The notes under the pieces are model-generated. The model searched no databases. It was not told where the DNA came from and was given only the letters and a program-made list of their open reading frames with translations. The position numbers were made by a program, and so were the translations under genes. Shown here one piece after another: positions 1 to 64,000 of a stretch of DNA of 64,000 nt. Origin of the DNA: Vreelandella populi (GTDB lineage Bacteria > Pseudomonadota > Gammaproteobacteria > Pseudomonadales > Halomonadaceae); assembly GCF_003989825.1 (NCBI RefSeq), contig NZ_RZHE01000006.1, forward strand, positions 434,001 through 498,000, given 5' to 3'. The first letter of the stretch is position 1. Every line of letters starts with the position of its first letter.

Positions 1-1104
1 TTCCTTGGAGATCGACTTGTAGCGCTCACCCATCATCACGTTCATGACCGCCTGGGTACCGACGATTTGCGAGGTAGGCGTGACCAGCGGAATAAAGCCC
101 AAGTCCTCGCGCACGCGGGGGATTTCTTCCAGCACGTCGTCCAGCTTGTCACCCGCGCCCTGCTCCTTGAGCTGGCCTTCCATGTTAGTAAGCATGCCGC
201 CCGGCACCTGTGCTACTAGAATGCGCGAGTCGATACCGCGCAGCGAGCCTTCAAAGGCGGCATATTTCTTGCGCACTTCGCGGAAGTAGCTGGCGATGTC
301 TTCGAGTAGTTCAAGATCCAATCCGGTATCGCGGTCGGTATCTTTAAGCATCGCCACAACGGACTCAGTCGGACTATGGCCATAGGTCATGGACATGGAG
401 GAAATGGCCGTATCCACGTTATCGATGCCGGCTTCTACCGCTTTAAGTATGGTGGAGGTAGATAGTCCGGTGGTGGCGTGACAGTGCAGGTGAACGGGAA
501 TAGATAAGTTTTTCTTCAGACGGGTTACCAGCTCAAACGCTGTATACGGCGTCAAAAGCCCCGCCATATCCTTGATAGCCAGCGAGTCTGCACCCATTGC
601 CGCAATGGTTGAGGCAAGGTCGACCCAGCTATCCAGGGTATGGACCGGACTTACCGTATAGGAAATGGTGCCCTGAGCGTGGCCGCCTACCTGACGCACC
701 GCCTTGATAGCGCGCTCTAAATTGCGCGGGTCGTTCATGGCATCAAACACACGGAACACGTCGACACCGTTATACTTGGCCCGCTCGACAAACTTGTCGA
801 CCACATCATCGGCGTAGTGCCGATAGCCCAGCAGGTTCTGGCCGCGCAGCAGCATGGCTTGCGGCGTATTGGGCATGGCTTCTTTCAGAGCCCGAATACG
901 CTCCCAAGGGTCTTCGCCCAGGTAGCGAATGCACGCATCGAAGGTGGCGCCGCCCCAGGTTTCAAGCGACCAGTAGCCGACGCGATCCAGCTTTTCGGCG
1001 ATAGGCAGCATGTCTTCAAGGCGCAGGCGAGTGGCAAACAGCGACTGATGGGCGTCGCGCAGCACAACATCGGTAATTCCCAGCGGGCGTTTTGTCTCGT
1101 TCAT
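1..1104 (-). CDS. oadA: Oxaloacetate decarboxylase alpha subunit (partial, N-terminal 368 residues)
   Basis: Biotin-dependent carboxyltransferase subunit of the membrane sodium pump that decarboxylates oxaloacetate to pyruvate. The protein opens [20 protein letters not shown], with the metal-site Asp of the DxxDAHQ-type motif of the HMGL-like TIM barrel. It continues with [12 protein letters not shown] and the metal-binding HLHCHATTG segment. The gene runs off the left edge, so the C-terminal biotinyl domain is not visible. oadG lies 91 nt upstream on the same strand, as in oadGAB operons, which favours OadA over a stand-alone pyruvate carboxylase subunit B. The start is the ATG at 1104. Confidence 0.9.
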
Positions 1105-1195
1105 GGCGATAGCTCACACGTTGAAATTATAGATATGTAGTAAAACTAACAAAAAAAGCCGATTTGAATGTCGTAGTCAACAAAGTGCGGGTCGT

Positions 1196-1453
1196 TTAAT
1201 TTGGTGGCGAAGAACGATAACGATGCACCGCAGCACTGATGACCGCCTGAATCTCGGCGTCGTTATCCGCATGCACTGGTGCACGCACGCCTTGAGAACC
1301 TGGCGAGGCCGGTGCCGACAACGGCTGAAAACGCCCAACCAATTTTGACATCAACGTAACACTAACCACTAAAACTGTAAGAAAAACAAAAACAAACCCC
1401 ATACCCAGCCCCATAATGGCCAGGCCCTCCTGGAGCAGCTCCGAATCCTGCAT
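1196..1453 (-). CDS. oadG: Oxaloacetate decarboxylase gamma subunit
   Basis: Small membrane subunit (85 aa) that anchors the alpha subunit to the sodium-translocating beta subunit and helps bind zinc. It has a short N-terminal tail (MQDSELLQEGLAI), one strong transmembrane helix at about residues 12-38 and a polar C-terminal tail, which is the classic OadG layout. A strong ribosome binding site (AGGAGGGGAG) lies just before the ATG. It is the first gene of the operon, followed by oadA, and is divergent from dusC. Small size and low conservation make the family call depend partly on context. Confidence 0.82.
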   Translation of the reverse strand: MQDSELLQEGLAIMGLGMGFVFVFLTVLVVSVTLMSKLVGRFQPLSAPASPGSQGVRAPVHADNDAEIQAVISAAVHRYRSSPPN

Positions 1454-1579
1454 AACTCCCCTCCTGTTGTTAGGCGCTCATCAAGCCCCTAAGGACGATA
1501 AAAGCTCCTTGGCGTAATGAAAGTAATACACTAACCTGCCACACCTAGCATAGTTTGCAATCGCGCCATAGTGGAAGTC

Positions 1580-2587
1580 ATGGTTGTTAATTTACTACAA
1601 AACGGAAAGATTGGCCTTGCCCCGATGGAAGGCGTCATCGATGCGCTCACTCGTGAGCTGTTGACGCGTCAGGCAGGATTCGACTGGACTGTTACCGAGT
1701 TTGTCCGCGTGGTGGATACGCGCTTACCACCCCGCGTGTTCTACCGTCACTGCCCCGAGCTTGCCAAGCGCCCTGTGGCGACGCCAAGTGGCGTTCCCGT
1801 GCATATACAGCTACTTGGCTCTGATCCTGAGGCGCTTGCCGAGAACGCCCGCCAGGCGCTTGCGCTCGGCGCGCTAAGCGTTGATCTTAATTTCGGCTGT
1901 CCGGCCAAACTGGTCAATCGTCACGATGGCGGCGCCTCGCTACTCCGCCGTCCTGAGCGTGTCTATCAGGCGGTCAAGGCCGTAGCTGAAGCGCTTGGCG
2001 GAGAAATCCCGGTAACCGCTAAAATTCGCCTGGGGTTTTCTGATCGTCGTCTGGCGGTTGCTTGTGCTCAGGCAACCGAATCGGGGGGCGCTGCGCGATT
2101 AGTAGTACATGGGCGTACCCGGGATGAAGGCTATCGTCCTCCGGCTCACTGGGAATGGATTGGCCGAGTACGTCAGCAAGTATCGATACCGGTAGTCGCC
2201 AATGGGGATATATGGTCTTTGGAGGCTTACTGGAAGGCGCGCACGCTTTCAGGCTGTCGGGATGTGATGCTGGGGCGTAGCGCGCTGGCTGACCCCTGGC
2301 TTGCGCCGCGCATTCGTCACTGGCAGCAAACCGGCGAGCGGTTGCCTGAAACCACCTGGGAAATGCGCGCCAGCGTTCTTAGAGAGTATGCCGATCTACA
2401 GCGCCAGCATTTACCCGACCGCATTGTAGTTTCACTGGTAAAGCAGTGGCTTGCCCAGATGCGCCAGGGCAACGCAGAGGCCAATCAGCACTTCCATCGG
2501 GTCAAGCGCCTAACCGACCTTGAGACCCTGCTTTCAAGCTTGGTGGCGGACATGCCTCTGGCTGAACTTGAAAGCCTTAGCCTCTAA
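1580..2587 (+). CDS. dusC: tRNA-dihydrouridine(16) synthase
   Basis: FMN enzyme that reduces a D-loop uridine of tRNA to dihydrouridine using NADPH. The N-terminal GLAPMEGVIDALTRELLT and TEFVRVVD segments match the DusC subgroup rather than DusA or DusB. The catalytic cysteine is in NFGCPAK, followed by the RHDGGASLL loop, and VVHGRTRDEGY carries phosphate-binding residues. Length (335 aa) is close to E. coli DusC. An upstream GTG at 1571 is in frame; the ATG at 1580 is preferred because a GGAAG precedes it and because of where the conserved domain begins. It is a single gene, divergent from oadG. Confidence 0.88.
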   Translation: MVVNLLQNGKIGLAPMEGVIDALTRELLTRQAGFDWTVTEFVRVVDTRLPPRVFYRHCPELAKRPVATPSGVPVHIQLLGSDPEALAENARQALALGALSVDLNFGCPAKLVNRHDGGASLLRRPERVYQAVKAVAEALGGEIPVTAKIRLGFSDRRLAVACAQATESGGAARLVVHGRTRDEGYRPPAHWEWIGRVRQQVSIPVVANGDIWSLEAYWKARTLSGCRDVMLGRSALADPWLAPRIRHWQQTGERLPETTWEMRASVLREYADLQRQHLPDRIVVSLVKQWLAQMRQGNAEANQHFHRVKRLTDLETLLSSLVADMPLAELESLSL

Positions 2588-2614
2588 TTGAAGCATGGAG
2601 GCCAAACCACAGGC

Positions 2615-2647
2615 CAAAAAAAAGCGCCCACGCTAAGCGGGGCGCTC
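2615..2647 (-). terminator. Intrinsic terminator (second, distal) of the tRNA operon
   Basis: On the minus strand, AGCGCCC pairs with GGGCGCT around a short loop and is followed by eight T. It lies downstream of the first terminator at 2691-2730 and would stop read-through toward dusC. Confidence 0.7.
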
Positions 2648-2690
2648 TAAACGATCCAAGATCGAGACGCGAGCCATCTCGATCAGGCTA

Positions 2691-2730
2691 GAAAACAGAA
2701 AACCCGCTCTCAAGAAGAGAACGGGTTTGG
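2691..2730 (-). terminator. Intrinsic terminator of the tRNA-Ser-Arg-Arg operon
   Basis: On the minus strand, AAACCCG and CGGGTTT arms enclose an inner CTCT/AGAG stem, then a T-rich tract (TTTTCTGTTTTC). It starts 5 nt after the encoded CCA of the last tRNA-Arg. Confidence 0.75.
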
Positions 2731-2734
2731 AATC

Positions 2735-2811
2735 TGGCGCGCCCGGGAGGATTCGAACCTCCGACCCCCTGATTCGTAGTCAGGTACTCTATCCAGCTGA
2801 GCTACGGGCGC
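2735..2811 (-). tRNA. tRNA-Arg (anticodon ACG), copy 2
   Basis: 77 nt including encoded CCA. The acceptor stem GCGCCCG/CGGGCGC closes, the anticodon arm CTGACTACGAATCAG gives ACG, and the T-arm carries GGTTCGAATCC. The sequence is identical to the copy at 2883-2959. ACG is normally edited to ICG and reads CGU/CGC/CGA. Confidence 0.97.
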
Positions 2812-2882
2812 TTTAGAGATGTAAATACTCATTAAAGAAAATGGAGTACACAAGGGCTATCGCCTTACATCAGGTTAGAAGA

Positions 2883-2959
2883 TGGCGCGCCCGGGAGGAT
2901 TCGAACCTCCGACCCCCTGATTCGTAGTCAGGTACTCTATCCAGCTGAGCTACGGGCGC
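2883..2959 (-). tRNA. tRNA-Arg (anticodon ACG), copy 1
   Basis: 77 nt with encoded CCA and the same sequence as the tRNA at 2735-2811. It sits 17 nt after tRNA-Ser in one apparent minus-strand operon. Confidence 0.97.
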
Positions 2960-2976
2960 ATCTTCTAATGTGCAGC

Positions 2977-3069
2977 TGGCGGAGAAGGAGGGATTCGAAC
3001 CCTCGATAGGGCTATAAACCCTATACTCCCTTAGCAGGGGAGCGCCTTCAGCCACTCGGCCACCTCTCC
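2977..3069 (-). tRNA. tRNA-Ser (anticodon GCU)
   Basis: 93 nt with encoded CCA. It starts GGAGAGG and has a long class II variable arm (TATAGGGTTTATAGCCCTAT). The anticodon arm CCCTGCTAAGGG gives GCU, which reads AGC/AGU. It is first in the tRNA operon, just after the promoter at 3087-3115. Confidence 0.97.
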
Positions 3070-3086
3070 TCAACAGCACGGCGCGA

Positions 3087-3115
3087 ATGTTACCGATTTT
3101 AGCGGCTAGTGTCTA
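3087..3115 (-). promoter_or_regulatory. Sigma-70 promoter of the tRNA operon
   Basis: Minus strand: -35 TAGACA, 17-nt spacer, -10 TAACAT, then a GC-rich discriminator (CGCGCCG). A GC-rich discriminator is typical of stable-RNA promoters under stringent control. The -10 lies 17 nt before the tRNA-Ser 5' end. Confidence 0.7.
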
Positions 3116-3155
3116 GCCCTGTGTCGATTTTTTTCGCGCCAGCTTAACGTTACCG

Positions 3156-3180
3156 TTTAAACGCCCTTTAATGGGCGTGA
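3156..3180 (-). terminator. Possible terminator after csrA
   Basis: ACGCCC/GGGCGT six-bp stem with a 6-nt loop, followed on the minus strand by TTTAAACGG, 14 nt past the csrA stop. The T tract is short, so some read-through into the tRNA operon is possible. Confidence 0.45.
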
Positions 3181-3193
3181 CACAATCGGCCAT

Positions 3194-3382
3194 TTACTCT
3201 GTTTCACTTTCGCTATTACGTTCGCGCTGAATGCGCTGATAGATCTCTTCACGGTGTACAGCAACATCTTTCGGCGCATTGACGCCGATACGTACCTGGT
3301 TACCTTTCACACCTAGCACTGTGACGGTGATTTCATCACCAATCATCAGCGTTTCGCCAACACGGCGAGTTAGGATGAGCAT
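3194..3382 (-). CDS. csrA: Carbon storage regulator CsrA (RsmA)
   Basis: 62-aa dimeric RNA-binding protein that recognises GGA in hairpin loops and blocks translation or alters stability of target mRNAs. The start [17 protein letters not shown] and the key residues L4, R6, R7 and R44 (in VHREEIY) are all present. The ATG at 3382 is preceded by AAGGAG, which itself contains a CsrA-type GGA. Its position after lysC and before tRNA-Ser is the conserved Pseudomonas/Halomonas arrangement. A candidate antagonist small RNA lies at 14858-15032. A longer in-frame start upstream is not credible, as the family begins at MLIL. Confidence 0.97.
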
Positions 3383-3574
3383 GGCTGATCTCCTTCTCAG
3401 ACGTTTTATACAACGGGTTGTGTCCGCCAAAGGGGACCACTACGCCATTATGCGGCATAGTGGCGCTGTCACCAATGGCTGTTGCTCCATGACACTTAAA
3501 CCTCCCGTTGAAAGAAAGCTCACCACCAACGGTAGCGAGTACCTCTTTAGCGTAGAAGGTTTAAGGCAGAAACG
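3383..3574 (-). promoter_or_regulatory. csrA leader with hairpin and four GGA motifs
   Basis: The gap between lysC and csrA. On the transcript strand it carries GGA at 3505-3503, 3488-3486, 3425-3423 and 3393-3391, the last being the csrA ribosome binding site. A 10-bp hairpin with one G-U pair lies at 3437-3463. Multiple GGAs including one in the Shine-Dalgarno is the known layout of CsrA autorepression; here that is inference. Confidence 0.5.
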
Positions 3575-4825
3575 TTATTCAGATTCTATGTTTGATTTAT
3601 CTAAACCAAATGCTTTATGTAACGCGTTAACCGCCAGTTCCATATGCTTTTCATCGATCACGACCGAGATCTTGATTTCGGACGTGGAAACCATGCGGAT
3701 ATTGACGTTTTCATCGGCCAGAACGCGGAACATTTTTGAGGCAACCCCGGCATGCGAGCGCATGCCTACACCCACCAAGGATACCTTGGCGATATTATCA
3801 TCGCCACGCAGCTCGCCACCGCCCAGATCGGGAATGACGGTTTCTTCGAGCAGCTTCTTGGTAGCCTTGTAATCGCCTTTCGCGACGGTAAAGGTGAAAT
3901 CGGTGTAGTCACCTGCCGGCGCCACATTTTGCACGATCATGTCGACTTCGATATTGGCATCGGCAATCGGGCCAAGAATACGCGAGGCAACACCCGGTAC
4001 ATCGGGGGTATGCAACAGCGTCAGCTTGGCTTCGTTTTTGGTAAACGCGATACCGGAAATCAGCGGTTCTTCCATGGAGTCCTCGTCTTGGTCAGCATCT
4101 GCAACAATTAGGGTACCGGGGCCATCTTCGAAGCTCGACAGTACCCGCAGGGGAACGTTGTACTTGCCTGCAAACTCTACCGCGCGAATCTGCAGCACTT
4201 TAGAGCCCAGGCTTGCAAGTTCCAGCATTTCTTCCACCGTAATGCTTTCCAGGCGCTGCGCCTTGGTGCATACGCGGGGGTCGGTGGTATAAACCCCGTC
4301 GACATCGGTATAGATCTGGCACTCGTCGGCGCCCAGGGCCGCCGCCAGCGCCACGCCGGTGGTGTCCGAGCCGCCGCGGCCCAGGGTCGTGATATTGCCG
4401 TTCTCATCAACGCCCTGGAAACCGGCGACTACCACAACCTTGCCTGCTTCCAGGTCGGCCTTGAGATCATCGGTTTCAATGCGCTGAATACGGGCTTTGG
4501 TGTAGGCACTATCGGTATGAATACCTACCTGCGCACCGGTGTGAGAAGTGGCTGATACACCAATCTGCTGCAGCGCCATGGCAAGAAGTGAAATGGTGAC
4601 CTGCTCACCGGTGGAGAGCAGCATATCCATTTCGCGCGGGGCGGGGTCTTCATTAAGCGCGTTGGCCATATCGGTCAATCGGTTGGTCTCTCCGCTCATG
4701 GCGGAGACCACGACCACGACCTGATGCCCCTGATCACGAAAGCCCTTGACCTTTTCCGCCACGGCTTTAATACGGTCGACTGAGCCTACCGAGGTGCCAC
4801 CGAACTTCTGTACGTATAGTGCCAT
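3575..4825 (-). CDS. lysC: Aspartate kinase
   Basis: Phosphorylates L-aspartate with ATP, the first step to lysine, methionine, threonine and diaminopimelate. The kinase motif KFGGTSVGSVDRI is at residues 7-19 and GRGGSDTTGVALAAALGA is in the middle. Two C-terminal ACT domains follow (about residues 265-410), including VSLVGVGMRSHAGVASKMF. At 416 aa it is the monofunctional, ACT-regulated type found in Pseudomonas, not a fused homoserine dehydrogenase. Feedback by lysine and/or threonine is expected from the ACT domains. It sits between alaS and csrA, and a terminator separates it from alaS. Confidence 0.95.
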   Translation of the reverse strand: MALYVQKFGGTSVGSVDRIKAVAEKVKGFRDQGHQVVVVVSAMSGETNRLTDMANALNEDPAPREMDMLLSTGEQVTISLLAMALQQIGVSATSHTGAQVGIHTDSAYTKARIQRIETDDLKADLEAGKVVVVAGFQGVDENGNITTLGRGGSDTTGVALAAALGADECQIYTDVDGVYTTDPRVCTKAQRLESITVEEMLELASLGSKVLQIRAVEFAGKYNVPLRVLSSFEDGPGTLIVADADQDEDSMEEPLISGIAFTKNEAKLTLLHTPDVPGVASRILGPIADANIEVDMIVQNVAPAGDYTDFTFTVAKGDYKATKKLLEETVIPDLGGGELRGDDNIAKVSLVGVGMRSHAGVASKMFRVLADENVNIRMVSTSEIKISVVIDEKHMELAVNALHKAFGLDKSNIESE

Positions 4826-4886
4826 ATGCCGTTTTTTCCTATTCGTTCGGGAATGGAGGATGAAACGTAATTTCTCTTAAGTTGGC

Positions 4887-4921
4887 AAAAGGCCGGTTGC
4901 TGATAATGCCACCGGCCTTTT
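4887..4921 (-). terminator. Intrinsic terminator between alaS and lysC
   Basis: GGCCGGT/ACCGGCC perfect arms with a 13-nt loop, followed on the minus strand by TTTT. It begins 4 nt after the alaS stop codon. T-rich flanks on both sides make it potentially bidirectional. Confidence 0.8.
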
Positions 4922-4924
4922 TGA

Positions 4925-7534
4925 TTAGCTAAGTATATTTTCAAGCCACGCAGGCACGCTATTCAAGGCATCGGGCAGCGCCTCTGGCTGACTACCCCCG
5001 GCCTGCGCCATGTCAGCGCGGCCGCCGCCTTTGCCGCCTACCTGCGAGGCCACATGATTCACCAGCTCACCGGCTTTAACACGCCCGGTCAAATCCTGGG
5101 TCACGCCGGCAATCAGGCTCACCTTGCCGGCCGCTTCATCGGCCACGCCCAGAATGATGACGCCGGAGCCAATCTTGTTTTTCAGCTGATCGAGCACGCC
5201 GCGCAGATCCTTACCGGATACCCCTTCCAGCTGTGTTGCAAGCAGCTTAACGCCGCCTATTTCCTGCGCCTGACCTAGCATATCGCTACCCGCCGCGCTG
5301 GCCAGCTTAGCCTTCAACTGCTCAAGCTCTTTTTCCAGGCTGCGATTACGTTCAACCAGCGACTCGACGCGGGCTTCAACCTGCTCGGGCTTGGTTTTCA
5401 AGCGCTCGCCCAGACGCTGCACGCGGGCTTCCTGCTCACAGAAATAAGCCAGTGCATTCTCGCCGGTAATTGCCTCGATGCGTCGCACGCCAGAAGCAAT
5501 ACCCACTTCACTGACGATATGGCAGCAGCCGATATCGCCGCTTCTTGCAACGTGAGTACCGCCGCACAGCTCGATTGAGAAGTCGTCAGCGCCGATGGTC
5601 AATACGCGCACATTTTCCGCATACTTGGCTTCAAACAGCGCTGCCGCCCCTTTGGCCTTGGCTTGCTCCAGACTCATCTGCTCGACTTGCGTCGCCGCGT
5701 TGGCCAGAATTTGCTCGTTCACTAGACGCTCGACCTCTGCCAGCTGATCAGCGCTCATCGGCTCGAAGTGGCTGAAGTCAAAGCGCAGGCGCTCAGCATT
5801 CACCAGTGAGCCCTTCTGCTGTACGTGATCGCCCAGCACCATGCGTAGTGCTTTATGCAGCAGGTGGGTCGCCGAGTGATTGCGGATCGTTGCCGAACGC
5901 AGGCTGGCGTCCACTTCGCCGCGTACGCTGGCGCCTACCTCAAGGGTACCTGCCACCATGATGCCCTGGTGCAGGTGGTGACCGCTCTGCTTCTGGGTAT
6001 CGGTGACCTGAAAACGCCCACCGTCTACATGCAGGTAACCGGTATCGCCTACCTGACCGCCCGACTCGCCGTAAAACGGCGTGCGATCCAACACCACGGT
6101 GCCTTTTTGCCCTTCCTCTAGCGCCGCTAGGGCATTGCCTTCGCTGTCGACCAGCGCGGTTACCTTGGCCTGATCTTCCAGCCGGTCGTAGCCGGTAAAG
6201 TCGGTTGTGCCCTCAAGCTCGATTGACGCGCTGTAGTCCCCGCCAAACTGGCTGGCGGCGCGGGCGCGCTCACGCTGGGCTTCAAGCTCGCGCTGAAAGC
6301 CTGCTTCATCAAGCGTGACGCCACGCTCACGGCAGACATCGGCCGTCAGGTCAAACGGGAAGCCGTAGGTATCGTAAAGCTTGAACACGGTTTCGCCAGA
6401 AAGCACATCGCCGTCAAGCTCTTCAAGGGCCGCATTCAGCAAGCCCATGCCGTGATCCAGGGTGCGCGCAAACTGCTCTTCTTCTTTAAGCAGCACGCGG
6501 GCGATTTGCGCACGGGCATCGCGAAGCTCAGGGTAGGCTTCACCCATTTCGGCATCCAAAGCGTCTACCAGGGTATGGAAGAACGGCTTGGTAGCGCCCA
6601 GCTTATGGCCATGACGAATGGCCCGACGGATGATACGCCGCAGCACATAGCCACGGCCTTCATTGGACGGCAGCACGCCATCGGCAATCAAAAAGGCACA
6701 CGAACGGATATGGTCGGCAATAACGCGCAGCGATGGGGTTGCGGTATCGGCGTGCCCCGTCGCCTTGGCCGCCGCCTGAAGCAGGTTCTGAAACAGGTCG
6801 ATCTCGTAGTTGGAGTGCACGCCCTGCATAACGGCAGATACGCGCTCAAGGCCCATGCCGGTATCAATGGAAGGCTTGGGCAGCGGGTTCAGCGTGCCCT
6901 GGGCATCGCGGTCGAACTGCATGAAGACCAGGTTCCAGATCTCGATGTAGCGGTCGCCATCTTCATCGGCGCTGCCGGGAGGGCCACCCCAGACCTCAGG
7001 GCCATGATCAAAGAAGATTTCCGAACTGGGGCCGCAAGGGCCGGTATCACCCATTTGCCAGAAGTTGTCTTCATCCAGGCGGGAGAAGCGCTCGGGGTCG
7101 ATGCCGATCTCATCTTTCCAGATACGCTCGGCTTCATCGTCGCTGATATGTACCGTTACCCAGAGCTTCTCCTTGGGAAGCCCCAGTGTTTCGGTCAGAA
7201 ACGTCCAGGCGAAACGAATGGCATCACGCTTGAAGTAATCGCCGAAGCTGAAGTTGCCCAGCATCTCGAAAAAGGTGTGGTGACGCGCTGTATAGCCCAC
7301 GTTATCCAGGTCGTTGTGCTTACCGCCCGCGCGCACGCAGCGCTGGGAAGACGTTGCGCGAACGTAGGGGCGCGGATCGCGGCCAAGGAACACATCTTTA
7401 AAAGGCACCATACCCGCATTAGTGAATAGCAGCGTAGGGTCGTTATCTGGCACCAGCGAGCTGGTGGGGACAATAGTATGTCCCTGCTCTTCGAAAAAGG
7501 ATAAAAAGGCCTGCCTAATCTCTGCGCTTTTCAT
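4925..7534 (-). CDS. alaS: Alanyl-tRNA synthetase
   Basis: Charges tRNA-Ala. The 869-aa protein has the class II core at the N-terminus ([40 protein letters not shown] region) and an editing domain with HSATH (HxxxH) and CGGTH zinc-type motifs. The C-terminal region has a coiled coil, about residues 710-760, and the oligomerisation/C-Ala domain. The start is placed at the ATG at 7534, where homologues begin; an in-frame extension to 7609 is likely untranslated leader. It lies between recX and lysC in the conserved recA-recX-alaS order. Confidence 0.97.
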
Positions 7535-7704
7535 AGGGTATCCGTAACAATAAAGCATGATGCCCCAGGGCGCTGTCGCTACTACCCGCTGGGGTCGCAA
7601 AAGCGCCATTATAGCGCAGTTGTCAAACGACTAAAGCGGCAGTTAGTGGCTGAAAGCTAAAGACGCCAGAAGTTGATCAGACATAATAGTGATGAAATAA
7701 GGCT

Positions 7705-8166
7705 TTACAGGCAAGAGAGCGCGTAACGAATTTGTTCAAAATCGAAGCCACGTGACGCTAGAAAGCGCTCACGCTTGGCTCGCTCTTTGGGGTTTTCACC
7801 CGGGGAGGAGAAGCGTCGTGCCAAGGTTTCCTTGGCAAGTTCAAACCAGTCCACGCCTTCGCTTTCTTCGACGTGGGCTAGCGCTTCATTAAGGGTTTCC
7901 TGATTAACGCCGCGTTGGCGCAATTCACCCTTGATACGTATCACACCTTGGCCGCGTATGATCCGCGACCGCACAAAGCTTTCGGCAAAGCGGGCGTCAG
8001 ATTGAAGTCCCTGCTCTTCAAGCGTGTCCAAGCACGCTTCGATATCTGCGTTATCAAACGCTTTCTGTTTTAGCTTTTGCGCTATCTCGGCGCGCGAGTA
8101 TTCGCGCCGAGATAGCAGCTGAACAGCAATGTCGCGTGGCGTTGCATCACGTGACGAAGCGAACAT
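7705..8166 (-). CDS. recX: Regulatory protein RecX
   Basis: 153-aa three-helix-repeat protein that binds RecA filaments and limits their growth. It has the RecX features LLSRREYSRAEIAQKL near the N-terminus, GLQSDARFAESFVRSRIIRGQGVIRIKGELRQRG in the middle and a basic C-terminal RERFLASRGF. The start lies 5 nt after the recA stop, so the two are transcribed together and recX is probably SOS-induced through the same LexA box. Confidence 0.93.
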   Translation of the reverse strand: MFASSRDATPRDIAVQLLSRREYSRAEIAQKLKQKAFDNADIEACLDTLEEQGLQSDARFAESFVRSRIIRGQGVIRIKGELRQRGVNQETLNEALAHVEESEGVDWFELAKETLARRFSSPGENPKERAKRERFLASRGFDFEQIRYALSCL

Positions 8167-8171
8167 AAGCG

Positions 8172-9233
8172 TTACAGCAGATCGTCGTCAGCATCGGCCG
8201 ATACATCAGCCGCCGGGGCCTCTTCTTTTTTCGGGTCGGCCTTGGCCAGCAGCTGATCACGGATCTGGCTTTCGATCTCTTCCATGATTTCCGGATGTTC
8301 TTCAAGGTACTGAGCAGCATTTGCCTTGCCCTGACCGATCTTGCTGCCTTTGTAGCTGTACCAGGCACCCGCCTTGTCGACCAGGTTGCACTGCACGCCG
8401 AGATCAACCACCTCACCGGCATGATAGATCCCCTTGCCGTACAGAATCTGGAACTCAGCCTGACGGAATGGTGGTGCCACCTTGTTTTTCACCACTTTCA
8501 CACGGGTTTCGTTACCGGTGACTTCATCACCTGCTTTTACCGAACCGGTGCGGCGAATATCCAGGCGCACACTGGCGTAGAACTTCAGTGCGTTACCACC
8601 AGTGGTGGTTTCGGGGCTACCAAACATCACGCCGATCTTCATGCGGATCTGGTTGATAAACACCACTAGGCAGTTGGCGTTTTTGATGTTACCCGTAATC
8701 TTGCGCAGTGCCTGAGACATAAGACGCGCCTGCAGACCAACGTGGGAATCGCCCATTTCACCTTCGATTTCCGCACGAGGTGTCAGCGCCGCCACGGAGT
8801 CGATAATGATGACGTCGACGCCGCCGGAGCGCACCAGCATATCGGTGATTTCAAGCGCCTGCTCACCGGTATCCGGCTGGGATACCAGCAGGTCATCCAG
8901 GTTGACGCCCAGCTTTTCGGCATAGGTTGGGTCGAGCGCGTGCTCGGCGTCCACGAACGCACATACCTTACCCTGCTTCTGCGCCTGGGCGATCACGGAA
9001 AGCGTTAGTGTGGTTTTACCCGAGGACTCCGGGCCGTAAATTTCCACCACACGGCCAAAGGGCAAACCGCCAATGCCCAAGGCAATATCCAGCCCCAGGG
9101 AGCCTGTAGATACTGACGGCATCACGACGCGGGGCGCGTCACCCAAGCGCATGACCGTGCCCTTGCCGAACTGACGATCAATCTGGCTAAGTGCAGCGTT
9201 TAACGCTTTCGTACGATTGTCATCCTGAGCCAT
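8172..9233 (-). CDS. recA: Recombinase RecA
   Basis: ATP-dependent strand-exchange protein that also triggers LexA self-cleavage. In 353 aa it shows Walker A (GPESSGKTT), Walker B-type [12 protein letters not shown], the DNA-binding loop regions ([15 protein letters not shown] and the [26 protein letters not shown] segment) and an acidic C-terminal tail. recX follows 5 nt downstream. A LexA box lies 21 nt upstream of the start. Confidence 0.99.
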
Positions 9234-9253
9234 GCAAACACCCTCATCACAGA

Positions 9254-9269
9254 CTGTATAATTAACCAG
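9254..9269 (-). promoter_or_regulatory. LexA (SOS) box of recA
   Basis: CTGTATAATTAACCAG fits the CTG-N10-CAG LexA consensus with an AT-rich centre. It is placed just upstream of recA, where SOS operators are expected. On the minus strand it reads CTGG...ACAG, so one half-site departs from CTGT. Confidence 0.8.
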
Positions 9270-9321
9270 TATTATGCCAAAAATCCGTCGCTAAATAAAT
9301 CCTCAACGCGGTTTTTAACGA

Positions 9322-9855
9322 TTATTTCTCACCCTGACCATCAGCCTGAGCATCTAAACGTGCGACCAGCCCTGCCAGGGCCTCGCGTACCGCCTGCTCG
9401 CGTACCGCCTGACGATCACCGGGAAAATGAAAACACTCGGCCTCCTGGTGATTAACGTTACCCCAGGCCAACCACACGGTACCTACCGGCTTTTCAGCAC
9501 TACCACCATCGGGGCCTGCCACGCCGCTGACTGCTACCCCAAGCTGCGCGCCGCTATCTTGGCAGGCACCGGCGACCATTGCTTTAACCACTGCCTCACT
9601 GACCGCACCATGTGCCTGTAGTGTAGCGTCTGAAACGCCAACAAGCCGCGTTTTTGCCGTATTTGCATAGGTCACATAGCCCGTCGTGAAATAGGCCGAA
9701 CTGCCTGGTGCCGAGGTAATTGCGCAAGCTATGCCACCCCCGGTACACGACTCTGCCGTGGTCACTTCTACCTGCAACTGCTGGCAAAGCTTTCCAAGGC
9801 GCTGCGCCAGCAGGGACAAATCAAGATTCTTCAGGCTGGATACGCTGGGCGTCAT
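9322..9855 (-). CDS. pncC: Nicotinamide-nucleotide amidohydrolase (CinA C-terminal family)
   Basis: Deamidates nicotinamide mononucleotide to nicotinate mononucleotide in NAD recycling. The 177-aa single-domain protein has the family signature TTAESCTGGGIACAIT with the catalytic Ser, then YVTYANTAKTRLVGV and GVAGPDGGSAEKPVGTVW. It lacks the N-terminal MoCF domain of full CinA. A strong AAGGAG precedes the ATG at 9855. It is divergent from mutS, next to recA as in many gammaproteobacteria. Confidence 0.92.
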   Translation of the reverse strand: MTPSVSSLKNLDLSLLAQRLGKLCQQLQVEVTTAESCTGGGIACAITSAPGSSAYFTTGYVTYANTAKTRLVGVSDATLQAHGAVSEAVVKAMVAGACQDSGAQLGVAVSGVAGPDGGSAEKPVGTVWLAWGNVNHQEAECFHFPGDRQAVREQAVREALAGLVARLDAQADGQGEK

Positions 9856-10001
9856 GACCGCTCCTTCATGTAAGATATCAGTCAGCGTAGAATACTGCGT
9901 TTAGCTTTCTCAACGAAATTGCTTAAAAACCGTTCAGAAGAAACTGCCCCATGAACATGCTGCGAGCCAAGAGGCTTGCGCTACGCTCAATCAGGACGCC
10001 C

Positions 10002-12602
10002 ATGTCACAGGCCATCCCCCCCAATACGCCCATGATCACGCAGTACTTGAAGATCAAACGCGAACACCCTGAAGTCCTTCTGTTTTACCGGATGGGGGAC
10101 TTTTACGAGCTGTTTTTTGATGATGCCAAGCGCGCGGCGGCGCTTTTGGATATCACGCTCACACAGCGCGGCCAATCAGGGGGTAAGCCCATTCCTATGG
10201 CGGGCGTTCCTTACCATAGCGCCGAAGGTTACCTGGCACGCCTAGTGGCAACCGGCGAATCCGTGGCTATCTGCGAGCAGATTGGCGACCCGGCTACCAG
10301 CAAGGGGCCGGTTGAGCGGCAGGTAGTGCGTATCGTGACGCCCGGCACCCTGCACGATGAGGCGCTTTTGGATGCGCGGCGTGACAACGTGCTGGTGGCC
10401 CTCGCGCCCGGCAGCGACCGCTGGGGGCTTGCCTGGCTTGAACTGTCAAGCGGACGTTTTAGCGTACTGGAAGTGGAAAGCGAAGCTGAAATGCTCGCTG
10501 AACTTACCCGTCTCTCGCCTGCGGAGCTGCTGGTACCGGAAAGCCTCACACTACCCGACATGTGGTCGCAAAAGCGTAGCTTGCGGCGTCAGGGCGAATG
10601 GCTGTTCGATCTGGAAAGCGCCAACCGCAGTTTGTGCGACCAGTTTGAAGTGCAGGATTTACGCGGATTTGGCTGCGCCCACCTGAGCACGGCCCTGGTG
10701 GCGGCCGGGGTGTTGATCGATTACGCTCGCGACACCCAACGCTCGCGCCTGCCGCATGTGACCGCCATCAGCGTCGAGAACCGCGACGATGCAGTAGTGA
10801 TCGATGCCGCCAGTCGACGCAACCTGGAAATTGACATCAATCTCGGCGGCAGTGCTGACAATACGCTTGCAAGCGTCCTGGACACCTGCACCACCGCCAT
10901 GGGCTCCCGCCTTTTGAAACGCTGGCTGAACCGGCCCCTACGCCAGCGCGACATCGTGCAGGGCCGTCAGGCCGGCGTTGCCCTACTAAGCCTGGACGCA
11001 GCGTATATGTCACTGCGTGATACGCTTAACGATGTGGGCGATGTGGAACGCATTCTGGCCCGCGTGGCCCTTTATAGTGCCCGCCCGCGCGACTTGGCCC
11101 GCCTGCGGGACGCCCTTAATACGCTACCGCTTCTTGAGCAGCAGCTGGGCGCCGTCGAGCAAGGCAGTGCGCTGGATAACCTGCGCCCTCACATTCGCCC
11201 CTACCCCGAGCTTGCCGACACACTGAGCCGCGCGTTGATTGAGAACCCGCCGGTGGTGATCCGTGATGGCGGCGTGATTGCCGATGGTTTTGATGCCGAG
11301 CTTGATGAACACCGCGGCATGGCCGAAAACGCGGGCAGCTACCTGGTTCAACTAGAGCTTCGCGAGCGCGAACGCACAGGGCTTGCCAACCTGAAGGTCG
11401 GCTACAACCGCGTGCACGGCTACTTTATCGAGCTGCCCCGCTCCCAAGCCCAGCAAGCGCCTGCGGACTATATTCGCCGCCAGACGCTGAAAAACGCCGA
11501 GCGGTTTATTATTCCCGAACTCAAGGAGTTCGAAGATAAGGCGCTTTCTGCCAAGTCGCGCGCCCTTACCCGTGAAAAGTGGCTGTATGATCGACTGCTT
11601 GGCGAGCTTAATGGGATGCTCAATGAACTACAGGGCACTTCCCGGGCGCTTGCCGAACTGGACGTGCTGTGCGCCTTTGCCGAGCGGGCCGACGCGCTTG
11701 GCTGGGTACGCCCAACCTTGAGTGACGAAACTGGCATCACCATTACCGCAGGTCGTCATCCGGTGGTGGAACAGGTAAGCGACAAGCCCTTTGTCCCCAA
11801 TGACGTGGTGCTATCGCCTGAGCGTCACATGCTGATCATTACCGGGCCCAACATGGGCGGTAAATCGACCTATATGCGCCAGACTGCTCTGATTGCCCTG
11901 CTGGCCCATAGCGGCAGTTTCGTGCCCGCCGATGCGGCAGAGATCGGCCCCATTGATCGCATATTCACCCGTATAGGCTCATCGGATGACCTGGCCGGGG
12001 GGCGTTCCACCTTTATGGTCGAGATGACCGAAACGGCCAATATTCTGCATAACGCCACCGAGCACAGCCTGGTATTGATGGATGAGATTGGCCGGGGTAC
12101 CAGCACTTTTGACGGTCTATCCCTTGCATGGGCCAGCGCCGAGCACCTGGCTCAGGCGCGCGCGCTTACCCTGTTTGCTACCCACTATTTTGAAATGACC
12201 GCTCTGCCTGAACAGGCCGAAGGTGTTGCCAACATCCACCTAACCGCGACCGAACACGGCGACACTATCGTCTTCATGCACCGTATTGAAGCAGGGCCCG
12301 CCAGCCAGAGCTATGGCCTTCAGGTGGCGCAGCTGGCCGGTGTGCCTACCCACGTGATCAGCCGCGCCCGCGAAAAGCTGGTTGCGCTTGAGCAGCGCGA
12401 TGTGGACACTCAGCAGATGCGGCCATCGTCTTGGCAAACCCCGGCCCAGCCATCGTCGGCCGCAGTTTCGCCACCTCAGCAAAACGACCTGTTTGCAAGC
12501 TCCCCCCACCCGGTAATAGAGGCACTTGAGCGGGCGGATGTGGATGATTTATCGCCCCGAGAAGCGCTGGCCCTGATCTATCAATGGCGCGACTTATTGT
12601 AA
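10002..12602 (+). CDS. mutS: DNA mismatch repair protein MutS
   Basis: Mismatch sensor ATPase, 866 aa. The mismatch-reading Phe-X-Glu lies in [13 protein letters not shown] near the N-terminus. Connector, lever and clamp domains follow. The C-terminal ABC ATPase has Walker [14 protein letters not shown], the signature region ADEIG-type [16 protein letters not shown] and Walker [17 protein letters not shown]. The ATG at 10002 is chosen because homologues begin near MSQ...[11 protein letters not shown] and an AGGA precedes it. An in-frame ATG at 9951 would add 17 residues. Confidence 0.97.
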
Positions 12603-12639
12603 TTGGCGCAAGAGAACACGGCCAAGAGCTTGCCGTTAG

Positions 12640-12677
12640 GTATGGGCACCACTAGAATGTCGCCCATACTTTTTTTA
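12640..12677 (+). terminator. Intrinsic terminator of mutS
   Basis: GTATGGGC and GCCCATAC arms with a 14-nt loop, followed by seven T. It lies 37 nt after the mutS stop. Confidence 0.75.
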
Positions 12678-12721
12678 GCTTATAAAAAACGGCTGTTTTA
12701 TAACCATTCACGATTGACCAT

Positions 12722-12741
12722 GACCGGGACCTACCCCGGTC
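12722..12741 (+). other. Hairpin in the fdxA leader
   Basis: GACCGGG/CCCGGTC arms overlap an alternative GGGACC/GGTCCC pairing, so two exclusive hairpins can form. It ends 19 nt before the fdxA start, close to its ribosome binding site AGAGGGAT. No function is established. Confidence 0.4.
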
Positions 12742-12760
12742 CCGCAAGAGGGATAGCGCG

Positions 12761-13084
12761 ATGACGTTTGTCGTTACCGAAAACTGCATCCAATGCAAAT
12801 ACACCGACTGTGTCGAAGTTTGCCCGGTTGACTGCTTTTACGAAGGCCCCAACTTCCTGGTTATTCACCCGGATGAGTGCATCGACTGCGCCCTGTGCGA
12901 GCCCGAGTGTCCGGCCGAGGCGATATTCTCAGAAGATGAGCTGCCCGATGGCCAGGAGCAGTTTATCGAGATTAACGCCGAGCTTTCGGAAGTGTGGCCC
13001 AATATTTCTGAAAAGAAAGATGCCCTGCCGGATGCTGAAGAGTGGGATGGCAAGAGCGGCAAAATCGAGAAGCTCGAACGTTAA
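12761..13084 (+). CDS. fdxA: Seven-iron ferredoxin FdxA
   Basis: 107-aa soluble electron carrier with a [3Fe-4S] and a [4Fe-4S] cluster. The N-terminal block [17 protein letters not shown] carries the first cysteine set, and [12 protein letters not shown] the second. The long C-terminal extension ([14 protein letters not shown]) is typical of the Azotobacter/Pseudomonas FdI type. It is commonly next to mutS in gammaproteobacteria, as here. It is transcribed alone between the mutS terminator and its own terminator. Confidence 0.96.
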
Positions 13085-13108
13085 CCTCGCCGCGTCAGCG
13101 TATTGAAG

Positions 13109-13133
13109 AACCAGCGTCCTCGCTGGTTTTTTT
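13109..13133 (+). terminator. Intrinsic terminator of fdxA
   Basis: AACCAGCG and CGCTGGTT arms around TCCT, followed by a run of seven T, 25 nt past the fdxA stop. Confidence 0.88.
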
Positions 13134-13174
13134 ATGGCCGCCTCTCCATCCTGGCGACTGTTATAGCGCTCAAA

Positions 13175-13205
13175 AAGCGAAAAGCCACCCGGAGGTGGCT
13201 TTTGA
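13175..13205 (-). terminator. Bidirectional terminator between fdxA and the symporter gene
   Basis: AAGCCACC/GGTGGCTT stem around CGGA, with TTTT on the minus strand and again on the plus strand. It lies 52 nt past the symporter stop. Confidence 0.7.
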
Positions 13206-13256
13206 CTTTCTACTGCTCTGTCTGCTTTCTACTGGCTGAACGATACACCCATAAGC

Positions 13257-14648
13257 TTACGCCGCTTTAGGCTCGCCCAACTGATCATCATTAGATGCAA
13301 AGACATCGCCATCGTGCTGATTGAGTAGGCGACTGGTCACCGTGCCCGCCATCATCGAGCCATTCACGTTAATCGCTGTGCGGCCCATGTCGATCAGTGG
13401 CTCGATGGAGATCAAAAGGCCCGCCAGGGCAATCGGCAAATCGAGCGTCGAAAGCACGATGATGGCCGCAAAGGTTGCCCCACCGCCGACACCGGCAATG
13501 CCGAAAGACGCAAGTGTAACCACCAATACCAGCGTAGCCAAAAACTCAAACGATAGCGGATCGATACCTACGGTAGGCGCGATCATCATGGCCAGCATCG
13601 CAGGATACAGGCCCGCACAGCCGTTTTGCCCAATCGTTGCGCCAAAGGAGGCAGCAAAATTAGCAATCGCGGGCGGCACGCCAATACGGCTCACCTGGGC
13701 TTCGATATTCAAGGGAATCGTGGCCGCGCTGGAGCGTGAGGTAAAGGCGAAGGTCAGCACCGGCCATACCTTATAGAAATAGCGCCGCGGATTGACCCCA
13801 ACACCCAGCAGGAATAGCGCGTGCATGACCAGAATCAGCGTCAGGCCGACGTAGGATGCGACCACGAAGCCGAGCAGGCCGAGAATATCGCCCATGTTAG
13901 AGGTGGATACCACCTTGGTCATCAGCGCCATTACCCCGTAAGGCGTCAGGCGAATCACCATGCGCACCAAGCGCATGATCCACTTCTGCACAAGGTCGAT
14001 ACCTTCGATCAGCTTATCGCCAAGTGCCGCATTTTCACGCTTGATACCCAGCGCCGCCATGCCCAGAAACGTGGCAAAGATCACCACACTGATAATGGAA
14101 GTGGGGCGCGCACCCGCCAGGTCCTGAAACGGGTTGGCAGGAATAAACGAAAGCAGCAGTTGCGGCACACTCAGGTCTGCAACCTGGGCACTGCGCTCAA
14201 TGATAGCCTGCCCCCGCTCCAGTTCACGAGCCCCCTGCACCAGTCCTTCGGCAGAAAGACCAAATAACTGGGTCATGCTGATACCGATGACGGCAGAGAT
14301 GGCGGTAGTGATCATCAGCATGGCCAGTACGCCCAGACTGATCTTGCCTAGCGCACTGGCATCATGCAGCCGGGTAACAGCAGAAAGAATGGTGACCAGC
14401 ACCAAAGGCATGATGATCATTTTCAGCAGCTGAACATAACCGCCGCCTACTAGATTGACCCAGTCGATAGTCCCCTCAAGTACCGCCGAATCCGCAAACA
14501 GCCACTGTAATAGCGCTCCCAACCCAACGCCGATTACCAGCCCTGCTAACACCACCTTCGACAGGCTTGCGCCGCTTCGCTGCCAGCGCGCCAACAACGC
14601 GATGGCCAGCACAAAGACCAACACGTTGATCGTAACCCACCCAAGCAT
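13257..14648 (-). CDS. DAACS-family symporter, cystine (TcyP/YdjN)-like
   Basis: Inner-membrane sodium- or proton-coupled carrier of the dicarboxylate/amino acid:cation symporter family, 463 aa, with many hydrophobic helices. The family signature appears in [25 protein letters not shown], and a second loop reads [20 protein letters not shown]. The N-terminal layout and IPLNIE resemble TcyP/YdjN cystine carriers more than GltP, but the substrate cannot be proved. The ATG at 14648 is chosen because GGGGAG precedes it; a longer in-frame start at 14684 would overlap the leader terminator. The mRNA leader contains that terminator at 14670-14697, suggesting attenuation. Confidence 0.78.
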
Positions 14649-14669
14649 ATTTACCGTCTCCCCTAAACT

Positions 14670-14697
14670 AAAAAAACGGCACATCAGTGATGTACCG
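14670..14697 (-). terminator. Intrinsic terminator inside the symporter leader
   Basis: On the minus strand, CGGTACAT pairs with ATGTGCCG (one G-U) around a 5-nt loop and is followed by seven T. The T tract ends 22 nt before the ATG at 14648. A second palindrome, GCTGACGTCAGC (14697-14708), lies immediately upstream and shares one base. The position is that of an attenuator or the end of a short RNA. Confidence 0.7.
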
Positions 14698-14708
14698 CTG
14701 ACGTCAGC

Positions 14709-14857
14709 CCGGCGTGAAATGTAGCCTGCTAACTCTTGCGCGCCATGGTAAGTAATAGCAGCATGGAATAAAAATGTATTTTACTTATAACCTAATAATA
14801 CTTTTCATAATTGATTGTATTTAAACAGTTCTTGGCGCTTCAGTACCGAGCAGGCAT
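14709..14857 (-). other. AT-rich spacer, probable symporter promoter and leader start
   Basis: Lies between the small-RNA terminator and the leader hairpins. It is AT-rich with several TATAAT-like hexamers on the minus strand (for example TTATAA and TATTAT near 14790-14815). I cannot pick one promoter. An 11-codon ORF (14764-14729) lacks a convincing ribosome binding site. Confidence 0.4.
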
Positions 14858-14882
14858 AAAAAAAGGCGGCCCGTAGGCCGCC
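14858..14882 (-). terminator. Intrinsic terminator of the candidate Csr small RNA
   Basis: Seven-bp perfect GC stem GGCGGCC/GGCCGCC with a 4-nt loop and a 7-T tract on the minus strand. Confidence 0.9.
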
Positions 14883-15032
14883 CGCTCCAAGCACTTCCTC
14901 TGACCACTCCCTGTGTCAAACTCCTCAGGTAACTTCCCTACCAAGGCTCACATCAATGTGGCACCCGGCGTACCTGTCTACACCCCGTTACATTGCATCC
15001 TGTCTAAAGCATCCCTGCCTCCCCTGTCCTGT
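14858..15032 (-). ncRNA. Candidate CsrA-sequestering small RNA (CsrB/RsmZ type)
   Basis: About 175 nt on the minus strand with nine GGA motifs between 15029 and 14886. They read AGGAC, GGGGAGG, AGGGATG, AGGATG, AGGGAAG, GAGGAG, AGGGAG, GAGGAAG and TGGAGC; AGGGA sits in a CAC/GTG hairpin loop. It ends in a perfect GGCGGCC/GGCCGCC terminator plus seven T (14858-14882). Upstream is a promoter-like TTGAGA, 16-nt spacer, CACAAT (15065-15038). The eno terminator (15080-15110) separates it from eno. A perfect GacA box lies about 180 bp upstream. No ORF is present. GGA density, terminator, promoter and GacA box together are what CsrB, RsmX, RsmY and RsmZ genes show; CsrA titration is inferred. Confidence 0.82.
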
Positions 15033-15037
15033 TAAGC

Positions 15038-15065
15038 ATTGTGGCAGATAACGATGGCTTCTCAA
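15038..15065 (-). promoter_or_regulatory. Promoter of the candidate Csr small RNA
   Basis: Minus strand: -35 TTGAGA (5/6 match), 16-nt spacer, -10 CACAAT (4/6 match). It predicts transcription start near 15032, just before the first GGA. A weak -10 fits an activator-dependent promoter. Confidence 0.55.
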
Positions 15066-15079
15066 GGCGGGCAAAATGC

Positions 15080-15110
15080 AAAAAGGCGAGCCCTTAGGGT
15101 CCGCCTTTCT
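15080..15110 (-). terminator. Intrinsic terminator of eno
   Basis: AAAGGCG/CGCCTTT outer stem with an inner CCC/GGG, T-rich on both sides. It lies about 150 nt past the eno stop and separates eno transcription from the small-RNA promoter. Confidence 0.75.
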
Positions 15111-15202
15111 TTAAAAAACGTTTTGAAATCAAAAGTATGAAGTTTAACTAATGAGAAACTTCGATCTTTCTTACCCTAAACCGAGCGATTTTCGTCGTCA
15201 TT

Positions 15203-15220
15203 TGTAAGAGATGTCTTACA
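15203..15220 (-). promoter_or_regulatory. GacA-binding box (upstream activating sequence)
   Basis: TGTAAGAGATGTCTTACA exactly matches the TGTAAG-N6-CTTACA palindrome bound by GacA/UvrY upstream of rsm/csr small RNA genes. Its centre is about 180 bp from the predicted small-RNA start, with an AT-rich linker between. It also overlaps a perfect 13-bp inverted repeat (15204-15216 with 15229-15241). Confidence 0.8.
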
Positions 15221-15261
15221 AATTTTTGAGACATCTCTTACGTGACAAGCGAAAACAGCCT

Positions 15262-19161
<3,900 letters not shown>

Positions 19162-19327
19162 TCAAAAGGCGTAACAGAAAGCCACACCAGGATGGGACGA
19201 CAGAATAGCAGACTACGCCTTAAGGCTCAATTTGAACTGCCAAAGATAGCAGCGCATTGATCCATATGATGGCGCCCGGTGGGGTTGCGAGGCCATGAAG
19301 GCCCCGCTCAGCCTCTATAATAACGAA

Positions 19328-20773
<1,446 letters not shown>

Positions 20774-23700
20774 TTATTGCGGTTGACGCCGAGATTGATC
20801 CAGCAGACTGCCCAGGCTTGCCGCTTTTGGCTTCACCAGCCAGAAGTGGCGCAGATAGTCGCCAAAGTCTTCCAAAATCGCCGCTCCCCGACTGGAGCCC
20901 GTTTCTTCCACATAGGTGGTAATCAGCTCGCGAAGATGACGGCGATACGCCTCCATGGCTTCGGTGCTGACCCGATGAATCTCGACCAGCTCGTGGTTGT
21001 ACTTGTCCACGAAGGTACGATCTTCATCCAGCACGTAGGCGAATCCGCCGGTCATGCCCGCACCAAAGTTGACGCCGGTTTCACCCAGCACGCACACAAG
21101 GCCACCAGTCATGTATTCGCAGCAGTGATCGCCCGCTCCCTCGATAACAGCCGTAGCGCCTGAATTACGCACCGCAAAACGCTCGCCTGCGGTACCTGCG
21201 GCCATCAGCGTGCCGCCGGTAGCGCCGTATAGGCAGGTGTTACCGATAATGGCCGTTTTATGGCTCTCAAACTGGCTGACCTTCGGCGGCACAATCACGA
21301 TACTGCCACCGTTCATGCCTTTGCCCACGTAGTCGTTGGCATCGCCTTCCAGATACAGATTCAGGCCACGCGCGTTCCACACCCCGAAGCTTTGCCCCGC
21401 AACGCCAGTAAAGCGGGCGGTGACCGGGGCGCTCTCCAGCCCCTCCTCACCGTAGCGTTTGGCGATAGCACCTGAAGTCAGCGCGCCCACACTGCGGTCG
21501 CAGTTGGTGATAGTAAAACTGAACTCGCCGCCCGACTGGTTCTCGATAGCCTCTTGCAATGCAGCCAACACTTCCTGGTTTTTGGCACCCGGGTCGTGCG
21601 GCACGTTACGGCTCACCGTGCAGAACTGCGGCGCATCAGAAGGTACAAAATCGTTCGCCAGCAGCGGAGTAAGATCCAGCTTGCGCTGGCTTGCCGTGTT
21701 GCCTTCAAGCACTTCCAGCAGATCGGTACGCCCGATCAGGTCGGTCAACTGGCGCACACCCAGCAGCGCCATCAATTCACGCACTTCTTCGGCGATAAAG
21801 CGGAAGTAGTTCTTGACCATATCCACGGTGCCGCGGAAATGCTCACCGCGCAGGAAGTCATCCTGAGTGGCGACCCCGGTGGCGCAGTTGTTCAGATGAC
21901 AGATACGCAGGAACTTGCAGCCCAGCGCGACCATTGGCGCGGTACCGAAGCCGAAGCTCTCTGCCCCAAGAATCGCCGCCTTGACGACGTCTAATCCGGT
22001 TTTGAGGCCGCCATCGGTCTGCAGGCGAATCTTGTCGCGCAAGCCGTTGATACGCAGCGCCTGGTGTACTTCAGGCAGGCCCAGCTCCCAAGGCGAACCC
22101 GCATGCTTGATCGAGGTGAGCGGGCTTGCCGCAGTGCCGCCGTCATAACCGGACACGGTAATCAGGTCGGCGTAGGCCTTGGCCACACCTGTAGCGATAG
22201 TGCCGATACCCGGCTCAGATACCAGTTTGACCGATACCTGGGCTTCCGGGTTAATCTGCTTAAGGTCAAAAATCAGCTGCGCCAAATCCTCGATGGAATA
22301 GATATCGTGGTGTGGCGGCGGTGAGATCAGCGTCACGCCGGGCACCGCGTGGCGCAGGCGAGCGATAAGCTCGTTGACCTTGCCGCCTGGCAACTGACCG
22401 CCCTCGCCCGGCTTGGCTCCCTGAGCCACCTTGATCTGGAGCACTTCGGCGTTGACTAGGTAAGCAGGTGTAACTCCAAAGCGGCCAGAAGCAATCTGCT
22501 TGATCTTGGAGCTGCGGATTGTGCCATAACGCGCCGGGTCTTCCCCGCCTTCGCCCGAGTTGGAGCGCCCGCCGGCTTCATTCATGGCCTGAGCCAGCGC
22601 CTCGTGGGCCTCGGGTGACAGCGCGCCAAGCGACATGCCTGCACTATCAAAGCGCGGCAACAGAGCTTCAATCGGCTCGACCTCGTCCAGCGCCACGGGC
22701 GTTTGTGCAGGCTTGAGGATCAGAAGATCACGAATAGTGGCCACCGGACGCTCGTTGACCAGCTGGGCAAACTTCTTCCACTTGGCGTAGCTGCCCTCTT
22801 GTACAGCGGCTTGCAGCGACATCACCACGTCCGGGTTATAGGCGTGGTACTCGTGACCGTGCACATACTTGAGCATGCCGCCCTGGGAGATTCCCTTACG
22901 GGGAATCCAGGCATCTCTGGCAAGCAGCTCCTGCTGAATCTGCAGTTCCGCAAAGCCTGCGCCCTCTATGCGTGATGCCATACCTACAAAGCAGGTGTCC
23001 ATGACTTCAGCAGAAAGACCGACCGCTTCAAACAGCATCGAGCCGCGATAAGAAGCGAGCGTCGAGATCCCCATCTTGGAAAGGATCTTGAACAGGCCTT
23101 TCTGCAGCCCCTTGCGGTAGTTTTCGCGACCATCGGCCGGGTTACCGGTCAGCTCGCCGCAGCGGTGCATATCCGCCATGACCTGGTAGGCAAGCCACGG
23201 ATAAACCGCGGTAGCGCCCACGCCGAACAGCACGGCCATCTGGTGGGCATCCCGGGCATAGCCGGTTTCCACGATGATATTGGCATTCGGGCGCAGCGTC
23301 AGACGGCCCAGATGGGTATGCACCGCGCCCACAGCCAGCGCCGCCTGAATAGGAATCTGCCCCTTGGGCAGATCAGCGTCGGTCAGTACCAGAATCACCT
23401 TGCCCGCTTTAACCTGGCTTTCGGCTTCCTGGCACAGCGCGGCCAGCGCCTGTTTGAGGCTCTGCTGCTCAGGGTCATAACCCATTACCAGCGTATGGCT
23501 GGCAAAGGCCGGGTCGTCCTGGCTGACAAGCGCGGTAAACTTGCGCGGCGAGAGCACGGGCGTGGTCAGGATCAGGCGATGAGCGTGCTCAGGGGTTGCC
23601 TTGAATACGTTCAGCTCCGCCCCGCAACAGGTTTCCAGCGACATCACGATCGCTTCGCGCAGCGGGTCGATCGGCGGATTGGTCACCTGAGCAAACTTCT

Positions 23701-25216
23701 GACGGAAGAAGTCGGTCAAAAGGCGCGGACGGCTTGAAAGCACCGCCATCGGCGTGTCATCACCCATGGAACCGACAGCTTCCTGGCCGCTTTCCGCGAG
23801 CGGGCGCAGCACCTGGTTACGCTCTTCAAACGTCACCTGGAACATTTTCTGCTGCACGTTGAGCGCGTCGGCATCCATGGATTGAAAGCGCGCAAGCTCG
23901 GTAAGCGCCGATTCAAGATAGTTGGCTTCCTGCTTGAGCCAGCGCTTGTAGGGGTAGGCCGATTTCAGGCGGTCATCGATATCCTGAGTGTGCAGCACTT
24001 CGCCGGTTTGTGTATCGACTGCCAACATCTGCCCTGGGCCTACGCGGCCTTTAGCCACAACATCTTCCGGCTGGTAGCCATAAGTACCAATTTCTGACGC
24101 CAGAGTGATATAGCCGTTCTTGGTGATTACCCAGCGCGCCGGGCGCAGGCCGTTGCGGTCGAGCATACACACCGCCTGGCGGCCGTCGGTCATGACCACG
24201 CCAGCCGGACCGTCCCAGGGCTCCATGTGCATGGAGTTGTATTCGTAGAAAGCGCGCAACTCGGCATCCATGGTCTCGACGTTCTGCCAAGCGGGAGGAA
24301 CCATCATGCGCACGGCACGGTGCAGCTCCATTCCGCCGGTCAGCAACACTTCCAGCATGTTGTCCATGCTCGAGGAGTCGGAGCCTGTGGTATTGACGAT
24401 TTCATCCAGCTTGGCGATATCCGGCAGGCGGTCGTTAACAAAGTTCGCCTTGCGCGAGTTGGCCCAGCCACGGTTGGCTTCGATGGTGTTGATTTCGCCG
24501 TTATGCGCCAGCAGACGGAACGGCTGTGCCAACGGCCAGCGCGGTGCGGTATTGGTCGAAAAGCGCTGGTGGAACACACAGATCGCAGTTTCCAGACGCG
24601 GGTCGTTCAAGTCTTTATAAAATGCCGGAAGGTCTTCCGGCATCACCAGACCTTTATACGACACTACCTCAGAGGAGAGCGACGCCACGTAAAAGTCTTC
24701 ATCGCTGCGCAATGCCTGCTCTGTATAGCGGCGCGCCATGAACAGATCAACGGTGAACTGCTCGCTACTACCGGGTTCGACAAAAATCTGCTCAATGCGC
24801 GGCAGGCAATCAAGTGCCATCGGGCCACAAACGCTTGAATCGGTGGGCACAACGCGCCAGCCGACCACGTTTAGGCCACGCGCACCTAGCTCGCGTTCAA
24901 ACGTTTCACGCGCATTGGCGGCACGAGCGGCATCGTTGGGCAGAAAAACAACGCCCACGGCAAACTGCTCACCCAGTGCCACGCCTAAGGCCTCTTGCCC
25001 CGCCTCGCGCATGAACTGGCTAGGCATTTTAAGCAACAGCCCACAGCCATCACCGGTTTTGCCATCGGCGGCAATTCCGCCACGGTGCGTCATGCAGGTG
25101 AGCGATTCAATGGCCGTTTTCAGCAGGTCGTGACTGGCCTGCCCTTCCATATGAGCGATAAGGCCAAAGCCGCAGTTATCGCGAAACTCGCCAGGCTGGT
25201 GGAGACCTCTATTCAT
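20774..25216 (-). CDS. gltB: Glutamate synthase (NADPH) large subunit
   Basis: Alpha subunit (1,480 aa) that hydrolyses glutamine, channels ammonia and aminates 2-oxoglutarate. The start [20 protein letters not shown] puts the catalytic Cys at residue 15; a 14-residue propeptide must be removed to expose it. The [3Fe-4S] motif is [12 protein letters not shown], after an FMN-binding TIM barrel, and a C-terminal beta-helix GXGXG domain follows. The ATG at 25216 is chosen over 25234 because family members begin near it. It is followed by gltD. Confidence 0.98.
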
Positions 25217-25615
25217 GGGCGTGCCTCTAATCAAGGTATTTTATTAGCAGCGTTCTTATGGTTTAATGGCAGGTTTTTATTTTTTTTAGATCTTTTTTTA
25301 CCCGCCTAAAAAGGGCGTTTACCCGGTTCGCTGCTGCAAGAAAATGGTTGCTCAGCATAGCGATTCGCCTACCCATAGCGCAATAACCCGGCGCACGCCA
25401 TTGCAAGAAACCCTTTTCAAATCCGCTATTTGCAACTCACCCTGTTGTTAAAAACACATACACTTCAAGGACTTGCAAAGCGCTAAAACGGTTTTTAAAC
25501 GATAAACAGAAAAGCATTAGACTTTAGTCTAACAACCCTACAAAACCCCATGCCGATAGCGCATACGCCATGCTAATTACATGATGGCCTATTTTCTAAC
25601 ACTGTTCTAAAACGC
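25217..25615 (-). other. gltB upstream region
   Basis: About 400 nt between the aroB terminator and gltB without a credible ORF. It is AT-rich near gltB. It contains a perfect inverted repeat TTAGACT-TT-AGTCTAA at 25517-25532, a possible operator about 300 bp upstream of gltB. A CGCC/GGCG hairpin near 25300-25325 has A rather than T after it on the transcript strand, so it is not a terminator. Confidence 0.45.
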
Positions 25616-25638
25616 AAAAACCCGCCAAAAGGCGGGTT
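25616..25638 (-). terminator. Intrinsic terminator of the pil-aro operon
   Basis: AACCCGCC/GGCGGGTT eight-bp stem around AAAA with five T on the minus strand, 31 nt after the aroB stop. Confidence 0.88.
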
Positions 25639-25668
25639 CAATGAAAGCAGCGCGTTCTTACAAGCGGG

Positions 25669-26775
25669 TTACGCCCGTGGATAGCCGTCTATCAAGTCGC
25701 GCAATGTACTCTCCGGAGTTGTATCGTCGATGCAGGCATCACCTAAGGCATTAAGCAGCACCAGCCGCAGTCTGGCATCCACGTTTTTCTTATCCAGGCG
25801 CATACGGGTTATAAAATCATTACTCGACATGTTCGCAGGTGCGGCTAGCGGCAACCCGGCGCTATCGATAACGGCCTGGGTACGGGCTAGCTCAGCTGCG
25901 CTGATAAAGCCAAGCCGCTCGGAAAGCGCGGCGGCCATGGCCATACCGGCGCCTACCGCCTCGCCATGCAACCAGTTGCCGTACCCTTGATGCGCCTCAA
26001 TGGCGTGACCAAAGGTATGCCCCAAGTTCAAAAGCGCGCGCACGCCCTGCTCGGTTTCATCATCCGCGACAATATCGGCTTTAATCTGACAGCTGCGCGC
26101 AATGGCTTCGCTGACCGTCTCGGGGTCAATCTGGCGTAACGCCGCCATATTGTCCTCCAGCCAGCCAAGAAATACCTTGTCACGAATCAGCCCGTACTTG
26201 ATCACTTCGGCAAGCCCCGCCGAAAGCTCTCGGTCTGGGAGCGTGGCAAGCGTTGCGATATCAATCAGCACCGCCTTGGGCTGCCAGAAAGCGCCAATCA
26301 TGTTCTTGCCAAGCGGATGGTTGACGCCCGTCTTGCCACCGACAGAAGAATCTACCTGGGAAAGCAGCGTGGTGGGCACCTGGATAAAGGCCACTCCGCG
26401 CTGATAGGACGCCGCCGCATAGCCCACCATATCGCCGATTACGCCCCCACCTAACGCGACCAGCGTGCAGCGGCGATTAAAGCCTGCCTCAAGTAGGGCA
26501 TCCCAGATACGATTGACCTGCTCGATGGTTTTGTACTGTTCTCCATCGGGCAGAATCAGCGTGCGTAGCTCTATATCATCCGGAAGATTAGCGCACAGTG
26601 CCTCTAGATAAAGCGGGGCAATGGTTTCATTGGTTACTACCATTACCTGCTTGCCCGCAAGATAAGGCGTCACCGCCTCAGGGTCGCCCAATAGTCCGGC
26701 GCCAATATGGATCGGATAGCTGCGCTCACCCAATGCAACATCAAGCGTGCGCTGGGCGGTGGCGGGTCGAGTCAT
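25669..26775 (-). CDS. aroB: 3-dehydroquinate synthase
   Basis: Second step of the shikimate pathway, NAD- and zinc-dependent. The 368-aa protein has [14 protein letters not shown], the NAD-binding [39 protein letters not shown] and the metal-binding [13 protein letters not shown] with [10 protein letters not shown]. The start overlaps the aroK stop by 4 nt, so the pair is translationally coupled. It is last gene of the pilM-Q-aroK-aroB operon. Confidence 0.98.
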
Positions 26776-27338
26776 GGCGATACCTTTGAGTTAAGCGTTT
26801 CGGTGCTTTCCAGCGGGTCTATCAAGCGGTGCACACGACGCAGAATTTCATTCACCACCGCGCGCGGACTGCGCCGGTCAGTGCGTACGGTAATATCCGA
26901 GGTGGCTCGGTACAGCGGGTCTCGCGCAGCAAACATGTCAATCAGCACTTGCTCGCGGTTAACACACTGCAGAAGCGGGCGGTTGCGATCTTTCGCGGTA
27001 CGCTTGAGCTGCTGATCCACCGTGGTCAGCAGATAAATGACCGTGCCGCGCTCTCGCAACGCTTTGCGGTTCTCTTCACGTAGAACGGCCCCCCCACCGG
27101 TGGCAAGCACCACATTTGAAAGCCGGGTAAGCTCGTCTATCATCTGAATTTCGCGCTGGCGAAAGCCGGGCTCGCCCTCTACATCGAATATCCAGGGAAT
27201 ATCCGCACCGCAGCGGGCTTGAATGGCATGGTCGCTATCATAGAACGAGCGCGCAAGCTCGCCCGCCAACAGGCGGCCTATCGTGCTTTTGCCAGCCCCC
27301 ATGGGGCCAATCAGAAAAAGGTTGGGTAAATCCTGCAT
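26772..27338 (-). CDS. aroK: Shikimate kinase
   Basis: Phosphorylates shikimate with ATP. At 188 aa it carries Walker A ([17 protein letters not shown]), the shikimate-binding [18 protein letters not shown] and GEPGFRQRE, and [11 protein letters not shown]. Its start shares one base with the pilQ stop (TGATG), and its stop overlaps aroB by 4 nt. The C-terminal tail beyond about residue 170 is slightly longer than in E. coli AroK. Confidence 0.97.
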
Positions 27339-29041
27339 CAGCGAACCGCCAAGCCATCGTCAAGTAGTCGTGGAGTAATAAAGACTAACAACTCTACCTT
27401 CTCATTGCTCTCTTCGGTATACCGAAACAGGCGTCCGAGCAAAGGAATATCACCTAAAAGCGGTGTTTTGGCCATTTGACTCAGCTGTTCGGTAGTCAAA
27501 ATTCCACCTAGCACCACTGTTTGGCCGTTATCCACCAGCACCTGGGTCTCAATCTGATTAGTATCGATCGGCGGCTCACCGCCAAACCCGGATTCCCGAA
27601 AGCTGTCATTTTTAATCACCAGATCCATGATAATACGGTTATCGGGGGTAATTTGCGGCGTCACTTCCAGCGAAAGTTCAGCTTCCTTGAACTGAGTATC
27701 CGGATTGCCCTGCACATCCACACTCTGAAACGCCCGCTCCTCCCCTTGGCGAATGATGGCTGTGCGCTGGTTGGCAGTGATCACACGAGGCTGGGAAATG
27801 GTCTGGCTTTTGCCTTCGCTCTCCAACGCCCGAAGCTCCAAGTCCAGCAGCACATCACCGGACAAATAGCCAAAGCTGAACCCCGTTCCCGGGCCTGAAG
27901 GTGAACCCAGATCAACGGCCAAGCCGCCGCGTGCCCGGTTCAAGCCACCCGGATTGATGTTACGCCGTGCAAAATTACCGCTTTCCGCCTCCTGAAAGCC
28001 TCGCGTGCTGGAAGCGCCCCAGTTAACCCCTAGCTCTCGAGAGGCGGTATCGCGGGCGATCACGATGCGCGCTTCTATCTGCACCTGGCGCACCGGCACG
28101 TCCAGTCTCGCCAGCGTACGCATGATGCTCTCTACCTGCTCGGCGGTATCCTGTACCCACAGGGCGTTGGTTCTGGGGTCAACGCTAATCCGGCCACGCT
28201 CGGTCAAGAGCCCAAAACCGTCATTGCCGCGCAGCAGTTGGGCAAGATTCTCGGCCCGCGCGTACTTCACCTCAATAAGCTCGCTGACCAGCGGTGACAG
28301 TGTTTCATGGTGGCTCTGGGCCTCGGCTTTTTGTCGTTCAAGCTCGGCAAGCTCCCCAGCAGGTGCCACTAGAATCACGTTGTCGCTCTCACGGCTTGAA
28401 AGCCCCTGGCTGTGTAAAATCAGCGCTAGCGCCTGATCCCAGGGCACGTCGTTAAGGTTCAGGGTAATGCGCCCGGCTACGCTATCACTGGCGATCAGGT
28501 TAAGCCCTGTGAACTCGGCAAGCGTGGCCAGCACGGCGCGGATGTCCATATCCTGAACGTTCAGGCTTAGCCGCTCACCGGTAAAACGACGCTGTGAATC
28601 GTGCTTCTCGGGCTGCACGTCGGTCGCACTTTCCAAATACTCGGTGTTCGAAAGCCCGGTATTCCAAGGCGTTTGAAGAGATATGTGCAACTGATCATCC
28701 ATAGCCTGAGAGGTGTAATCCAGGGGTTTGGTCAGACCTATCACCAGCCGGGTGCGGCCGCCACCTTCCAGTACGCTAATTTGTCCAACGCCGCCCTGAC
28801 CCACTTCAATGTGGCGCTGCCCCAGGCCATTTTGGGTATCGGCCAGATCCAGCGTCAAACGCGGCGGATCATCAAGGTGATACCCCTGTAGCTCGGCTAC
28901 CCCGCCGTTGAACTTAAGCGCTAACTGCATCTCGTCACTGTTCACCGGGTGCACATCGATAGCGGTCAGTACGGACGCCATGGCTGTCCAAGGCATTAGT
29001 GCTAACCCTACCAGGATCATTCGATTCACTAATAAAGCCAT
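27338..29041 (-). CDS. pilQ: Type IV pilus secretin PilQ
   Basis: Outer-membrane channel through which the type IV pilus passes. The 567-aa protein has a signal peptide ([23 protein letters not shown]), one AMIN-type domain at about 20-110, a short secretin/TonB N domain ([29 protein letters not shown]), an N1 repeat and the secretin barrel ending [12 protein letters not shown]. It is shorter than Pseudomonas PilQ, which has two AMIN domains. The start at 29041 is chosen for its AGGAG and signal peptide. It is the last pil gene in pilMNOPQ, coupled to aroK. Confidence 0.95.
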
Positions 29042-29075
29042 GGCGTGCTCCTGTAAGGTTGAAATCAGTAACGTG

Positions 29076-29606
29076 TTATCGTGCGTCCAACACAAGAGAG
29101 GCTGTACGTGCCTGCCACCCTTGTGGTGTAGAGATGCGTTCGGCAATACGCACTTCCTGCCGGGTAATCTGCGTAATACGTCCTTTATCGCTGCCCACAT
29201 ACGCCCCCTGGGGTGCGCTGGTTACCTGCCCCTCCGGTGTCTCGATCAGGGCAACGCGTTGCTCGCCCATGACAAGCGTGCCCACCAGGCGCAGCTCGGC
29301 AAGCGTAAAATGCTCAAGAGGCTCCAACGGGCGCGGCGTTTGTGGTGCAAGTGCATCTAGCGCTATTGAAGGGTCGCGCTCGGCAGTGGCATCCAGTAAC
29401 TGAAAGGGGCTGCGGCTTTCCGCGTAGCGATACGTCACCGAAGAAGTGATGGAGAATGGTTCGATCACATCATGTGCAGAGGCGTCAGTTGCACGGGTTT
29501 GAGATAAGTGGCGCAGCTCGGCCAACGTAACGTCCAAGCGCTCTAACTCCGAGTCGGCACATCCTGCAAGCCAAAGCATACCAAGCAAGCTGATTAGCCA
29601 CTTCAT
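29076..29606 (-). CDS. pilP: Type IV pilus lipoprotein PilP
   Basis: Inner-membrane lipoprotein that links the PilMNO platform to the PilQ secretin. The 176-aa protein begins MKWLISLLGMLWLAGCADSE, a lipoprotein signal with lipobox LAGC. The C-terminal HR domain includes FTLAELRLVGTLVMGEQRVALIETPEG, typical of PilP. The start overlaps pilO by 4 nt, and pilQ follows after 34 nt. Confidence 0.93.
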   Translation of the reverse strand: MKWLISLLGMLWLAGCADSELERLDVTLAELRHLSQTRATDASAHDVIEPFSITSSVTYRYAESRSPFQLLDATAERDPSIALDALAPQTPRPLEPLEHFTLAELRLVGTLVMGEQRVALIETPEGQVTSAPQGAYVGSDKGRITQITRQEVRIAERISTPQGWQARTASLVLDAR

Positions 29607-30259
29607 GGGGGGCCCTCTTGACGCTCATCGTCATGCGTCTGACCTGCTTCACCATAGGCTTTTGCTACCAGCTTCAATGCTAGCATGTCGCTTTGCGGAT
29701 CAACTGGGGCAAGTGTAAAAGCATGCTGAGTGATCAGCCGCGGCAACGTACTTATGTCACGAATAAACTGCGCTAGCTGGTGATAACCGCCCTGTACCTG
29801 AATATCCAGCGGGTACTCGATATAGGCAGCGCGCGCAATGGCGGGCTGCAGCTGGATGGCTTCAATAACAAGCTGGTTATCGTCGGCGGCGTTGATAATG
29901 CTATCCAACAAGACGGTAGTATCGGCGTGGGGCATTAACGTTGCGCGCACCTGAACCATCTGCGCCTCCAGCTCCGCCAGCTGTGTACGTGTATGGGCAA
30001 GCAGCCCGGCCGCGTGAACGCTCCCTCGATAGTCGTTTAATAAGCGGACTTCCTGGCGCTGGGCGGCAGCCAGCGCCGTACGATAGTCGCCAGCCCACCA
30101 CCAGCCAGTGAGCGTTAGCGCGACTAGAAATACCAGCACACCGCTAAGCACTTTCACCGCCCAGGGCCAGGCGCCTGCTTCTTGAAGATCCAGCGCTTGC
30201 CAGTCAAGGGTGCGCAGACGCTGCCACTCCTCTCGCCACTGCCGGACATAGCCCTTCAT
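29603..30259 (-). CDS. pilO: Type IV pilus assembly protein PilO
   Basis: Bitopic inner-membrane protein that pairs with PilN. The 218-aa protein has a cytoplasmic N-terminus, one transmembrane helix at about residues 34-53 (VLSGVLVFLVALTLTGWWW), a coiled coil at about 60-105 and a ferredoxin-like periplasmic domain with YPLDIQVQGGYHQLAQFIRDISTLPRLI. It overlaps pilN and pilP by 4 nt each, indicating tight translational coupling. Confidence 0.94.
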   Translation of the reverse strand: MKGYVRQWREEWQRLRTLDWQALDLQEAGAWPWAVKVLSGVLVFLVALTLTGWWWAGDYRTALAAAQRQEVRLLNDYRGSVHAAGLLAHTRTQLAELEAQMVQVRATLMPHADTTVLLDSIINAADDNQLVIEAIQLQPAIARAAYIEYPLDIQVQGGYHQLAQFIRDISTLPRLITQHAFTLAPVDPQSDMLALKLVAKAYGEAGQTHDDERQEGPP

Positions 30260-30825
30260 GGCGGTCCCTCCTTATCGGCCAACAAGGAAGACGACCGCGC
30301 CTGCGCTATCTCTAACGTGAAGTTGCGCTGACCTTCGGGTCCGCTGGTTACTTCAGAAAGTACCGGCGCATCTAACCCCGGCTGTTCAGCCAAGCGGCGC
30401 AGCTGCTCAGATACCTGATGTTCATTCTGGGCTACTGCCGTTATATTTATCTGGTTATGACGGCGCTCAAGGTGCCGGTAGGTCACGCCGTCTGCAAGGC
30501 TTGCCGCAAGGTCATTAAACAGGCACAAGGTGTCCGTTCGTGCCATAAGCAAGCGTTTGAAACGCGCTAGCTGCTGGTCAAGATGCGTCACCTCCTTCTG
30601 ATAGCGCTCAGCCTGGGCAATTTCATCATCAAAGTGCGCTATGTGGGCCACGATATGGGCATTGCGCTGCTGCTGTGCCACAAGCGTTTTCTGGTAGCCG
30701 TAAGCCACCGCACCGCCAAGCCCGGCCCCTAACGCACCTGAAAGCAGCATGGTTATATAAAACATCCGCGTACGCTTTACGCGTCGTGCCTCTCGCCAAG
30801 CCAACAGGTTGATATTACGGCTCAT
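30256..30825 (-). CDS. pilN: Type IV pilus assembly protein PilN
   Basis: Bitopic inner-membrane protein whose cytoplasmic N-terminus binds PilM. The start MSRNINLLAWREARR contains the conserved INLLPWRE-type PilM-binding motif. A transmembrane helix follows at about residues 22-45, then a coiled coil and a small periplasmic domain. The 189-aa gene overlaps pilM and pilO by 4 nt. Confidence 0.95.
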   Translation of the reverse strand: MSRNINLLAWREARRVKRTRMFYITMLLSGALGAGLGGAVAYGYQKTLVAQQQRNAHIVAHIAHFDDEIAQAERYQKEVTHLDQQLARFKRLLMARTDTLCLFNDLAASLADGVTYRHLERRHNQINITAVAQNEHQVSEQLRRLAEQPGLDAPVLSEVTSGPEGQRNFTLEIAQARSSSLLADKEGPP

Positions 30826-31895
30826 AAACCCACCCGCATGGCTAGCCCACAGGCATTAAGCAGTGCCGGTAAATCCTCAGACAATGTTTGCCCATCAAGA
30901 CGCTTATTGAGCTGCATAGTCTGGAGCGGGTTACCCAACGTCACCGGTATACCGCAGGCAGTCGCGATATGGTCAGCCAAGCCAGGCACGCTACTTGAAC
31001 CGCCCACCAGCACCAGATGAGTTACTTCAATTGACCGCCCCTGGGTATAGTAGAGCTGTAACGCACGGGCCACCTGCCGTGCCAACGCTTCCAGAAAAGG
31101 CGTGAGCAACGCGTGTTGAAAATCACCGGGTAGCCCACGCCTTTTAGCCTGCTCGGCGGCTGCCTTATCAAGCGCATAATGCGCCTGAACGGCCTGGGTT
31201 AACTGCTCGCCGCCTACCGGGCTATCGTGGGTATAAACAATGCGCGTTTCTTGAATAACGTGAAATGAGCTGACAACAGCACCTATATCTACCAATCCCA
31301 CACAGGTGGGTGAACCGTGGTTCAGGGGTAGATAAGCGCTCATTGCGGCAAACGCACGCTCTATTGCAAAGGTTTCCATATCGACGGCTACCGGCTCAAG
31401 ACCTGCTTGTTCCAGCGCCTCGGTCCAGTGCCAGATATCCTGCTGACGACAGGCAACAAGCAGAATTTGCTGTAAATGCGGCGACGAATGCACGGGCCCC
31501 AGAGAGAGGAAATCAAACGCTACGTCATTGAACGCAAAGGGCAGATGGTGGTCTGACTCCACCATCAAGCGCTCTTCAACTTCCTCCTCGTTCAACGCAG
31601 CGGGAAGGGTGAGCATTTTAGTGATAGCCGCACTTGAAGGGATGGCAATAGCGGCTTTGCGGGTAGATGGCCTGGCATCATCAAGCGCCTGACCCAAGGT
31701 ATGCGCGACGTCCTTGATATTATGAATACGCCCTTCACCCACTGCGTTATCACTTAGTGGACGAATCGCATAGCTTTCTACCTGGTAGGTATTACGGCTT
31801 TTTTTAAGCTCAAGAAGCTTGACGGCAGACGAGGTAATATCGACGCCAATCAAGCTTTTACTGGCTTTTAGTAAGCGCATTGTAGGTTTAGCCAT
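30822..31895 (-). CDS. pilM: Type IV pilus assembly protein PilM
   Basis: Actin-like cytoplasmic ATPase-fold protein that forms a ring under the pilus platform. The 357-aa protein shows SLIGVDITSSAVKLLEL (phosphate-1 loop), VGLVDIGAVVSSFHVIQ and LVLVGGSSSVPGLADHI, all FtsA/MreB-type motifs. The ATG at 31895 is preferred over 31931; M18 is also possible. It is first gene of the pil operon, divergent from mrcA, as in Pseudomonas. Confidence 0.95.
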   Translation of the reverse strand: MAKPTMRLLKASKSLIGVDITSSAVKLLELKKSRNTYQVESYAIRPLSDNAVGEGRIHNIKDVAHTLGQALDDARPSTRKAAIAIPSSAAITKMLTLPAALNEEEVEERLMVESDHHLPFAFNDVAFDFLSLGPVHSSPHLQQILLVACRQQDIWHWTEALEQAGLEPVAVDMETFAIERAFAAMSAYLPLNHGSPTCVGLVDIGAVVSSFHVIQETRIVYTHDSPVGGEQLTQAVQAHYALDKAAAEQAKRRGLPGDFQHALLTPFLEALARQVARALQLYYTQGRSIEVTHLVLVGGSSSVPGLADHIATACGIPVTLGNPLQTMQLNKRLDGQTLSEDLPALLNACGLAMRVGL

Positions 31896-32073
31896 GCCGC
31901 CTGAGATGCCTGACCTGTAGTGATGCAGCAATTTTCTCAGGTAGTGCGCCGTTAAATTTACGGTATATCAACACTGGTGGCCGGTGCCTCGCCTTCCTAT
32001 AATGGCAGCCAATTGCGCGATACGGCCGTTTAAGCGCCGATCCTATTCTTCTTATCATGGGTGCCCCCTGTTC

Positions 32074-34602
32074 ATGACGTTTTTGCGAACCCTTATCCTG
32101 TCGCTGTTTTTTCTTGTCGTTTCGTTAGTCGGTGCCGCCGCGCTTGCCGTGGTGGGTGCCGCTATCTATTTTTCTCCTGGCTTACCCGATGTTCGTCAGT
32201 TGCAAAACTTCGAGCTGCATTCACCGCTACGCATTTTCACCAACGACGGCAAGCTGATTGGTGAATTTGGTGAAGAGCGCCGGGTGGTGGTGGATTTCGA
32301 CGAAATTCCTCAGGACATGGTGAACGCCCTGATCGCCGCCGAGGACACCAATTACTTTGACCACGCTGGTGTCGACCCCCGAGGGCTCGCCCGGGCGGCA
32401 GTCGAGCTTGCTCAGAGCGGCGGCGCCATTCAGTCAGGCGGCTCGACCATTACCATGCAGGTCGCGCGTAACTACATGTTGACGCTGGACCAGACCTTCA
32501 CGCGTAAAATCCGTGAGATCCTGCTTGCTCTGCAGATGGAGAAAGTGCTGAGCAAGGAAGAGATCTTCGAACTTTACGTTAACAAAATTTTCTTAGGAAA
32601 TCGAGCCTACGGCATTGCAGCGGCGGCCGATACCTATTACGACAAGCCGCTTTCTGAACTGACCTTGGCGGAGACCGCCATGATCGCAGGGTTGCCCAAA
32701 GCGCCCTCGGCGTTCAACCCGCTGGCCAACTCGGAGCGCTCGCTCATTCGCCGCAACTGGATTCTTTTCCGGATGCGTGAGCTTGGCTATATCGATGACA
32801 GCCTGTATCAGACAGCAGTACAGGAGCCGGTTACCGCACGCCGGCACTATACCCAGACGGAAGTGGATGCTTCTTATGTGGCCGAAATGGCCCGTCAATA
32901 CGCGGTTGAGCGCTTTGGCGACACCGCCTATACCGGCGGCTACCGAATCTATACAACGCTGGACAGCAAACTGCAGCCGTTCGCCCGCGATGCGCTGGCT
33001 AATGGCCTGCGTGAGTATGATTTACGCCACGGCTGGCGCGGTGCCGAGCAGCACGATATTGCACCAAGCCTAGTTGAAGCACAGGAGCGTACGGCAACCC
33101 AAGGGCTGGAAGAAGAGCTGTCTGAATCGCCAGAGATTCGCCAGACCGCGCGCCAAGCCGCCGAACGTAGCCAGACAGAAATTGCCGGTATTGAGGGCGA
33201 TGTCAGTAACTGGCTGCAAGTGCTGGAGCGTACGCCCAACTATGGCCTTCTGCAGCCGGCCATTGTGGTGGAAAGCGGCGGTCGTGAAATGCAGGTACTG
33301 ACCCGCGGCGGAGAGCTGAAAACCATTGGGTGGGATGGTTTGAGCTGGGCCCGCCAGTACCAAAGCCCGCGCAGCCGTGGTGCTGAACCAAGCTCTGCCG
33401 ACCAGATTGCCGTGCGTGGCGATTTGATTCGGGTCATCGAAGCCGAGGACGGTACCGTGCGCCTTTCCCAGCGCCCGGATGCGGAAGGCTCGCTAGTGGC
33501 CCAGGATCCGCGCACCGGCGCTATTCTTGCCCTGCAGGGCGGGTTTGATTTCAATGCCAGTAAGTTTAACCGCGCCATTCAGGCACAGCGTCAGGCAGGC
33601 TCTATCTTCAAGCCGTTTATCTATCTGGCAGCACTCCAGGATGGTGAAATGAATGCGGCAAGCGTGGTCAACGACGCGCCGGTCGTACTTAATGACGGCA
33701 GCAACTCACTATGGCGCCCCGTCAACTCCAGCCGTGATTTCCAGGGTCCCATGCGCCTGCGCCCGGCACTCGCCCGCTCGCGTAACCTGGTCACCATCCG
33801 CGTTCTACAGACCATGGGGCTGGACCACACGATTAATTATCTGGAAGGTTTTGGCTTTGCCTCCGGCCGCCTGCCGCATGGCCTCTCCTTGGCACTGGGT
33901 AGTGCCAGCTTGACACCAATGGAAATGACCAACGCCTATTCGGTTATTGCCAACGGTGGCTTCCAGGTGGCTCCGTGGTTTATTGAGCGTGTCACCCGTA
34001 ACGATGACCACGAACTCATCGATGAAGCGACACCTCAAGTTGCCTGCCCCAGCTGTGCAGAGGGCCAGGAAACCGTAGAAATCAATGGCCGTGAATACCC
34101 GGTAGCCGAGCGTGTTGCCGACGCCGCTGCGGTCTATATCCTCCGCGACATGATGCGTGACGTCATTACCTCAGGCACCGGGCGTGGCGCATTAAGCCTT
34201 AACCGCGAAGATATCGTAGGTAAAACCGGCACCACCAACAGTCAGCGTGATGCCTGGTTTGCCGGTTTTAACAGCGACTTGGTCACTACGGTATGGGTGG
34301 GTAAAGACAGTAACGAAACCATTGCGGAATACGGCGCCAATGCAGCCCTGCCCATCTGGACCGCGTTTATGGCCAACGCGCTGGAAGGCACGCCCAACGC
34401 CATGCCGGAGCGTCCTGATACCGTTGTCACCGCTCAGGTAGACCCCAATACGGGTCGTCGTTTGCAGGATGGACAAAGCGGTGGTATCACCGAGTTCTTC
34501 CATCGCGATCACCTGCCCGATTACCAGCCGCGCGGCATTAGCCGTGAACTGGAAGAAGCCAGCGGCTCGCAAGGCTCAGGCACCGCGGAATCGATCTTCT
34601 AA
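32074..34602 (+). CDS. mrcA: Penicillin-binding protein 1A
   Basis: Bifunctional peptidoglycan glycosyltransferase and transpeptidase. The 842-aa protein has an N-terminal membrane anchor (FLRTLILSLFFLVVSLVGAAAL), a GT51 domain with EDTNYFDHAGVD and GGSTITMQVARN, an OB-like insert, and a transpeptidase with nucleophile S510 in SIFKPF, SRN (ARSRNLV) and KTG (VGKTGTTN, K717). The ATG at 32074 is chosen over 31984 since family members start just before the membrane helix; the ribosome binding site is weak. The gene is divergent from pilM. Confidence 0.96.
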   Translation: MTFLRTLILSLFFLVVSLVGAAALAVVGAAIYFSPGLPDVRQLQNFELHSPLRIFTNDGKLIGEFGEERRVVVDFDEIPQDMVNALIAAEDTNYFDHAGVDPRGLARAAVELAQSGGAIQSGGSTITMQVARNYMLTLDQTFTRKIREILLALQMEKVLSKEEIFELYVNKIFLGNRAYGIAAAADTYYDKPLSELTLAETAMIAGLPKAPSAFNPLANSERSLIRRNWILFRMRELGYIDDSLYQTAVQEPVTARRHYTQTEVDASYVAEMARQYAVERFGDTAYTGGYRIYTTLDSKLQPFARDALANGLREYDLRHGWRGAEQHDIAPSLVEAQERTATQGLEEELSESPEIRQTARQAAERSQTEIAGIEGDVSNWLQVLERTPNYGLLQPAIVVESGGREMQVLTRGGELKTIGWDGLSWARQYQSPRSRGAEPSSADQIAVRGDLIRVIEAEDGTVRLSQRPDAEGSLVAQDPRTGAILALQGGFDFNASKFNRAIQAQRQAGSIFKPFIYLAALQDGEMNAASVVNDAPVVLNDGSNSLWRPVNSSRDFQGPMRLRPALARSRNLVTIRVLQTMGLDHTINYLEGFGFASGRLPHGLSLALGSASLTPMEMTNAYSVIANGGFQVAPWFIERVTRNDDHELIDEATPQVACPSCAEGQETVEINGREYPVAERVADAAAVYILRDMMRDVITSGTGRGALSLNREDIVGKTGTTNSQRDAWFAGFNSDLVTTVWVGKDSNETIAEYGANAALPIWTAFMANALEGTPNAMPERPDTVVTAQVDPNTGRRLQDGQSGGITEFFHRDHLPDYQPRGISRELEEASGSQGSGTAESIF

Positions 34603-34642
34603 ACGATGCTTAGCGCTAAGTAACAGCTAGCTTAAGAAACGT

Positions 34643-34679
34643 AAAAGCCCGGAAACCTAATGGTTTCCGGGCTTTTTTA
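34643..34679 (+). terminator. Bidirectional terminator between mrcA and the TRAP permease
   Basis: Long stem AAAGCCCGGAAACC/GGTTTCCGGGCTTT with a short loop, T run on the plus strand (seven T) and AAAA on the other side. It serves both convergent genes. Confidence 0.93.
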
Positions 34680-34709
34680 TTGCATGATGCAAGGCAGACG
34701 GTTGCCGCC

Positions 34710-36722
34710 TTACGCTACGGCGGCAGGCGCCTCACGCTTGCTGGCTTGCCAGTTCAGGCCGATCACCACCACCATGACCAATACGCCAAGCACCTCGGTC
34801 AGAAGGCTTGGATAGAAAACGCCGAAGATAGCGGCAGTGATCGCCAGGCGCGGCAGCCACGCCATGCGGGTAAACAGGTACCCTTCCAAAGCCGCAGCAA
34901 AGGCACACAGTGCCAGAATGGCAATCACCGCGTTCCAGGCAACCACCAGCACTGGCCCACCCACGATAATCTCAGGGTTGAAGACCATAAACAGCGGAAT
35001 CAGATAAAGCCCTTTGGCGAACTTCCAGGCCTGGAAGCCGGTCTCCATGGGTTTACTGCCCGCGATGGCCGCCCCGGCAAACCCCGCCAGGGCAATGGGC
35101 GGCGTCACGTTAGAGTCCTGGGAATACCAGAACACCACCAGGTGAGCGATCAAGAGTGGCACGCCAAATTCAGACGTCAGTGCCGGACCTACCAGAACAA
35201 TTAGCACAATGTAGCTTGCGGTGACCGGAAGTCCCATCCCCAGGATCAGGCTAGCCAGCAGCACCATGACCAGCGCCAGCACCAGGTTACCGCCTGAGAA
35301 CGCCAGCATCATGGAGGAGAATTTAAGCCCCAGGCCCGTCAAACCCACAACGCCGACGATAATACCCGCCACTGCGCAGGCCATGGAAACCGCAACGGCA
35401 TTACGGGCGCCCAGTTCAAGCCCTTCCACCAGTTTGGTTAACCCGGCCCAGATAACGTCCTTTGTCCGGCTAAGCGTCACCGGCTGGCCCTGCTTAGGCG
35501 CTACAAAGAAGTACCATAGCGCATAGCGTATGACGGCCACGGCTACCATGGTGATGACCGCGTAATAACCTACCCGCATGGGCGACAGGTTCATCACCAG
35601 AAGCCACACCAACACAGCCAGCGGCAGCAGGAAATGCCAGCCATCTTTCATGACCTGGCGCATTTGCGGCAGCTCGCTTCTCGGCATGCCCTGCATACCC
35701 TGTTTAAGAGCAATAATATGTACAAACAGGTAAACCGTCGCGAAGTACATAATCGCTGGCAGGATACTGATCTTGACGATATTCAGGTACGGCGTATTGG
35801 TGTATTCAGCGATCAGGAAGGCGCCAGCACCCATCAGTGGCGGCATGATTTGCCCACCGGTAGAGGCCGCTGCTTCGATGCCGCCCGCCTGCTTGGGCTG
35901 ATAGCCAAGTTTTTTCATCAGGGGAATGGTAAAGGCGCCCGTCGTTACCACGTTGGCAATCGCGCTGCCCGAGATAGAACCCATACCCGCCGAGGCAAGC
36001 ACAGCGGCTTTTGCCGGGCCGCCACGCTGGCGTCCGGTCGCGGCGTAGGCCATATCGATAAAGAACTTGCCCGCCCCAGTGCTTTCTAGAAAGGCGCCAA
36101 ACAGCACAAAGATAAAGATGTAGGTGGCCGCCACACCCAGCGGCAGGCCGAAGATACCTTCCTGGCCCAGGTAGAGCTGCCCGGCGACCCGGTCAAGCGT
36201 ATAGCCACGGTGATTCAAGATGCCGGGCAGCCATTCTCCCAGCCAGGGCAGTTCGCCACGCGGCCCGGCAAACGCATACACGATAGCCAGCACGCCGATA
36301 ATTGTCATGCCAAGACCCACGGCACGGCGGCTAGCTTCCAGCACCGTGACCGTGGCGATGCAGGCCACCAGAATGTCGGTGTCGCTCCAGAACCCGGCCC
36401 GGCTGAAGATTTCATCTAAAAAGAGCACCAGATAGCCGCCGGTGATCAAGGCCCCTGCAAAGAACACCAGATCAATTCCCCAGCCCAGCACCCCGCGCTT
36501 GCGGTTTGGCCCAAAGGCGGGAAACATCAGGAATGCCAGCAGCATGATCAATGCCAGGTGAATGCCACGCTGGTAAAACAGCCCCAACGGCTGAATGCCG
36601 GCGGAGTAAAGTTGGAACAGGGAAAGTCCTACCGCCACAATGGTGATAAGCCACAGCACCACGCGCGGTTGAATCGCATTACCGCCTGGCATTAATACCG
36701 GCGGTGGATTGGATTCGTTCAT
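34710..36722 (-). CDS. TRAP transporter fused permease, TAXI type
   Basis: Inner-membrane permease, 670 aa, in which the small (4 TM) and large (12 TM) TRAP subunits are fused. The large-subunit signatures are SAGMGSISGSAIANVVTTGAFTIPLMKKLGY and EAAASTGGQIMPPLMGAGAFLIAEYT, and LILGMGLPVTASYIVLIVL repeats the fold. It works with the TAXI solute-binding protein at 37449-38408. GAGGAC precedes the start. The DUF1850 gene lies 140 nt upstream. Substrate is unknown; the lhgO/glaR context suggests a C5 dicarboxylate or amino acid. Confidence 0.92.
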   Translation of the reverse strand: MNESNPPPVLMPGGNAIQPRVVLWLITIVAVGLSLFQLYSAGIQPLGLFYQRGIHLALIMLLAFLMFPAFGPNRKRGVLGWGIDLVFFAGALITGGYLVLFLDEIFSRAGFWSDTDILVACIATVTVLEASRRAVGLGMTIIGVLAIVYAFAGPRGELPWLGEWLPGILNHRGYTLDRVAGQLYLGQEGIFGLPLGVAATYIFIFVLFGAFLESTGAGKFFIDMAYAATGRQRGGPAKAAVLASAGMGSISGSAIANVVTTGAFTIPLMKKLGYQPKQAGGIEAAASTGGQIMPPLMGAGAFLIAEYTNTPYLNIVKISILPAIMYFATVYLFVHIIALKQGMQGMPRSELPQMRQVMKDGWHFLLPLAVLVWLLVMNLSPMRVGYYAVITMVAVAVIRYALWYFFVAPKQGQPVTLSRTKDVIWAGLTKLVEGLELGARNAVAVSMACAVAGIIVGVVGLTGLGLKFSSMMLAFSGGNLVLALVMVLLASLILGMGLPVTASYIVLIVLVGPALTSEFGVPLLIAHLVVFWYSQDSNVTPPIALAGFAGAAIAGSKPMETGFQAWKFAKGLYLIPLFMVFNPEIIVGGPVLVVAWNAVIAILALCAFAAALEGYLFTRMAWLPRLAITAAIFGVFYPSLLTEVLGVLVMVVVIGLNWQASKREAPAAVA

Positions 36723-36862
36723 GAAGTCCTCGGAAAATGTTGTCTAGCTTGTTTTTACTGATCGGTGTTTTGGTTGCTTAAGCTCTAGCGGCCTAGTGGT
36801 AGTGCTGCGTTTTTTTATTGTCTGCGTATTTATTTACATCAGGTTTATTAAGCTTTCCGTAT

Positions 36863-37387
36863 TCAGCGCGGTGAATTGTCTGTCGATTGCGAATCGTCTA
36901 TGAGCTGGATCGTCACCCGCCGCCCGGCCGCCTGCTCGCTTAAACTGATAGCTGGATGCTCGCCATCAGGCCATACCACCTGATGATTGACTGCCGGTGA
37001 GCCGACACGCAGAAGATAGCGATTGTTGGCGACAGGCTCGTTGATCGCATTGATCCAATAGCCTCCCTGGCCGTCAGACGTCTGCTCTCCCCGGCCAAAC
37101 ATATGCCCAAGCCCTGCTGCAAAATCAGGCTGGTGACTGCGTTCCAGTTGCATGACACCTGCCTCATTGCGATAGCAGTCCAGCACCGTGAAATGCTTGA
37201 CCGAGTGCTTCCATTCAATACACCAGCGTGCCCCGGCGGGCGCCTGCTCGTCTAACAGCGTCTCGCCCTGCTCGGTAGTGACCGAAAGCCGCCAAGACGC
37301 AGACGCCGAAGCAGGGGAAGCCCCGACTTCGGCGAACGGCATGCATATGAACAAAAGCGCCATCAGTCGTCGTTGTTGCCGCTGCAT
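36863..37387 (-). CDS. DUF1850 domain protein
   Basis: 174-aa predicted periplasmic protein with a signal sequence (QRRLMALLFICMPFAEVGASPAS). The core WRLSVTTEQGETLLDEQAPAGARWCIEWKHSVKHFTVLDCY matches DUF1850, a family usually encoded beside TAXI TRAP transporters. The WCIEWKHSV motif and a second Cys (DCY) suggest a possible disulfide. No biochemical role is known to me. The ATG at 37387 is used; a TTG at 37417 would extend it. It lies between the solute-binding protein and the permease. Confidence 0.8.
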   Translation of the reverse strand: MQRQQRRLMALLFICMPFAEVGASPASASASWRLSVTTEQGETLLDEQAPAGARWCIEWKHSVKHFTVLDCYRNEAGVMQLERSHQPDFAAGLGHMFGRGEQTSDGQGGYWINAINEPVANNRYLLRVGSPAVNHQVVWPDGEHPAISLSEQAAGRRVTIQLIDDSQSTDNSPR

Positions 37388-37448
37388 GGCGAAATGCCCT
37401 TCATTAGCTATTTGCAAAACAGCCGCTTAGCAGCTGCATACTCGACCG

Positions 37449-38408
37449 TTATGGGCGAAGACGATCCGGAATCTCGACACCGGTTTCTTCAAAATAGCGA
37501 ATAGCGCCCGGATGCAGCGGCACTGGCGTTGAGTTCATGGTGAAATCAACCGTGGTGTCATTGGCTGCCGGGTGTACTGCGATCAGCTCATCGGTGTTTT
37601 CAAACAGCAGTTGGGTCAGTTGGTACGCCAGCTCTTCATCCATATCGGCGTTAACCACCAATACGTTGGGGATACCGATGGTCTGAACCGCTTCTTCCAT
37701 GCCGTCATACATACCGGCGGCCAGTTCGTAGGGGGCGAAAACCGCTTCTTCTTCCTGGGCATTAGCAATTTCTTCATCCGACAAACCGATCAGGCGAATA
37801 TCGCGCGTGGCCGCCAGGTTAAGAATGGAGCTGGTGGGCGGGCCAACGCTCCAGAAACCGGCATCGATATCACCGTCGCGGATAGCATCGGCGGTTTCGT
37901 TAAAGTTGAGTCGCTGAGGGGTAAAATCGCTGTAGCTGATGCCGTTGGCTTCCAGTACCGCGCGGGCATTAAGCTCTGTCCCGCTTCCCGGTGCGCCTAC
38001 CGATACACGTTTACCGGCGAGATCCGCAATGGATTCAATATCCGACTCAGCAAGCGTTACCAGCTGAACCGCGTTGGGGTATACCGACGCCAGAGCACGG
38101 GTATTTTCAATCTGGCGGCCTTCAAAGTCCCCCGTGCCGGTATACGCCTGATACACCGTATCGGCCAACGCCAGGGCTAGGTCAGCATCCCCGCGCATGA
38201 TCAGTCCCATGTTCTCAACCGACGCACCCGTCACTTCGGCGGTCGCCTGAGCACCTTCGATATGGTTATTAATCATTTCCGCAAGGCCGCCACCGATGGG
38301 GTAATAAACGCCACCGGTACCGCCCGTTGCAATTGAAAGTTGTTGAGCACTGGCCGGTAAAGCGACGACTAGCATGGATGCTGCGGCTGCATATTTTAAT
38401 GTTTTCAT
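37449..38408 (-). CDS. TAXI-family TRAP solute-binding protein
   Basis: Periplasmic substrate-binding protein of a TRAP transporter, 319 aa. It has a signal peptide (MKTLKYAAAASMLVVALPASAQQ) followed by LSIATGGTGGVYYPIGGGLAEMIN, the TAXI hallmark, and then KRVSVGAPGSGTELNARAVLEANG. GGAGGC precedes the ATG. It is transcribed with the DUF1850 protein and fused permease, and probably with lhgO 122 nt upstream. TAXI proteins commonly bind glutamate or related acids; the ligand here is unproven. Confidence 0.95.
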   Translation of the reverse strand: MKTLKYAAAASMLVVALPASAQQLSIATGGTGGVYYPIGGGLAEMINNHIEGAQATAEVTGASVENMGLIMRGDADLALALADTVYQAYTGTGDFEGRQIENTRALASVYPNAVQLVTLAESDIESIADLAGKRVSVGAPGSGTELNARAVLEANGISYSDFTPQRLNFNETADAIRDGDIDAGFWSVGPPTSSILNLAATRDIRLIGLSDEEIANAQEEEAVFAPYELAAGMYDGMEEAVQTIGIPNVLVVNADMDEELAYQLTQLLFENTDELIAVHPAANDTTVDFTMNSTPVPLHPGAIRYFEETGVEIPDRLRP

Positions 38409-38530
38409 GCGTATTGCCTCCGTCCTGCTTGGACTTATAGGTATGGTTTGACGATAGGGAGGTGTGGAGCCCGCCGCTCCTGTTCCATCAGAAGCGGTAG
38501 AATGAAGTTAGCACGGCTTGTGCGTCGATG

Positions 38531-39727
38531 TTAATGGGACAATAGTGCCACGACCTGTTGAGTAATATGCGCACCGATGGGCAGCGCCGAGGTGGCCGCC
38601 GGTGAAGGCGCATTGCCTACGTTCACCGTTCGGCGTGTATTCACGAACACAAAGTCATCCACAAGCTTGCCCGCTTTAGAGACTGCCTGCGCACGAACGC
38701 CCGCCGGGTAAGGTTTGAGATCTTCAAGACTTAATTGCGGGCAGTATTTGCGTATAAGTTCCAGATAGCCACGCTTGTAAAACGAGTTTTTCATTTCGCC
38801 AAGCCCCGGTTTAAGGTGTTTGCCCAGCACTTTTAAAATCCCCGGGTGGGTGAACATCTGCCCCATATCGCGCAGCGATATATCCTGCTTGCGGTAACCT
38901 TCACGCTTGAGCGCCAGCACCGCATTGGGGCCCACCGTCACGCTGCCGTCGATCATGCGGGTCAGGTGTACGCCCAGAAAGGGCATGGCCGGATCAGGAA
39001 TGGGATAAATCAGATGGTTGACGATGTGATTATGCTTCTCGGGCAACAGGTAGTATTCGCCTCGGAACGGGCAGATGGTAAAGCCAGGATCCTGGCCCAG
39101 CATACGAATCACCCGGTCGGCCATCAACCCGGCACAGGTCACCAGATAGCGGCTTGAGAAGGTATCGTTAGAGGTAGTCACCACCACCTCGGTACGCCGC
39201 TCTTCCAACCCCCTCACCTCAACCCCATACTGGATTTTACCGCCCAGTCGCTCAAACTCCGCCGCCATGGCACGGGTAACCTGGGCATAGTTGACGATGC
39301 CGCTTGAAGGCACAAGAATCCCGGCTTCCCCGCGGATATTCGGCTCGCGCTCTTTAAGCGCCTCAGCGCTTAACCACTCGCGCTCAAGCCCATTGGCCGC
39401 CGTACGCTCCCAAAGCGCCTGCATACGCTCGGTTTCCAGAGCGTTGGTAGCCACCAAAAGCTTGCCACAGATGGTGTAATCCACCCCATGCCGATCACAG
39501 AACTCGCGGGTAGCGCGATTTCCCTCAAGGCAGAACTTGGCCTTTAAGCTCCCCGGCGTGTAATACACCCCGGCATGAATGACGCCGCTGTTATGGCCGG
39601 TTTGGTGCTGCGCGGGGCCGCTCTCTTTTTCCAGCACAAGCAGGCGCTTGTCGGGGTACGTCTGCTGCAATTGCATGGCGGTCGACATGCCCAGAATTCC
39701 CCCGCCAATAATGATGAAATCCCACAT
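38531..39727 (-). CDS. lhgO: L-2-hydroxyglutarate oxidase
   Basis: FAD enzyme that oxidises L-2-hydroxyglutarate to 2-oxoglutarate and feeds electrons to the quinone pool. The 398-aa protein has IIIGGGILGMSTAMQL (Rossmann), EKESGPAQHQTGHNSGVIHAGVYY near the flavin and GPNAVLALKREGY, as in E. coli LhgO/YgaF. The ATG at 39727 has AGGAAG upstream. It is divergent from a GlaR-type repressor, as expected for the glutarate pathway. However, no glutarate 2-hydroxylase gene (glaH/csiD) is visible here. Confidence 0.93.
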   Translation of the reverse strand: MWDFIIIGGGILGMSTAMQLQQTYPDKRLLVLEKESGPAQHQTGHNSGVIHAGVYYTPGSLKAKFCLEGNRATREFCDRHGVDYTICGKLLVATNALETERMQALWERTAANGLEREWLSAEALKEREPNIRGEAGILVPSSGIVNYAQVTRAMAAEFERLGGKIQYGVEVRGLEERRTEVVVTTSNDTFSSRYLVTCAGLMADRVIRMLGQDPGFTICPFRGEYYLLPEKHNHIVNHLIYPIPDPAMPFLGVHLTRMIDGSVTVGPNAVLALKREGYRKQDISLRDMGQMFTHPGILKVLGKHLKPGLGEMKNSFYKRGYLELIRKYCPQLSLEDLKPYPAGVRAQAVSKAGKLVDDFVFVNTRRTVNVGNAPSPAATSALPIGAHITQQVVALLSH

Positions 39728-39749
39728 TAATAACGCTTCCTGTGCCAAA

Positions 39750-39769
39750 TTGTTAAAATTTATTGATAA
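39750..39769. promoter_or_regulatory. Possible operator between lhgO and glaR
   Basis: TTGTTAA and TTGATAA repeat directly with a 13-bp period in the divergent promoter region. A FadR/FCD-type regulator would be expected to bind about here. The assignment is weak. Confidence 0.3.
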
Positions 39770-39853
39770 TAGCCGTTATTCTTCCATCTTCGCCTGTTTG
39801 CCATCATCGCACCAGAGAGCCGCGTGGTTATGAAAAATGCTATGGAGATTGCC

Positions 39854-40543
39854 ATGGAGCAAGATGCGCCGCGTCAGAACCTAGCGATTAGCGCTTATCG
39901 CACGCTCAAGCACGATATTATCCGTGGCCGCTACGCGCCTAAAGAAAAGCTTTTGATGAGTCGCCTGAAAGAGTGCTACGGGGTTAGCACGGGGCCGCTG
40001 CGCGAAGCCCTTTCCCAACTGGTCGCCGATCGGCTGGTGGTGGCGATTAGCCAGCGCGGTTACCGCGTGGCCCCCATGTCGCTTGCCGAACTCAACGATA
40101 TTTATGATGCCCGCGCCCAGCTGGAAGGCCTGATTTTGCGCCTGGCCATCGAGCGGGGCGACGACGACTGGGAAGCGTCGGTGCTGGCCACGGCCCACCG
40201 GCTTGCCAAGGTAACCGATATCAGCTCGCCCGATGAGCTGCTGGATGGCTGGGATCTGCGCCATAAAGCCTTTCATACCGCCATCGCGAGCGGCTGCAAC
40301 TCCCCTCACCTGCTGCAGATGCGCAATACGCTGTTTGATCAAGTTGAGCGCTATCGTCACCTGTGGCTCCAGGAAACCGTCATGTCGCCAGCCGCGCTTG
40401 AGCAAAAACGCCAGGAACACGCCGCGCTAGTGGAGGTAATTCTAGCGCGTGATGCCGAAAAGGCTGCGATCTTGATGCGCGATCACCTGATGACGCCCGT
40501 TCCCATCATTACCCGAGTGCTTCAAGACCGAGGAATCAGCTAA
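39854..40543 (+). CDS. glaR: GntR-family repressor GlaR (CsiR)-like
   Basis: DNA-binding repressor of glutarate/L-2-hydroxyglutarate use. The 229-aa protein has a winged helix (AYRTLKHDIIRGRYAPKEKL, GPLREALSQLVADRLV) and an FCD ligand domain with WDLRHKAFHTAIASGC, very close to E. coli CsiR/GlaR as I recall it. The ATG at 39854 has GGAG upstream. An ATG at 39830 and a GTG at 39824 are also in frame. It is divergent from lhgO and upstream of gcdH, which are its likely targets. Confidence 0.88.
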   Translation: MEQDAPRQNLAISAYRTLKHDIIRGRYAPKEKLLMSRLKECYGVSTGPLREALSQLVADRLVVAISQRGYRVAPMSLAELNDIYDARAQLEGLILRLAIERGDDDWEASVLATAHRLAKVTDISSPDELLDGWDLRHKAFHTAIASGCNSPHLLQMRNTLFDQVERYRHLWLQETVMSPAALEQKRQEHAALVEVILARDAEKAAILMRDHLMTPVPIITRVLQDRGIS

Positions 40544-40679
40544 ATTCTGCATTTTAAAAAAATGTAGATATTTTTAAATAACGGCGATACATTGGCTTTA
40601 CTTGCACGGTTTTTAACTACGTAGTAGATCAATGGATCGTCGTGGGCGCCTGGGTGTGTCTACGCGAAATGCTTTCCTC

Positions 40680-40697
40680 AAGAATTCTTCTTAAGAA
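40680..40697 (+). promoter_or_regulatory. Overlapping palindromes before gcdH
   Basis: AAGAATTCTT overlaps TTCTTAAGAA immediately upstream of the gcdH ribosome binding site (AGGAG). A further palindrome ACTACGTAGT lies near 40616-40625. These may be regulator sites or leader structure. Confidence 0.3.
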
Positions 40698-40715
40698 CTA
40701 GCCAGGAGCTTCGTA

Positions 40716-41894
40716 ATGACACATTTCAACTGGGATGACCCGTTACTGCTGGAGCAACAGCTCACCGACGAAGAGCGCCAGATTCGCGACGCGGCCCACG
40801 ACTACTGCCAGGAAAATCTCCAGCCCCGCGTACTGAGTGCTTTCCGTGAGGAGCGCTTTGATCGCGAGATCATGTCTGAAATGGGCGAACTGGGCCTTTT
40901 GGGCGCTACCGTGGCTGAAGAGTACGGCGGCGCGGGCGTCAATCACGTGGCTTACGGCCTGATCGCCCGCGAAGTAGAGCGCGTAGATTCCGGCTACCGC
41001 TCGGCCATGAGCGTGCAGTCGTCGCTGGTGATGTACCCCATCGAGACGTACGGCTCTGAAGAGCAAAAGCAAAAGTACCTGCCCAAACTTGCCAGCGGCG
41101 AAATGGTCGGCTGCTTTGGCCTGACCGAGCCAGACCACGGCTCCGACCCCGGCTCTATGATTACCCGCGCTGAAAAAGTCGACGGCGGCTACCTGCTAAC
41201 CGGCGCTAAAATGTGGATTACCAACAGCCCGATTGCTGATATCGCCGTGGTATGGGCCAAATCTGCTGCCCACGACAACCAGATCAAAGGCTTTATCGTA
41301 GAGCGCGGCACTGAAGGTTTCTCCACCCCGAAAATTGAAGGCAAGGTGTCGCTTCGCGCCTCGATTACCGGTGAAATCGTGCTGGATGGTGCGTTTGTGC
41401 CCGAAGAGAACCTGCTGCCTAACGTCAGCGGTCTGAAAGGCCCGTTTGGCTGCTTGAACAAAGCGCGCTACGGCATCGCCTGGGGCGTAATGGGCACGGC
41501 CGAATTCTGCTGGCACGCCGCCCGCCAATACACGCTGGACCGCAAGCAGTTTGGTCGCCCCCTGGCCGCCAACCAGCTGGTTCAGAAGAAGCTCGCCGAT
41601 ATGCAGACGGAAATCACTCTAGGCCTTCAGGCCGCGCTGCAGGTAGGCCGATTGATGGATAGCGGCAACTGGACGCCGGAAATGGTCTCGCTGATCAAGC
41701 GCAACAACTGCGGCAAGGCACTGGATATTGCGCGCATGTCGCGGGATATGCACGGCGGTAACGGCGTGTCCGATGAGTACGGCGTGATTCGGCATATGGT
41801 GAACCTGGAGTCGGTGAATACCTACGAAGGTACTCACGATGTCCATGCGCTGATTCTGGGCCGTGCACAGACCGGCATTCAGTCGTTCTTCTAG
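40716..41894 (+). CDS. gcdH: Glutaryl-CoA dehydrogenase
   Basis: FAD enzyme that oxidises and decarboxylates glutaryl-CoA to crotonyl-CoA in lysine and glutarate breakdown. The 392-aa acyl-CoA dehydrogenase fold has [39 protein letters not shown] and the catalytic Glu in [20 protein letters not shown], all typical of GcdH. AGGAG precedes the ATG. The next gene (33 nt downstream) is the CoA-transferase that would make its substrate. Confidence 0.96.
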
Positions 41895-41927
41895 GGCGTT
41901 TTTACCCGACAGGCCAAAGGAATCACC

Positions 41928-43142
41928 ATGAGCACTCCTTCCAAACCGCTGGCGGGCATCAAGGTACTCGATATTTCACGGGTGCTAGCAGGCCCGTGGT
42001 GTGGCCAGATGCTCGCCGACATGGGCGCCGATGTGATCAAGGTTGAGCGCCCTGTCGCCGGTGACGATACGCGTCACTGGGGGCCTCCCTGGCTTGAAGG
42101 CACGGCGGAGTCGGCCTATTACCTGTGCGCCAACCGGGGCAAGCGTTCGGTCACTATTGATATGGCCAAGCCGGAAGGCCAGGCGCTTATCAGGCAACTG
42201 GTCGCCCAATCGGATGTGCTGCTTGAGAACTTTAAAGTCGGTGGGCTGAAGAAGTACGGCCTGGATTACGCAAGTCTGAAAGAGCTCAACCCAAAGCTTG
42301 TCTACTGCTCAATCACCGGCTTTGGGCAGGAGAGCCCCTACGCCCACCGGGCAGGTTACGACTTCATGATTCAAGCGATGGGTGGAATCATGAGCTTAAC
42401 CGGCAAACCCGACGGTGAGCCGGGCGGCGGCCCGGTCAAAAGTGGCGTGGCCTTTACCGATATTTTCACCGGCCTGTATGCCGCCAACGCCGTTTTGGCG
42501 GCGCTTTATCAGCGCCGTGATACCGGTACGGGCTGCCATATCGATATGGCATTGATGGATGTTCAGGTGGGCGTGCTAGCTAATCAGGCGCTTAACTACT
42601 TAACCTCAGGCAACGTGCCCCAACGCCTGGGCAATGCCCACCCCAATATTGTGCCCTACCAGGCGTTTGCTACCGCGGATGGTCACATCATTGTCGCAGT
42701 GGGTAATGATGAACAGTTCAGGCGCTTTTGCGAGGTGCTTTCATTAGGGCATTTGGCCGTTGATGAACGGTTTGCCACCAACAGGGCGCGCGTCAATCAC
42801 CGGGAAAGTCTGGTGCCTGTGCTTGAGGCAGCACTGGCTCAGCGTAATATCGATGAGTGGCTTGCGGCTTTCGAAGCGGTAGGGGTGCCTTGCGGCCCCA
42901 TCAATACCCTCGACCGGGTGTTCGATGACCCGCATGTCCAAGCGCGCGGCTTAAAGCAGACCCTGCCACACACTCAGGCAGGCCAGGTAGATCTTGTCGC
43001 CAACCCCATTCGCATTAATGGGCAGTCATTAAGCGCCAGCACGGCGCCGCCAAGTCTGGGTGAGCATACCGAACACGTATTAAACGATATAGGTATTACG
43101 CCGGCCCAACAGCAGGCACTGCGTAAGGCAGGCATTATTTAA
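41928..43142 (+). CDS. Class III CoA-transferase, probably succinyl-CoA:glutarate CoA-transferase
   Basis: 404-aa CaiB/BaiF-family enzyme. It has LDISRVLAGPWCGQMLADMGADVIKVE, the nucleophile Asp region DMALMDVQVGVLANQ, and GYDFMIQAMGGIMSLTG, which resemble the human SUGCT/bacterial GcdG group. It would activate glutarate to glutaryl-CoA for GcdH. AAGGAA precedes the ATG. It forms an operon with gcdH, ending at a strong terminator (43180-43204). Confidence 0.88.
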   Translation: MSTPSKPLAGIKVLDISRVLAGPWCGQMLADMGADVIKVERPVAGDDTRHWGPPWLEGTAESAYYLCANRGKRSVTIDMAKPEGQALIRQLVAQSDVLLENFKVGGLKKYGLDYASLKELNPKLVYCSITGFGQESPYAHRAGYDFMIQAMGGIMSLTGKPDGEPGGGPVKSGVAFTDIFTGLYAANAVLAALYQRRDTGTGCHIDMALMDVQVGVLANQALNYLTSGNVPQRLGNAHPNIVPYQAFATADGHIIVAVGNDEQFRRFCEVLSLGHLAVDERFATNRARVNHRESLVPVLEAALAQRNIDEWLAAFEAVGVPCGPINTLDRVFDDPHVQARGLKQTLPHTQAGQVDLVANPIRINGQSLSASTAPPSLGEHTEHVLNDIGITPAQQQALRKAGII

Positions 43143-43179
43143 TCAGAAGTTTTAAGGAACCCATTGGTTTACTATTTTT

Positions 43180-43204
43180 AAGCGCCCTTATGGGCGCTTT
43201 TTGG
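43180..43204 (+). terminator. Terminator after the gcdH-CoA-transferase operon
   Basis: AAGCGCCC/GGGCGCTT stem around TTAT followed by a T run, 37 nt after the CoA-transferase stop. Confidence 0.9.
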
Positions 43205-43362
43205 TGTTACCTAATGTTTTACATAATCGATAAAAGTTAAAAATTTCATCCCAAGCCGCGTTCATCCGCTACAATACCAAGGTTTTACATTAATGTATCA
43301 CTTTGTAAACAATAAGTATTTTCAACAAGGAATTGGGCGGGCATAGCAAGCATGGAGGCTTT

Positions 43363-44172
43363 ATGAGTCATTGCGCACGCGTGAATGGGCACTGCAATCG
43401 CTGTGAAGGCGACCTGCCGTTTGCTTTTACCATGGCATTTCAACCTATCGTCAACCTTTCCACTGCCAGTGTAGAGGCTTATGAAGCCTTGGTTCGCGGG
43501 CCGGAAGGTGAATCCGCCTGGAGCGTTCTGTCTCAGGTAACGCCTGATCTTCTCTACCGGTTTGATCAGGCTTGCCGTGTGAAAGCCATCGAAATGGCAA
43601 GCCAGCTTGGCATGCAAGCAGACCTTTCGATTAATTTCCTACCCAACGCAGTTTACGAACCTGAAGCCTGTATTCAGGCCACGTTGGCTATTTCACGCCA
43701 GGTGGGCTGGCCGATTGAACGGCTTATTTTTGAAATCACCGAAACCGAACGTGTTACAGACCGCCAGCATCTGCGCAGTATCATCGACGTCTATCGGTCG
43801 ATGGGATTCAAGACCGCGCTGGATGATTTTGGCAACGGCTACGCCAACCTTGATCTGTTAACCGACCTCACCCCGGATAAACTCAAGATTGACCGCGAAC
43901 TGGTCATGAACTGCGACCATGACTTGCGCCGTCAGGCCCTTTTAAAAGCGCTTATCTCACTGGCCCAGCAGTTGGATACGCAATTGATTGCTGAAGGCGT
44001 GGAAACTCATGCCGAGGCACTGTGGCTGGCCCAAGCGGGGATTATGCGCCAACAGGGGTTTTACTACGCCAAACCCAAGGTTAATTCGTTGGGAGAAAAT
44101 CTGGCGCCCCAGCTAGCCGCCCTGCGCGATGAAGCGCGTTTAACGGCAAGCCAAGGAGGCCTCCATGATTGA
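43363..44172 (+). CDS. Cyclic-di-GMP phosphodiesterase, stand-alone EAL domain
   Basis: 269-aa EAL protein expected to linearise c-di-GMP. The EAL motif is intact in VEAYEALVRG, with ISINFLPNA-type NFLP, EITETERV and DDFGNGYANLDLL (DDFG metal ligands). The short N-terminus MSHCARVNGHCNRCEG carries a CX6CX2C cluster that could bind metal or respond to redox. GGAGG precedes the ATG at 43363. Its 3' end overlaps the diguanylate cyclase start by 8 nt, so the opposing enzymes are made together. Confidence 0.92.
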   Translation: MSHCARVNGHCNRCEGDLPFAFTMAFQPIVNLSTASVEAYEALVRGPEGESAWSVLSQVTPDLLYRFDQACRVKAIEMASQLGMQADLSINFLPNAVYEPEACIQATLAISRQVGWPIERLIFEITETERVTDRQHLRSIIDVYRSMGFKTALDDFGNGYANLDLLTDLTPDKLKIDRELVMNCDHDLRRQALLKALISLAQQLDTQLIAEGVETHAEALWLAQAGIMRQQGFYYAKPKVNSLGENLAPQLAALRDEARLTASQGGLHD

Positions 44173-45091
44173 TAAAGGCCTTGAGCAAATCTATCAACTA
44201 TTCTCACGTTCAAAGCGTAATACCGAGAATATTATTTCGACCGCCCCCTTAGGTATCTGCATAACCGACCCTGACGGCCATTTTGAAATGGTCAATGCCG
44301 CTTACTGCAACTTTTACGGCTACTGTGAAGAGGAGCTGCTGGAAAAGCATTTCACTCTGATGGTATCCCCCGCCAACCGCGATAAGCTGACATCCCTTCA
44401 TGAGGAGTTTATTCAGGGCAACTGCGACCAGGAGCTGCGCCAAGAGTGGGAGGTACACGACAAGCAGGGTGAAAAGCGCACCGTCATTGCTGAAGCTGCA
44501 CGCATTGAGGGCGATGATGGGCGGCCACGCAAGGTAACGTTTATTGTCGATATCACCGAACGCAAACAGTTGGAAGAGCGCTTGAAACAGGCCAATCAGC
44601 GTCTTGATTACCTTGCTCATCATGACGAGTTAACCGGCTTATTCAATCGCCGGGCGGGCCTTAAGCGTTTGGAAGAAGAGCTTCAGCGCTGTAAACGGTA
44701 TGGCAACACCATGAGTATCGCTATCTTTGACCTGGATAGCTTCAAGGCCATCAATGATACTTATGGTCATGGCACGGGCGACAGCGTACTTAAAGAGGTC
44801 ACGGCAGTGGTAGGCAAAACCCTGCGCACCACGGATATTCAGGTACGCTTGGGGGGTGAAGAGTTTTTGGTGATCATGCCCGAGGTCGACACCAGTGCGG
44901 CAAAACGGGCCATGGAGCGAGTGTGTGACGCAATAGCCACCACGCGTTTTACCAGCCAGCAGCTAGTGGTTACTGTTTCCGCTGGGATTGCATGCTACGT
45001 TGAAACAACCAATCGTTGCCTTTTGGATCAGGCTGACGATGCCATGTACCGGGTCAAGGAAGCTGGCGGAAATGGCGCCATGATTGCCTAG
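44165..45091 (+). CDS. PAS-GGDEF diguanylate cyclase
   Basis: 308-aa protein with a PAS sensor at about residues 20-130 (TAPLGICITDPDGHFEMVNAAYCNFYGY) and a PAC segment (VTFIVDITERKQLEERL). A GGDEF domain follows at about 145-305. The catalytic motif is RLGGEEFLV, expected to be active; no RxxD inhibitory site is obvious. AAGGAGG lies inside the 3' end of the EAL gene. It shares an operon with the phosphodiesterase. Confidence 0.93.
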   Translation: MIDKGLEQIYQLFSRSKRNTENIISTAPLGICITDPDGHFEMVNAAYCNFYGYCEEELLEKHFTLMVSPANRDKLTSLHEEFIQGNCDQELRQEWEVHDKQGEKRTVIAEAARIEGDDGRPRKVTFIVDITERKQLEERLKQANQRLDYLAHHDELTGLFNRRAGLKRLEEELQRCKRYGNTMSIAIFDLDSFKAINDTYGHGTGDSVLKEVTAVVGKTLRTTDIQVRLGGEEFLVIMPEVDTSAAKRAMERVCDAIATTRFTSQQLVVTVSAGIACYVETTNRCLLDQADDAMYRVKEAGGNGAMIA

Positions 45092-45144
45092 TGAGTTACG
45101 CCAGCGTCCGCTATGTTAAAACGACTCGTTTGAGGAGTTGAATC

Positions 45145-46419
45145 ATGAGCAATGCTGAGCTGAACGAACTAAAGCGCAAGTACGTGGCCAACGGTGCCGC
45201 GAGCCCGGCAACCGCATTTGCCGACCATGCCGAAAACGCCGAAATATGGGACGCCGACGGCAACCGGTTTATCGACTTTGCCGGTGGCATCGGCGTTCTC
45301 AATATCGGCCACCGACATCCCAAGGTGGTCGCGGCCGTCAAGGCGCAGCTCGACAAAGCGATGCACACCTGCCAAACGGTCATGCCCTATGAAGGCTATG
45401 TCCGAGTGGCCGAAAGGCTCAGCCACCTGGTGCCGGTACGCGGGCATGCCAAGGTCATGCTGGCCAACTCCGGCGCTGAAGCGCTGGAAAATGCGGTCAA
45501 GATAGCCCGTGCGGCGACTGGCCGCCCTAACATTATCTGCTTTGATGGCGGCTACCACGGCCGCACCTTCTTCACCATGGCGATGAACGGCAAGGTAGCA
45601 CCCTACCAGACCGACTTCGGCCCTATGCCCGGCACCGTGTTTCGCGCCCCTTACCCTGTGGATTACCACGGAATAAGCGAAGATGAGGCAATTCGCGGTC
45701 TAATGATGGCGCTGAAAACCGATGCCGGCCCCTCAAACACCGCAGCCATCATTCTCGAACCCGTACTGGGCGAAGGCGGCTTCTATCCGGCACCCACCAC
45801 CTTTTTGGAGAGGATCCGTGCCATCTGCGATGAGCTCGGCATTCTGATGATCATCGACGAAGTGCAGTCCGGCTTCGGGCGCACCGGCAAGATGTTCGCC
45901 ATTGAGCACAGCGGCGTTGAACCCGACATCATGACCATGGCCAAGAGCATGGCCGACGGCATGCCGATTTCAGCCGTGGTAGGTACCGATCGCCTCATGG
46001 ACGCTTCAGGTCCCAACTCGCTGGGCGGTACTTACACCGGAAGCCCTACCGCCTGTGCAGCAGCACTGGCCGTGATGGACGTTTTCGAAGAAGAGAACAT
46101 TCTGGAAAGAAGCCGGGCACTGGGCGAAAATCTGTCCAAGCGCTTTAAACAGTGGCAGGCCCGCTACGCCTTTGTGGATAACGTGCGCCATATGGGCGCC
46201 ATGGCCGCTTTTGAAATGGTGTCCGACAAAAATACCCGCACGCCTGACGCAGAGCTTGCCGGGGCTTTGTGCAGGAAAGCCCGAGAAGAGGGCCTGATCC
46301 TGCTCTCCTGCGGCATGTACGGCAATACCATCCGCTTTCTGATGCCCATCACCATCGAAGATGATGTGTTAAACGAAGGACTCGATATCATCGAATCCTG
46401 TTTAGAGTCGCTGATTTAA
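45145..46419 (+). CDS. gabT: 4-aminobutyrate/5-aminovalerate aminotransferase (GabT/DavT type)
   Basis: PLP enzyme (424 aa) moving the omega-amino group to 2-oxoglutarate. The PLP lysine is K267 in MTMAKSMADG, after IDEVQSGFGRTGKMFA. NSGAEALENAVKIARAATGR binds the phosphate. GAGGAG precedes the ATG. Neighbouring gcdH and CoA-transferase make a DavT role in lysine breakdown (5-aminovalerate to glutarate semialdehyde) attractive, but no succinate/glutarate semialdehyde dehydrogenase gene is in the window. Confidence 0.9.
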   Translation: MSNAELNELKRKYVANGAASPATAFADHAENAEIWDADGNRFIDFAGGIGVLNIGHRHPKVVAAVKAQLDKAMHTCQTVMPYEGYVRVAERLSHLVPVRGHAKVMLANSGAEALENAVKIARAATGRPNIICFDGGYHGRTFFTMAMNGKVAPYQTDFGPMPGTVFRAPYPVDYHGISEDEAIRGLMMALKTDAGPSNTAAIILEPVLGEGGFYPAPTTFLERIRAICDELGILMIIDEVQSGFGRTGKMFAIEHSGVEPDIMTMAKSMADGMPISAVVGTDRLMDASGPNSLGGTYTGSPTACAAALAVMDVFEEENILERSRALGENLSKRFKQWQARYAFVDNVRHMGAMAAFEMVSDKNTRTPDAELAGALCRKAREEGLILLSCGMYGNTIRFLMPITIEDDVLNEGLDIIESCLESLI

Positions 46420-46432
46420 CACGGCCTGAACG

Positions 46433-46464
46433 CAAGAACGCCGCCCAGTGGGGCGGCGTTCTTG
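46433..46464 (+). terminator. Bidirectional terminator between gabT and dctM
   Basis: AAGAACGCCGCCC/GGGGCGGCGTTCTT, a near-perfect 13-bp stem with a 3-nt loop between convergent genes. T tracts are short. Confidence 0.75.
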
Positions 46465-46485
46465 TATCTACCCGGAGCTAACGGC

Positions 46486-47790
46486 TCAGCCGTTCATGAA
46501 GCGCGGCAGCCAAAGCACCAGGTCGGGCCAGACGCTGATGATGATAGCCGCCATGCACATCAGCAAAAAGAAAGGCAGCGCCGCCCAAGCTACGCGGCCA
46601 ATGCTCTCCCCGGTCAGGCTTTGCAGCACGAAGAGGTTGAAGCCCACTGGCGGGGTAATCTGGCCAAGCTCGATCATGATGATCAGGAAAATACCGAACC
46701 AGATCGGATCGAACCCTGCCAGCAGCACGATCGGCAGCGTAATGGGCAGGCTCATGACGGTGATCGAGATACCGTCCAGAAAGAGCCCAAGCACGATGTA
46801 GAACACCGCCAGCGCCAACAACAGCATGGTCGGGCTAAAGTTCTGCTCGGCGATCCAGCTGGCAAGCTCCCGCGGCAGGTGTAGATACCCCATCGCCGTC
46901 GACAGCAGGCTTGCCGTGATCAAAAGGCTACACACCATGATCGAGGTGATCAGCGTTCCCCGAAACGCCTCGGTCAACATGGCCAGATTGATCTGCCGCT
47001 CAACGCCCAGCAGCACCAGCGTGGCCGCAACACCCACCGCCGCCGCCTCGGAAGGCGTGGCGATACCGGTGTAAATCGAACCGATCACGATCGAGATCAG
47101 CATGAGGATCGGCAACAGCAGCAGAATCGACTGGCCGATGGATTGCCCGTGCGCTATTTGTTTGGGTGCAAGCGCCGGTGAGAGCGTGGCGCGTATGCCG
47201 ATATAAACGCTGTACAGCAGCGCAATCACAAGCCCTGGCACCACGCCCGCCATGAACAACCGGCTGATCGATACCTCCGCCTGTACCCCGTACACGATCA
47301 TGACGATCGACGGCGGAATCAGCAAGCCCAGGCTACCGGCACCGGCAAGCGACCCAATCGACAGGTGCCGGTCGTAGCCGCGCTGCTTGAGCTCTTGCGT
47401 GGTTATCTTGCCAATAGTGGCGGTGGTGGCAGCACTCGAGCCGCTTACCGCAGCAAACAGCGTACAGCCCAGCACGTTGGTATGCAGAATGCCGCCCGGC
47501 AGACGGCTGGTAATGGGCACCAGCCCCTTGAACAAGCGTTCTGAAAGATTGGAGCGAAAGATCAGCTCGCCCATCAAGATGAACAGTGGGATCGCCGAAA
47601 GCTCCCAACTATTGCTGGCACGATACAAAATACGCGAGAAGATCAAACCGATACGGTCAGCGCTGAAGTCCCCGAAAATCCAAAGCGAGCCGATGGAAAT
47701 TGCCAGCATCGAGGCAAATATCCACGTCCCCATGGACAGGAAAAACACCAGCAGCAGCGCCACGCCAACGGCCGTCCAGAAAATATCCAT
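46486..47790 (-). CDS. TRAP transporter large permease DctM
   Basis: 434-aa, 12-helix inner-membrane subunit of a DctPQM TRAP transporter. Motifs include FAAVSGSSAATTATIGKITTQELKQRGY and LAGAGSLGLLIPPSIVMIVYGVQAEVSI, typical of DctM, and a C-terminal LGQITPPVGFNLFVLQ. It is last in the dctP-dctQ-dctM operon, 22 nt after dctQ. The substrate is unknown; it is convergent with gabT. Confidence 0.95.
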   Translation of the reverse strand: MDIFWTAVGVALLLVFFLSMGTWIFASMLAISIGSLWIFGDFSADRIGLIFSRILYRASNSWELSAIPLFILMGELIFRSNLSERLFKGLVPITSRLPGGILHTNVLGCTLFAAVSGSSAATTATIGKITTQELKQRGYDRHLSIGSLAGAGSLGLLIPPSIVMIVYGVQAEVSISRLFMAGVVPGLVIALLYSVYIGIRATLSPALAPKQIAHGQSIGQSILLLLPILMLISIVIGSIYTGIATPSEAAAVGVAATLVLLGVERQINLAMLTEAFRGTLITSIMVCSLLITASLLSTAMGYLHLPRELASWIAEQNFSPTMLLLALAVFYIVLGLFLDGISITVMSLPITLPIVLLAGFDPIWFGIFLIIMIELGQITPPVGFNLFVLQSLTGESIGRVAWAALPFFLLMCMAAIIISVWPDLVLWLPRFMNG

Positions 47791-47812
47791 AGTCCGTTCC
47801 TGTTAGCCAGGC

Positions 47813-48325
47813 CTAGGCCGTGTTAGGTGAATACCGCGAGCGCAGTAAAATGATTTTTATTGATCTCACCAGCAGCGTGAAGGAAATCAGCCACATGCCG
47901 ATGAGAATGGCACCTTCGGGAAGCCAGATAGGCGTTTCGGCCAGCGTCTCACTCACCACACCGCGCTGATAGCTGCGTTGAACGTTTTGCAGCCAGAACG
48001 TTGAGAGCCATAAAAAGCAGCCGGCAGTGACCAGGCTGCTAAACAGCTCCAGCGGCCACCGCCTGGATACGGAAATGCGCTCCATGAGCAGCGACACCCG
48101 AATTAAGCCGCCCTTTTCGAGCACGTAGGGAAGCCCCATAAACGCCATGGTGGCCACGGCGTAGCCGATATACTCATCCAAAATGAAGGTCGAGCGGCCA
48201 AACAGCCGCATAACGATTTCGAGGATGATATGGCCAAACATGTAAATGATGAGCGCCACGGCAATCAAGGCGCCCACCCGATTGAGCAATGTCGATGCTT
48301 TTTCTATGGGCTCGAAAAACCTCAT
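47813..48325 (-). CDS. TRAP transporter small permease DctQ
   Basis: 170-aa protein with four predicted transmembrane helices (about residues 15-35, 48-66, 88-110 and 133-155) and the DctQ-like segment EIVMRLFGRSTFILDEYIGYAVATMAFMGLPYVLEKGGLIRVSLL. The start overlaps the dctP stop by 4 nt (ATGA). The region is required with DctM to form the sodium-driven permease. Confidence 0.9.
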   Translation of the reverse strand: MRFFEPIEKASTLLNRVGALIAVALIIYMFGHIILEIVMRLFGRSTFILDEYIGYAVATMAFMGLPYVLEKGGLIRVSLLMERISVSRRWPLELFSSLVTAGCFLWLSTFWLQNVQRSYQRGVVSETLAETPIWLPEGAILIGMWLISFTLLVRSIKIILLRSRYSPNTA

Positions 48326-49338
48326 TGCTGGCCTCGAAACTCATCCATGATCGTCTCGCCGGTGTCGCCGGTACTCCCCAGCCAGTTTTCGATCACGCTG
48401 GCCGATGCCTCGGAGAGTGCATCGGTCAGGTCTTGCGCTACCGGGTCACTCACTTCAACGTTGTTCTCTGCCAGCACCTGGTAGTTCTCTTCGGTGCGCG
48501 TTTCAACGGCCGCCCAGTTATGCTGGTCGGTCAGGCGAGCGGCTTCCAGAACCGCCTGCTGCTGCTCTTCGCTGAACGAGTCGAACACGGCCTTGTTCAT
48601 GTGCACCATGTTGAGCGGGATAGCGTACTGAACGGCAGAGAAGTGGTTTTGATGCTCCCAGAAACTGGCGTTGGCGCCGGCTTCGGCAGAGGTCAGCACG
48701 GCGCTAATGCCTCCGGTGGCCAATTGCGGCACCACATCGCCCCAAGAGAGGCTCACCGGCGAGGCGCCAGCGTTTCTAAAAGTTTCGGTGCCGCTGCGGT
48801 CAAAGGTACGAATTTTGAGACTCGTCAGATCATCGGCGCTGTCGATCGCATCTTTCGACCAGATACCGCTGGGCGGCCAGGGCGAGGCGTAGAGCAGCAC
48901 CTGATCGTTATCTTCGAATACTGCTTCGTAATAGGGTTTGGCGATATCATAAAGCTGGCGGGCATCCTCGATATCGTTGACCAGAAACGGCAAGGAGGAG
49001 AGCAAAAAGATTGAGTCTACCCCACTCATGGTGCCTGAAAGCGTATCCGCGATATCGACAGCGCCGTCCGCCACAGCGTAGAAGTGATCGCCGGAGTTAA
49101 ATCCCAGCGCGCCACCGGTATGCAGGGTAATGCTGATGTCGCCGTCGGTCAGCTCTTTTACCTTGTCGATAAAGTAGGCGTCCCCTTGGGCGTGAATCGA
49201 GCTTGCGTTGTATTCGTTTGAAAAATCCAGGCTGAACGACTGGGCATACGCCTGGCCGCTAACGATCGCAAGCCCCAGCGCGGCGATAAGACTTTTACCG
49301 GCGTTGAACCGATGGTTATGGAGTTTTAGCGTTGTCAT
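48322..49338 (-). CDS. TRAP transporter solute-binding protein DctP
   Basis: 338-aa periplasmic receptor. It has a signal peptide (SLIAALGLAIVSGQAYAQS) and DctP-fold segments: YFIDKVKELTDGDISITLHTGGALGF, SLKIRTFDRSGTETFRNAGASPVSLSWGDVVPQLATGGISAVLTSAEAG and the late helix. An Arg in LKIRTF usually binds a substrate carboxylate, so an organic acid is expected. It is first gene of the operon. Confidence 0.93.
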   Translation of the reverse strand: MTTLKLHNHRFNAGKSLIAALGLAIVSGQAYAQSFSLDFSNEYNASSIHAQGDAYFIDKVKELTDGDISITLHTGGALGFNSGDHFYAVADGAVDIADTLSGTMSGVDSIFLLSSLPFLVNDIEDARQLYDIAKPYYEAVFEDNDQVLLYASPWPPSGIWSKDAIDSADDLTSLKIRTFDRSGTETFRNAGASPVSLSWGDVVPQLATGGISAVLTSAEAGANASFWEHQNHFSAVQYAIPLNMVHMNKAVFDSFSEEQQQAVLEAARLTDQHNWAAVETRTEENYQVLAENNVEVSDPVAQDLTDALSEASASVIENWLGSTGDTGETIMDEFRGQQ

Positions 49339-49576
49339 GAAGTCAGATTCTCTGCCGATTTTTATTAAATGTCGTTTTCAATGTACCTTTATCGGCAAGC
49401 CATTTATTTTTACAAACGACTCAAAAGCCTCTGAACGCGACACCCACACGGCCAGAAACTAAAGTATTATTTACCTTTCACGATAATTAAACTTTACATC
49501 TACAGGAACGAAACGGCGATTTTCATCTTGGAAAAGAGCAGCTCAAACATCAAATATGGTCATAACCACATGGCAC

Positions 49577-49607
49577 AAAAAAAGCGCCTCTATTAGAGCG
49601 GCGCTTT
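49577..49607 (-). terminator. Terminator after the YkoF-like gene
   Basis: AAAGCGCC/GGCGCTTT stem with an inner CTCT/AGAG and six or more T on the minus strand, 29 nt past the stop. The remaining 49339-49576 region holds the dctP promoter area and no gene. Confidence 0.85.
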
Positions 49608-49635
49608 AGATAAAACGATCATACCCCGGGCTCGG

Positions 49636-49884
49636 CTAGCGCGGCCGGCGATCTCCCTCAAGAAAATTCGCCGTAAAAACCGCCTTGCCGTAAGTCTCAA
49701 ACGACCACTTCATGACCTCGCTCAAGGCAGTCATTACTGCATCGAACTCACCAAATACCTGGGTGCTCATTCGGTTGGGGTACACTTCCAGCCCCGTTGC
49801 TTCAAGGCGCTTGACCACTTCTTTGACTACCGGTTTGAAGTCATCGGTCAACGGGTAGTAGCTAAGCTGTACGGAAAGATACAT
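49636..49884 (-). CDS. YkoF-like thiamine/HMP-binding domain protein
   Basis: 82-aa single-domain protein: MYLSVQLSYYPLTDDFKPVV, the MSTQVFGEFDAVM loop and a C-terminal SFETYGKAVFTANFLEGDR. This matches the single-domain YkoF/Ykof-like family, whose Bacillus member binds thiamine and hydroxymethylpyrimidine. Its role in proteobacteria is not established. It follows the alpha/beta hydrolase by 9 nt and is probably co-transcribed with it. Confidence 0.75.
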   Translation of the reverse strand: MYLSVQLSYYPLTDDFKPVVKEVVKRLEATGLEVYPNRMSTQVFGEFDAVMTALSEVMKWSFETYGKAVFTANFLEGDRRPR

Positions 49885-49893
49885 AACGCCTCC

Positions 49894-50733
49894 TTACGCT
49901 GTGTGTGATGGTCTGCCGGGCGCGCTCGACAAGCGCTGCCAGGCGGCCAGAATGGCAGCACGAGTTTCATCCGGATGCTCCATGGGGAACATATGCGTGC
50001 CGGGCACCTCCTCTACCTTCAGGCCCTTACGCCTTAGCCGCTTGATGCGCGAAGCGGTCAGTAAGTGCGAATCCTGCCCCGCCACCAGCTCAAGCGGCAC
50101 GCCTACCCGGCTGGGCAGGCGGGATAGGTGGTCCGGCAGATGGCGGAAGATCTCCACCTCAATACGCGGATCAAACGTCAGCTCGGCGCTGCCATCCTCC
50201 AAAAGCCGGGTGCCTGCTTCAATGTAGTCGTTAAGCGCGTCAGGGGTAAAGCGGCGGAAAAGCCCGCGCCGGCTTAAATACTTGGCCATGACCTCGCGGC
50301 TTGGCCATACGCTGCGCCGCCCCTGGGTCTTGCCCGCGGGCGTTATACGATCAATAAAGCCAAACCGCTTGGCGGCCTTCATGGCCCAGGCATCTGGCCC
50401 CAGCATCAGCGGCGGATCGAGCATGATCACCCCGCAGAAGCGATCAGGTTTTTTGTCGGCGGCCATGGCCATCAGGGTACCGCCCAGCGAGTGGCCGACA
50501 CCAAGCAGCGGCGTATCAGATTCCGGCAGATAACTTAATAGCTCATCGACCAGGTTGGCCCAGTTGTGGTTCACCGGGTAGTCCGGGTGATGGCCCAGCC
50601 GGTCCAGGGGAGTAACTTCAAAGGTATTGGCCAGCGGCGCCAGCAGGCTCTTGTAGCTCAGGCCGGGGAAACCGTTGGCATGGGCAAATACCAGCCGGGG
50701 GCGTGAAGCGGTTGTTGTCGTTATTGGTGTCAT
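49894..50733 (-). CDS. Alpha/beta hydrolase
   Basis: 279-aa hydrolase of unassigned substrate. The oxyanion HANGFPG lies near the N-terminus, the nucleophile elbow is GVGHSLGGTLMA (Ser), Asp is likely in VAGQDSHLL and His in PGTHMFPMEHP. The ATG at 50733 is chosen because homologues begin shortly before the first strand; the in-frame extension to 50814 looks untranslated. It is paired with the YkoF-like gene. Confidence 0.85.
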   Translation of the reverse strand: MTPITTTTASRPRLVFAHANGFPGLSYKSLLAPLANTFEVTPLDRLGHHPDYPVNHNWANLVDELLSYLPESDTPLLGVGHSLGGTLMAMAADKKPDRFCGVIMLDPPLMLGPDAWAMKAAKRFGFIDRITPAGKTQGRRSVWPSREVMAKYLSRRGLFRRFTPDALNDYIEAGTRLLEDGSAELTFDPRIEVEIFRHLPDHLSRLPSRVGVPLELVAGQDSHLLTASRIKRLRRKGLKVEEVPGTHMFPMEHPDETRAAILAAWQRLSSAPGRPSHTA

Positions 50734-50882
50734 AGTGTAGTTCTGAAACCTTTGCTTTTTACCTGGCTTTAACAGTCGTTGCGGGTGCCGATATAGCGAC
50801 ACTGCCTCTATCATACGTCTGTTTTAACGCGGCCTTGTGAATGCGTCAATCGACATAGGTATTAACAGGCTAACGAAAACGC

Positions 50883-51929
50883 CTAAAACAACGACAGCTG
50901 CTCGGCAGGCGCCGTTTCTGCCAGACGGTAGCCCACGCCCAGCAGCCGTACCGGCCGCTTACCACGCGCCCAGCCCACGTTCAACAGCGTTTCGAACTGC
51001 TCAAGGTTGGGCGCCGGGTCCGCGTGTTCCACGGTGGTTTGGGTAAAATCATTGAATTTCACTTTGACCATTAACCCTCTCACCCCAGGCGGTGGGTCAA
51101 GGCGGGCGTAACGGCGCTCCAGATCCTCAAGAAGAGCAGGCAGTTCCTTCCGGCACGTCTCAAGCGTGGGCAGGTCCTTGGCATAGGTTTGCTCGGTACT
51201 TACCGATTTACGTTCCCGGTGGGTTTTAACCGGCCGCTCGTCATGGCCAAAGCTCAGCTCGTGCAGGCGCTTGCCAAAGCGGCCAAAGTGCTCCACCAGC
51301 TCGGTCAGCGGGCGGGCGCGCAGATCCGCACAGGTATGAATATCCAGCCGCGCCATTTTTTCGGCGGTGCGTGGGCCAACCCCATGAATCTTCTTGACCG
51401 ACAGCGCCTGCACAAAGTGCTCGACTTCACCTGGCGTAATCACGCATAGGCCGTCGGGCTTGTTCCAGTCACTGGCGATCTTGGCGAGAAATTTATTGGG
51501 GGCAACGCCTGCCGATACGGTAATGCCTACCTCTCGGCTGACACGCTCGCGAATCGCCTGAGCCATGCGCGTGGCGCTGCCCTGGTAGAGGGAGACATTC
51601 GAGACATCCAGAAACGCCTCATCCAGCGACAGCGGCTCGATCAGGTCCGTCACCTCGCGATAGATCGCAAATACCTGCCGCGCTACGACCTTGTACTTGG
51701 CCATATCACCACGAATCAACGTCAGGTGCGGGCATCGCTTGAGCGCCTGCGCCATGGGCATCGCCGAATGAATGCCATATTCGCGGGCAGGATAGTTGCA
51801 GGTGGCGACCACCCCGCGCTGCTCGACACTCCCGCCAATGGCGATGGGAATATCCGTGAGCGCCGGGTTATCGCGCATTTCTACCGCCGCATAAAAGCAG
51901 TCACAGTCGCAGTGGATGATTTTGCGCAC
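50883..51929 (-). CDS. dinB: DNA polymerase IV
   Basis: Y-family error-prone translesion polymerase, 348 aa. The catalytic carboxylates are in HCDCDCFYAAVEM and LSLDEAFLDVS, the steric-gate region is CFYA, and the helix-hairpin-helix is KKIHGVGPRTAEKM. The start is a GTG at 51929 where homologues begin. It ends near LSLF, a beta-clamp binding motif of the QLxLF type. A perfect LexA box precedes it. Confidence 0.97.
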   Translation of the reverse strand: MRKIIHCDCDCFYAAVEMRDNPALTDIPIAIGGSVEQRGVVATCNYPAREYGIHSAMPMAQALKRCPHLTLIRGDMAKYKVVARQVFAIYREVTDLIEPLSLDEAFLDVSNVSLYQGSATRMAQAIRERVSREVGITVSAGVAPNKFLAKIASDWNKPDGLCVITPGEVEHFVQALSVKKIHGVGPRTAEKMARLDIHTCADLRARPLTELVEHFGRFGKRLHELSFGHDERPVKTHRERKSVSTEQTYAKDLPTLETCRKELPALLEDLERRYARLDPPPGVRGLMVKVKFNDFTQTTVEHADPAPNLEQFETLLNVGWARGKRPVRLLGVGYRLAETAPAEQLSLF

Positions 51930-51946
51930 TGGCTACCCTTCTCCAC

Positions 51947-51962
51947 CTGTAAAAAATCACAG
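51947..51962 (-). promoter_or_regulatory. LexA (SOS) box of dinB
   Basis: CTGTAAAAAATCACAG is a perfect CTGT-N8-ACAG LexA operator with an AT-rich centre, ending 18 nt upstream of the dinB start. Confidence 0.88.
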
Positions 51963-51983
51963 TTTATCACAGGCAATGCGTCA

Positions 51984-53447
51984 TCAGGTTCCACAAAAGG
52001 TTCTCAGCACCTGTTCGCTGCTGGTCGCTGGCGCCGCCAAGCGACGCGCCTCCGTTGAACCGTCGTAAGGATTGGTGACGACCTCCAGCAGGGTATGGAA
52101 AGGCGCGTAGTTACCTTTATAGGCGGCCTCGATAGCCTCCTGAACGCGGTGGTTGCGAGGAATGATGATGGGGTTAGCCCGGCGCATGGCATCAAGGCGC
52201 GCGCTATCCTTACCGGCCACCATCTCGGCCTGCCAGGTGTCCAGCCAAGTGGTTAACCCATCGGGTTGGCTCGTCAACGAAAGCAAAGCATCGTGATACT
52301 GGGCATCGAATGACGCTGCGTACTGCGTCAACGCATCGAAGGTGGCGGTCATGTCCATGCCGCCTCGCGCCATCTGGGTTTCCAGCCCCGCCATCAGGTC
52401 GCTTGCCTGCTCACTATTGGCGGTAAGGCCCAGCTTATCGGCCTGAAGCGTGCGCTGCTCGGCGGCAAATACATCACTGAAGCGCTGAATTACCTCTGTC
52501 GCCTGCTCGACGGCTTCATCGCCCTGAACCTTCATCAATGGCAGCAGCGTTTCCGCAAAACGGGCCAGGTTCCACTGAGCGATACCCGGCTGGTTTTCAA
52601 ACGCGTAGCGCCCGCCCTGGTCGATAGAGCTGAACACCTTGCGCGGGTCAAACTGCTCCATAAATGCGCAGGGGCCGTAATCGATGGTCTCGCCCGCCAC
52701 GCTGGTGTTATCGGTATTCATTACGCCGTGGATAAAGCCTACGCTCATCCAGCGCGCAATCAGGGCCGCCTGGCGAGCCGCCACTGCCTCAAGCAGAGCC
52801 AGATAAGGATCAGCCGCACTGGCGGCCTCGGGGTAGTGGCGCTTGATGACATAATCCGCCAAGGATTTCAGTATCTGCTCATCTCGCCTCGCGGCGGCAA
52901 ACTGAAAGGTACCCACGCGCACATGGCTGCTGGCCACTCGGGTAAAAACGGCACCCGGTTCAAGCAATTGGCGCCGGACCTGCTCACCGCTGGCAACCGC
53001 CGCCAGCGCGCGCGTGGTGGGTACGCCAATGGCGGCCATAAACTCACTGACCAGATATTCACGCAGTACCGGCCCCAGCGGCGAGCGGCCATCGCCCCCG
53101 CGTGAAAACGGGGTTCTCCCACTGCCCTTGAGCTGAATATCCCGGCGCTTGCCCTGCCGGTCGATCACCTCACCCAGCAAAAGCGCTCGGCCATCGCCCA
53201 GCTGGGGTACAAAGTTGCCAAACTGGTGTCCCGCATAGCCAAGGGCCACAGGCTCAGCCCCCGGTGGCAGCGTATTGCCTGCAAACCACTGGGCTAGCGT
53301 GTCATCATCGGGTATATCGTCTGCGCCCAAGGTGTGGGCCAGCGTTTGATTGAAGGCAATCAGCGTAGGTGTTTCAACCGGCGTTGGCTGGCAGGCGGCC
53401 CACAGCGGCTCCGGCAATGTCTTGTAGTCATGCTCGAAGGTCAACAT
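51984..53447 (-). CDS. selO: Protein adenylyltransferase SelO (YdiU)
   Basis: Pseudokinase-fold enzyme that AMPylates protein hydroxyl groups and is linked to redox stress. In 487 aa it shows the SelO signatures GYAGHQFGNFVPQLGDGRALLLGE, LKGSGRTPFSRGGDGRSPLGPVLREY, GVMNTDNTSVAGETIDYGPCAFMEQFDP and the C-terminal region NPIIIPRNHRVQEAI. Length and motif order are normal. It lies upstream of dinB (54-nt gap), whose LexA box sits in that gap. The C-terminal Cys (RTFCGT) matches the usual CxxC-type tail only in part. Confidence 0.94.
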   Translation of the reverse strand: MLTFEHDYKTLPEPLWAACQPTPVETPTLIAFNQTLAHTLGADDIPDDDTLAQWFAGNTLPPGAEPVALGYAGHQFGNFVPQLGDGRALLLGEVIDRQGKRRDIQLKGSGRTPFSRGGDGRSPLGPVLREYLVSEFMAAIGVPTTRALAAVASGEQVRRQLLEPGAVFTRVASSHVRVGTFQFAAARRDEQILKSLADYVIKRHYPEAASAADPYLALLEAVAARQAALIARWMSVGFIHGVMNTDNTSVAGETIDYGPCAFMEQFDPRKVFSSIDQGGRYAFENQPGIAQWNLARFAETLLPLMKVQGDEAVEQATEVIQRFSDVFAAEQRTLQADKLGLTANSEQASDLMAGLETQMARGGMDMTATFDALTQYAASFDAQYHDALLSLTSQPDGLTTWLDTWQAEMVAGKDSARLDAMRRANPIIIPRNHRVQEAIEAAYKGNYAPFHTLLEVVTNPYDGSTEARRLAAPATSSEQVLRTFCGT

Positions 53448-53518
53448 GGCGATCTCCCTCTTTCATTCAGTGGCATCTACTAATACCCTAGCAGCTCACT
53501 CAAGTAGTCGGCGAGATA

Positions 53519-54160
53519 ATGTCATCACTGCCTGAACTATCCCTACACGAACTATCCTTGCAAGAACTATCCTTGCCTCCCCTTTCCCGCGACTTTTATC
53601 AGCGCGATACCGTGGCCGTGGCCAACGACCTACTAGGGTGCTGGCTGGTTCGCGAGGTAAACGGCACCTTGATGGGAGCACGTATTGTTGAAACTGAGGC
53701 TTATTGCGGCGCCCACGATACAGCCTGCCATGCGCATCGCGGGCTAACGCCCAGAACAGCAGCCATGTTCGGCGCACCGGGGCATGCTTACGTGTACCTA
53801 GTTTACGGGATGCACTGGCTACTCAATATCGTCACAGAACCCGAGGGCTCGCCCTGTGCGGTACTGATTCGCGCCGTTGAGCCCGTGCTCAATGAACAGG
53901 CCATGCGCGAGCGGCGCAGTATAGCGGGCAAGCAGCTTTGCAACGGGCCGGGCAAGCTCACCCGCGCTCTTGGGGTAGACAAGACACTCTACGGCTATGA
54001 CATGACCCGCACCGAGCAGCTCTGGGTATCAGCAGGTAGCCATAACACACCGATTGCCAGCGGCCCGCGAGTGGGTATCGACTACGCCGAACCCGAAGAC
54101 CGTGACGCGCCTTGGCGGTTTTGGCTGGAAGGCAACCCGTGGGTATCCAAGGCGCGATGA
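53519..54160 (+). CDS. 3-methyladenine DNA glycosylase (AAG/MPG family)
   Basis: Removes alkylated purines from DNA in base excision repair. The 213-aa protein has DLLGCWLVREVNGTLMGARIVETEAYCGAHDTACHAHRGLTPRTAAMFGAPGHAYVYLVYGMHWLLNIV, containing the family catalytic Glu and Tyr, and CNGPGKLTRALGV. The N-terminus has three tandem LSLxEL repeats (53534-53578), unusual for this family. Its last 79 nt overlap the 3' end of the convergent sirtuin gene. The only upstream ATG is used; the ribosome binding site is weak. Confidence 0.9.
   Translation: MSSLPELSLHELSLQELSLPPLSRDFYQRDTVAVANDLLGCWLVREVNGTLMGARIVETEAYCGAHDTACHAHRGLTPRTAAMFGAPGHAYVYLVYGMHWLLNIVTEPEGSPCAVLIRAVEPVLNEQAMRERRSIAGKQLCNGPGKLTRALGVDKTLYGYDMTRTEQLWVSAGSHNTPIASGPRVGIDYAEPEDRDAPWRFWLEGNPWVSKAR
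53534..53578 (+). repeat. Three 15-bp tandem repeats in the glycosylase gene
   Basis: GAACTATCCCTACAC, GAACTATCCTTGCAA and GAACTATCCTTGCCT are in frame and encode ELSLH, ELSLQ, ELSLP. Copy-number change by slippage would stay in frame. Confidence 0.9.
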
Positions 54161-55014
54161 CGAGGCGCCAACTGCTCGACGGCATGGGTTAGCACGGGCG
54201 TTAAGGGGGCGCGCCACTGGTGGGTAAGCAAGGCATCCGCCCGCGTTACCCCCAGCGATAGTGAGCCGATAGGCAAGCCCATGGCGTGGGCCTCACGACA
54301 GAAACGGTAGCCCGAGAACACCATTAACGAGGTGCCAACGGCCAGTACCGCCTGGGCATTTTTAAGCCCCGCCTCAGCCGCCACCCGGCGCTGTGGCGGC
54401 ACCACATCGCCGTAATACACCACATCGGGTTTGAAGATGCCGCCACAGCGCGGGCAATCAAATACCCGAAATGCGCTGAAATCGGCTTCCAGGTCGGCAT
54501 CACCATCGGGGGCGTGGGTGGCCTCCATCATGGCAAAGGCCGGGTTCATACGCGCCATCTCGCTGTGCATGGCATGACGCATCATTTGATAATCACAGCT
54601 CATACACTTCACAAGATCGGCACGGCCGTGCAGGTCGACCACTCGGCGCGAACCTGCCCGCTGGTGAAGACGATCCACATTTTGGGTCACCAATAACTCG
54701 ATAACCCCCATGGCTTCAAGCGCCGCCAGCGCTTTATGAGCGCCGCTTGGCTGGGCCTCACGCAAGGCCTTGAAACCGATCAGGGCGCGCGCCCAATAGC
54801 GCTTTCGCACCTGCTGGGATGCCATAAACTCACCGTGCTGTACCGGCGGCGACCGCTTCCACTGGCCGTTGGCATCGCGATAATCGGGAATGCCACTGTC
54901 GGTACTCACGCCCGCGCCGGTAATTACCCACAGCTTGGGGTGCTGCTCGATAAAGCGGGCCAGTTCAGCGCCCGCCTGAGCCACACTTTTTTGCATTTCC
55001 ACGGCCTGCGTCAA
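54082..55014 (-). CDS. Sir2-family NAD-dependent protein deacylase
   Basis: 310-aa sirtuin with ITGAGVSTDSGIPDYRDANG (NAD-binding GAG and the SGIPDYR), VTQNVDRLHQRAGSRRVVDLHG with the catalytic His in LHG, and a CxxC-type zinc site (CMSCDY and CPRCGG). The start is uncertain: TTG at 55014 has AGGG upstream, ATG at 54996 is also in frame. The last 26 codons overlap the 3' end of the convergent glycosylase gene. Confidence 0.9.
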   Translation of the reverse strand: MTQAVEMQKSVAQAGAELARFIEQHPKLWVITGAGVSTDSGIPDYRDANGQWKRSPPVQHGEFMASQQVRKRYWARALIGFKALREAQPSGAHKALAALEAMGVIELLVTQNVDRLHQRAGSRRVVDLHGRADLVKCMSCDYQMMRHAMHSEMARMNPAFAMMEATHAPDGDADLEADFSAFRVFDCPRCGGIFKPDVVYYGDVVPPQRRVAAEAGLKNAQAVLAVGTSLMVFSGYRFCREAHAMGLPIGSLSLGVTRADALLTHQWRAPLTPVLTHAVEQLAPRHRALDTHGLPSSQNRQGASRSSGSA

Positions 55015-55131
55015 TTGTTCACCCTAGGCAAGTTTCCCCTATCTCGACGATACTGTAGGACATTCAGGGCACATGCAACGGCTAATACCATGCACGACAG
55101 CGGTGCCCAACAAGCATTGAAGGAGCACCTC

Positions 55132-56304
55132 ATGCAAAAGGATCACGATATCATCATTGTTGGCGGTGGCATGGTAGGTGCTGCGCTGGCCGCCCGGCTG
55201 GGCAATGCGGGCTACTCGATCGGGCTGATCGAGCGCGGCGACGCGCCTAAAGCGCCCAGCGGCGACTATGACCTGCGCATCTCCTCATTGAATGCGCGTT
55301 CGCTGGCATTTATCAAGCTAAGCGGCACCGAACTGCCCAAGGAGCGCTGCTGCCCGTTTCGACATATCGACGTCTCCAACCAGGACGGCACCGGCCACAG
55401 CGTGTTTTCCGCAGCTGACAGCGACATGGACGACTTTGGCCTGTTCATCGAAAACCGTACGCTGCAATACGCCCTCTGGGAGCGCTTGAAGGAGCTTCCC
55501 AGCGTCACGTGTTACACCCAAAGCGCGCCGGTCAGCACACTGACGGCGGGCGAAATACGGCTGGTCGAGCTGGAGGATGGCAAGATGTTGAGTGCCCGGC
55601 TGGTGGTGGGCGCCGACGGCGCCCGCTCTACCCTGCGCCAGCTGGCCGGTATTGAGGTAACCAGCCACGACTACCATCAGCGGGCCATGATCATTAATGT
55701 GGAAACGGAGCTTCCCCAGCAGGACGTCAGTTGGCAGGTGTTTACCCCACGAGGCCCGATCGCCATGCTGCCACTGCCCGGCCATAGAGCATCATTAGTG
55801 TGGTACGACAGCGACGAGGCCACCAAAGCCCGCGAGGCGATGGAAGACCATACCCTGAAAACCACCATTGAAGCGGCCTTCCCGAAGCGCCTGGGCAACC
55901 TTATCCGGGTTGTTTCTCACGCAAGCTTCCCAATTAAACGCCAGCACGCCCGCCGCTATATCGGTAAGCGCCTAGCTTTAATTGGCGACGCCGCCCACGT
56001 GGTGCATCCCCTGGCCGGACAGGGCCTGAACATCGGCCTGCACGACGCCGACACCTTGGCCGACATGATCATCAAGGGCCGCGACCCGGGCGATTACCTT
56101 AACCTGCTTCGTTTTGAGTGCCAGCGCCGGGCAGCCAATCAAGCGATGATCGCAGCGACCGACAGCTTCCACCACCTGTTTACCGGCGCCAAACCGCTGC
56201 GCCAGCTGGGCGATTTAAGCCTGCACCTGGCCGAACGCTTCCCCTTCGCCAAGCGCATGATGATGCAGCAGGCCAATGGGAGGAATCCGTTCAGGATGTG
56301 GTAG
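55132..56304 (+). CDS. UbiH/UbiF/VisC-family FAD monooxygenase
   Basis: 390-aa flavoprotein hydroxylase, probably of ubiquinone biosynthesis. The N-terminal IIIVGGGMVGAALAARL binds the ADP part of FAD, VVGADGARSTLRQLAG is the GD-type motif and IGDAAHVVHPLAGQGLNIGLHDA is the family signature. The ATG at 55132 has AAGGAGC upstream. Long in-frame extensions from 54736 overlap the sirtuin on the other strand and are rejected. Whether it hydroxylates C5, C6 or C1 of the quinone ring cannot be told here. Confidence 0.88.
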   Translation: MQKDHDIIIVGGGMVGAALAARLGNAGYSIGLIERGDAPKAPSGDYDLRISSLNARSLAFIKLSGTELPKERCCPFRHIDVSNQDGTGHSVFSAADSDMDDFGLFIENRTLQYALWERLKELPSVTCYTQSAPVSTLTAGEIRLVELEDGKMLSARLVVGADGARSTLRQLAGIEVTSHDYHQRAMIINVETELPQQDVSWQVFTPRGPIAMLPLPGHRASLVWYDSDEATKAREAMEDHTLKTTIEAAFPKRLGNLIRVVSHASFPIKRQHARRYIGKRLALIGDAAHVVHPLAGQGLNIGLHDADTLADMIIKGRDPGDYLNLLRFECQRRAANQAMIAATDSFHHLFTGAKPLRQLGDLSLHLAERFPFAKRMMMQQANGRNPFRMW

Positions 56305-56334
56305 CTGGTACAACCAAGTGTTTAAGCCGCGAAT

Positions 56335-56363
56335 AAGCCAAGCCGTTGAGCTTGGCTTTGTTA
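56335..56363 (+). terminator. Terminator of the UbiH-family gene
   Basis: AAGCCAAGC/GCTTGGCTTT stem with a 6-nt loop followed by TTGTT, between two convergent genes. The T tract is short. Confidence 0.7.
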
Positions 56364-56373
56364 AAAGCGCTAA

Positions 56374-57321
56374 TTACGCCTTAATACACTCATTCAAGAA
56401 TTCGCGTATCACCGGGATAATCACAGCGCCATGGGTTTCCAGTGCAAAGTGCCCCGTGTCGTAAAAGCGAATGTCCGCCTCAGGAATATCCCGCTTCCAG
56501 GCCTCAGCTCCCGGCGGAAGAAAGAACGGATCATGCTTTCCCCATACGGCGAGCAACGGCGGTTGATGCTCACGAAAATAGGCCTGAAATTCGGGATACT
56601 TCTCAACGTTGGTTGCATAGTCCAGCAACAGGTCGAGCTGAATATCGGCCATCCCCGGTTGAGAGATCTGCGCGCCTTCCAACGTATAGGCGTCCGGTGC
56701 CACAGCACTGGTATCGCTGACCCCTTCCAGGTACTGCCATTTGATGGACTCCGGCGTTGGAAAATCGTCAAGGGCATCACGGTTCGCCTTTGAAGGATTT
56801 TCCCAATACGTCTTGATCGGCTCCCACCCTGTTGAAAGCCCTTCCTCATAAGCATTGCCGTTTTGCGAAATGATGGCAGTGATTTTTGCCGGATTGGCCA
56901 CCGCCAAACGCCAGCCTACAGGCGCACCATAGTCGTGAACGGCAATGGCATAGCGGTCAAGCTTCAACTGATCAGTAAATTGATCAATCGTCTTCGTCAG
57001 GTTGGCAAAGGTGTATTCATACTGGCCGCGCGGCGGTGATCGAGTAAAGCCGAACGCTGGCAAATCCGGTGCCACGACGTGATATTCATCGGCAAGCGCC
57101 GCAATCACATCGCGCCACATATACGACGAGGCAGCAAACCCATGGAGCAGTAACACCGTCGGCGCCGCCGGATCCCCCGCTTCGCGATAAAAGACATCGA
57201 CATCGCTCACCTTCTCGAAACGATAATGAACCTGATGAGTTGTCGAGCCAGCGCCCTGCCCGGCATTGGCTCTCAGTGCTTCCTGAATATCGGCAGAGGC
57301 CGCCTCGTTTTGCGTTGTCAT
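56374..57321 (-). CDS. Alpha/beta hydrolase, epoxide hydrolase/haloalkane dehalogenase-like
   Basis: 315-aa hydrolase. The oxyanion HGFAASSYMWRD and DLPAFGFTRSP precede AVHDYGAPVGWRLA, where the nucleophile is Asp (VHDYG), as in epoxide hydrolases and haloalkane dehalogenases. A C-terminal His in DTGHFALETHG completes a triad. The substrate is unknown. AAGGAG precedes the ATG at 57321. It is divergent from a CGNR-family regulator, and a pair of inverted repeats covers the shared promoter region. Confidence 0.88.
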   Translation of the reverse strand: MTTQNEAASADIQEALRANAGQGAGSTTHQVHYRFEKVSDVDVFYREAGDPAAPTVLLLHGFAASSYMWRDVIAALADEYHVVAPDLPAFGFTRSPPRGQYEYTFANLTKTIDQFTDQLKLDRYAIAVHDYGAPVGWRLAVANPAKITAIISQNGNAYEEGLSTGWEPIKTYWENPSKANRDALDDFPTPESIKWQYLEGVSDTSAVAPDAYTLEGAQISQPGMADIQLDLLLDYATNVEKYPEFQAYFREHQPPLLAVWGKHDPFFLPPGAEAWKRDIPEADIRFYDTGHFALETHGAVIIPVIREFLNECIKA

Positions 57322-57335
57322 GGATGACTCCTTGG

Positions 57336-57364
57336 TAACCTTTAATAATGAATTTTGAAGGTTA
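57336..57364. promoter_or_regulatory. Operator-like inverted repeat 1 (TAACCT-N17-AGGTTA)
   Basis: 29 bp with exact 6-bp arms, 15 bp upstream of the hydrolase start and overlapping the region just before its ribosome binding site. The spacer shares 11 of 17 positions with repeat 2. Confidence 0.7.
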
Positions 57365-57377
57365 GGAAAAACAATAG

Positions 57378-57406
57378 TAACCTGTCAAATTAAATTTTAA
57401 AGGTTA
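57378..57406. promoter_or_regulatory. Operator-like inverted repeat 2 (TAACCT-N17-AGGTTA)
   Basis: Same 29-bp layout as repeat 1, shifted by exactly 42 bp (about four helical turns). It ends 7 nt before the regulator's ATG and covers its ribosome binding site. The outermost arms of the whole region (57334-57345 and 57397-57408) also form a perfect 12-bp inverted repeat. Confidence 0.7.
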
Positions 57407-57413
57407 CCAAAAT

Positions 57414-57986
57414 ATGCCATCACACATTACCCCTCCGTTAATCGCAGGCAATCTCGCCATCGATTTTATCAATACGCAGTTTGGCGTAGGAGATGAACGT
57501 CAGGAGTGTCTGACGGACGACAGCAGCGTCATCGCGTGGCTTCAACAGGCGGGTGTGTTGTCGGAATATCGTGAAAGCCCACCGCCTGGGCTAATCCACC
57601 TTGCGCGTGAGTTGCGTGACAACATGCGCGAGCTGCTTATCTCAGCCCAACAGGGGCAGGCTGCGGACCCCGCAGTGGTAAATCACGTGCTGGAACGGGG
57701 TTACCCACTGGAAAAAATTGAATGGCAGCCAGCGGAATCGGCGTTTCAAAAAAAAGCCTACCGGCGCAACATGGAAAGCGAGAGCCTGTTGCAACCTGCC
57801 GCGTGGGCGTTGGTCCAGCTACTTACCGAGGAAGATGTACAACTCGTTAAAGAGTGCGAAGCCTCGGACTGTATTCTACTGTTTCACGATCAAACAAAAT
57901 CTCACCGGCGCCGCTGGTGCAGCATGGCGTCTTGCGGAAACCGAATGAAAGCGGCCTCGCACCGGGCCAGAAAAAGAACGGGTTAG
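57414..57986 (+). CDS. CGNR zinc-finger regulator (ABATE domain)
   Basis: 190-aa transcription factor of a poorly studied family. The N-terminal ABATE-type domain opens LIAGNLAIDFINTQFG. The C-terminal CGNR zinc finger is CEASDCILLFHDQTKSHRRRWCSMASCGNR with Cys ligands and a basic MKAASHRARKR tail. It probably binds the paired inverted repeats between itself and the divergent hydrolase and controls both genes. Complete, with no frameshift. Confidence 0.86.
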   Translation: MPSHITPPLIAGNLAIDFINTQFGVGDERQECLTDDSSVIAWLQQAGVLSEYRESPPPGLIHLARELRDNMRELLISAQQGQAADPAVVNHVLERGYPLEKIEWQPAESAFQKKAYRRNMESESLLQPAAWALVQLLTEEDVQLVKECEASDCILLFHDQTKSHRRRWCSMASCGNRMKAASHRARKRTG

Positions 57987-58107
57987 TCTCTTAGCGGGTA
58001 AAACCCGCTACGTGAGGTCCTGCAACTTCAACTTCTGTGCAGTCCTCAGCCAAGCGCTTGATCAAGACGGATTTCAGATTGCCCTTTAACTTTTGGTGAC
58101 ACTGGCC

Positions 58108-58338
58108 ATGATGAAAACAGCGTTAGCCCTGTCGTTAGCAAGCACCATGATGCTGATCAGTGGCTGTAATCAAGACACCAATACCGCTGCATCAAGTGCA
58201 ACCGATTCAGATACGGTAGCCGAGCAAAGTCAGCCCCCACATCAAGTGACCGATCAGTAGGTCGGCAAGTGGATTGGTGTCGAAGGGTTAGTTCTGGAGC
58301 TCAGCAAGGACGAGTCCGCAATGCTTGAAACCCTGTAA
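58108..58338 (+). pseudogene. Decayed lipoprotein gene, paralogue of 61314-61730
   Basis: It begins MMKTALALS... with a lipoprotein signal ending LISGCNQ and continues in parallel with the paralogue to HQVTDQ. At 58258-58260 the paralogue's TGG (Trp) is TAG. Homology resumes after it (VGKWIGVEGLVLELSKDESA), then about 15 nt are missing and the reading frame ends at TAA (58336-58338). One nonsense change plus a deletion mark a dead copy. Confidence 0.85.
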
Positions 58339-58625
58339 GGCAATCGAGGCCACCTGGATGGCATTGTTTCCATCGACCAAGCCAGTGATACATTGAGGGA
58401 GTTTTGAAATAAGGGGTTGAGCGCTGGTGTTGATGCCAAGCCAGCGCTTGAACCCGGCTTTAGTGTTAATTAGTTAAAAGCGAAATCACTCGTAATGCGG
58501 ACGATAGTTAAAGTTCTACTTAAAGCCGCCTTAATAATAAGACGAGATGCTTTTCGTTAAACTTTAGTTCAAAATGAATTTTTAGAGTTAATCCTTGCAG
58601 GCAATAAAAATGGTTATTCATCAGG
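58339..58625. other. Degenerate spacer before the GGDEF/EAL gene
   Basis: No credible gene. A hairpin of AGCGCTGG/CCAGCGCT (58420-58427 with 58441-58448) lies here, then an AT-rich stretch that may hold the promoter. It does not match the paralogous region downstream of 61730. Confidence 0.45.
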
Positions 58626-61253
58626 GTGCTTAACGATCGACAAGCAGAGCTAAACCGGATTCAGGATGCGTTGCGTACAAGCGAGGCGGAATTCCGGACG
58701 CTCGTAGAAACCATGCCGCAAATTGTCTGGGTTACCCGCCCGGATGGCTGGCACATCGACTTTAATCAATCCTGGCTGGATTATACTGGGCTGACACTAG
58801 AAGAGAGCCTAGGCTTTGGCTGGAACCCACCCTTCCATCCCGATGATCGGGCTCGAGCTGCTGAGCGGTGGCATCAAGCGACGAGTAGCGGCAAAACCTA
58901 TGAGATTGAATACCGGCTACGTCGCTGGGATGGAGTTTATCACTGGATGCTCGGCAGAGCCGTACCCATGCGCGATGCAGAGGGTAACATCGTTAAATGG
59001 TTCGGCACCTGCACGAACATTGACGATCTGAAGCGGACCCAGGAGCGTCTCGACGAGGCCCAGCGCATTGGAAAGATTGGGGATTGGGAATACAGTCTCA
59101 TCACCGGTGAGTCTATCTGTTCAGAGGTAGTCTATAACCTTTTAGGCAGAGACAGCCGACGTGATCCGCCCCCCACTCTGCATGAAAGTGCGATGCTCTT
59201 CGACACAAAAAGCGCTGCTCTTTTGAAAAAAATGATTCATTTGGGAGTCGCGTCAGGTCAAACGCAAACATTTGACCTTCGAACAAAAGGAAACAACGGC
59301 AAAGAGACTGATGTTCAGATCGTCGCCGTGCCCAGGAAAGATGATAGCGGCGAAGTAGTAAGCTTTTTTGGCACGATGCAGGATATTTCTGAACGAAAGC
59401 ATGCCGAACTTTCGTTGCACGCTAGAGCACAGCAGCAGCAGCTTGCCGCTGCCCTCGGGCGGTTTGCATTATCTGCCACGAGTCTTGACGAGGTGTATAA
59501 GGAAGCCGCATCGACGATCTCCCAGGGGTTTAAGGTTGAGTTTAGCGCCGTTATGCTGCTTGACGAGCCGCAAAGGCCTTTGTTTCTACAATCGGGTATA
59601 GGCTGGCAACCCGATTGGATCGGCCGCCAAGTGGTGGACCCAGAAAAGCAAACACAAACGTATCCCGTCCTAGCTTCCTACGAACCTGTCATTATTCATA
59701 ATTTTATTGAGGATTTTCGCTTTACTCCATCCGAACTGATCACTTCCCATGGTGTTGTCAGCGGTATCGATGTTTTGGTGGGCTGCGTTGAAAAGCCTAT
59801 CGGCATACTCGGCGCTTACGCCAGTACGCCCCGCATTTTCTCGACCGATGATGTTGCTTTTCTGCAAGGGCTTGCCAATATTCTGAGTGCTGCGGTCGAG
59901 CGCCAGCGGTCTAACGAACAGCTTAGGTACATGGCCCTTCATGATCCGCTCACCGGTCTGCCCAATCGGTTGCTGTTAACCGATCGGCTAAACGTCGCGC
60001 TGGCGTTCGCTCAGCGGCATGATCAGCAAGTCGCCCTGCTCTTCCTGGATCTCGACCGGTTCAAGCATGTGAATGACGTATTTGGGCATGCACTGGGTGA
60101 CCGACTTCTTCAGGAAGTTGCACGGCGGCTATCGAGCTGTGTGCGCGCAGAGGATACGGTAAGTCGACAAGGGGGCGATGAGTTTATCGTGGCCCTCTCG
60201 GGAATCAAGGAAGAGCAGGATGTCGCTCTCACTGCCGATAAACTGCTCAATGTCATTGCCTCGCCATTCATTCTGGAAGATACCGAAATTATCCTGGGTA
60301 TTAGCATTGGTGTAGCGTGTTTTCCCCGTCATGGAGAGGATGCGAAAACCTTAATGCGTAATGCCGATGCGGCCATGTATGTTGCTAAGAAATTTGGCCG
60401 CAACGGTTATCAGTTCTACGCACCTGAAATGAATATGCGAGCGCTGGATCGCTTGACGCTTGAAAGCGACCTGCATCGTGCTGTCGAACGCAATGAACTG
60501 TTTCTAATGTATCAGCCACAACTTGCGCTCAGTACTGGCGATGTTATTGGTCTGGAGGCGTTAATTCGATGGCGGCATCCCACCCGGGGGCTTATTTTAC
60601 CTGATCAGTTTATTCCTATTGCTGAGGAGTGCGGCCTCATTGTCCCTGTCGGCAAATGGGTGCTGGAAACGGCCTGCCGTCAACACGCTTACTGGGTGGC
60701 CCAGGGCATAACGAAAGGGTCCATGGCGGTCAATATTTCCGCACACCAATTCCGCCAGGCTGACTTTTGTGAACAAGTAAGCGATGTGCTTTTACGTACA
60801 GGTCTACCGCCTCACTTATTGGAATTGGAGGTCACGGAAGGCGTGGTTATGCAGGGTATTGAACAGGTCCTGCACAAACTCAACACGCTTCGTGAATTGG
60901 GAGTCACGCTTGCCATAGATGACTTCGGGACAGGCTATTCGAGCTTGAATTACCTTAAGCAGTTCCCACTCCATCGTTTAAAAATTGATCAATCATTCAC
61001 GCATGGATTGCCGGGTGATCAGGAGAGCGGAGCGATTGCCAAAGCGATCATCCAAATGGGGCTCAGTCTGGGGCTGGATGTGCTCGCTGAGGGAATTGAG
61101 ACCCAAGAGCAGGAAAAACACCTACAGGCCCTAGGCTGTAATGCCGGGCAGGGTTTTTTATACGCGAAGCCGCTTTCAGATGAGGAGTGCGAGCAATATC
61201 TGTGCGTTACTAGCTCGGGATTAGTTAACCAACCTAAGGGCGAGTTTGTCTAG
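58626..61253 (+). CDS. PAS-PAS-GAF-GGDEF-EAL c-di-GMP protein
   Basis: 875-aa cytoplasmic sensor enzyme with two PAS domains (about 15-140 and 145-265), a GAF domain (about 275-425), GGDEF (about 435-600) and EAL (about 615-865). GGDEF is intact (RQGGDEFIVAL), with an RxxD-type site not obvious; EAL is intact (GLEALIRW, with DDFGTGYSSLNYL). No transmembrane segment. The start is a GTG at 58626 without a good ribosome binding site and no ATG is available, so the N-terminus may be truncated or start later. It is flanked by the two lipoprotein copies. Confidence 0.9.
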   Translation: MLNDRQAELNRIQDALRTSEAEFRTLVETMPQIVWVTRPDGWHIDFNQSWLDYTGLTLEESLGFGWNPPFHPDDRARAAERWHQATSSGKTYEIEYRLRRWDGVYHWMLGRAVPMRDAEGNIVKWFGTCTNIDDLKRTQERLDEAQRIGKIGDWEYSLITGESICSEVVYNLLGRDSRRDPPPTLHESAMLFDTKSAALLKKMIHLGVASGQTQTFDLRTKGNNGKETDVQIVAVPRKDDSGEVVSFFGTMQDISERKHAELSLHARAQQQQLAAALGRFALSATSLDEVYKEAASTISQGFKVEFSAVMLLDEPQRPLFLQSGIGWQPDWIGRQVVDPEKQTQTYPVLASYEPVIIHNFIEDFRFTPSELITSHGVVSGIDVLVGCVEKPIGILGAYASTPRIFSTDDVAFLQGLANILSAAVERQRSNEQLRYMALHDPLTGLPNRLLLTDRLNVALAFAQRHDQQVALLFLDLDRFKHVNDVFGHALGDRLLQEVARRLSSCVRAEDTVSRQGGDEFIVALSGIKEEQDVALTADKLLNVIASPFILEDTEIILGISIGVACFPRHGEDAKTLMRNADAAMYVAKKFGRNGYQFYAPEMNMRALDRLTLESDLHRAVERNELFLMYQPQLALSTGDVIGLEALIRWRHPTRGLILPDQFIPIAEECGLIVPVGKWVLETACRQHAYWVAQGITKGSMAVNISAHQFRQADFCEQVSDVLLRTGLPPHLLELEVTEGVVMQGIEQVLHKLNTLRELGVTLAIDDFGTGYSSLNYLKQFPLHRLKIDQSFTHGLPGDQESGAIAKAIIQMGLSLGLDVLAEGIETQEQEKHLQALGCNAGQGFLYAKPLSDEECEQYLCVTSSGLVNQPKGEFV

Positions 61254-61313
61254 GTTGCTGCATTCAGCTTCTGCTGCCAAGCGGTCATTCATCCATAGAA
61301 GATGCCACTACCC

Positions 61314-61730
61314 ATGATCAAAAAAGCGTTAGCCCTAAGCGCCATGATATTGATAAGCGGGTGTAACGACAGCGACACCACCGCCTCAAATGCACCTGCT
61401 TCGTCTACTTCAACCGAGCAAAGCACATCTCATAAGGTTACCGACCAATGGGTGGGTAGCTGGATCGGCGTGGAAGGGTTAGTCTTGGAGATCAGCAAGG
61501 ACGAATCCGCAGACCCCGGCCACTATCTGCTTGAAATGCAGTACGGCCTGGACGCCGACCAAAGCGGAACATTCGAAGGGCAAGCCACAGACGAAGGCAT
61601 ACGCTTCAGCCGCGATGACGGCTCACAGCTACTTCGCGCCGGTGACGGTGAAACCACCGGCTTGAAATGGCTAGCAGAAAAAGAAGACTGCCTGGTAGTG
61701 CAACCCGGTGAAGGCTACTGCCGCGATTAA
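61314..61730 (+). CDS. Small lipoprotein of unknown function
   Basis: 138 aa with a lipoprotein signal (MIKKALALSAMILISGCN, lipobox LISGC) and a Ser/Thr-rich linker. The globular region holds QWVGSWIGVEGLVLEISKDE. A late pair of Cys (EDCLV and GYCRD) could form a disulfide. I do not recognise the family. The ATG at 61314 matches the start of the decayed paralogue; an ATG at 61302 is also in frame. It follows the GGDEF/EAL gene by 60 nt. Confidence 0.75.
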   Translation: MIKKALALSAMILISGCNDSDTTASNAPASSTSTEQSTSHKVTDQWVGSWIGVEGLVLEISKDESADPGHYLLEMQYGLDADQSGTFEGQATDEGIRFSRDDGSQLLRAGDGETTGLKWLAEKEDCLVVQPGEGYCRD

Positions 61731-61750
61731 CCTGTCCGGCAATCGCGAAA

Positions 61751-61774
61751 AGCGGCTACCCGCTTTCGGGTAGC
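61751..61774 (-). terminator. Weak terminator between the lipoprotein gene and RNase Z
   Basis: GCTACCCG/CGGGTAGC stem around CTTT, followed on the minus strand by CGCTTTTCGCG. The T tract is short; it may serve either convergent gene. Confidence 0.5.
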
Positions 61775-61809
61775 TGCCCATTTGCAAGAATAGCCGAAAC
61801 ACGAAAAGA

Positions 61810-62772
61810 CTATTCGCTCACCACTTCAGAAAAGTGGCCCGATTTATCCAAGGTAAATTCTAAAAAATCCCGCGCCAGGTAAAGGGAACCCGAATAGGCG
61901 CTCTGGGCCTCTTTGCGGATATCCTCAATGGAAGGCGACGCCTGAGGGTTGAACTGGTAACGCGGGCTAAAGTGCGTCAGCACCAAGTTAGGCAGCGCTA
62001 CCGACTCAGCAAAATCCCCAACAAGCTTGGCGTAGCTATGCCCCACTTCAATCGCCTTCTGGGCCATCTCTTGGGTATAGGTGGCTTCATGCACCAGCAC
62101 CTGGGCACCCGCGCATGCGTCAATCAATAACTCAGGCCGGTCATTGTCTCCCGCGATCACTACTTTCCTGGGCTTGTTCTTGAAGATTAAGTAGTCAGCG
62201 CTTTTTAACAGTTCACCCGCAAACTCAACATCAAACCCTTGCTTCAACTGACCCCACAACGGCCCTCTCGGGATTCCCTTTTGGGTTAGCTTTTCGATAT
62301 CTAAAGCGGCGTCGACATTTTTTTCTGTGAGCGCATAGGCGTAACACGCCACACGATGGGAAAGCTTGAACGTGGAAATTGCCATGTTCGCAAACTCAAC
62401 GCTTGGCAGGTCGTCCGAGGCAATAAACTCCAGGGCAAAGGGCAAGCCTAGCTGCGTAGCCTCGCAGGTCGCCTCCAACCACGCCTTGATGCCTGCGGGC
62501 GCCACAATGGTAAGCGGGTCTTTCCGGCCGTTCATTCCCGCACTCGCCAGTATGCCCGGCAGCCCATAGCAGTGGTCGCCGTGCACGTGGGTAATCAATA
62601 TGGCTTTCAATGAATTAAACGACAGTTTCGTGCGCAAAACCTGATGCTGAGTGCCCTCCCCGCAATCGATCAGGTACCAACCTTTCCCTTTGCTCTCGCG
62701 CAAAGCGATCCCGGTGACGTTTCTGCTTTTGGTGGGTACACCAGCGGAGGTGCCAAGGAATAGTAGGTTCAT
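61810..62772 (-). CDS. rnz: Ribonuclease Z (metallo-beta-lactamase fold)
   Basis: tRNA 3'-processing endonuclease/ElaC type, 320 aa. The N-terminal MNLLFLGTSAGVPTKSRNVTGI and zinc motif HVHGDHCYGLPG (HxHxDH) are typical, and VLVHEATYTQEMAQKAIEVGHSY with LTHFSPRY complete the site. The ATG at 62772 is used; a GTG at 62793 is in frame. Because tRNA genes here encode CCA, the enzyme may mainly act on other substrates. Confidence 0.92.
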   Translation of the reverse strand: MNLLFLGTSAGVPTKSRNVTGIALRESKGKGWYLIDCGEGTQHQVLRTKLSFNSLKAILITHVHGDHCYGLPGILASAGMNGRKDPLTIVAPAGIKAWLEATCEATQLGLPFALEFIASDDLPSVEFANMAISTFKLSHRVACYAYALTEKNVDAALDIEKLTQKGIPRGPLWGQLKQGFDVEFAGELLKSADYLIFKNKPRKVVIAGDNDRPELLIDACAGAQVLVHEATYTQEMAQKAIEVGHSYAKLVGDFAESVALPNLVLTHFSPRYQFNPQASPSIEDIRKEAQSAYSGSLYLARDFLEFTLDKSGHFSEVVSE

Positions 62773-63013
62773 ATCTTGTTCTCTTTTAGGCACATGCTTT
62801 GAAACCCAGCCTACGGATTCGCTGAATAAATGGGTAATCCAATGGCTGCGGCTTTAAGCAAAAACTGGCCGAACGCATGCCCGCTACCAAGCGCATGATG
62901 CGACAGCAGGCTAGCAAATGAAATGCGTTCAAAATACGCGAGCGCTGACTATGCTGAGTAGGGTCGCAACCAGCAGCCAATAACAATCACAACCACTCAG
63001 CAAAGGAAGCCCC

Positions 63014-64000
63014 ATGCGTCGCACACAACTATCCTCTTTCATACAACAGTCCTCTTTCATGATAGCGGGCCTTGGCCTGCTGATATCCTCCCCACTTTGG
63101 GCGTGGGACGGCGTCGTCGAGAAGCAAACCTTTGAGATCGACAGCTTCACGACTCAAAACGGCGAGACGATTCCCAACGTGACAGTAGGTTGGGAAGCCT
63201 ACGGCGAACTCAACGAAGCCCGCGATAACGCCATTCTGATCACCCACTTTTTCTCCGGCACCAGCCACGCAGCGGGCCGCTACAATGCTGACGGTAAACC
63301 CTCTGGCTACTGGGATGCCATCATCGGCCCCGGAAAAGCATTGGATACCGATGAGTACTACATCATCTCCTCGGATACGCTGGTGAATCTCAATGCCAAT
63401 GATCCTAATGTCACGACCACTGGGCCGGCCTCTATCAACCCAGACACCGACGAGCCGTGGGGCATGGATTTTCCGGTAGTCACCATTCGGGACTTTGTCG
63501 AAGTACAGCGTGAACTGCTTGAAAGCCAGGGGATTGAATCGCTGCATGCGGTGATGGGCGCGTCCATGGGGGCCCTGCAAGCAATTGAGTGGGCCAGCGC
63601 CTATCCTGACCGGGTTGAGCGCTTGATCCCCGTGATCGGCGGTGGCGTAGCCGACCCGTGGCTACTGGCCACGCTAAGTTCCTGGGCCGCGCCAATTCGC
63701 GTGGACGCCAATTGGAACGAGGGTAACTACTATGACGGCGAACCGCCCACCGATGGATTAAAAGAAGCGCTTAAACTCGTTACGCTCAATGCCAACCACT
63801 GGCAGTGGGCTAACGAAACCTTTAACCGTGATTGGGCCGATGAAGAACGCGACCCCGCCCAGGATATCAGCGCCCGCTACGCCATCGAGCAAACGCTGGA
63901 TGACATTGCCGTCGCCCGTGCGGAGCTTTCCGATGCCAACCACCTGCTCTACTTAGTACGCGCCAACCAAACCTTTATGGCAGGCCACGGTGACTCGTTA
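63014..64000 (+). CDS. MetX-like alpha/beta hydrolase with signal peptide (partial)
   Basis: Runs off the right edge with 329 codons seen. A signal peptide (SSFMIAGLGLLISSPLWAW) precedes a homoserine O-acetyltransferase-type fold: VGWEAYGELNEARDNAILITHFFSGTSH, then the nucleophile elbow VMGASMGALQAIEW (Ser). The catalytic Asp and His would lie later and are not fully visible. A periplasmic MetX relative is unlikely to make methionine; it may be an esterase. GGAAG precedes the ATG. Confidence 0.8.
   Translation, partial: MRRTQLSSFIQQSSFMIAGLGLLISSPLWAWDGVVEKQTFEIDSFTTQNGETIPNVTVGWEAYGELNEARDNAILITHFFSGTSHAAGRYNADGKPSGYWDAIIGPGKALDTDEYYIISSDTLVNLNANDPNVTTTGPASINPDTDEPWGMDFPVVTIRDFVEVQRELLESQGIESLHAVMGASMGALQAIEWASAYPDRVERLIPVIGGGVADPWLLATLSSWAAPIRVDANWNEGNYYDGEPPTDGLKEALKLVTLNANHWQWANETFNRDWADEERDPAQDISARYAIEQTLDDIAVARAELSDANHLLYLVRANQTFMAGHGDSL

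Follow-up and report, generated by a model that had tools for sequence, protein, structure and literature searches.

The window, i.e. the whole 64-kb stretch of Vreelandella populi DNA that was analysed, carries on its minus strand at 14858–15031 a short unit that is predicted to encode a GacA-activated, CsrA-titrating noncoding RNA of ~174 nt, a reading to which we assign a probability of about 0.93. Judged by its place in the order eno–box–RNA–fdxA–mutS–cinA–recA, this sRNA is also the probable orthologue of Pseudomonas RsmZ and of Alcanivorax CsrR2.

The 3′-end of the unit is placed at a T run and its 5′-end at ~15031 is a prediction. On the minus strand of 14858–15032, nine GGA motifs were counted (first G at 15029, 15022, 15014, 15000, 14937, 14924, 14910, 14898 and 14888), and by scanning both strands this was found to be the sole place in the 64 kb with nine GGA within 145 nt. 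Because the G-rich composition (39% G) by itself reaches nine GGA in 8.8% of mononucleotide and 14.6% of dinucleotide shuffles (composition kept, 5000 trials each), the count alone is not decisive, and it is the conservation in relatives that decides. The unit closes with an intrinsic terminator at 14858–14883 on the minus strand (stem 14883–14864 of eight pairs, seven of them G-C, followed by T7), and is preceded by a sigma-70-type promoter at 15038–15065 on the same strand (TTGAGA-N16-CACAAT, with TG before the −10). These two signals are weak evidence by themselves, since the scans yield 0.8 promoters and 0.7 terminators per shuffled sequence against the one promoter found here; the −10 CACAAT with a TTG-type −35 recurs in 25 of the 30 loci L005–L034. 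No ORF of 80 or more codons overlaps the sRNA, and eight ORFs of 20–40 codons do so on the two strands, none of them having an ATG start on the sense strand. The single-sequence fold of the window sRNA is not unusually stable (z −1.19, with 26 of 200 shuffles equally good); of its nine GGA, five are mostly free of pairing (0.85–0.99) and the other four pair partly (0.32–0.45).

Upstream of the sRNA by 230 bp and on the same strand lies eno (enolase, 15262–16551, minus; NCBIfam TIGR01060, 664.5 bits), and an eno terminator is placed between the two at 15085–15105 (minus), which is imperfect here (a 2×2 mismatch), perfect in L011 and L012, and was missed by the strict terminator scan of the window. 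On the other side, a dicarboxylate/amino-acid:cation symporter gene (GltP/DctA-like, 13257–14684, minus; best NCBIfam model GltP with 106.9 bits, below cut-off) is followed by fdxA (ferredoxin, 12761–13084, plus; NCBIfam NF045490, 178 bits), which is convergent with the sRNA. An earlier note on this DNA, made from the letters alone, had listed nine GGA in about 145 nt, a GC stem with seven T, a promoter-like TTGAGA-N16-CACAAT, the lack of an ORF and an independent eno terminator upstream. The recount and the scans bore out the first three; the claim of no ORF holds for those of at least 80 codons, and the eno terminator is present as claimed, in a form less perfect than in the two relatives.

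At 15203–15220, centred at ~−180 from the predicted start, lies an upstream activating sequence that matches the GacA box TGTAAG-N6-CTTACA without a mismatch and corresponds to the Gac box consensus as published in the relevant passages of PMC11837529 and PMC3171408; neither this box nor the link to fdxA had figured in the earlier note. Four perfect boxes are found in the 3.80-Mb genome versus one for a backward-pattern control, and 41 same-genus genomes together contain 142 perfect boxes versus 8 sites of the backward pattern, 38 of the 41 having at least one perfect box. Upstream of the sRNA, the box is perfect in all 21 loci L005–L025 and has one mismatch in L026 and L027, and the best sites in L028–L034 carry 1–4 mismatches. 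A second, degenerate GacA-box-like site lies at 15225–15242, i.e. 22 bp (two helical turns) further upstream than the perfect box, with 3 mismatches here and 1–3 in the other same-genus loci L006–L027.

By BLAST with the window sRNA, matches were obtained in 23 of 25 same-genus genomes (the window genome counted) and in 78 of 151 family genomes, many of those outside the genus comprising the 3′-end or the terminator only. The 43 divergent sequences of alignment A2 (see below) were turned into a covariance model (R1), which found a match at E ≤ 0.01 in 24 of the 25 same-genus and 129 of the 151 family genomes, with a best E below 1e-10 in 111 of the 151, counts that hold partly by construction because some of these genomes are likely of the same species as the training loci of R1. 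Such a covariance search of Halomonadaceae for a conserved GGA-rich RNA had been proposed in the earlier note, and its outcome speaks for the proposal. Family genomes with weak or no R1 match belong mostly to a few genera (g3, g4, g5 and others), and in one same-genus genome (G146) neither the sRNA, by BLAST or R1, nor a perfect GacA box was detected. Six further, weak matches to R1 appear in the window's own genome at E ≤ 10; three of them (L216, L217 and L219) were rejected as paralogues, being gene ends with a terminator, and in the remaining three 15–20 positions are matched.

To place the RNA among named species, a genome collection was scanned with a degenerate pattern for the sRNA 3′-end, which returned at least 120 matches in at least 119 stretches. 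Among the matches listed, 79 of 120 (78 loci) have the end of a same-strand eno at most 1.2 kb upstream, and for these 79 the GacA box has no mismatch in 28, at most one in 51 and at most two in 70. No box with two or fewer mismatches was found at any of the 41 listed matches without eno, which include Streptomyces and other chance matches, and of 1580 equally sized windows drawn at random from the syntenic loci, a set in which some overlap the true box, 43 contain one. Departures of the box from the consensus are symmetric in 11 of the matches listed (TGTAGG...CCTACA) and one-sided in others; no box with up to two mismatches was present in nine of the 79 syntenic matches listed (L097, L110, L116, L124, the second match of L128, L146, L177, L196 and L211). 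A convergent fdxA follows within 500 bp in 62 of these 79 listed matches and within 2 kb in 69, and was not found in 10. The named loci include those of Vreelandella boliviensis, V. aquamarina, V. hamiltonii and Litchfieldella (Halomonas) anticariensis FP35, the last (L106) having the sRNA between eno and fdxA, a box with one mismatch and the fdxA end ~90 bp away. The symporter gene that separates the sRNA from fdxA in the window is absent from most syntenic loci found, and an sRNA–fdxA gap of ~1.8 kb is seen also in V. nanhaiensis (L103), V. songnenensis (L171), V. zhanjiangensis (L162) and L201. By this shared gap, the window's place is probably near the three named species. Two of three sampled genomes of genus g8 (G031, locus L251; G046, locus L252) have four tandem copies of a GGA-rich unit between eno and fdxA, and no GacA box with up to two mismatches was found at these two loci.

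Beyond a hand-picked alignment (A1) of 13 of 30 loci, the structure was assessed on alignment A2, for which only matches of at least 175 nt were taken and the 79 syntenic matches were reduced to one per similarity cluster (43); dropping the second match of L128 and adding the window gave 43 rows. Across these divergent homologues three hairpins with many compensatory changes are seen: 93.2% of cells pair over the 32 pairs counted, two-sided changes occur at 20 of the 32, and the double-change cells number 178 versus 60.6 ± 5.5 in shuffles, none of 500 shuffles being as high. Sliding the partners by 1–3 columns lowers the pairing to 38–53%. In the terminator stem, 100% of counted cells are paired and one pair exchanges among G-C, A-U and G-U. 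Before the terminator the most conserved trinucleotide is GGA, with seven columns occupied in at least 60% of rows, followed by AGG with four; the seven GGA columns are kept in 31–43 of the 43 rows and none of them falls in a conserved stem, though in columns 1–114 of A2 no stems are predicted, so that for three of the seven 'unpaired' means that no conserved stem was found there. On the retention of the GGA motifs in relatives at the same locus, on which the earlier note had staked its proposal, the 43 homologues thus return conservation. The GGA loop of the inner hairpin is kept in 25 of the 43 rows and lost in the window row, i.e. one GGA loop of the family has decayed in the window's clade.

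These comparisons also bear on what else the unit could be. As the symporter gene lies on the same strand and starts ~170–210 nt past the T run of the sRNA, the RNA could be imagined as a riboregulatory 5′ leader of that gene; yet a conserved terminator intervenes, and the RNA persists in the 62 of 79 listed matches where a convergent fdxA follows within 500 bp and so leaves no room for a symporter, which makes a leader very improbable. An origin as an eno 3′-UTR-derived or read-through product without regulation of its own, to which the shared strand and the 230-bp distance from eno would lend themselves, is no more probable than the leader, because the eno terminator (perfect in L011 and L012) stands in between, the sRNA has its own conserved promoter, and the GacA box sits between eno and the sRNA. 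Least probable of all is a non-functional GGA-rich spacer: composition alone can reach the GGA count, but the conservation of GGA and the compensatory pairing across 43 divergent sequences contradict it. All three were rejected on this evidence; the GacA-activated, CsrA-titrating RNA is the preferred reading.

The window has the gene order recA–cinA–mutS–fdxA–(symporter)–sRNA–eno, and most of the named relatives found have eno–GacA box–sRNA–fdxA with the sRNA convergent with fdxA. In Pseudomonas rsmZ adjoins fdxA, according to a passage of PMC9788540, and the rsmZ region is described in part of PMC4353343 as including fdxA, mutS and rpoS. The other neighbour is not rpoS here; it is eno, in the window as in 79 of the 120 matches listed. 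With Rfam, no RNA was matched at the sRNA at gathering score, only chance-level matches appeared at the sRNA locus at E ≤ 10, and no Csr family was found at E ≤ 1 on nine divergent relatives. The RsmZ model RF00166 matched neither the window sRNA nor any place in its own genome; in the family it was over cut-off in none of 61 genomes and weak (E ≤ 1) in 31 of the 61, a level at which 5 of 14 unrelated controls also match. Of 115 genomes across the order, three have a match over cut-off and 23 have one at E ≤ 0.01; with 2 of the 14 unrelated controls matching at the latter threshold, weak RF00166 matches are unspecific. In a scan of order-wide fdxA loci for GGA density, fdxA was recognised in 23 of 30; nine of these 23 loci, of which two come from the window's own family, have at least 8 GGA per 150 nt on the fdxA-convergent strand, and on the opposite strand none of the 23 exceeds 6 per 150 nt.

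We regard it as likely, at odds of three or four to one in everyday terms, that the sRNA is the Halomonadaceae positional counterpart and orthologue of Pseudomonas RsmZ rather than of independent origin, an orthology that rests on position, regulation and architecture and not on sequence, because RF00166 has no match in the window and is over cut-off in 0 of 61 family genomes. That a CsrA-titrating, GacA-controlled RNA arose or moved independently beside fdxA is the main alternative, and an unlikely one. It would agree with the missing RF00166 match, with the greater length of the Halomonadaceae RNA (~174 nt versus 118–137 nt in the three over-cut-off RsmZ matches), and with the finding that 12 of the 23 order genomes carry their RF00166 match elsewhere than at fdxA, one of these matches (G170) being over cut-off. 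Against it stands the shared convergent placement by fdxA, which besides the Halomonadaceae loci (62 of the 79 matches listed, ≤500 bp) also holds, at ≤1 kb, for the RF00166 matches of 11 order genomes out of the 23, drawn from seven families and including two of the three over cut-off and one (G215) only 14 bp from fdxA. An upstream box with up to two mismatches is moreover present at six of the nine GGA-dense order fdxA loci, and of 20 loci fetched from the family for a sub-cut-off RF00166 match, four (L035, L036, L037 and L042) have the match convergent with fdxA, while in L038/L253 (L253 from genus g22) it follows an RpoS-type gene.

As for the mechanism class, CsrB and CsrC of enterobacteria are multi-GGA CsrA sponges activated by BarA/UvrY (GacS/GacA), and their loci and length differ from those of the window sRNA. 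The latter has no Rfam match, and thus none to the models RF00018 and RF00084, which we take to be CsrB/CsrC. RsmX, too, combines a GacA box with GGA hairpins. The same holds for RsmY of Pseudomonas as depicted in part of PMC4353343, where the genomic neighbours of rsmY differ from those seen here; no Rfam match relates the window sRNA to either of the two. The closest likeness is to RsmZ (RF00166, PrrB_RsmZ), which in the passages of PMC4353343 and PMC9788540 devoted to it bears GGA, a Rho-independent terminator and an upstream GacA box and is convergent with fdxA, and from which the window sRNA differs in being longer, without an Rfam match and neighboured upstream by eno rather than rpoS. 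Likewise, a section of PMC9788540 describes CsrR2 of Alcanivorax dieselolei, from a dRNA-seq study, as a putative CsrA-titrating RNA that is transcribed independently and has a ferredoxin gene next to it; according to that section it is antisense to fdx, whereas the Halomonadaceae RNA ends before fdxA in the loci measured and in the window the symporter gene separates the two.

The other parts of the circuit are present. The csrA gene, whose product is the predicted target, is at 3194–3382 on the minus strand (NF002469, 120.6 bits, over cut-off), ~11.5 kb from the sRNA as the earlier note had put it. A GacA/UvrY homologue with 54% identity to E. coli UvrY adjoins uvrC and scores 291.7 bits with the NCBIfam UvrY/SirA/GacA model (cut-off 280), and a BarA/GacS-like hybrid kinase shows 35% identity across residues 5–917 of 918, its best NCBIfam model being BarA, yet below cut-off (627 of 890 bits). 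In the mechanism that these parts suggest, GacS would phosphorylate GacA, which would bind the TGTAAG-N6-CTTACA box ~180 bp upstream and drive transcription from the sigma-70-type promoter; the sRNA would expose several GGA, most of them outside conserved stems (in hairpin loops, internal loops and linkers), and these would bind CsrA dimers, so that CsrA-repressed mRNAs would be freed, with a corresponding physiological effect. The proposal that this is the antagonist RNA of the Gac/Csr system gains support from the conserved GacA box, the conserved GGA, the compensatory stem changes and the fdxA–rsmZ synteny. The label 'CsrB/RsmZ-type' survives as to the CsrA-sponge class, although a counterpart of RsmZ is preferred over a generic type, and eno does lie upstream as a marker of the locus, with fdxA as a further conserved partner.

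None of the three further perfect GacA boxes that the genome contains precedes a similar RNA. One (L002, 1501–1518) lies between the divergent hcp and tssB genes of type VI secretion; in a survey of 22 loci, one box per genome, a perfect box at hcp–tssB was recognised by sequence motifs in two other same-genus genomes (L308 and L311) as well, and direct GacA control of the type VI secretion system through it is possible. Another (L003, 1501–1518) is upstream of a 40-codon ORF (MQHSTTQYP start, by eye) with a Shine-Dalgarno-like sequence, and has a further short ORF and a gene for a thiamine-pyrophosphate enzyme (by eye, poxB-like) as neighbours. The third (L001, 1501–1518) has a 34-codon ORF (MEEQWKAV start, by eye) ~95 nt downstream and a manganese catalase gene in its neighbourhood.

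At this last locus a candidate second RNA family was observed, a ~110-nt unit with four GGA and a terminator (L001/L056, in L056 at ~1515–1632, contig C3), with a copy of 73% identity on another contig (L059, ~1490–1620, C13); because the L001/L056 RNA lies upstream of the neighbouring GacA box, it is not driven by that box. Of 81 same-genus genomes, 10 carry a match to this RNA, which in two of the 10 is degenerate or reduced to the terminator (L290 and L291); outside the genus, the one match among 38 family genomes searched spans just 31 nt. An alignment (A3) was made of 12 of 15 loci, L283 being omitted for an internal deletion, L290 because most of its GGA are lost and L291 because it has the terminator alone; all four GGA are kept in the 12 aligned copies and 95.2% of cells in the stems pair, with one pair changed on both sides in 6 of 12 (A-U versus G-C), covariation being otherwise weak and the observed paired percentage being reached by 27 of 500 shuffles. 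The 350 nt that precede each of the 15 loci contain no box with fewer than 3 mismatches. Apart from tRNAs in L282, L286 and L294, Rfam yields nothing at gathering score, and phage records contain no match to this RNA. The family is a candidate for a further CsrA-binding RNA.

More tentatively, and with somewhat less than even confidence, the fdxA-linked Csr sponge may be one ancient locus shared by several families of the order, whose sequence has turned over beyond recognition and whose copy number is free to change, as in the four tandem copies of L251 and L252; the second, shorter GGA-hairpin RNA, with two copies lacking a GacA box in the window's clade, would then provide Gac-independent CsrA titration, and Gac would feed both the sponge and, via the hcp–tssB box in three genomes, a type VI secretion locus.

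RNAs of this kind are well known, and their Halomonadaceae representative is apparently undescribed in the open-access literature, where our searches turned up no account of a Csr/Rsm sponge RNA for Halomonas or its family; the Halomonas passages of PMC7366521, PMC12889724 and PMC13414033 describe none. In Halomonas anticariensis, quorum sensing is under GacS/GacA control, as reported in part of PMC4187203, and the cascade drawn for this species in a section of a 2020 comparative paper runs GacS-GacA, [CsrA], with the sRNA given as 'Unknown' and with quorum sensing, exopolysaccharide and biofilm as the listed outputs (PMC7366521). The Rfam RsmZ model misses counterpart loci of the kind found here, and the strand convergent with fdxA, in the vicinity of that gene, is a practical place to look for the Csr sponge in this order. 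For H. anticariensis, the predicted sRNA locus makes the missing link of the cascade directly testable.
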